Shown here piece by piece: positions 1 through 35,125 of a DNA stretch of 35,125 bases. The notes under the pieces are model-generated. The model was not told the DNA's origin. It searched no databases and saw only the letters and a program-made list of their open reading frames with translations. The position numbers and the translations under genes were made by a program. This DNA comes from Deltaproteobacteria bacterium (GTDB taxonomy: Bacteria > SAR324 > NAC60-12), in assembly GCA_011522845.1 (NCBI GenBank), contig WTIF01000292.1, forward strand, positions 1-35,125, written 5' to 3'. Numbering within the stretch: position 1 is the first letter of the stretch; each line of letters starts with the position of its first letter.

Positions 1-1
1 C

Positions 2-703
2 ACTAAACTCTTCCGTGAAGAACGCGAGCAACCCAACTTTCTTTTGTTGGACTGTTCCCCCTCCATGTTTTTTGCCACTCAGGGACAGCTCAAGATTCGC
101 CTGGCTGCTTGTCTAGCGGCACAGCTTGCTTGGCGGGCTCTGAAAAATCAGGATCGGGTTGCACTTTGGTTTGCCGGAGCACGAACTCATCATGAGGTGG
201 CGCCTAAGGAGCATCGTCCAGCGCTACTGCAGATGCTCGGAAAATTGGTGGAAGCCTATCAACAAGAACTGCTGGGATTGCAGGAAGATGGGTTTATTTC
301 CGTTGATCCGTCACCACTACGAAAGCTGCTGGAACGCTTCAATCGTGTTCAGCGTCCAGGTAGCGTAGTCTGGCTCTTCAGTGATTTTCAGCAATTTGGA
401 GAGGAGGATTGGAAACTCTGTCGACGACTGGTGCGGCATTGTGAGTTACGACCAGTTTGTCTTTTGGACCCCTTAGAGCAACAGATGCCGTGGCGGGGAG
501 AGGTTCTTTTTCAGCAGGGCGGGACGCGCTTAACCCTGGATTGGGGTGAGTCAAGAGAAAAGGAATTTCAAAGACAGTTCAAAGTGTGGCAGCAGGACCT
601 TCAAGAGAAATTTCGCCAGTTGAACCGACCCCTCTACTGGATGCAGACAACTGACGAGAGAGCTAACTTTCAGACGTCGATATCATCCACTGCATCGTTG
701 TAG
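2..703 (+). CDS. DUF58-family (vWA-like) protein, C-terminal part; truncated by the window start
   Basis: The open frame extends upstream of the first ATG to the window edge (TKLFREEREQPNFLLLDCSPSMFF...). The 'REERE...LLLDCSPSM' motif and downstream 'VVWLFSDF' are typical of DUF58/MoxR-associated proteins. Confidence 0.8.
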   Translation, partial: TKLFREEREQPNFLLLDCSPSMFFATQGQLKIRLAACLAAQLAWRALKNQDRVALWFAGARTHHEVAPKEHRPALLQMLGKLVEAYQQELLGLQEDGFISVDPSPLRKLLERFNRVQRPGSVVWLFSDFQQFGEEDWKLCRRLVRHCELRPVCLLDPLEQQMPWRGEVLFQQGGTRLTLDWGESREKEFQRQFKVWQQDLQEKFRQLNRPLYWMQTTDERANFQTSISSTASL

Positions 704-852
704 CTCATCCTTCCCAGCAGCAGTCCGGCTCCGACCAAGGCAGTGGAGAGGATGCTTCCGTTGGTCACCACATAAGAAATCAAGATAAACCCTCCGAGTA
801 CGGAGTAGCGCACGAAGCGATTACTTTTCAATTGAAAGATGAATTCTTCCAT
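670..852 (-). CDS. Small hydrophobic protein (60 aa), hypothetical membrane protein
   Basis: ORF directly downstream of fabF on the same strand; hydrophobic core YSVLGGFILISYVVTNGSILSTALVGAGLLLG; overlaps the end of the DUF58 ORF antisense. Confidence 0.5.
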   Translation of the reverse strand: MEEFIFQLKSNRFVRYSVLGGFILISYVVTNGSILSTALVGAGLLLGRMSYNDAVDDIDV

Positions 853-879
853 CTGGATCTCTATGAGCTAAGGATTGGG

Positions 880-2118
880 TTAGATTTTACGGAAGATGAC
901 CGAGGCATTTGTCCCACCGAAGCCAAAGGCGTTCGACATGACATGCGCTATCTGACGTTCACGCGCCACGTTTGGGGTGATGTCCAGATCACATTCCGGG
1001 TCCAGATTTTCGACATTGATCGTAGGAGGTACAAGGCCTTGCTCCATGGCTTTGACAGAGAAAACTGCCTCGATTGCCGCTGCAGCTCCCAGGAGATGTC
1101 CAGTCATGGACTTGGTGGAACTGATGGAAATCTGCTTTGCGGTGTCTTCTCCAAGCGCCAGCTTGAGCGCTCGCAATTCGTTAAGATCGCCTGCTGGAGT
1201 CGAGGTGCCATGAGCGTTCACGTAGTCTAGATCCTCCGAGTTCAACTTGGCATCCTTGAGGGCTAGCTTCATTGCTCGAGCTGGGCCTTCCATGGATGGC
1301 GCAGTGATGTGATGGGCATCCGAACTGACCCCATACCCAATGATTTCGCAGTAGATCCGGGCTCCTCTGGCTTTCGCAAATTCATAATCTTCGAGAATCA
1401 GCATTGCTCCTCCCTCCGAAAGAACAAAGCCATCTCGATCTTGATCGTAAGGACGACTCGCCCGTTCTGGGTCATCATTGCGTGTACTGAGTGCTCGCAT
1501 CGCCGCAAAACCTCCGACCCCCAGTGGCGTCACAGCTGATTCACTGCCTCCTGCCAACATGATTTTGGCATCTCCGCGTTCAATGATACGTGCTGCAGTA
1601 CCAATCGCATGATTGGAGGAAGTACAGGCCGAAACTGAACAAGCATTGTAGTTACGAGCCTTGAAAACCATGGAGACCTGACCTGGAGCCAGGTTGACAA
1701 GAGTCATTGGGATGAAGAAGGGAGAAATCCGTTTTGGACCTCCCTCTTCCACCAGCAGCGTGTGTCTCTCGATATTACCCAATCCCCCGATTCCCACTCC
1801 CATTGAGACACCAGTTTCCTCCTCCAACTCCTCGGTGATCTCCAAATTAGCATCTTGGAGAGCTTCCGCTGCAGCACCAACTGCATAGCGAATGAAGAGT
1901 TCCATCTTACGAGCTTCCTTGGGAGAGACAATGTCAGGAACTTGGTAGTTGCGTACCTCCCCAGCAATTTGAGTTCGGAACTCCGAAGCATCAAAATGTG
2001 TGATTGGACCGATGCCTGACTTTCCAGAGGAACAGGCACTCCAAGCTTCTGCCACGCTATTTCCAAGTGGACTGACGCAACCAAGACCGGTCACGACGAT
2101 TCGACGACGATCGCTCAT
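880..2118 (-). CDS. fabF: Beta-ketoacyl-ACP synthase II
   Basis: 412 aa; RRRIVVTGLGCVSPLGNS, SACTSSNHAIGTA active-site Cys, NAHGTSTPAGD, KSMTGHLLGAAAAIEA, NAFGFGGTNAS; adjacent to acpP. Confidence 0.97.
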   Translation of the reverse strand: MSDRRRIVVTGLGCVSPLGNSVAEAWSACSSGKSGIGPITHFDASEFRTQIAGEVRNYQVPDIVSPKEARKMELFIRYAVGAAAEALQDANLEITEELEEETGVSMGVGIGGLGNIERHTLLVEEGGPKRISPFFIPMTLVNLAPGQVSMVFKARNYNACSVSACTSSNHAIGTAARIIERGDAKIMLAGGSESAVTPLGVGGFAAMRALSTRNDDPERASRPYDQDRDGFVLSEGGAMLILEDYEFAKARGARIYCEIIGYGVSSDAHHITAPSMEGPARAMKLALKDAKLNSEDLDYVNAHGTSTPAGDLNELRALKLALGEDTAKQISISSTKSMTGHLLGAAAAIEAVFSVKAMEQGLVPPTINVENLDPECDLDITPNVARERQIAHVMSNAFGFGGTNASVIFRKI

Positions 2119-2148
2119 GAGAGTGTGATAGGAGAAGGGGAGAGGGGA

Positions 2149-2385
2149 TCAGCCAGTAGCAGATCGGATGAAGTCGACAGCTGACTGGACGGTAGTGATT
2201 TTTTCGGAGGCGTCATCTGGGATGTCGATGCCGAATTCTTCTTCCAGCGCCATGACTAGTTCAACGGTGTCCAGTGAGTCTGCGTCTAGATCGTCAATGA
2301 AGTGGGATTCTAAATTGATCTCAGACTCATCTTTGCCAAGTTGCTCGCTGATGATCTTCGTGACCTTTGATACGATTTCATCCAT
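2149..2385 (-). CDS. acpP: Acyl carrier protein (start at the internal Met of the 109-aa ORF)
   Basis: [66 protein letters not shown] phosphopantetheine site; the ORF extension up to 2478 is not ACP-like and an AAGGA-type RBS precedes 2385. Confidence 0.95.
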
Positions 2386-2535
2386 GTTGTGATCCTTTTC
2401 CAGTGTAAAACCAAAGATTAGGCGACCAGAGGCATTTCCTGCTTGGGAGGTCCTGCTAGCCACGGAGAATTCCCGCAACCAGTGCGAGTTTGTTTCCTCA
2501 AATTCGGCTTAAATGTCAATTTTTTTGCGGACGTC

Positions 2536-3276
2536 CTAGTAGAGTCCACCATTTACATGCAGTGTGGTGCCTGTGATGTAGGCTGCATGATCAGATACCA
2601 AGAAACGTACCGCCCAAGCAACTTCCTGAGCACTTCCCATCCGCCCAAGAGGCACCTGACTGAGGATGGCTTCCTTTTGTTTCTCGTTCAACTCCTCCGT
2701 CATGTCTGTCTCAATGAATCCTGGGGAGATGGTATTGACCGTGATGTTGCGTCCTCCAAGCTCCTTGGCCAATGACTTTGTGAAACCGATCAATCCGGCC
2801 TTGGTTGTGCTGTAGTTCACCTGACCTGGATTACCTGTGGATCCGACCACTGAGCCAATATTGACGATGCGACCAAAGCGCTGTTTGACCATATGACGGA
2901 TTAGACTGCGGGTGATGTAGTAGACACCATTCAAATTGACTCCCAGTACCTGCTCCCACTCTTCTGGCTTCATCCGCATGAAGAGGTTATCCTTGGTGAT
3001 ACCCGCATTGTTCACCAGAATATCGATTCCTCCTGTAAGTTTCAGAGCCTCTTCAGCTAGATTGTCAGCGGTCTCTCGATCCGCTACATCTCCTAGAAGA
3101 CTCCAACCTTCTCCATTGGCTTCCTTGATTTCTGTGAGAACAGCGGAGCCGCGTTCTGGATTTCGGTTGATGATGACGACACTTGCTCCAGCCCGCGCCA
3201 ACTCCAGCGCGATTTCACGTCCAATTCCGCGTCCAGCCCCGGTCACCAGCGCACGTTTGCCAGTCAAATCCGTCAT
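2536..3276 (-). CDS. fabG: 3-oxoacyl-ACP reductase
   Basis: SDR fold: VTGAGRGIGREIA, LVNNAGITKDNLFMRM, VNIGSVVGSTGNPGQVNYSTTKAGLIGFTKSLAKE, C-terminal GTTLHVNGGLY. Confidence 0.97.
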   Translation of the reverse strand: MTDLTGKRALVTGAGRGIGREIALELARAGASVVIINRNPERGSAVLTEIKEANGEGWSLLGDVADRETADNLAEEALKLTGGIDILVNNAGITKDNLFMRMKPEEWEQVLGVNLNGVYYITRSLIRHMVKQRFGRIVNIGSVVGSTGNPGQVNYSTTKAGLIGFTKSLAKELGGRNITVNTISPGFIETDMTEELNEKQKEAILSQVPLGRMGSAQEVAWAVRFLVSDHAAYITGTTLHVNGGLY

Positions 3277-4532
3277 TACCTTACCTTGAAATAGAGGATC
3301 AGAGTGATCACAAAAAGCCAGATGGAGCGCAAATGAAAATGCCAGACCACTCGACTATTGACTTCTTGAGGAGTGAGCAGCTTGTTGTCTTCTGGAACAG
3401 AGCGCACTCCAAGTTTTTCCAACATCATCAACCAGACTGACTTCACTTTGGGAGCTTCCGGATGATAGGTCCAAAGTTGTTGCAGATGATGATGATAGGG
3501 AGATTTCAGAAAGAAGCGATAAGTTTCCGCAAAATCCCTACCCCGCAAACGCAACATTGCTCGAAAAAATCCTCGCTGAATGATTGTTGAGAGAGCAGAG
3601 AAAACAAACAGTCCTCCGACAATCGGCAGGAACAACTCAGCTTTCACAAAGATGAACATTGCTGAAACAACACTGCCCAGCGCCAGGGCTCCGAGGTCAC
3701 CCATGTAGATCTGGGCGGGAGGTGCGTTGTACTTCAGAAAGGCAAAACCTGCGCTGATGATGGCAGCAGCAAGCACAGCCAATTCTTTGATATCGTGAGA
3801 AAGATGAGGAATTTTTAGCTTTGTGGCAAAGTCTAAGTCTCCTCCAATGTAGGCCACAGCTCCTACGAAGAGTGTACAAGTCATCAAAGGTACAGTGGCC
3901 AGGGTGTCCATCCCATCGGTCAAGTTGACCGCATTCGCGCCACCCACGATGACCAGCAGCATGAAGGGAATGAACAGATACTTTGGCAGATACGGGTACC
4001 ATTCATCGATAGGCACAAAAGGAACAACGAGATGTCCATCAATATCGACGTATAAGTACAGCCCTAAGACAACTAGCAGAGCCACTGCAAATTCAGCAAC
4101 CAACCGGCCCTTGCCACTAATGCCATCAGCCTTATCACTATAGCTCTTGCGGGTTTCTTCCCCTCTCTCGATGCGCCGTTTGTGAAAGACTTTTGCCAGA
4201 TCATCCAGCGCTCCAATCAGCCCGAAGGAAAGCATGATCAGGAGCAGGGCGATGATGTACTGATTCAGAGTCGTCCAGAGCAGCGAAGAAATTAGGATGC
4301 CTACGATCAACACCCCGCCTCCCATAATCGGGGTTGCTCCGGTGTACGGCCCTGTCTGTCTGCTAGCTGCTGTGAAATCGGAGGTGATTCCGCGACGCCG
4401 AAAAAGCTGTATTGTCATCGGCATCAGCCAGGTGATGATCAGATAAGCTGTTAAGAACGTCATCCCCCCGCGGAAGAAGACGGACTTGAAGATCTGATAA
4501 GGCAACAAGGAATAGAGCAGGCTAGCGAGCAA
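3276..4532 (-). CDS. mraY: Phospho-N-acetylmuramoyl-pentapeptide-transferase (divergent MraY)
   Basis: 418-aa polytopic protein with GALDDLAKV, SGKGRL, NLTDGMDTLA, FLKYNAPPAQIYMGDLGALALGS and PYHHHLQ motifs of the MraY family. Confidence 0.85.
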   Translation of the reverse strand: MLASLLYSLLPYQIFKSVFFRGGMTFLTAYLIITWLMPMTIQLFRRRGITSDFTAASRQTGPYTGATPIMGGGVLIVGILISSLLWTTLNQYIIALLLIMLSFGLIGALDDLAKVFHKRRIERGEETRKSYSDKADGISGKGRLVAEFAVALLVVLGLYLYVDIDGHLVVPFVPIDEWYPYLPKYLFIPFMLLVIVGGANAVNLTDGMDTLATVPLMTCTLFVGAVAYIGGDLDFATKLKIPHLSHDIKELAVLAAAIISAGFAFLKYNAPPAQIYMGDLGALALGSVVSAMFIFVKAELFLPIVGGLFVFSALSTIIQRGFFRAMLRLRGRDFAETYRFFLKSPYHHHLQQLWTYHPEAPKVKSVWLMMLEKLGVRSVPEDNKLLTPQEVNSRVVWHFHLRSIWLFVITLILYFKVR

Positions 4533-4563
4533 AAGAGGATCCTAGGGAGGATTAGGGTATGAC

Positions 4564-5133
4564 TCAGATGGTCATCAGTTCTTTTTCCTTGGCAGTCATT
4601 AATTCGCTCACTAGGTTGATGTGCTCATCCGTGAGCTTTTGGATATCTGCCTGGGCGCCCTTCTCTTCATCCTGAGAGATGAGCTTGTCTTTTTCCATCT
4701 TTTTCAAGGTGTCGTTACCTTCCCGACGCACATTGCGTAAGGCTACTTTGACTTCTTCACCAATTTTCTTGGTCTGTTTGACTCGTTCCTTGCGGCGTTC
4801 TTCCGTGAAGGGAGGCAACAGCGCTCTGATTACGTTGCCATCATTGGACAGGCTGAAACCGAGATTTGCTGCTTGAAGTGTTCTCTCGATCTCCTTGATC
4901 ATGTTTTTTTCCCAAGGATTGATCATCAGCAGTTGAGGTTCTGGTGCAGAAACCGAGGCAACTTGTGTGATCGGAGTTGGAGATCCGTAGTAGTCAACTT
5001 TCTCGTTCTCAAGCATAGCTGGTGTAACTCGGCCCGCATGAATGTTGTTAAACTCCTGTCGCAGGTTGTTCAATGTATTATCCATTTTTCGGCGGACTGT
5101 CTCTTGAACTTCTTCGATCGTCTCGGCTTGCAT
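4564..5133 (-). CDS. frr: Ribosome recycling factor
   Basis: 189 aa; LRQEFNNIHAGRVTPAMLENEKVDYYGSPTPITQVASVSAPEPQLLMINPWEK, PPFTEERRKERVKQTKKIGEEVKVALRNVRRE. Confidence 0.97.
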   Translation of the reverse strand: MQAETIEEVQETVRRKMDNTLNNLRQEFNNIHAGRVTPAMLENEKVDYYGSPTPITQVASVSAPEPQLLMINPWEKNMIKEIERTLQAANLGFSLSNDGNVIRALLPPFTEERRKERVKQTKKIGEEVKVALRNVRREGNDTLKKMEKDKLISQDEEKGAQADIQKLTDEHINLVSELMTAKEKELMTI

Positions 5134-5143
5134 GATGTATCTC

Positions 5144-5854
5144 TCAGCTAATCAGGGTGCCAACAGGTTCACCACAAACTGCCCTCAGGATAGCGTCGGG
5201 GGCATTGATATCGAGAACCATGATTGGCAAATCATTGTCTTTGCAGAAGGCAATCGCTGTGGAATCCATGACCTTTAGGTTCCGTTTGAGGACCTCAGCA
5301 TAATCGAGCTGTTCATAACGGACAGCATCGGCATGGAGCATTGGATCTTTGTCATAGACACCATCGGTTTTGGTTGCCTTGATCACAATCTCGGCATTAA
5401 TTTCAGATGCCCGTAGTACTGCAGCAGTGTCCGTCGTGAAGAACGGGTTTCCGGTTCCTGCTGCAAAAATGACCACTCGCGACTTCTCTAAGTGTCGATC
5501 AGCCCGACGCTTGATGTAAGGTTCAGCTACAGCGCGGATATCTATGGCAGACATTACCCGAGTGTTGACCCCACGTTGCTCCAAAACTTCTTGCAGGCAG
5601 ATGCTGTTGATCACAGTGGCCATCATGCCCATGTGATCGCCGGTAACTCGGCCAATATGCCCCTCAGCAGAGCGGGCACCTCGAAAAATGTTTCCACCCC
5701 CTACCACGACTCCTACCGCAACTCCGAGATCGTGAACCTTGGAGATGTTTTCAGCGATGGTTTGAACCACCTCATAGTCGAAACCAAAGCCCTTGGTTCC
5801 TCCAAGAGTTTCCCCACTGAGTTTGAGAAGAATTCGCTGATAGGAAGGTTGCAA
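5144..5854 (-). CDS. pyrH: UMP kinase
   Basis: 236 aa; YQRILLKLSGETLGG, GVVVGGGNIFRG, GDHMGMMATVINS, FAAGTGNPFFTTDTAAVLRA. Confidence 0.97.
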   Translation of the reverse strand: MQPSYQRILLKLSGETLGGTKGFGFDYEVVQTIAENISKVHDLGVAVGVVVGGGNIFRGARSAEGHIGRVTGDHMGMMATVINSICLQEVLEQRGVNTRVMSAIDIRAVAEPYIKRRADRHLEKSRVVIFAAGTGNPFFTTDTAAVLRASEINAEIVIKATKTDGVYDKDPMLHADAVRYEQLDYAEVLKRNLKVMDSTAIAFCKDNDLPIMVLDINAPDAILRAVCGEPVGTLIS

Positions 5855-5860
5855 ATGTCC

Positions 5861-6715
5861 TCAGAAGTTGAATTTGGCAAAGCTGTCGAATCGGAGTTCC
5901 ACTCCCAGTTCCTTGGCTTTGTCATCTACCAACTGCTGAACAGTACGCTGGGGATCCTTGACGAAGGGTTGGGAACTGACGCAGATCTCTTTCAAGAACT
6001 TCTGAATCCGACCACTGACCATTTTTTCAATAATGTTGTCTGGCTTGCCAGATTCACGAGCTTGTGCAACGAAAACTTCCTTTTCCTTGTCCAGTACAGA
6101 TTGGTCTACTTGCTCAGGGAGAACGGCTTCTGCAGGAGTTGCGGCAATGTGCATTGCGATGTCTCTGGCCAGAGAGGTCAACTGGTCTTTATCTGCAGCA
6201 CCGTTGGTTGCGATCGGGACAAGCACTCCAATTTTTCCAGTCATGTGAATGTACGAGCCAATCACACCTTCGTCCAGTTCGAAGCGCTTTGCTTCCGCAA
6301 ACTGGATGTTTTCCCCGAGCTCAGCGACACTTTGGGTCAGCAAGTCCTGAATGGTTCCGGATCCATCAACCAAAGTTTGACTTGGAACCTCTACATCTCC
6401 CTGAGTAGCCACCTGACTACAGATGGTTTGCAGTAGATTTTGGAAACGTTCGTTCTTGGCAACAAAGTCTGTTTCACAGGACAGCTTGACGAGACTCGCA
6501 GTTCTTAGATCATCACTAACGTAAGCTGCGATGGCACCGTCATTGGTTTCTCTCGAGGATTTCTTGATCGCCTTGGCTTGCCCACGCTTACGCAGAAAAT
6601 CTTTGGCAGCTTCTATATCTCCGTTGGTTTCAACGAGAGCTTTTTTGCAATCCATCATTGGCACACCAGTCAGTTCGCGCAGCTCCTTGACGGCGGCAGC
6701 AGTGATCTCAGCCAT
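5861..6715 (-). CDS. tsf: Elongation factor Ts
   Basis: 284 aa; AAAVKELRELTGVPMMDCKKALVETNGDIEAAKDFLRKRGQAKA, SCETDFVAKNERF. Confidence 0.97.
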   Translation of the reverse strand: MAEITAAAVKELRELTGVPMMDCKKALVETNGDIEAAKDFLRKRGQAKAIKKSSRETNDGAIAAYVSDDLRTASLVKLSCETDFVAKNERFQNLLQTICSQVATQGDVEVPSQTLVDGSGTIQDLLTQSVAELGENIQFAEAKRFELDEGVIGSYIHMTGKIGVLVPIATNGAADKDQLTSLARDIAMHIAATPAEAVLPEQVDQSVLDKEKEVFVAQARESGKPDNIIEKMVSGRIQKFLKEICVSSQPFVKDPQRTVQQLVDDKAKELGVELRFDSFAKFNF

Positions 6716-6742
6716 GATTCTTTTTCTCCTTCGCTGATTCGT

Positions 6743-7570
6743 TTATTCAGGGGTGGCAGGGGTGTCGGTCACTTCGTTGTCTGCAGAGTCACTTTCCTCT
6801 GTCTTGGGCTCGCTCTCTGCTGCCGCCGGAGCAGCCTGGCTAATCTCAGCGGGTGTTCCACTATCAGCAGTAGAAATGCTCGCTCGGCTTGCCCGTCCTT
6901 CCAGTATTCCAGTCGCAATCACGCTGGCGAAGAGTCGTACAGCTTTAGGAGAGTCATCATTGCCCGGAATCGGGACAGTGACATCTTTTGGATCACTGTT
7001 GGTATCGGCAATTGCGATGATGGGAATCCCGAGTTTGTTGGCTTCCCGAATTGCCAGATGCTCTCTACGACAATCCACAACGAAGATTAGATCAGGAAGT
7101 CCACGCATGGTCTTCACACCACCTAGGGACTGGTCCAATTTCTCGCGCTTACGTTGGATACGGAGTGCTTCTTTTTTGATGATGCCTTCGTAAGTGTCGT
7201 CTTCTCCTGCCAACTCTTCAAATTCCTTCAATCGGCTGATTGACTGTTTGACGGTAGAGAAGTTGGTCAGCATCCCACCGAGCCAGCGGAAGTTGATATA
7301 ATTGGCTCCGCAGCGGTCAGCTTCTTCTTGAATGATGTTTTGGATCTGGGGCTTGGTACCAACGAAGAGGAAGTTTCGACCCTCTGAAGCCGTGGTTTTG
7401 GCATACTCGTAGGCCACTTTGAGTTGCTTGAGGCTTTGGCGCAGATCGATGATATGAATGCCACTCTTGACTCCATAGATGTAGGGAGCCATGTTGGGGT
7501 TCCAGCGCTTGGTCTGGTGTCCGAAGTGAACGCCGGCTTCTAGAAATTGCCGCATTGAGATAACAGCCAT
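6743..7570 (-). CDS. rpsB: 30S ribosomal protein S2 with acidic/Ala-Pro-rich C-terminal tail
   Basis: 275 aa; MRQFLEAGVHFGHQTKRWNPNMAPYIYG, IHIIDLRQS, RWLGGMLTNFSTV, LPDLIFVVD, IPIIAIADTNSDP. Confidence 0.97.
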   Translation of the reverse strand: MAVISMRQFLEAGVHFGHQTKRWNPNMAPYIYGVKSGIHIIDLRQSLKQLKVAYEYAKTTASEGRNFLFVGTKPQIQNIIQEEADRCGANYINFRWLGGMLTNFSTVKQSISRLKEFEELAGEDDTYEGIIKKEALRIQRKREKLDQSLGGVKTMRGLPDLIFVVDCRREHLAIREANKLGIPIIAIADTNSDPKDVTVPIPGNDDSPKAVRLFASVIATGILEGRASRASISTADSGTPAEISQAAPAAAESEPKTEESDSADNEVTDTPATPE

Positions 7571-7667
7571 GATGTCTCCGTGATTGATGATGGCTTGTTG
7601 TGCCGATACCCGCCTGAATCAGGTCAGGGAAAGAGGATCAAGATTCATCCGAAGAAAGGATGGAATG

Positions 7668-7692
7668 AAAAATAAAACCTTACTTTTTAAGG
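7668..7692 (-). terminator. Candidate weak intrinsic terminator between panB and rpsB (minus strand)
   Basis: Read on the minus strand: CCTTA-AAAAG-TAAGG 5-bp stem followed by TTTTATTTTT. The stem is AT-rich and short. Confidence 0.4.
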
Positions 7693-7731
7693 AAAAATAA
7701 CCGTTTTTGCAAGTTCCTTTTCAGGCATTGA

Positions 7732-8556
7732 TTAGGAACTTTTGCTCTGCTTGTTTGGGTTCTGATAGGATTCGTCCGGACCGGGGTAATCTAAACTACG
7801 GACGTCATCAACCCACTCATTCACTGCGGCCAAGGCAATCTGTCGAAGTTGGGCGTACTGGCGAACAAAGGAGGGCATCCTACCATTAGTCATGCCGAGC
7901 AAATCGTGCAGCACCAGCACTTGAGCATCGACTCCTGGACCCGAACCAATTCCAATGGTCAACATGTCCACAGATCGAGTAATTTGCTCAGCAACCTCAT
8001 CCACTACACACTCCAAAACAATTGCAAAGCAACCAGCGTCTTGCAGACGTTGCGCTTCCTCTATAAGTCGCTGCTGATCGGGCAAGGTTTTACCATCAAT
8101 CTTATAGCCACTTAAATGGACCGACTGGGGCTGAAAACCGATGTGCCCGCAGACAGGAACTCCCATCGGAGTCAGGTGTCGAATAGTAGTCAGAATCTCA
8201 GAGGTAGCTCCTTCCATCTTGAGAGCACCGGCTCCACTGTCCTTAAAGACCCGAATGGACTGCTCCACGTTGAGTGCTACATCCGCTTGCAGACTACCAA
8301 AGGGCATATCTGCAATCACCAGTTTGGTTGGGGCACAACGGGTCACGATCCTAGCGTGGTAGATGATCTCTTCCAAAGTCACAGGTAACGTTGAATCGTG
8401 CCCCTGTACCATCAATCCCAGTGTGTCTCCAACGAGGATCATGTCGACTGGGGATTCTTCCAGCATTGTGGCGTGAAAAGCATCGTAGCCGGTGAGGCAG
8501 GTGAGCTTCTCCTGTCCCTTACGACGCAGCAGTTTTGGAATCAAGATTTGTTTCAT
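7732..8556 (-). CDS. panB: 3-methyl-2-oxobutanoate hydroxymethyltransferase
   Basis: 274 aa; LTCLTGYDAFHATMLEESPVDMILVGDTLGLMVQGHDSTLPVTLEEIIYH, GHIGFQPQSVHLSGYK. Confidence 0.96.
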   Translation of the reverse strand: MKQILIPKLLRRKGQEKLTCLTGYDAFHATMLEESPVDMILVGDTLGLMVQGHDSTLPVTLEEIIYHARIVTRCAPTKLVIADMPFGSLQADVALNVEQSIRVFKDSGAGALKMEGATSEILTTIRHLTPMGVPVCGHIGFQPQSVHLSGYKIDGKTLPDQQRLIEEAQRLQDAGCFAIVLECVVDEVAEQITRSVDMLTIGIGSGPGVDAQVLVLHDLLGMTNGRMPSFVRQYAQLRQIALAAVNEWVDDVRSLDYPGPDESYQNPNKQSKSS

Positions 8557-10568
8557 TGTTCTCCTGAATTTGCTTCTTCCGGATGGTCTCGAAATTCTCC
8601 GAATAGATTTCCACCTTCCGGATCAACCTGCATGACCTCAATTCCAAGTTGGGTGCCCTTGGGACGAGAACCCGGTAGCTGACAGACTAGGCCTAGATCT
8701 TCCAACTCGATTTCAATTCGCTGATTCAACTCCCGGCGAACACGTGCCGCAAAGACGTGCCCCAGATGCTGCCCTACGTAGCGCAGTTTCCAGTAACGCT
8801 CAATTTCTCGTTCGGTTCGAGCATAGGATCGTTGACGCAACTCAATTTCAGACGCCCAAGCCATCAGCTGTTGCTCGCTGAAGAGTGCTTGTTGATGCTG
8901 TAGTGCGTGCCGAAGTTGCCATTGACAGAGGAGATCCACAAAGCGTCGAATTGGGGAGGTGACCTGCATGTATACCGAACAACCCAGCCCCGAGTGAGCA
9001 CCTGGATTGACTGCTAGACGGGCCCCTTCGATGTTAACATGATCCATCGTCAGTTTTTCACCTTCTACAGGTTCTTGCGTGATCTCGTAAGGCGCCTGAG
9101 TACGAAAGATACCGGGTAGGCGAGCTCGTTCAAGCTGTTCTCCTGCGAGTTGATTGACAAGAATCGCCAATTCCTGCACGAGACTGTTCGCTGGACTTTC
9201 CCTATCTCGTTCGAGCACACGAATATTTTCTGGGTCTGTAATGTCTAACTCAAACTCCTTGCGCTCTATGTCCAAGGCTCCATTTGCGAGCCGCAGCTTG
9301 CGTTGAGCATCACAACAGTTGAACAGCATTCCCCAGAAAGAATCCTGCTGCACGACAAACGAGTCAACTTCCTCGTAAGTTAGATTCTGTTGTACAACGA
9401 TTTGCTCATGCTCGATGCCATGAAGCAGGCAAGTGCCATCCAGAAACAATTGCAAATGGAAGCTCATCACCGTTTTGGGAGTGCCAGCTCGAAGAGAAAA
9501 ATAATCATTGGCCAGGACCTCCGGAAACATCGGGTAAGTGTCCTCAACGGTGTAGACCGAGGAGATTCTTTGTTCTGCCAGTGAAAACAGGGAGTCTTCC
9601 GGATCAATATGCTGGGTGAGATCAGCTATGTGAACACTGAGTTCGATACTGCGTTCTGTCCAGCTTTTTACTGAGATCGCATCATCATAGTCCTTGGTTT
9701 TGGCAGCATCGACAGTAAAGACAGGGCGTTCTTCCGGTAGGCTTGAGAAATTGACCTGGGCTTTTTGTTGCAGTATGTCAGCTGCCTGGAGTGCTTCCTC
9801 TGGAAAATCCAAAGCGACCTGAGCCTTGCGTAGTTGCAGTTCCCCCCAACGAACCGGTTGTCCTGCTTTCTGGAGCAAGCGACGAAGTTGTTGTTCATCG
9901 GCTTGCTCGTGGCTGGCACCCAAACCGATCCAGGGAGCCAACTCCTTCCAATATCCTGAATCCCTGCCGAAAAACAGTAGGGATCTCAACTGTTCCAGCC
10001 AATCTTGCTGGGCTTGAGTTTGTTCTTCAGGACTTGGCCATTTACCCAATTCCAATTCTTCAATCCACTTACGAACATTTGCTTCTCGTTGCTGGCGGGC
10101 CAGCTCACGCTCTCGTCTTTGATGAAGTTGTTGGTGCTCTTCCTCCGTCAAGGGTGTGTAGGTGTTCTGGCGGTTGCGGCGAAACCAGTCTTCCGTATTC
10201 TGCAACGCCAGCAACAGAGCCACCTGGTTAGCCAGCACTTCTGGTTCTTCCAGAAAATCTTGAGCGATCTCATCTAGAGTCAGCTCGGCGCCTGGTTCGA
10301 CCAAGTCATGAATGGTAGGCAGATCAATTTGTGCAGCCAGACCTTCTGCTTCTTCCAAGATACGGGTGAGTTGCTGAAGGGCTCCGCCCTCGGCTATCTG
10401 CTGACTGGGTTGGGACCAAAGAATTCGGTTTGTTGGCAGAAATTGTTCACGGCCCAAAACAGGCTGCACAACCAGTTTGTTCTTCTGAAGTGCTCGGACC
10501 CAACCAAATTCTAGTCGGCTATCTCGGTGATAGGCGCAATAATGATGAATGAGACGATCAGGTTCCAT
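8553..10568 (-). CDS. RNB-domain 3'-5' exoribonuclease (RNase II/R family)
   Basis: 671 aa; catalytic VDAAKTKDYDDAISV, TYPMFPEVLANDYFSL, NPGAHSGLGCSVYMQVTSPIRRFVDLLCQWQL; ATGA-type overlap with panB. Confidence 0.9.
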   Translation of the reverse strand: MEPDRLIHHYCAYHRDSRLEFGWVRALQKNKLVVQPVLGREQFLPTNRILWSQPSQQIAEGGALQQLTRILEEAEGLAAQIDLPTIHDLVEPGAELTLDEIAQDFLEEPEVLANQVALLLALQNTEDWFRRNRQNTYTPLTEEEHQQLHQRRERELARQQREANVRKWIEELELGKWPSPEEQTQAQQDWLEQLRSLLFFGRDSGYWKELAPWIGLGASHEQADEQQLRRLLQKAGQPVRWGELQLRKAQVALDFPEEALQAADILQQKAQVNFSSLPEERPVFTVDAAKTKDYDDAISVKSWTERSIELSVHIADLTQHIDPEDSLFSLAEQRISSVYTVEDTYPMFPEVLANDYFSLRAGTPKTVMSFHLQLFLDGTCLLHGIEHEQIVVQQNLTYEEVDSFVVQQDSFWGMLFNCCDAQRKLRLANGALDIERKEFELDITDPENIRVLERDRESPANSLVQELAILVNQLAGEQLERARLPGIFRTQAPYEITQEPVEGEKLTMDHVNIEGARLAVNPGAHSGLGCSVYMQVTSPIRRFVDLLCQWQLRHALQHQQALFSEQQLMAWASEIELRQRSYARTEREIERYWKLRYVGQHLGHVFAARVRRELNQRIEIELEDLGLVCQLPGSRPKGTQLGIEVMQVDPEGGNLFGEFRDHPEEANSGEQ

Positions 10569-10585
10569 GAGGAGGATTTTTGGGA

Positions 10586-11164
10586 TCAGGCGATATTGGG
10601 CCCATTGTCGGGCGAATGGGGAGCGTTTTGCTCAAGAAGGCGCATGGCGCGGGTGTGCTCGGATGCAGGAACCAAAACTTTGACAGTCTGACTTCCTAGG
10701 GGATGCACTAGAATGCTGGCATTGTGTCTGTTAAGTAAGTTTACTGGGATGCCATGCTCTTCCAAAAGAGCTTTCACTAGGTCTGCTTGGGGTAAAAAAT
10801 TAGTTTCCAGAACCAATTGAAGGCCAGGGGTATTGTTTGTGGGCTCTTCCGCTTGTTGTTTGCGCTGTCGGTATGAATTAAGATCAACCACCTTAGCGTC
10901 AAGATGGTTGGGTGAATTAAAGAAATTGTGCTCCCAGGGTTTCCAAAGAGTTAATGCACCGGCAAGCGCCCCAACCACAACCAGTAAACTGAGGAAATCA
11001 CGAAAAGGCATGATGATCAGAAGCAGCAGAAAAGCTCCCCCAATGCTGCCCCAGAGCTTGGCGGGGCTGTCAGGCCAATAGCGACTTGCTCTCAATAACT
11101 GAAGTTTTTTGGCAGTTGCATCGAAAAGCTTGCCTCCAAATTGGGAGAAGTTAGTTGAATGCAT
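10586..11164 (-). CDS. Membrane-anchored DUF2007-domain (putative signal-transducing) protein
   Basis: 192 aa; hydrophobic LWGSIGGAFLLLLIIMPFRDFLSLLVVVGALAGAL; C-terminal LVLETNFLPQADLVKALLEEHGIPVNLLNRHNASILVHPLGSQTVKVLVPASEHTRAMRLLEQ resembles DUF2007. Confidence 0.65.
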   Translation of the reverse strand: MHSTNFSQFGGKLFDATAKKLQLLRASRYWPDSPAKLWGSIGGAFLLLLIIMPFRDFLSLLVVVGALAGALTLWKPWEHNFFNSPNHLDAKVVDLNSYRQRKQQAEEPTNNTPGLQLVLETNFLPQADLVKALLEEHGIPVNLLNRHNASILVHPLGSQTVKVLVPASEHTRAMRLLEQNAPHSPDNGPNIA

Positions 11165-11247
11165 GATTTGCGTTCATGGAATTAGAAAGTTCATACAATG
11201 CCCTGCTACTCTGCCAAGCACGAGAGCTTTTCTGAGGAGACCACCAC

Positions 11248-11328
11248 ATGATTCCCTACGTCAAAATTGGTTTTGAACGACGAGAAAGGCTTCGCGAGCA
11301 GGCACATCAATCATCGAATTTTCGCTAA
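11248..11328 (+). CDS. Possible 26-aa small ORF (MIPYVKIGFERRERLREQAHQSSNFR)
   Basis: ATG preceded by a GAGGAG Shine-Dalgarno-like sequence (tctGAGGAGaccaccacATG) in an otherwise empty intergenic region. Confidence 0.2.
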   Translation: MIPYVKIGFERRERLREQAHQSSNFR

Positions 11329-11418
11329 TTTTTAGAATTTCTGGGAAGTTTCATTGTTACTCTCCAATTATTTCTGCCAAAATCTGTATTTTCTGTTCAA
11401 CCCGACTTTGGAGCCTTC

Positions 11419-12663
11419 ATGAAATTCCATCTCCTGTTGATGTTGCCCTTCGTCTTGATTCCAAGTGTTGTAGTCTCCGAATCAGCCCCAAGTGAAGCAC
11501 AACTGGCGCTACTGGGAGAAGAGTACAATACAATGCGGCAGATGCGCTATCGTCTCAAGGAGTTGCTGGAACAACAGGAATTTGCAGACAAACTAAATCA
11601 AGCAGATGATATTTTTGCAGATTTTCAACAACTTGAACAGTGGCTCGCTCAGTTGGACGAAAATCCAGAATCCTTGTCAGAAGTGATGGAAATGCTGGAA
11701 GAATTTGAACAACGCCTAGCCGAACTCTTAGAGCAGCAGCAGGCTATGGCAGAATTCCTTCCCACTCCTCCAGAGCAGTCCAATCAGCCAACTGAGGAAA
11801 TGGAACTCTCTTCGTTGATGGAACAAGTGCGCCAACTCCTTCAAGAGAACAAGCGAGCAGAAGCGCAAGAACTACTCAACCAGATGCTCTCAGCATTTCA
11901 GCAGCAACAGGAACAGCTTCAGCAGAGTACCTCTCAGTACTATGATGAGAAATATTCTGAAATGATGGAACAGTTCAATCAACTACAACAACAACTAGCT
12001 GAAGCCCTGCGTCAGGAGTCCAAGTTGAGGGAGCAATTGGAGGAGATGATGCGCCAGCAACAAAGCTCCCAGATGAGTCAAGGTCCTACTCCGCAGGACT
12101 TACAGCAGCAACAGCAACAGATTTCTGAGATGATTGAGCAAATGCAGAAAATGCTGGAGAAAATGGCGAATGGTCAACTCTCAATGGACGAATTGGCCCA
12201 GATGCTTGCAAATGCACAACAATCTTCCGAAGAAGCCTCTCAAATGTTAGGAGGTAATCAGCCCGGGGACCAGCCTGGTCAGCAGGAAGGACAAGGGCCA
12301 GGACAACAACCCGGTCAGCAACCTGGAAAAGGACAGGGGCCTGGTTTCGGTTCTGGAAGCGGACCAGGAGTAGCAATGCCTTCTGTGCAACAGACCGAAC
12401 AATATTTACAACAGATGCAGGGGCGTATGCAGCAGATGCAAGGACAGATGCAACAACTTGCGCGTTCTGGACAACGAATGGCGAACCGCTCTCAAGGTCA
12501 GCAGGAAGGACAGTATTGGAGTGAAAAAGGTATCAAACCACTCAAATTCGACTATGAATTTCAAGCTTCCCCAGAGTACCGCCAGGCTATTCAATCAGCA
12601 AACCAACAGGAAACATCGCCCACCCCACGTCAGCAGGAATATCTCCGTGAATTGATCCGCTAG
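11419..12663 (+). CDS. Exported Gln/Glu/Met-rich coiled-coil protein with Pro-Gly-Gln low-complexity segment
   Basis: Signal-peptide-like N-terminus MKFHLLLMLPFVLIPSVVVSES; about 88 of 414 residues are Gln by manual count; GDQPGQQEGQGPGQQPGQQPGKGQGPG and MQQMQGRMQQMQGQMQQ; GGAG RBS. Confidence 0.75.
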   Translation: MKFHLLLMLPFVLIPSVVVSESAPSEAQLALLGEEYNTMRQMRYRLKELLEQQEFADKLNQADDIFADFQQLEQWLAQLDENPESLSEVMEMLEEFEQRLAELLEQQQAMAEFLPTPPEQSNQPTEEMELSSLMEQVRQLLQENKRAEAQELLNQMLSAFQQQQEQLQQSTSQYYDEKYSEMMEQFNQLQQQLAEALRQESKLREQLEEMMRQQQSSQMSQGPTPQDLQQQQQQISEMIEQMQKMLEKMANGQLSMDELAQMLANAQQSSEEASQMLGGNQPGDQPGQQEGQGPGQQPGQQPGKGQGPGFGSGSGPGVAMPSVQQTEQYLQQMQGRMQQMQGQMQQLARSGQRMANRSQGQQEGQYWSEKGIKPLKFDYEFQASPEYRQAIQSANQQETSPTPRQQEYLRELIR

Positions 12664-13097
12664 TCCGGCTTCTCCTCCATTTCAATCAGTCGTTCACGCA
12701 CAATTCCATAGAATCTTGTCGGCTCTGTGGAACCATCGTAGCGCCAGCCCATGTGGATTTGACAACCTGAGCAATACTGAACCGTCCAAGCATAGCCAGC
12801 AAACCAGGTGTCCTTCCAGACTGAGGGGGAACCATCTCGTAGGTTCTGACACCAACTAAAGGTAAGAATCTCAAAGAGCAGTCCATCAGGATTCGCAAAG
12901 TAGTGATTGGGGCTGTCTCCCTGAATCACCAGCAGGCAACTCGCATCACTAACTGGAGTATGGCAGTTAGCACAAACATAGCGCGAGGAGCTAGGCTTTT
13001 CTTGTTGCTTGTCTTTTGTTTTTTGAGTTTCTTCTGGTAGTAAGCCGGGTTGTACGAAGAGCATCTGGATTTGATTTACTTTGGGCGACTCTTCCAA
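12660..13097 (-). CDS. Single-domain CULT protein (bacterial cereblon thalidomide-binding-domain homologue)
   Basis: 145 aa; YVCANCHTPVSDAS...NHYFANPDGLLFEILTFSWCQNL...SVWKDTWFAGYAWTVQYCSGCQIHMGWRYDGSTEPTRFYGIVRERL; C42xxC45/C109xxC112 and W98/W104/W118/Y120 match the CULT zinc site and ligand cage. An alternative start at Met12 is possible. Confidence 0.9.
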   Translation of the reverse strand: MEESPKVNQIQMLFVQPGLLPEETQKTKDKQQEKPSSSRYVCANCHTPVSDASCLLVIQGDSPNHYFANPDGLLFEILTFSWCQNLRDGSPSVWKDTWFAGYAWTVQYCSGCQIHMGWRYDGSTEPTRFYGIVRERLIEMEEKPD

Positions 13098-15724
13098 AGT
13101 TGCTGTAGCAAGGTCATTCTGCTTTCATCCGTCTTGCTTTCGCCGATCCCTACTAGTGGCTTGACGGAATTTGAAATCTGCTTTGCAACAGGTGAAGTTT
13201 CTGTCGACTCTGCAACGTGGAAGTGCACATCTCGTTGAGGAAACGGAATGACAATACCTAATTCTCTGAACCGCTCATCGATCTGGAGCCGAATTTCCGT
13301 TTCAGAAATCATCCCGAAATCTAAAGTCGTATGATAGTATAGTCGAAACATTAGAGCGCTGTCTCCAAAATCTACAAAATGTACGACGGGAGCAGGCACA
13401 GCGAGGACTTTTGGATGCTGTTGGGCCATTGCCAGCATCTCTTTACGAATCAATTCTGGATCAGTTCCATAGGCAACCCCGATATTGATGGTACGACGGA
13501 CTCGTGGATCCTTGTAGGACCAGTTTGTGACAGTCTGACTGATGAATTCTGAGTTTGGGATGATCAATGAGGCATTATCATAGGTCTGTACTAGGGTTGA
13601 GCGAACATTGATTTTTTTGACAACTCCCCAGATTCCATTGATCTCAACAACGTTTCCTACCTGAATCGGTCGTTCAAACAGCAGAATAAGCCCACTGACA
13701 AAATTATTGAAAATATTCTGTAATCCAAAACCCAAGCCGATACCCACTGCCCCAAACGCAACCGCCAGGGAGGCGCTGTTTACACCCAAGGCCCCCAAGC
13801 CAAATAGTAGCCCAATTCCCCAGACAGCATAGGCTCCAATAGTAGCTACAGACTCTTGAGTACCCTCTTCGATGTGGCTGTGTGCCATCAGTCGTTGCTT
13901 GAAGAGGTAGCGCCAGAGGAGCACAAACACTCGGGTGATCAGCAAAATCAAGAAGGCGTAGACAAAGCCGATCAGGCTCAATTCTAGGCCACCTACCGTC
14001 AATGGTTGACGGATCGCCTCCCAAGTGTGCAGGAGCACTTCCTTCTCTGCGCCCCAAGCCAGCAGAAGACCTAACCCAATCAAGCCTGCTCCAATCAACC
14101 AAGCAATTCTTCCAATCAGCCAATTGGTGGACTGCTGTCCCAGGGTTTGGACATCAACCTCCAGTATGTCGGTTTGAAGGGGTTGTGCATCCGAACGGGC
14201 ATCCCATTCCTGAAGACACTTCCAACAAAGGAAGCCCCAGAATAGGACAATCCCTGTCTTGCTCAAAGAAACTGACCAGTAGAGACTGAGGTAAGAATAA
14301 CCCGCTAGTTCTAAAAGTAATCCCCCTCCAATAATTAGTGTTGGGAGTGAACCCAGGATAAGGCCCAAGGTAGTCTGCCTGAGAGCTGGCCAGTGATCTT
14401 GAAGCTGTACCCAACGACGCAGTTGACGTCCCAGATCAACGCTCAAAATCAGCACTCCGATACCGAGTACGAGTCTGCCAATGAGCAGCAGTATACTGTT
14501 GCTACCCAGCAGCTGTTGCAATAACAAATAGCTCAGACCTAGACTGCGCACCCAGCGGAGTAGGCGATGTGCCACCAAACGAACGGGTACAAAATTATTG
14601 TCATCGAATCGCTCCAGTGCTCGAATACACCAGAATACGAAAATCCATAGCAGCAGCATGTTGCGAAAGAGCACCAGCAATGGATTCAGGTTTGCCAGGA
14701 TCATGCTCTGTTCACAAGCCCACAATAGGCTGATTGCGCCGATTGGCATCAGCGACTGTAACAGTAAGTGTAAGGTCCAGTTTTGCCAGATCGGCAGATT
14801 AGTTTCTTTGAGCCAGTTTAGGAGGTTGTGTTTGGCTTTTCGCAAAAGGATCAGGCCAATCACGAACAGGAATGGGAAGGTAATCAGCAAGAATCGATAG
14901 CTTTCCCACAATCCCAGGATGCCGGATTGAATTTCTGCAGGTTGACTCCAGCGACCCACAAGTCGCAGGAAGCGCTCTAGCTCAGCAGCGATCTCAGTCG
15001 GCCCAAGTTTGGCTAGTGAGATCTCCTGCTTTTCAAAGAGCATTTCTTGACGGCGTTCCTCCAGGCGCCTCTGAAGTTGTTCCAGTAATTCTTTGTTCTC
15101 ATCCCGAGAAGCTTGTAGACGAGTAAGCTCCTCTTTTTTGATCGTAAGTAGTTGATCGAGATTTTTTTGGTTGTTTTGTTGTGTCAGGCTGATCTTGTCG
15201 ACGAGTGTCAGTAGCGAGCTGGGAATACTGGCCTGAGGCAAGTTTTTCAACTCATTAACCTGTTGTTGATAGACTTCTTGGCGGACTTGTGCACGAAGTT
15301 GTCGTTCTTCCAGAGGTTGTATGGACTTGGCCCCTTGAGTGGCGGCTGTTCCAAGCTCTTGAAGAGCCTGCTGTTGTCGAGCGATTCCTTGGCTTAACTC
15401 ATCAATTGTCGTACTGCTAACTAACAAAAGGTTACGCAGGGTCGAGGCCTGCAATCGATAAAGACTAAATTGCTGTCCCAGTCTTTGAGTTTCCAGCTGC
15501 GCTTGACTGAGTTCACTATTCAGCTGACTGGCAATGCCATCCTCCGTCATTTGAGTCTGCTGGAAAGATTCCTGAAGCCTTGATTGCTGCTGGAGATTAT
15601 CTTCCGTTTTGGAGATTTGTTGTGCCCTAATGAGTGCTGGTGCTATTGATAAGAAACCGATCAATAACCAAAGACATACCAATGCAGTGGGAAAGGCCAA
15701 CTGGCCTGTCGTTCGAGTCGTCAT
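13076..15724 (-). CDS. MscK/KefA-like large mechanosensitive channel (MscS domain C-terminal)
   Basis: 882 aa; signal-like N-terminus, long coiled-coil region, multiple TM helices, then LAVAFGAVGIGLGFGLQNIFNNFVSGLILLFERPIQVGNVVEINGIWGVVKKINVRSTLVQTYDNASLIIPNSEFISQTVTNWS. Confidence 0.93.
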   Translation of the reverse strand: MTTRTTGQLAFPTALVCLWLLIGFLSIAPALIRAQQISKTEDNLQQQSRLQESFQQTQMTEDGIASQLNSELSQAQLETQRLGQQFSLYRLQASTLRNLLLVSSTTIDELSQGIARQQQALQELGTAATQGAKSIQPLEERQLRAQVRQEVYQQQVNELKNLPQASIPSSLLTLVDKISLTQQNNQKNLDQLLTIKKEELTRLQASRDENKELLEQLQRRLEERRQEMLFEKQEISLAKLGPTEIAAELERFLRLVGRWSQPAEIQSGILGLWESYRFLLITFPFLFVIGLILLRKAKHNLLNWLKETNLPIWQNWTLHLLLQSLMPIGAISLLWACEQSMILANLNPLLVLFRNMLLLWIFVFWCIRALERFDDNNFVPVRLVAHRLLRWVRSLGLSYLLLQQLLGSNSILLLIGRLVLGIGVLILSVDLGRQLRRWVQLQDHWPALRQTTLGLILGSLPTLIIGGGLLLELAGYSYLSLYWSVSLSKTGIVLFWGFLCWKCLQEWDARSDAQPLQTDILEVDVQTLGQQSTNWLIGRIAWLIGAGLIGLGLLLAWGAEKEVLLHTWEAIRQPLTVGGLELSLIGFVYAFLILLITRVFVLLWRYLFKQRLMAHSHIEEGTQESVATIGAYAVWGIGLLFGLGALGVNSASLAVAFGAVGIGLGFGLQNIFNNFVSGLILLFERPIQVGNVVEINGIWGVVKKINVRSTLVQTYDNASLIIPNSEFISQTVTNWSYKDPRVRRTINIGVAYGTDPELIRKEMLAMAQQHPKVLAVPAPVVHFVDFGDSALMFRLYYHTTLDFGMISETEIRLQIDERFRELGIVIPFPQRDVHFHVAESTETSPVAKQISNSVKPLVGIGESKTDESRMTLLQQLWKSRPK

Positions 15725-15937
15725 TTATGATTTTGAGGATTTGAATTCAGTCTTGGTGAGCCAGACCTGAGAGTAATAGGTCAGGAAAACCTTCTGAGAT
15801 TGGGGCAGAAGCAAGAAAATTACAACCAATTTTGCATTCTACAAAAACTTCCTGGGCTGGAGGATGGACTTTTGCAGCAACTGTGGGTATGAAACTGAGT
15901 GTTTTACCTTTTATTTATCTTTGATTCTGGAGAATTC

Positions 15938-16189
15938 ATGCTGAACCCGACCCAAAAAGACATTCAGGAGTTGCAGAAAGAATTTGAAGACGATGCTCGG
16001 GAACGAGCAAAGGAAATTGCTCTGAGTGAGAAGTTAGACAATGAACTGCTGAAAAAGAGAGAGGCTGGTGAGATTGGTGTGAGTCATGGCACCGACAATT
16101 ATGTCAGCTTTTTGATGATTGGCCTTGCTCTATTTGTTTCGTTAATCCTGTTACTAACGACCTTTGGCACTCCTCACATCTGGTTCTAA
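15938..16189 (+). CDS. Small protein: charged helical N-terminus plus one C-terminal TM helix (start at second Met of the ORF)
   Basis: MLNPTQKDIQELQKEFEDDARERAKEIALSEKLDNELLKKREAG...YVSFLMIGLALFVSLILLLTTFGTPHIWF; GGAG-type RBS (tctGGAGaattcATG). Confidence 0.65.
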   Translation: MLNPTQKDIQELQKEFEDDARERAKEIALSEKLDNELLKKREAGEIGVSHGTDNYVSFLMIGLALFVSLILLLTTFGTPHIWF

Positions 16190-16208
16190 CAGATTGAACC
16201 GGATAGAG

Positions 16209-16334
16209 ATGCTTGGTCGGCAGACGCTGCTTGTGTCTCTCATCGTCCTGTTATTGTCATCTTGCCATAGTGGGCGATTCTACGACTGGTGTGTTAAGCG
16301 CGATTTTCCGAGGGTTTGTGAAAAGTATTTCTGA
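16209..16334 (+). CDS. Small lipoprotein (41 aa), below the ORF-track length cutoff
   Basis: Translation MLGRQTLLVSLIVLLLSSCHSGRFYDWCVKRDFPRVCEKYF*; lipobox LSSC after a hydrophobic h-region; lies between two same-strand genes. Confidence 0.55.
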   Translation: MLGRQTLLVSLIVLLLSSCHSGRFYDWCVKRDFPRVCEKYF

Positions 16335-16343
16335 GTGATTTGA

Positions 16344-17036
16344 ATGCGTATTGGGATCCTCTGCGCAATTCCTGAAGAGTTGCGACATTTCTCTCCAAGC
16401 TCACTGCCTGCGGCTCGATTAGGGGGGAGAGATTATTTTCAAGGGAAGAATGGTTCCCACGAACTGACACTTGTTGAATCTGGTATTGGTAAGGTCAACT
16501 CCGCCGTGGCCTCGACTGTCCTGATTCAGCACTTCAGCTGTGAACTACTGATCTTTTCTGGGGTTGCTGGTGGTTTGGATCCAAGCCTACAGATTGGGGA
16601 TCTGGTGATTGCAGAGGAATTATGGCAGCACGACTACGGAACGATCATTGACCAAGAGTTGATTGCGCATCGAGCTGGTACTTTGCCCATGGGAATTCCG
16701 AAGGAGAATCCACCTTTCAGACTGGACGAGGAACTGAAGGCCAAGATCCAGCAAGCTTATCCTGATGCTCGCTTTGGCAGGATCCTCTCAGGAGATACTT
16801 TTCTCAATTGTAAGGAAACCCGCCAGCAACTCTTCGAAAAATTCCAAGCGCAGGCGATAGAAATGGAAGGCGCAGCTATCGCGCAGGTTGCGGAACAATT
16901 CGGTGTTCGATGTATGATCGTCCGAAGTTTGAGCGATCTTTCTGGAGAAGAGAGTATGGAAGACTTCCCCACCTTTCTGAAAGAGGCTGCTGCCAGGAGT
17001 TACCGAGTCGTGAACGCGATCCTCGGAGTTCTGTAA
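16344..17036 (+). CDS. mtnN: 5'-methylthioadenosine/S-adenosylhomocysteine nucleosidase
   Basis: 230 aa; MRIGILCAIPEEL, VESGIGKVNSAVASTVLI, FSGVAGGLDPSLQIGDLVIA, GRILSGDTFL, AIEMEGAAIAQVAEQFGV, VRSLSDLSG. Confidence 0.92.
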   Translation: MRIGILCAIPEELRHFSPSSLPAARLGGRDYFQGKNGSHELTLVESGIGKVNSAVASTVLIQHFSCELLIFSGVAGGLDPSLQIGDLVIAEELWQHDYGTIIDQELIAHRAGTLPMGIPKENPPFRLDEELKAKIQQAYPDARFGRILSGDTFLNCKETRQQLFEKFQAQAIEMEGAAIAQVAEQFGVRCMIVRSLSDLSGEESMEDFPTFLKEAAARSYRVVNAILGVL

Positions 17037-17069
17037 GCTCTCTCAAGTTACACCCCAAGAGATTTACTC

Positions 17070-18209
17070 ATGTCCTTACCGAATCATCTTGATTCGATTA
17101 CTAGTTTTCTGGCGATGGAGGTCTTTGGACGCGCCCAGGAACTGGAAAAACAGGGACACAGCATTCTCCATCTAGAATTCGGAGAGCCGGACGTTTCACC
17201 ACCTCCGGTGGTTGGTCGGCGTCTCCAACAGGTTGCTAATCAACACCTTGGTTACACCAATACCTGCGGGATTGCGGAGTTGCGTGAGGCTGTTGCTCAG
17301 CGGCACACCCGGCTTTACCAAACCCCAGTACGACCTGAGCAGGTGTTGATCTCGAATGGGACCTCCCCACTACTGTTCTTAGCTCTCCGTTTGATTGCCC
17401 CACCTGGTAGCGACATCTTACTCACCGATCCGGGTTACGCTTGTTATGACAACCTGATCTTGATGGCAGGGCTAAACCCAGTAAGAGTACCCTTGCATCT
17501 TGAAGATGGATTCCAGTTGAAGCCAGAAGTGGTTCAGCAGTGCCTCACGAAAAATACCAGGGCGATTTTACTGAACTCCCCCATGAATCCCACGGGAACA
17601 GTCCTAGACGAAGTTTCCATGCGTGCGATTGCAGAGCTGGGCTTGCCAGTTATCTCAGATGAAATCTACCTGGATCTCAGCTACGACGCAGCACCACTTT
17701 CGTATTTACGATTCTCAGAGAATGCCTTGATCCTTCATGGTCTTTCAAAATCCTACGGGATGACAGGCTGGCGAATGGGATACTTGATTCTACCCGACGA
17801 ATGGATGCCGACGGCAATCCGGATGCACCAAAACCTGATGATTTCAGCGAATACCTTGATGCAGGAAGTGGCACTGGCTGTGCTGCAGGATGATGGGGGA
17901 GCACTAGAGAGAAATCAGCAGGAATTTCGGCAGCGTCGAGATATGTTTCTGCAAACACTTCGCGACCATGGGCTGGACCCAGGCTATGATCCAAGCGGAG
18001 CATTCTACGTGTTCTTCCGCTATCGGAAAGCGATACCATCGCTAGAGATGGCAATGCAGATTCTGGAAAAAACTGGTGTCGCTTTAACTCCTGGCAGTGA
18101 TTTTGGCCCTGGAGGCGAAGGATTTTTGCGCTTTAGCTATGCCAATGATCCCAGTGTGCTAGCAGAAGCTGTGAAACGCCTGGCTCAGAGTGGGTTGCTG
18201 AGCGCATAG
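17070..18209 (+). CDS. Class I/II pyridoxal-phosphate aminotransferase
   Basis: 379 aa; LEFGEPDVSPPPVV, YTNTCGIAELREAVAQRH, NSPMNPTGTVL, SDEIYLDLSY, LHGLSKSYGMTGWRMGYLI (PLP Lys). Confidence 0.93.
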   Translation: MSLPNHLDSITSFLAMEVFGRAQELEKQGHSILHLEFGEPDVSPPPVVGRRLQQVANQHLGYTNTCGIAELREAVAQRHTRLYQTPVRPEQVLISNGTSPLLFLALRLIAPPGSDILLTDPGYACYDNLILMAGLNPVRVPLHLEDGFQLKPEVVQQCLTKNTRAILLNSPMNPTGTVLDEVSMRAIAELGLPVISDEIYLDLSYDAAPLSYLRFSENALILHGLSKSYGMTGWRMGYLILPDEWMPTAIRMHQNLMISANTLMQEVALAVLQDDGGALERNQQEFRQRRDMFLQTLRDHGLDPGYDPSGAFYVFFRYRKAIPSLEMAMQILEKTGVALTPGSDFGPGGEGFLRFSYANDPSVLAEAVKRLAQSGLLSA

Positions 18210-18274
18210 CTCAAGGCAAGGGGAAAGTGCAGGAACCAAAATTCGTCAACTCTGAATATCTCGAGTACGTGAAA

Positions 18275-19678
18275 TCAAGCGGGGACGAGTTTTCCAGGGT
18301 TGAAGAGGTTCAATGGATCTAGAGCTTGCTTGATCTGTCGCATCATCTCTACAGATTCTCCGTGTTCGGCGCGCATGTAGTGAATCTTACCTATCCCGAC
18401 ACCATGCTCACCGGTGCAAGTCCCTCCCATTTTCAAAGCCCGCTCAATCAAACGATCATTCAACTGCTGAAATTGCTTCAAATCTTCTGCCTCGTTGGCT
18501 GGATCGATCAAGAAGAGTAGATGAAAATTCCCATCTCCCACATGACCAACAATGGGTACCGTAAGGTTTGATGCGTCGATGTCTGCCCGAGTTTCTAAAA
18601 TACACTCTGCTAGTCGAGAAATGGGGACACAAACATCGGTAGGCCAACCCTTACAGCCCGGTTTGAGAGCCATCGCTGCATAGTAGGCATCATGTCGAGC
18701 ATCCCAGAGTTTCTCTCGTTCGGCTTCATCAGTGGCCCACCGGAAGCTTCCCCCACCATTTTTACCAGCAAGTTCTCCGACCAATTGCGACTGTTCCTCC
18801 ACCCAGCGTTGTGTTCCGTTGAACTCAAAGAAAAGGGTGGGCTGTTTTGGATAGTCAAGGTTGGAATACTGATTCAGGGCATCCATCTGAACCTCATCCA
18901 GTAGCTCTACACGTGCGACGGGTAGCCCGGATTGCATCACAGAGATAACCGTGTTGACTGCCCCAGCGAGAGTTTCAAAAGAGCAGACAGCTGCAGAGAT
19001 TGCTTCTGGAATTCCGTGCAGGCGTAGCTGGATCTCTGTAATGATGCCCAGCGTGCCTTCAGAGCCTACCAACAGGCGCGTCAGATCGTAGCCTGCGGAA
19101 GACTTTCGGGAACGCGTGCCGGTTTTCAGAATTCTTCCTTCAGCGTTGATCACCGTCAGACCCAGTACATTTTCACGCATGGTTCCATAGCGGACCGCAT
19201 TGGTGCCGGAAGCCCGAGTTGCCGTCATTCCACCAATGGAAGCGTCTGCGCCAGGATCAATTGGAAAGAACAGATTCGCTGATCGTAGGTGCTCGTTAAG
19301 TTGTTTGCGGGTTACTCCTGCTTGTACCCGACAGTCGAGATCATTTTCGTTGACTTCGAGTACTTGATTCATTCTTGAAAGATCGAGGCTAATCCCTCCA
19401 TGAAGTGCCGCGATGTGTCCTTCCAGAGATGTCCCTGAACCAAAGGGGATGATCGGAATCCGATGCCGCACACAACTCTTGACGATCTCAGCAATTTCCT
19501 CGTTACTTGCCACGAAAGCGACAGCATCAGGTGGATGAACTTCGTGGAAGGAGGCATCTTTCCCATGTAACTGGAGTACATCACTTGCTGTAGAGATGCG
19601 ATCGCCCAGTAGTGCCTTTAATTCTGATAAACACTGCTCAAGGTCTGTGGCTTGCGGCTTTTGTTGTGGGAGACTCAT
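18275..19678 (-). CDS. FAD-linked oxidase, GlcD / D-lactate dehydrogenase-like (start at internal Met MSLPQQ)
   Basis: FGSGTSLEGHIAALHGGISLDLSRMN, GADASIGGMTATRASGTNAVRYGTMRENVLGL, VGSEGTLGIITEI, GHVGDGNFHLLFLID, GTCTGEHGVGIGK, NLFNPGKLVP. Confidence 0.9.
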   Translation of the reverse strand: MSLPQQKPQATDLEQCLSELKALLGDRISTASDVLQLHGKDASFHEVHPPDAVAFVASNEEIAEIVKSCVRHRIPIIPFGSGTSLEGHIAALHGGISLDLSRMNQVLEVNENDLDCRVQAGVTRKQLNEHLRSANLFFPIDPGADASIGGMTATRASGTNAVRYGTMRENVLGLTVINAEGRILKTGTRSRKSSAGYDLTRLLVGSEGTLGIITEIQLRLHGIPEAISAAVCSFETLAGAVNTVISVMQSGLPVARVELLDEVQMDALNQYSNLDYPKQPTLFFEFNGTQRWVEEQSQLVGELAGKNGGGSFRWATDEAEREKLWDARHDAYYAAMALKPGCKGWPTDVCVPISRLAECILETRADIDASNLTVPIVGHVGDGNFHLLFLIDPANEAEDLKQFQQLNDRLIERALKMGGTCTGEHGVGIGKIHYMRAEHGESVEMMRQIKQALDPLNLFNPGKLVPA

Positions 19679-19724
19679 GTGGGTTCTCCAGAGTGAGTTT
19701 ATTGCAGAAAGCTGGATTGTCCGT

Positions 19725-21221
19725 TTATTCACTTTTCTTCAGCGGCCACACCAATTCTTCGTAGTTTCCGTTCCGCCATGCTCTTAGTCGTAGATACTCA
19801 CGGAAAACATCAGGTTTGTAAATCGACTTGCCCAGCAACATCCGCACACATTCCTGTATGCCTTCGATAATCGAAGGATGAGGGTGTATCAGCTCAGCTA
19901 ATTCCCCAATTCCTTTTTGCATGGAGATCAGTAGGGCTACAGCCTGGATAGCGCTGGAAGCATGTTCTCCAATGGCACGCATCCCAAGAATGCGCATCTC
20001 CTCGTCATCTGTTACCACAATCTTGAAAAAGCCTTCGCTGTGGCGCATTGCGATTGCGCGTGGGATACAACGGTAATCGAAGGAGGCCACTCGGAAGGGT
20101 GCCCCTGCTTTACGAGCCTGTGCTTCGTTCATTCCCACTCCAGCAACCTCTGGAGCGAGGAACATAATGGTAGAGATGTTCTCGTAGATCAGGGGTCGGC
20201 TGGGTGGACCAAAGATTTTTTCCACAGCATGTCTGCCTTCGAGTTCCCCTACGTTGACAAGGGCGATATCCGCCGTCATGTCTCCTACAGCGTAGATGTT
20301 GGACAGGTTTGTGGAAGTGTCTTCATCATCAATGCAACCAGCTCGATCTAGCCTGACTCCCAATTCGCGGGCTCCGGTGTTTTCAATGTTGGGTACTCTG
20401 CCAATGGAGATCAATGCTCGTTCAACTTGATGAGTTTCTTCACCTTGCGGAGTTCCAATAACGTACTCAACTTCGCCTTTTACAATCTTCATGGAGAGTA
20501 GAGAGGATTGTCGATGGATCGTCACCCCACTTTTTTCAAGATTACGCTCTATAATTTTGGTCAGGTCCTCATCTTCAAAGGGGAGAATACGTTCATCTCG
20601 GGCAATCAAGCGGACATCGGTGTTCCCAAAATTCGAGAAAATACTGGCGAACTCACAGCCGATCACCCCAGCCCCAACAATGATCAGACTCTTTGGGAAG
20701 GAACGCAGACCACTCATGCCGTCACTAGTCATGATGATGCGCTCGTCTACATCCACATTAGGTAGCATCCGAGGACGGCTCCCAGTAGCGATGATGGTGT
20801 AGTCGGATCTCACTACGTAGGGCTCAAACTCACCTCGCATCTCAATCTTGTTTGGAGTGAGTAACCGGCCACTTCCCTTGACAAAACGGAAGTTTTCTCC
20901 ATCACGATGAACGATTTGTCGTAAGTGCTCTTCCAACTGAGCGGAGCGTTCGTAGACGGCATTGTCAACCTCTTCCAAGATGTTGCCAAAGGGGATCTGA
21001 GGCATTTTCATTCCGTAGCCGTCCAACTTATGACGCATGGAGGCAATTTCCTTGGAGAGTTCCCAAAACGTCTTGGAAGAAAGCGCTCCGTTGTAGACTC
21101 CGGCACCTCCCAATCGGCTTCTCTCCACGAGAATGACTTTCTTACCAAAATCAACGGCACGCATTGCGGCAGCATAGCCCGAAGGTCCTCCTCCTAGTAC
21201 GCACAAGTCGTAATTTTCCAT
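19725..21221 (-). CDS. Dihydrolipoamide dehydrogenase/SthA-like FAD-NAD(P) oxidoreductase lacking the redox-active cysteines
   Basis: 498 aa; YDLCVLGGGPSGYAAAMRA FAD motif, SLIIVGAGVIGCEFASIFSNFG, YAVGDMT, HPHPSIIEGIQEC; the disulfide segment reads RLGGAGVYNGALSSKTFWELSK instead of GGTCxNxGCxPSK. Confidence 0.85.
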   Translation of the reverse strand: MENYDLCVLGGGPSGYAAAMRAVDFGKKVILVERSRLGGAGVYNGALSSKTFWELSKEIASMRHKLDGYGMKMPQIPFGNILEEVDNAVYERSAQLEEHLRQIVHRDGENFRFVKGSGRLLTPNKIEMRGEFEPYVVRSDYTIIATGSRPRMLPNVDVDERIIMTSDGMSGLRSFPKSLIIVGAGVIGCEFASIFSNFGNTDVRLIARDERILPFEDEDLTKIIERNLEKSGVTIHRQSSLLSMKIVKGEVEYVIGTPQGEETHQVERALISIGRVPNIENTGARELGVRLDRAGCIDDEDTSTNLSNIYAVGDMTADIALVNVGELEGRHAVEKIFGPPSRPLIYENISTIMFLAPEVAGVGMNEAQARKAGAPFRVASFDYRCIPRAIAMRHSEGFFKIVVTDDEEMRILGMRAIGEHASSAIQAVALLISMQKGIGELAELIHPHPSIIEGIQECVRMLLGKSIYKPDVFREYLRLRAWRNGNYEELVWPLKKSE

Positions 21222-21273
21222 CCCTTTCTCCTTTGCCGATATTGATCAGTTTCTACTGACTTTACGAAGTGAA

Positions 21274-22530
21274 TTAATCCAGTTCCTGTGTGGTACGTAG
21301 CAGGTCTGTGTAGCGTTCTGCGCGACGGATCAGCTGAGCTTGTCCGTTTTTAACCAAAACTTCTGCTGGCCGTGGCCGAGAATTATATTGGGAACTCATG
21401 GAAAAACCGTAGGCTCCAGCATCAGCAATCACGAGGCAGTCCCCCAATGCAGTTTTGGGCAGGTCACGTTGGATGTTGCCTTGATCGATACTGAAAAAAT
21501 CTCCCGTTTCACAGACATTCCCCACCACAGCCACGGTCTCGAGTTCATCTTCCATTCGGGAGGCATTCCAGATCCTGTGATAGGAACCATACATGGTTGG
21601 ACGCACCAAATGATGAAAACCGGAATCAGTGCCAACAAATTGATATTCGGGAGTGTGCTTACGATTAGTAACGCTCAGCAGCAGAAATCCAGCTGGTCCC
21701 ACAAGATAGCGACCAGGCTCCAGCTTCATGGAGAGAGGGCGACCGTATTCCCTGCAGAATCTTTCAAATCTTTCGGTCATCTGTTGGCCTAGTGCAGTTA
21801 CATCCATTTCTTGTTGTTCAGGACGATAAGGAATGCCAAAGCCACCCCCAAAATCAATGAATTCCAGCTCAGCGAAGTGTTCTGCGAGCGCAAGGATCAT
21901 CTCCATCGCTTCTAGCATTGGCTCTGGTGCAAAAATACCAGTACCGATGTGAGACTGAATCCCAACGATGCGTAGGCTATGGCGCTGAGCCAGTTCCTGA
22001 GCCTGCTCCAGTTGATCATGGTAGATGCCAAACTTTGAGCGTGGTCCTCCAGTAATGCAGTGAGCATGATGCCCAGCACCGACTCCAGGATTAACCCGTA
22101 ATGAAATATTTTGTCCTGAATAGCGCTTCCCGAAGTGTTCCAGTGTCAACAAAGAGCCAATGTTGAGCGGAACTCCATTTTCTACACAGAAATCCAATTC
22201 TTCTGGAGCAGTGTTGTTGCCTGTGAACAAAATTTGTTCGGGCCTGTAACCGCAGTCGAGTGCCAGTTGCACTTCATAAGGAGAAACGGCATCAATCCAA
22301 GCACCTTCTTCTCTCAAAATCTTGAGGATTGAAGGGTTGGAGTTGGCCTTCATTGCGAAGTGTAACTGCAGTCTTTGCTGTTGATGTAATTCCTCAAAGC
22401 AGTTCAGCAGGCGGCGGCACTGATCCCGAAGGGAGTCCTCTTCATAGACATAGAGAGGAGAGCCAAAGTTGGTACGAAGGGCTTCCGCACTCAGTCCACC
22501 GAGGTGAAGTTGGTTGTTCTGAATCTCCAT
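21274..22530 (-). CDS. lysA: Diaminopimelate decarboxylase
   Basis: 418 aa; PLYVYEEDSLRDQC, HFAMKANSNPSILKILREEGAWIDAVSPYEV, RVNPGVGAG, KFGIY, ELEFIDFGGGFGIPY, EPGRYLVGPAG, GNVCETGDFF, ADAGAYGFSMSSQYNSRPRPAEVLV. Confidence 0.9.
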   Translation of the reverse strand: MEIQNNQLHLGGLSAEALRTNFGSPLYVYEEDSLRDQCRRLLNCFEELHQQQRLQLHFAMKANSNPSILKILREEGAWIDAVSPYEVQLALDCGYRPEQILFTGNNTAPEELDFCVENGVPLNIGSLLTLEHFGKRYSGQNISLRVNPGVGAGHHAHCITGGPRSKFGIYHDQLEQAQELAQRHSLRIVGIQSHIGTGIFAPEPMLEAMEMILALAEHFAELEFIDFGGGFGIPYRPEQQEMDVTALGQQMTERFERFCREYGRPLSMKLEPGRYLVGPAGFLLLSVTNRKHTPEYQFVGTDSGFHHLVRPTMYGSYHRIWNASRMEDELETVAVVGNVCETGDFFSIDQGNIQRDLPKTALGDCLVIADAGAYGFSMSSQYNSRPRPAEVLVKNGQAQLIRRAERYTDLLRTTQELD

Positions 22531-22665
22531 GTTTTCTAAGAGGTACGAGGTGGTCAGGATTTTTGATACAAAGTCGGAGGGAATACACTGATTTTATGAA
22601 GAACTCCAGCATCTTGTCGATGTAGATCTGGGATTAGAAATTTCTATGTTGATGGAAATCGAAAC

Positions 22666-25022
<2,357 letters not shown>

Positions 25023-25131
25023 TTATGGGGAAAATGCTTGTTGTTTTGGGGCAATCCATTCATTCTAAAGTATTTTTCACAGTCAAAGACTTCCGTCGCC
25101 TGGCTTCTGCCCAACCTGCTTTCTCTTCCAA

Positions 25132-26301
25132 ATGGAATCCGAAAACGCCTCCCCTCTACTAGACTTTGTCGTCAACTATTTCACATTCTATTACGTCAGT
25201 CTGCTGCTTTTTTTAATTGCAGGGGTACTGATGCTCTGGCGCGCTTTCCGGCGTCGAAAAAGAACTCCAGGCAATCGACCAAAAACCCATCTAAGTTTTC
25301 GTTATCTCAACGACCGCTTCGACTCTGACGTAGATTCCCTTCAAAGAGAACTCCAGAAGCATCCATTTTTACCCAAGGCGGCACTTAAATTACTTCGTAA
25401 GGCACAGAAGAAAGAAGGCAAGAGTGAGGAACAAGAGACAAAGTCAGATTCCCAAACCACCCTGGAAAAAATCAAGGAGCAACTGGATAGCGGACTGAGT
25501 ACGGAAGAGGTGATTGGGAAACACTCCAATCGAGTTTATGTTCTTTCCTTCACCGGCAACATAATGGCCAGCGCTGTTGAACAACTGCGCGAAGAAATAT
25601 CATTCCTACTGCAGATTGCCCTCCCTTCTGACGAAATTGTAGTCCGATTGACTAGTCCTGGTGGAGCGGTTGCCCAGTATGGCTATGCCAGTTCGCAGCT
25701 GTTACGATTGCGTCAAGCTGGCTTAAATTGCACAGTCTGCGTAGACACTGTCGCAGCTAGCGGTGGCTATATGATGGCAGCTGCGGCTCAAAAAATCATT
25801 GCAGCTCCTTTCGCTTTTCTTGGTTCGATTGGTGTGGTGGCGAGTGTGCCAAATTTTCATCGTGTCCTTCAGCGTAATGAAATTGACTACTATCTCTTCA
25901 CAGCAGGAGAGTACAAGCGTACAGTGACCCCCTTCGCTGAAGTGACCGAGGAAGCACGTGAAAAATTTCAAGCGGATCTGTCTGCGATTCACCAAGCCTT
26001 CAAGGATCATGTCACACAATATCGAGAAGGCTTGGATATTGAGCAAGTAGCAACCGGCGAATATTGGTTGGCGTCCAAAGCCTTGGAACTGAAATTAGTG
26101 GATGAACTGTTGACGAGTGACGACTATCTACACAGCAAGATGGAAGAGGGCTTTGATGTGATTGAGATTCGGACTGTTGAAGAGCGTAAGCCACTAGAGC
26201 GATTGCTACAGCAGGGTGCTCAACTCTTTCAACGTGTTCTGCAGTCTCGCCTCCCCCTGCCGGATTCCCAACCTCTGGATGTTCGTGAATACTACCGCTG
26301 A
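25132..26301 (+). CDS. sohB: SohB-like S49 family membrane serine peptidase
   Basis: 389 aa; N-terminal [38 protein letters not shown] (Ser), [25 protein letters not shown] (Lys). Confidence 0.9.
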
Positions 26302-26309
26302 GTTCATCG

Positions 26310-26567
26310 ATGCGTCGCGTTGTGTATAATTGGAAGGGAGGGGTTGGTAAGTCTACTATTGCCTGCAATCTCGCAGCAATTGCCACCCAGGAAGGAAAGC
26401 AAGTTTTGCTGGTGGATCTGGATCCACAAGGCAACTCCACACACTACCTGCTGGGCTACACTAGATCCTCTTTGATTGCATCAGAGCGTTGTTTGATTTC
26501 TTTCGATTGTGACGCTTTCTCGCGTCAGGCACTGTATACCCTGTTGCTCCAATCGAAAGAAGTCTAG
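26310..26567 (+). pseudogene. Truncated ParA-family ATPase remnant (N-terminal P-loop region only)
   Basis: 85 aa; [50 protein letters not shown] is ParA-like; the following ~35 aa are not, and pheT begins 40 bp downstream. Confidence 0.7.
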
Positions 26568-26606
26568 TCTCACAATTCATTCACTCAACCTGACTACCAA
26601 GAGAAT

Positions 26607-29096
26607 ATGGCGCTTAAGATTCCGCTTCGCTGGCTACGTGATTTTGTTGATTACACCGCAACCCCTGATCAATTGACGGAAACCCTGACGATTGCCGGCC
26701 TGGAGGTTGATGGAACAGACGTTATTGGGGAATTCTGGAATCCTGAAAATCTAGTGATTGCAGAGATCCAAAAAGTGGAACCTCATCCTGATGCGGACTC
26801 CCTCTGCCTAGCAACCGTCAATTACGGAAAAGATCAATCCCTGGTCGTGGTGACCGGTGCTCCCAATATTTTTGCAATGATTGGGAATGTTCCAAGCCCC
26901 TGTCCAAAGATCCCCCTGGCCTTGGTTGGGGCGCAGGTGATTGATGCCTACAGCGAAGAATTTAAGCTCAAGAAGCTAAAACCTTCGAAAATTCGAGGCA
27001 TTCCTTCTGAAGGAATGGCTTGTTCTGAAAAGGAACTAGGTCTGAGCGAAGAACATGAGGGGGTTTTGATTCTTCCAGAGGATGCACCTGTTGGTTCTCC
27101 TTTGAGTGAATATCTTGGAGAGACAGTTCTGCACTTCGATATCAAGGGAGGTTTCAGTCATCTTCTCTGTGTCCATGGTATTGCCCGTGAGACTGCAGCG
27201 ATTTACGGTTTACCTCTCAAGAATGAGCTCATTCACGATCTACCAGAAGCTAAAAATATTGTCGAAGAATCGGGTTATGTAAATCTGCAGATAAATGACC
27301 CGGATCTATGTGCACGCTACACTGCATTTCGAATCAAGGATGTCAAGATTGGGCCTTCTCCATTTTGGATGCAGCAACGCTTGAGGCAGTGTGGAATGCG
27401 CCCCATCAACAACATCGTGGACATCACCAATTATGTGATGCTTGAACTTGGGCAACCCCTCCATGCCTTTGATTATGAGGCGCTAGTCCAACGTAGTAGT
27501 GGCACTCCAACTATCTGTGTTCGTCGTGCCCAACCGGGGGAAGTGTTAGTAACTCTGGATGAGGTTGAGCGAAAGCTTGACCCAGAGATGTTGTTGATTA
27601 CCGATGAGCAGGGAGCAATTGCTATCGCAGGTGTGATGGGTGGGGGCAACACCGAAGTGTCGGAAGCGACAACGGATATTCTGTTGGAAGCAGCTCATTT
27701 TGAGTTTCTGAACAATCGGCGTACCTCCCAACTACTGAAGCTCAAAACAGAAGCGGCAGAGCGATTTGGCAAACGACTAGACCCTGAATTGCCTCTGCTA
27801 GCAGGCTGGCGTGCTGCACGGCTGATTGCTGAATTGGCTAGTGGGACTCTGGAACCTGTCGTTGGAGACCTATACCCAAGAAAACCTGAACCAGTCAACA
27901 TTGAACTGCACTCTGGCTATATTGAGCGAATCCTGGGAATCCAGATGCCAGAGGCTGAGGTTGTGCGGATTCTTGAGGCGCTGGAATTTGAAGTGTCTAT
28001 CAAGCAAGGAATCTATCAGGTGCAGGTGCCCGCTCATCGTCAGGATGTGAGGATTCCAGCAGATTTAGTGGAAGAACTTGTACGCATCCATGGTTACAAC
28101 CGCCTTCCTCCCACAAGATTAGCTGATGAATTGCCACCGCAACGAGAAAATTTTAAGTTGAACGGTGTAGAGAAAGTCCGTGATCTGCTGGTGGGAGCGG
28201 GGCTTGACGAGGTGATTACCTACTCGTTGAACAGTCCTCTTGATGAAGCCAAGCTGCGTTTACAGACGGATGCGAGTGAAAGCACACAGATTGGCTTGCT
28301 GAACCCTCTCTCACAGGAGCGTAGCCATCTTCGTCAGACTTTACTGGTGGGCTTGCTTCAGACAGCACGTGAAAACCTTCGACTGTTGTCACGAATTCAG
28401 ATTTTTGAAGTGGGTGGTGTGTTCTTACCTCAAGAGGGAGAAACCCTCCCAGCTGAGCCTCGTCGGCTGGCTACGTTGCTAACAGGTCCTCGCCAAGCCG
28501 ATGCTTGGCAACCTGACCAAGCAACAACTGACTATGACTTTTACGACCTCAAGGGTCGTTTGGAGATTTTGTTGGAAGGCTTGCATTTACAATCTGAGAT
28601 TCGCTGGGAGCAAGCCGATATTTTACCCTATCATCCGGGCCGCTGCGCCAGTCTTTGTCTCGGTGGACAGATGCTGGGCTACATTGGAGAACTACACCCA
28701 AAAATTCGACGTGAATTTTCCCTCCCAGAACAGCCGTTTTGCATCGCAGAGTTGAATCTGGATTTGCTATTAAATCAATGGCAGCAAGCACATCAGATGC
28801 AGGAAATTTCTGGCTTCACTCCAATCTACGAAGACTTGGCAGTTGTTGTAAATCAAGATCTTCCGGTAGCCCAAGTCCTTGGTGAAATGGAACAGGCAGG
28901 TCGTCCTTTGCTGAAAAAAGCTACCTTGTTCGATGTGTATACAGGTGAGCAAGTGGCTGCCGATAAAAAGAGTTTGGCTTTTGCTCTCACCTTTCAGGCA
29001 AATGACCGTACTCTGCAGGACAGGGATGTCCAGAAGATCCGACAGAAAATTGTACGCCGACTCGAACAGACCTGTGATGCTCAATTGAGATCCTGA
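26607..29096 (+). CDS. pheT: Phenylalanyl-tRNA synthetase beta subunit
   Basis: 829 aa; MALKIPLRWLRDFVDYTATPDQLTETLTIAGLEVDG, EMAP-like tRNA-binding domain, NNIVDITNYVMLELGQPLHAFDY, AIAGVMGGGNTEVSE, C-terminal anticodon-binding-like domain. Confidence 0.97.
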   Translation: MALKIPLRWLRDFVDYTATPDQLTETLTIAGLEVDGTDVIGEFWNPENLVIAEIQKVEPHPDADSLCLATVNYGKDQSLVVVTGAPNIFAMIGNVPSPCPKIPLALVGAQVIDAYSEEFKLKKLKPSKIRGIPSEGMACSEKELGLSEEHEGVLILPEDAPVGSPLSEYLGETVLHFDIKGGFSHLLCVHGIARETAAIYGLPLKNELIHDLPEAKNIVEESGYVNLQINDPDLCARYTAFRIKDVKIGPSPFWMQQRLRQCGMRPINNIVDITNYVMLELGQPLHAFDYEALVQRSSGTPTICVRRAQPGEVLVTLDEVERKLDPEMLLITDEQGAIAIAGVMGGGNTEVSEATTDILLEAAHFEFLNNRRTSQLLKLKTEAAERFGKRLDPELPLLAGWRAARLIAELASGTLEPVVGDLYPRKPEPVNIELHSGYIERILGIQMPEAEVVRILEALEFEVSIKQGIYQVQVPAHRQDVRIPADLVEELVRIHGYNRLPPTRLADELPPQRENFKLNGVEKVRDLLVGAGLDEVITYSLNSPLDEAKLRLQTDASESTQIGLLNPLSQERSHLRQTLLVGLLQTARENLRLLSRIQIFEVGGVFLPQEGETLPAEPRRLATLLTGPRQADAWQPDQATTDYDFYDLKGRLEILLEGLHLQSEIRWEQADILPYHPGRCASLCLGGQMLGYIGELHPKIRREFSLPEQPFCIAELNLDLLLNQWQQAHQMQEISGFTPIYEDLAVVVNQDLPVAQVLGEMEQAGRPLLKKATLFDVYTGEQVAADKKSLAFALTFQANDRTLQDRDVQKIRQKIVRRLEQTCDAQLRS

Positions 29097-29123
29097 AAAC
29101 ACCCCAAGTACAGAGTTTTATTC

Positions 29124-29795
29124 ATGATTCTAGAGTTGGAAAATGTTGGAAAGTCTTTTCCTCATCCCAGCGGAAGCGAAAACGTTGAGGTCCTGCGCAA
29201 CTTACAGTTACAAGTCAACCAGGGTGAGACAGTTGCCGTGCTAGGGCAGTCAGGCAGTGGAAAATCAACTCTGCTTTCTTTGCTCGCAGGTCTTGACCAA
29301 CCCACCAGCGGTGCCTTGAGGATTCGTGGAACAGATTTGGCCCAAATGAGTGAGGAAGAGCTAACGCGATTCCGGGCGGAGAATATTGGGATCATTTTCC
29401 AGCAATTTCATTTGATGTCGCATCTGACAGCTTTGGAAAACGTAAGTTTACCACTAGAGATTTTTCAAAGGGCTGGACATGTAGAGCGTTCTCGCAAAGC
29501 TCTGGAACAAGTACGACTTGAACATCGTCACGACCATTTTCCATATCAGTTGAGCGGTGGGGAATGCCAACGGGTGGCAATCGCGCGTGCTGTGGTCGTG
29601 GAACCCGCAATCCTATTGGCGGATGAACCTACAGGAAATTTGGATGTGGAAACTGGTGAGCAGATTGTGAATCTACTTTTTGATTTGGTGCGTGATACGC
29701 TGATGACACTGCTAATGGTGACTCACAATAGGGATCTAGCAGCGCGATGCCAACGGCAAGTTGTGCTTCAACAGGGGCAACTCGCTGAACTTTGA
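29124..29795 (+). CDS. ABC transporter ATP-binding protein, LolD-like
   Basis: 223 aa; Walker A GQSGSGKST, LSGGECQRVAIARA signature, ILLADEPTGNLD Walker B; FQQFHLMSHLTALENVSLPL typical of the LolD/MacB-type group. Confidence 0.9.
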   Translation: MILELENVGKSFPHPSGSENVEVLRNLQLQVNQGETVAVLGQSGSGKSTLLSLLAGLDQPTSGALRIRGTDLAQMSEEELTRFRAENIGIIFQQFHLMSHLTALENVSLPLEIFQRAGHVERSRKALEQVRLEHRHDHFPYQLSGGECQRVAIARAVVVEPAILLADEPTGNLDVETGEQIVNLLFDLVRDTLMTLLMVTHNRDLAARCQRQVVLQQGQLAEL

Positions 29796-29836
29796 ACCCA
29801 CCTCATGCCGGGAAAAAGGCATAGATTAAGGACAGC

Positions 29837-30847
29837 ATGGAAATTCGACAGGATTTCGTTGACAGCATTGGCAACACACCACTGATTCGCTTGCGGAAGG
29901 CTTCAGAATTGACTGGGTGTACAATCCTGGGAAAAGCAGAGTTTCTAAATCCAGGAGGATCTGTAAAGGACCGAGCTGCCCGGGCAATTATTCTGGATGC
30001 AGAGAAGAAAGGATTGCTTCAACCAGGTGGCTTGATTGTCGAAGGAACCGCTGGGAATACTGGAATTGGACTCGCCCTGGTTGGAAACGCCCGCGGCTAC
30101 CGCACCTTGATCGTTATTCCTGAGACTCAGAGCGAAGAAAAAAAAGACATGCTGCGACTCTGTGGTGCTGTGGTCAAAGAAGTTCCAGCAGTGCCCTACA
30201 AAGATCCAAATAACTATATTCATCAGTCGCGTAGAATCGCCGAGGAAACAGCCGCAACCGAATCCAATGGTGCCATTTGGGCCAATCAATTTGACAACAC
30301 AGCAAATCGAATGGGGCACTATGAAACTACAGGACCAGAAATTTGGGAGCAGACCGATGGGACTGTGGATGCCTTTATTTGCTCCGTTGGTACGGGAGGA
30401 ACCTTGGCAGGGACAGCCATGGCGCTACGCGAGAGAAATCCTGATATTGTGATAGGTTTGGTTGATCCAATGGGGGCTGCGCTCTACTCTTACTATACCA
30501 CAGGTGAGTTACAGTCTGTTGGAAGCTCAATTACTGAAGGAATTGGTCAGGGAAGGATCACTGCTAATTTGGAAGGACTTAAGGTAGACGCTGCATTTCG
30601 AGTCACTGATGATGAAATGTTGCCAATCTGCTTTGAACTGTTGAGAGATGAAGCGCTATGTTTGGGAGGGTCAGCAGCTCTGAATGTTGCAGGTGCGATC
30701 CGTTTGGCTAAGCAACTTGGACCAGGCAAAACCATTGTCACTGTACTTTGTGACTCAGGTGTCCGCTACAAATCCAAGCTCTTCAATCCAGAGTTTTTGC
30801 GAAGCAAAGATTTGCCAGTACCAATCTGGCTGGAGAATGGTGAATGA
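29837..30847 (+). CDS. Cysteine synthase / PLP-dependent beta-replacing enzyme
   Basis: 336 aa; DSIGNTPLIRLRKASELTGCTILGKAEFLNPGGSVKDRAA (PLP Lys), EGTAGNTGIGLALVG, SVGTGGTLAGTA, GGSAALNVAGAIRLA. Confidence 0.92.
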   Translation: MEIRQDFVDSIGNTPLIRLRKASELTGCTILGKAEFLNPGGSVKDRAARAIILDAEKKGLLQPGGLIVEGTAGNTGIGLALVGNARGYRTLIVIPETQSEEKKDMLRLCGAVVKEVPAVPYKDPNNYIHQSRRIAEETAATESNGAIWANQFDNTANRMGHYETTGPEIWEQTDGTVDAFICSVGTGGTLAGTAMALRERNPDIVIGLVDPMGAALYSYYTTGELQSVGSSITEGIGQGRITANLEGLKVDAAFRVTDDEMLPICFELLRDEALCLGGSAALNVAGAIRLAKQLGPGKTIVTVLCDSGVRYKSKLFNPEFLRSKDLPVPIWLENGE

Positions 30848-31896
30848 AAACACGAGTTGCGATCCTCTGTGGTGGTTTGAGTGGTGAGCATCAAGTATCT
30901 TTGATCTCGGCTTTCAATATCGCCAGAGCCCTTTCAAGAGAAAACTACGAGGTTCAGCTAATCGGTATCCGCAAAGATGGGAGTTGGTGCTGGAGGTCTG
31001 AGGGGGACTTACTTTGCCAAACAGATGATATTCGTGAAATCCATTTGCATCCAGCAGCAGAAACTCTTCTTCCAAGACAATTGGGTCAGCTACAAAATGA
31101 ACAAGGAAAGTTACAGTGGCAGGCAGATATTTGTTTCCCAATCACCCACGGAAATTTTGGAGAAGACGGCTCCTTGCAAGGGATGCTGCGACTACTTCGA
31201 ATTCCCTTTGTCGGTTGCGATGTTTGGGGATCTGCGATCAGCATGGATAAGGATGTCACAAAGCGACTGCTCGTTCAGGCAGGGCTTCCGGTCACTCCCT
31301 TTATCACGTTACGTAGGAATGAAAACCTCCTCTATTCTGAAGTAGTCGCTAGATTGGGGTCGCCATTCTTCGTGAAACCAACTCGTGAGGGCTCTTCTTT
31401 GGGAGTTGCCAAGGTTCGCAACGAGGATGAATATCTAGAAGCCTTGAAAGAAGCCTTCTCTCTGGACCACAAAATTTTGCTGGAACAAGCCATCATCGGT
31501 CGGGAAATTGAAGCTGCTGTCCTTGGAAATGATTCTCCTGAAGTGGCTGCGACTCTGGGTGAAATCATTCCCAATCATGAATTCTACTCCTATGACGCGA
31601 AGTACGTCGATCCGAATGGGGCGAGCCTGAAAATTCCTGCGGAGATTGAAGCTGATGTTGCAAATCGGATTCTTGATTTGGCTGCGGAGTCTTTCCGGAT
31701 CGTCGAAGGTCTAGGGATGGCACGTGTTGATTTCTTCCTAACCAAAGATAATCAGATTTACATTAACGAAATCAACACACTGCCTGGATTTACAAGCATT
31801 AGCATGTACCCGAAACTCTGGGAAGCATCGGGCTTGTCTTATTCAGAATTATTGCACCAATTGGTACAGTTGGGTCTTCAAAGAGCGACTGTGTAA
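30844..31896 (+). CDS. ddl: D-alanine--D-alanine ligase
   Basis: 350 aa; VAILCGGLSGEHQVSLISA, THGNFGEDGSLQGMLRLLRIPFVGCDVWGSAISMDK, FVKPTREGSSLGVAKV, RVDFFLTKDNQIYINEINTLPGFTSISMYPKLWEASG. Confidence 0.95.
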   Translation: MKTRVAILCGGLSGEHQVSLISAFNIARALSRENYEVQLIGIRKDGSWCWRSEGDLLCQTDDIREIHLHPAAETLLPRQLGQLQNEQGKLQWQADICFPITHGNFGEDGSLQGMLRLLRIPFVGCDVWGSAISMDKDVTKRLLVQAGLPVTPFITLRRNENLLYSEVVARLGSPFFVKPTREGSSLGVAKVRNEDEYLEALKEAFSLDHKILLEQAIIGREIEAAVLGNDSPEVAATLGEIIPNHEFYSYDAKYVDPNGASLKIPAEIEADVANRILDLAAESFRIVEGLGMARVDFFLTKDNQIYINEINTLPGFTSISMYPKLWEASGLSYSELLHQLVQLGLQRATV

Positions 31897-31898
31897 CT

Positions 31899-32375
31899 GT
31901 GAGAATACACAAGAATCCACTGTTGCAGGTGGTGTTGGTAGAACCGCAGATTCCGCCAAATACAGGGAACATTGCGCGATTGTGTGCGGCGACGAAGTGT
32001 CACCTTATTTTAGCTGGTGAACTTGGTTTTGAACTTTCCGATCGCACCCTTAAGCGGGCTGGGCTGGACTATTGGGATTGGGTCAGTTGGGAGCACATCC
32101 TGTCTTGGGAAGACTGGGTCAAACAGTTAGACTTCACACGGTGTCATTTTCTCTCTACTCATGCGATGACTCCTTACACCCAGATGCCGATTCAAGCGGG
32201 TGATTTTGTCTTTTTTGGCAAGGAAACGGCCGGTTTGCCAAAGTGGTTGTGGCAACCACATCCGGAAAGAAGCTTCACGATTCCCATGTGGGAATCTGAG
32301 GTGCGCAGTTTGAATCTTGCCTCTGCTGCCTCAATCGTGGTTTATGACGGACTCCGTCGCCTGGTCCCTTTTTAA
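31899..32375 (+). CDS. trmL: tRNA (cytidine/uridine-2'-O-)-methyltransferase, TrmL-like (GTG start)
   Basis: 158 aa; LVEPQIPPNTGNIARLCAATKCHLILAGELGFELSDRTLKRAGLDYWD, FFGKETAGLP, IPMWESEVRSLNLASAASIVVYDGLR SPOUT knot. Confidence 0.9.
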   Translation: MRIHKNPLLQVVLVEPQIPPNTGNIARLCAATKCHLILAGELGFELSDRTLKRAGLDYWDWVSWEHILSWEDWVKQLDFTRCHFLSTHAMTPYTQMPIQAGDFVFFGKETAGLPKWLWQPHPERSFTIPMWESEVRSLNLASAASIVVYDGLRRLVPF

Positions 32376-32444
32376 ACATTTGACATCCATAAATTCTTTC
32401 TTTCAGATTCACGACGCTGTGCTACAGTAGCCCCTCCTTCATGG

Positions 32445-33392
32445 ATGACTGAGAAACAAGAAACGACATACAGCATGGAACAACGAGCGAAACTTTGGGC
32501 TGTGGGTGGTGGCAAAGGAGGCGTGGGAAAGAGCTTCCTGACCACAAATATTGGGGTCTTGCTGGCCAAAGAAGGCAAGCGAGTGGTGCTTATGGATCTG
32601 GACCTGGGCGGAGCGAATCTTCATACTTGCCTCGGGGTCACTGATCTGGATCGGGGAGTGTCTGACTTCTTGATGAGGCGCTACGAAGAGTTGGAAGAAG
32701 CCTTGGTTCCAACCCAAGTACCCAATCTTTTCCTCCTAAGCGGAGCTCAGGATAGCCTAAATATCGCGAATCCAAAGTATGCGCAAAAAATTCGACTTCT
32801 CCGTGAATTGAAAAAAATTGAAGCGGACTACATTCTGATGGACTTGGGGGCCGGGACTTCTTTCAACACCCTAGATTTTTTCATTGCCGCAGACACACAA
32901 TTACTGGTAGCGATACCTGAGCCGACCTCTATCGAAAATGCCTATCGTTTCATCAAAAGTTCATTCTATCGGCAGATCCGACTTTATAGTGAAACCCCAG
33001 AGTTGCGGGATTTGGTTGAAGAATCAATGGATCGTAACAATCGGCACGGGATCCGCACTCCGCGTGAATTGCTGCTTCACCTGAAGGAACTGGGACCGGA
33101 GATGTCTGATTTCGCGGAACAACAAACAGAGAGATATCGACCCAGTCTCATTCTGAATCAGGTTCGTTCCAACAACGACATCAAGGTCGGCCACGCAATG
33201 GAAACCGCCTGTCTAAAATACTTTGGACTATCTGTAGATTTTCGAGGATATGTGACGAACAACGATTTGGTAAGACGCTCAGTCTTACAGCGCAAGCCCT
33301 TGATGATGCAGTCACCCGATTCAGAAATCGGGCAAGACCTGCAACGCCTGCTCGGTAACATTTTGCAGCGTCAAAAGGTGCCACCGTCATGA
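32445..33392 (+). CDS. MinD/ParA-family ATPase (MinD/FlhG-like)
   Basis: 315 aa; GGGKGGVGKSFLTTNIGVLLAKEGKRVVLMDLDLGGANLHTCLGV deviant Walker A; DYILMDLGAGTSFNTLDFFIAAD. Confidence 0.88.
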   Translation: MTEKQETTYSMEQRAKLWAVGGGKGGVGKSFLTTNIGVLLAKEGKRVVLMDLDLGGANLHTCLGVTDLDRGVSDFLMRRYEELEEALVPTQVPNLFLLSGAQDSLNIANPKYAQKIRLLRELKKIEADYILMDLGAGTSFNTLDFFIAADTQLLVAIPEPTSIENAYRFIKSSFYRQIRLYSETPELRDLVEESMDRNNRHGIRTPRELLLHLKELGPEMSDFAEQQTERYRPSLILNQVRSNNDIKVGHAMETACLKYFGLSVDFRGYVTNNDLVRRSVLQRKPLMMQSPDSEIGQDLQRLLGNILQRQKVPPS

Positions 33393-33772
33393 ATGCGGAG
33401 TCGGAGATAAGCCGGGTTCTGTTCTCTTCTAAGAGCCGTGATCATTTATCTAGGATTGCTGTTACCAGCAACCTCCAGCATCCTACCCGATCGCCAGACG
33501 GGCCGCCTGATCACGATCCTATTTGGACTTGCAGCGGATGGGGTTTACCCTGCCAGGTCTGTCACCAGCCCCGCGGTGAGCTCTTACCTCCCCGTTTCAC
33601 CCTTGCCTGTGCCGAAGCCATCGGCGGTCTATTCTCTGTGGCACTTTCCGTCGGCTCACGCCGCCTGGCCGTTAGCCAGCATCCTGCCCTGTGCTGCCCG
33701 GACTTTCCTCTCGCAGCTCGAGAATCATGAGTGATTCCCTCGCTACCAGCGATCACGTATCTAACTCCGCAA
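33393..33772 (-). ncRNA. rnpB: RNase P RNA, bacterial A-type (ends approximate)
   Basis: Minus-strand sequence contains GAGGAAAGTCCGGGC, AGGGTGAAACGG, GGTAAACCCC, CAAATAGGA and ACAGAACCCGGCTTAT; P1 stem formed by 5' GCGGAGT (33764-33770) and 3' ACTCCGC (33395-33401). Confidence 0.95.
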
Positions 33773-33913
33773 GTTCTCTACGCTATCAAGAAGTCTTTGT
33801 AATCGCTAACCATTTTTTCATCACTGGCCAGTCTGCCTTGAGGAGTATGTTCATTGGCGCTGCCTACGGTCCCTCGTTGAGTGACCGCTCTCTCGAACTC
33901 TAGCTAACCGCAC

Positions 33914-35008
33914 ATGACCCTTCTAATCGTTTTTGTAGCAATGGCAATAGGAATCTCCTTTGTCTGCTCCATTGCCGAAGCCGTCTTACTCAGCATCACT
34001 CCAGCCTACGTTGCTCTTTTGCAGGAAAAAGGAAAGCGCTCCGGAGAAATGTTGTTTCAACTGAAGGAAAATGTGGATCGGCCGCTCACCGCCATCCTGA
34101 CCCTAAATACCATCGCCAACACGGTAGGAGCCGCTGGAGTTGGTGTTCAAGCAACTCAACTTTTTGGTGATGAGTATCTTGGCGTTGCCTCAGGAGCTTT
34201 GACGCTAATGATTCTGATCTTCTCAGAAATCATTCCCAAAACGATGGGAGCTGCCTTCTGGCGAACTTTGGCCCCGACGGTCGGTTACTTCATCAAGTAC
34301 CTAGTTTTGATTCTCTTGCCCTTCGTTTGGCTCGCAGAGTTCTTAACACGGGGTATGAAGCAGCATCGTGAGTTGACTGGTTTCAGCCGAGAAGAGTTCG
34401 CCTCGATGGCGGAGCTGGGCATCAAAGAGGGCCAACTCGAAGAGAGTGAATCAAGGATTCTTCGCAATCTCTTTCGTTTCCGCTCCTCCTATGCGGAAGA
34501 TATCATGACCCCCCGAACCGTTGTGTTCTCCTTGGAGGAAAATCTGACTGTAGACGAATATTTTACCCTGCACCCACAAAATCCATTCTCACGGATTCCA
34601 ATCTATCAGAAGCACCCTGATCAAGTGACAGGGTATGTTCTTAAAAACGATATCATCATGGCCCAAGCGCAAGACAGGCCTCAGACCAGGCTCAGTGATT
34701 TTCGACGGCAAGTGGTGGTGACACGTTACAATGCTACCATCGCCGAGGTTTTTGATCTGATGATCAGCAAGCGTGAACAACTCGCTTTGGTGGTTGATGA
34801 CGACTGGGGAACGATGGTTGGAGTCGTGTCGATGGAAGATGTCGTCGAGACCTTGCTGGGCTTGGAGATCGTTGATGAGGACGACAAAAACGAGGATATG
34901 CAGGTGCTGGCTCGTCGCCTATGGGAACGGCGGGCCCGAGCTATGGGATTGCAGTTGGACGACAAGGAAGATCAACCTTCTCGTCAAGAACCTCAGGGCG
35001 CTTCTTAG
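33914..35008 (+). CDS. CNNM-domain (DUF21) plus CBS-pair membrane protein, hemolysin/CorC-like ion transporter family
   Basis: 364 aa; SIAEAVLLSITPAYV, ILTLNTIANTVGAAGVG, LIFSEIIPKTMGA, EDIMTPRTVV, FSRIPIY, DWGTMVGVVSMEDVVETLLGLEIVDE. Confidence 0.92.
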   Translation: MTLLIVFVAMAIGISFVCSIAEAVLLSITPAYVALLQEKGKRSGEMLFQLKENVDRPLTAILTLNTIANTVGAAGVGVQATQLFGDEYLGVASGALTLMILIFSEIIPKTMGAAFWRTLAPTVGYFIKYLVLILLPFVWLAEFLTRGMKQHRELTGFSREEFASMAELGIKEGQLEESESRILRNLFRFRSSYAEDIMTPRTVVFSLEENLTVDEYFTLHPQNPFSRIPIYQKHPDQVTGYVLKNDIIMAQAQDRPQTRLSDFRRQVVVTRYNATIAEVFDLMISKREQLALVVDDDWGTMVGVVSMEDVVETLLGLEIVDEDDKNEDMQVLARRLWERRARAMGLQLDDKEDQPSRQEPQGAS

Positions 35009-35125
35009 CATCGACGGACATCCTGTCTTCAGAGTGAACCAGCTGTTGCCCAACCCGCTCCCTCCGGTGTCATCCCCGAGGCAACATCAACCTTAACGGC
35101 CAATTACTAAATTTCAAGTAAGAAA

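Follow-up and report, generated by a model that had tools for sequence, protein, structure and literature searches.

Does an open reading frame of a SAR324 bacterium encode a relative of the CULT domain of cereblon, and what would such a protein do in a bacterial cell? Thalidomide-class drugs and most of the protein degraders now being developed are directed at cereblon (CRBN), a CRL4 substrate receptor. Bacterial members of the CULT family, which was described in 2014-2015, have so far served chiefly as crystallography stand-ins. The locus considered here, at 12660-13097, lies in a stretch of 35,125 nucleotides that was analysed as a whole and is called the window below. A first-pass annotation had proposed that it encodes a cereblon-like protein with an intact zinc site and aromatic cage.

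A stand-alone CULT-domain protein

The minus-strand reading frame is present as annotated, with a TTG start and 145 codons, and the E-values of its product lie far beyond chance. In phmmer searches the product matched MsCI4 with E 4e-22, covering residues 34-139 of 145, and eukaryotic cereblon chains with E 9e-14 to 1e-11. MsCI4 is MGR_0879, cereblon isoform 4 of Magnetospirillum gryphiswaldense (PDB 4V2Y). A family profile built from 14 homologues, with MsCI4 left out, retrieved MsCI4 first (1e-32) and cereblon next (2e-25), whereas yippee and MsrB reached merely 0.02-0.07; a full-domain MsrB match was sought with the same profile, but the similarity spans just about 27 residues, at E 0.05 or worse. 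The proposed CULT-family membership is thus borne out by both kinds of search. The profile comparison that the annotation had suggested as a check gave a single Pfam family at its cut-off, Yippee-Mis18 (PF03226; E 7e-6), exactly at the gathering score of 26.6 bits. Because this match is only at threshold and none of the NCBIfam models matches the protein, it is plausible that a gene finder would call the product hypothetical, as had been predicted.

Judged by these matches, the product of the frame is clearly a CULT-domain protein of the stand-alone kind, akin to MsCI4 and cereblon. Nothing but the CULT domain makes up its 134-145 aa (depending on the start), with neither a LON domain nor a secretion signal: a Pfam search for LON in it found none, the chain is too short for LON plus a DDB1-binding region, its N-terminus, MLFVQPGLLPEETQKTKDKQQ, does not look like a signal peptide by eye, and no membrane helix is evident. 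AlphaFold2, run on three sequences (that of the window and those of two nearly identical relatives), gave pLDDT 37 and pTM 0.25; this model was discarded, and the CULT fold is assigned because the protein is homologous to solved structures. We regard the presence of the fold and cage as nearly certain. Single-domain bacterial CULT proteins, mainly from deltaproteobacteria, are covered by Lupas et al. 2015 (PMC4287342), and the present protein is therefore a further member of a known group.

The gene and its immediate neighbours are as follows.

12660..13064, minus strand: CULT-domain protein from the preferred ATG start, 134 aa (phmmer and Pfam matches, start aligned with homologue starts, dN/dS)
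12660..13097, minus strand: the same frame from TTG, as in the first-pass annotation, 145 aa; its first 22 nt lie within the end of mscK
13076..15724, minus strand: mechanosensitive channel of the MscK type, 882 aa, immediately upstream (Pfam MS_channel_2nd and MS_channel_3rd; best NCBIfam model MscK, below its cut-off)
11419..12663, plus strand: convergent neighbour, its product Gln-rich and coiled-coil-like; shares 4 nt with the CULT frame at the CULT stop codon

The ATG at 13064, which sits 11 nt past the mscK stop codon, is more likely to be the start than the TTG at 13097. It is favoured because homologue starts align with M12 of the 145-aa form (MLFVQP versus MFFVRP) and because every change among the four members of the genus in codons 1-11 of that form, some of which lie inside the last part of mscK, is non-synonymous. 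No clear Shine-Dalgarno sequence was seen at either candidate start, and the ATG therefore stays a preference. Residues are numbered below in the 134-aa form unless stated; the 145-aa form adds 11 (C31 = C42).

Zinc site, aromatic cage and pocket rim

The zinc, hairpin, rim and cage positions are as follows.

12963..12974, minus strand: first zinc motif C-A-N-C, C31/C34 (C42/C45 in the 145-aa form); cysteines invariant in both alignments
12888..12893, minus strand: hairpin Asn-Pro (MsCI4 Asn50-Pro51); Asn invariant, Pro nearly so
12810..12815, minus strand: rim residues K84-D85, with MsCI4 Glu76-Phe77 at the equivalent place
12804..12806, minus strand: cage Trp 1, W87 (MsCI4 W79, human W380)
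12786..12788, minus strand: cage Trp 2, W93 (MsCI4 W85, human W386)
12762..12773, minus strand: second zinc motif C-S-G-C, C98/C101 (C109/C112 in the 145-aa form); cysteines invariant
12744..12746, minus strand: cage Trp 3, W107 (MsCI4 W99, human W400)
12738..12740, minus strand: cage-base Tyr, Y109 (MsCI4 Y101, Phe in human)

The residues first named in 145-aa numbering (C42xxC45, C109xxC112, W98, W104, W118 and Y120) are all where the annotation placed them. The four zinc cysteines, the three cage tryptophans and the hairpin asparagine are invariant among the aligned homologues, and the base residue is aromatic throughout (Y, F or W). Conservation of the hairpin-tip motif is a feature of the CULT family (PMC4287342). 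In MsCI4, glutarimide is caged by Trp79, Trp85 and Trp99 and hydrogen-bonded to the backbone of Phe77 and Trp79, and the Tyr101 hydroxyl provides an extra bond that human cereblon lacks (PMC8900816). By analogy, Y109 would supply this third hydrogen bond.

The conservation noted in the annotation holds for the four cysteines, three tryptophans and tyrosine; a difference that the annotation missed lies at the rim, where Glu76 of MsCI4 is replaced by Lys and Phe77 by Asp. Glu76 is conserved with human Glu377 (PMC8900816). K84 is common to all four genomes of the window genus, whereas every other aligned homologue has E or D there. D85 corresponds to Phe77, whose role is a backbone hydrogen bond.

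Constraint, distribution and phylogeny

Purifying selection on the CULT core is very strong. The dN/dS of the core against a same-genus locus (L020) is 0.010, close to that of the neighbouring ribosome recycling factor gene frr (0.008), and across all pairs of the four genus members it ranges from 0 to about 0.04 (0.037); the N-terminal arm is under looser constraint. Whole-gene values against the same locus are 0.038 for rpsB, 0.122 for mscK and 0.374 for a DUF2007 gene. GC and GC3 of the CULT gene are the same as those of its neighbours, so nothing suggests recent acquisition in the window genus.

CULT genes were found in 17 of the 52 class genomes examined, about two thirds being without one. 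Four other phyla yielded 0 of 17, one clear case in 77, 0 of 291 and 0 of 4, in searches that had no positive control and whose empty answers show little. A scan of a genome collection with a single-sequence query recovered two near-identical loci only, those near relatives that have names bear the label Deltaproteobacteria or proteobacterium, and searches of plasmids, phages and viral contigs gave no CULT relative. Assemblies of carriers are bigger than the others (median 4.4 versus 2.8 Mb, p 5e-5, uncorrected for kinship and completeness).

In two genomes of the window genus the CULT gene may be missing through an assembly gap: one contig stops within the convergent neighbour just short of the CULT position (G005), the other within the RNB-domain gene (G004). 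A weak match in G139 was rejected as noise, its frames being stop-broken and opposite a large ORF. In G010 (L070, ~3850-3990, minus strand) a stop-broken N-terminal CULT fragment lies right after a CheY-like gene, a place that an intact CULT gene occupies in related genera; it is apparently a decaying copy.

The tree splits the CULT proteins into two groups (100/99): those of family f1, including that of the window, and a second made up of MsCI4, the proteins of f3 and the one from another phylum. The window clade would thus be distinct from that of MsCI4; with 133 columns, a midpoint root and one long row, the tree is a pointer to this and no proof of separate origin.

Gene neighbourhoods

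The tight, same-strand mscK-CULT arrangement is found in four genomes of the genus, being kept in L018, L019 and L020. In genera g2 and g4, and partly in g5, the order is response regulator/ATPase, YfiO-like, TPR, unknown, CheY-like, CULT, CT398-like zinc ribbon and putative aminopeptidase. In g3 and g8 it is pnp, a secreted-type protein and CULT. In family f3 the CULT gene directly precedes ppiD on the same strand, beside pheA (six genomes, four genera); pheA adjoins ppiD without CULT in G041 and G042. The gene thus has at least four unrelated neighbourhoods in its class. As neighbours change by subclade, it has no fixed operon partner and behaves as an accessory gene across several contexts, outside any single conserved operon. 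Neither a protease or degradation gene as a steady neighbour nor an adjoining biosynthetic gene cluster was found in the neighbourhoods examined.

Other features of these regions were recorded in passing. The secreted-type protein between pnp and CULT is conserved in two genera (L022 3009-3866 in G007; L021 ~9215-10110, minus strand, in G012), and the G007 protein has no Pfam match. Pfam matches are also lacking for a protein some 183 aa long, encoded ahead of CULT within the response-regulator/TPR cluster (L026 5287-5838, conserved in L024, L025 and L027), and for two conserved proteins downstream of ppiD in family f3 (L030 11046-12071 and 12145-13206). In the window, the DUF2007 gene (10586-11164), with its relaxed dN/dS of 0.37, is flanked by the CULT region on one side and a gene for an RNB-domain exonuclease on the other, and a class A RNase P RNA (33393-33768, minus strand) begins 1 base past the end of an opposite-strand MinD/ParA-like gene.

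A possible reader of protein damage

For the window protein itself we computed homology, motif conservation, selection and the lack of extra domains; its fold and its cyclic-imide or uridine binding are carried over from MsCI4, and we infer ligand binding by the window protein, its natural ligand and any downstream step. Zinc on the four cysteines would pin two beta-sheets together, and the cage of three Trp and Tyr would bind cyclic imides with rings of five or six members, the contacts being hydrogen bonds from the backbone and from the Tyr hydroxyl. MsCI4 binds thalidomide and uridine with low-micromolar affinity and folds upon binding (PMC4449219). By analogy, the window protein very probably binds glutarimide or uracil-type ligands in vitro. 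The likeliest natural ligand would be a C-terminal cyclic imide (aspartimide or glutarimide) arising from Asn or Gln damage, so that a cytoplasmic protein might read proteins that have been damaged or cleaved, and do so with neither the Lon-like domain nor the DDB1 ligase of eukaryotic cereblon. Human cereblon binds C-terminal cyclic imides and PCMT1 is able to make them, according to work cited in PMC13001092.

We hold a damage-reading role in the bacterium only tentatively, at somewhat less than an even chance. In its favour we count the matches to MsCI4 and cereblon, the invariant zinc and Trp residues, the ligand binding described for MsCI4 and human cereblon, a PCMT homologue in this genome and the strong constraint on the core. 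Counted against it are the patchy presence of CULT, the lack of a steady degradation neighbour, the rim lysine, and the failure of PCMT to track CULT. A PCMT homologue occurs in the window genome and in most of its class, and co-occurrence was rejected as a functional link: 15 of 17 CULT carriers have one versus 25 of 35 non-carriers (Fisher p 0.29; 0.08 counting a partial match). The absence of CULT from about two thirds of class genomes makes its role look dispensable. Our literature searches for bacterial CULT function found, in the library searched, no paper testing a role in a bacterium, and those pairing SAR324 with cereblon found nothing.

Among other roles, the protein might sense or buffer uridine, uracil or a related nucleobase in RNA turnover or pyrimidine salvage. 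MsCI4 binds uridine, but neither thymidine nor cytidine (PMC4449219), in G007 and G012 a single secreted-type protein separates pnp from the CULT gene after it, and the window has an RNB-domain exonuclease gene three genes off and a phosphorylase-family gene at 16344. Such RNA-turnover neighbours are not common to all subclades, however, and the discoverers of uridine binding by MsCI4 found no biological context for it (PMC4449219); we consider this role rather unlikely. Ranking after it, and likewise doubtful, is the reading of another cyclic imide or lactam, either an imide-bearing natural product such as an aspartimide RiPP or a small metabolite. The MsCI4 cage takes many cyclic compounds (PMC8900816), bacterial aspartimide RiPPs exist and their contact with cereblon is proposed speculatively (PMC13001092), and the distribution of CULT is patchy, but no biosynthetic gene cluster adjoins it in the neighbourhoods examined.

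The envelope offers a third set of partners: CULT might serve the adjacent MscK-type channel as an accessory; in relatives, PpiD and the cluster of TPR/BamD-like lipoproteins would take the place of the channel. The tight mscK-CULT pairs of four genus genomes and the position directly before ppiD in six f3 genomes of four genera speak for this. We nevertheless think it improbable, for the partner varies with subclade, ppiD stands beside pheA without CULT in G041 and G042, and the protein has no signal peptide or membrane helix evident by eye. Much the least probable is that the protein belongs to another beta-tent type (yippee, MsrB or GFA) and has some other activity. The matching Pfam model does bear the name Yippee-Mis18, yet the E-value of cereblon beats those of yippee and MsrB by more than 20 orders of magnitude, all three Trp of the cage are in place and the MsrB catalytic cysteine has no counterpart in CULT (PMC4287342).

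A composite of the damage-reader proposal with the envelope neighbours, in which stand-alone CULT proteins read C-terminal cyclic-imide damage and the recharged-rim clade found here is linked to envelope quality control (PpiD, BamD-like and MscK neighbours), is unlikely. If bacterial CULT proteins are damage readers, the cereblon degron would predate the eukaryotic ubiquitin system.

Relation to known CULT and beta-tent proteins

Alone, 12660-13097 is one further member of a known family and of modest interest. The locus adds a well-constrained member of what the tree suggests is a separate clade, and the recurrent neighbours of its relatives (mscK, ppiD, pnp and the response-regulator/TPR cluster) make a role testable. 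With yippee/Mis18 and MsrB, its beta-tent relatives, the protein shares zinc CxxC motifs, but sequence similarity to them is very weak (profile E 0.02-0.07). It resembles the bacterial single-domain CULT group of Lupas et al. 2015 (PMC4287342) in domain make-up, size and taxonomic label (a nearest named record is 'Deltaproteobacteria bacterium UBA6967'), and we found no defining difference from that group.

Like MsCI4, with which it shares 40% identity over 103 aligned residues, it is a stand-alone CULT domain, and the two agree in their zinc motifs, the three Trp, the base Tyr and the hairpin Asn-Pro; unlike MsCI4, it falls in the other tree group (100/99), carries Lys-Asp at the rim instead of Glu76-Phe77 and has one extra residue before the hairpin. 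The cage and zinc site are also those of the C-terminal CULT domain of CRBN. In contrast to cereblon, the protein has no LON domain or DDB1-binding region, its base residue is Tyr rather than Phe and no ubiquitin system is implied; where cereblon has its LON domain upstream of CULT, this locus has a mechanosensitive channel gene.
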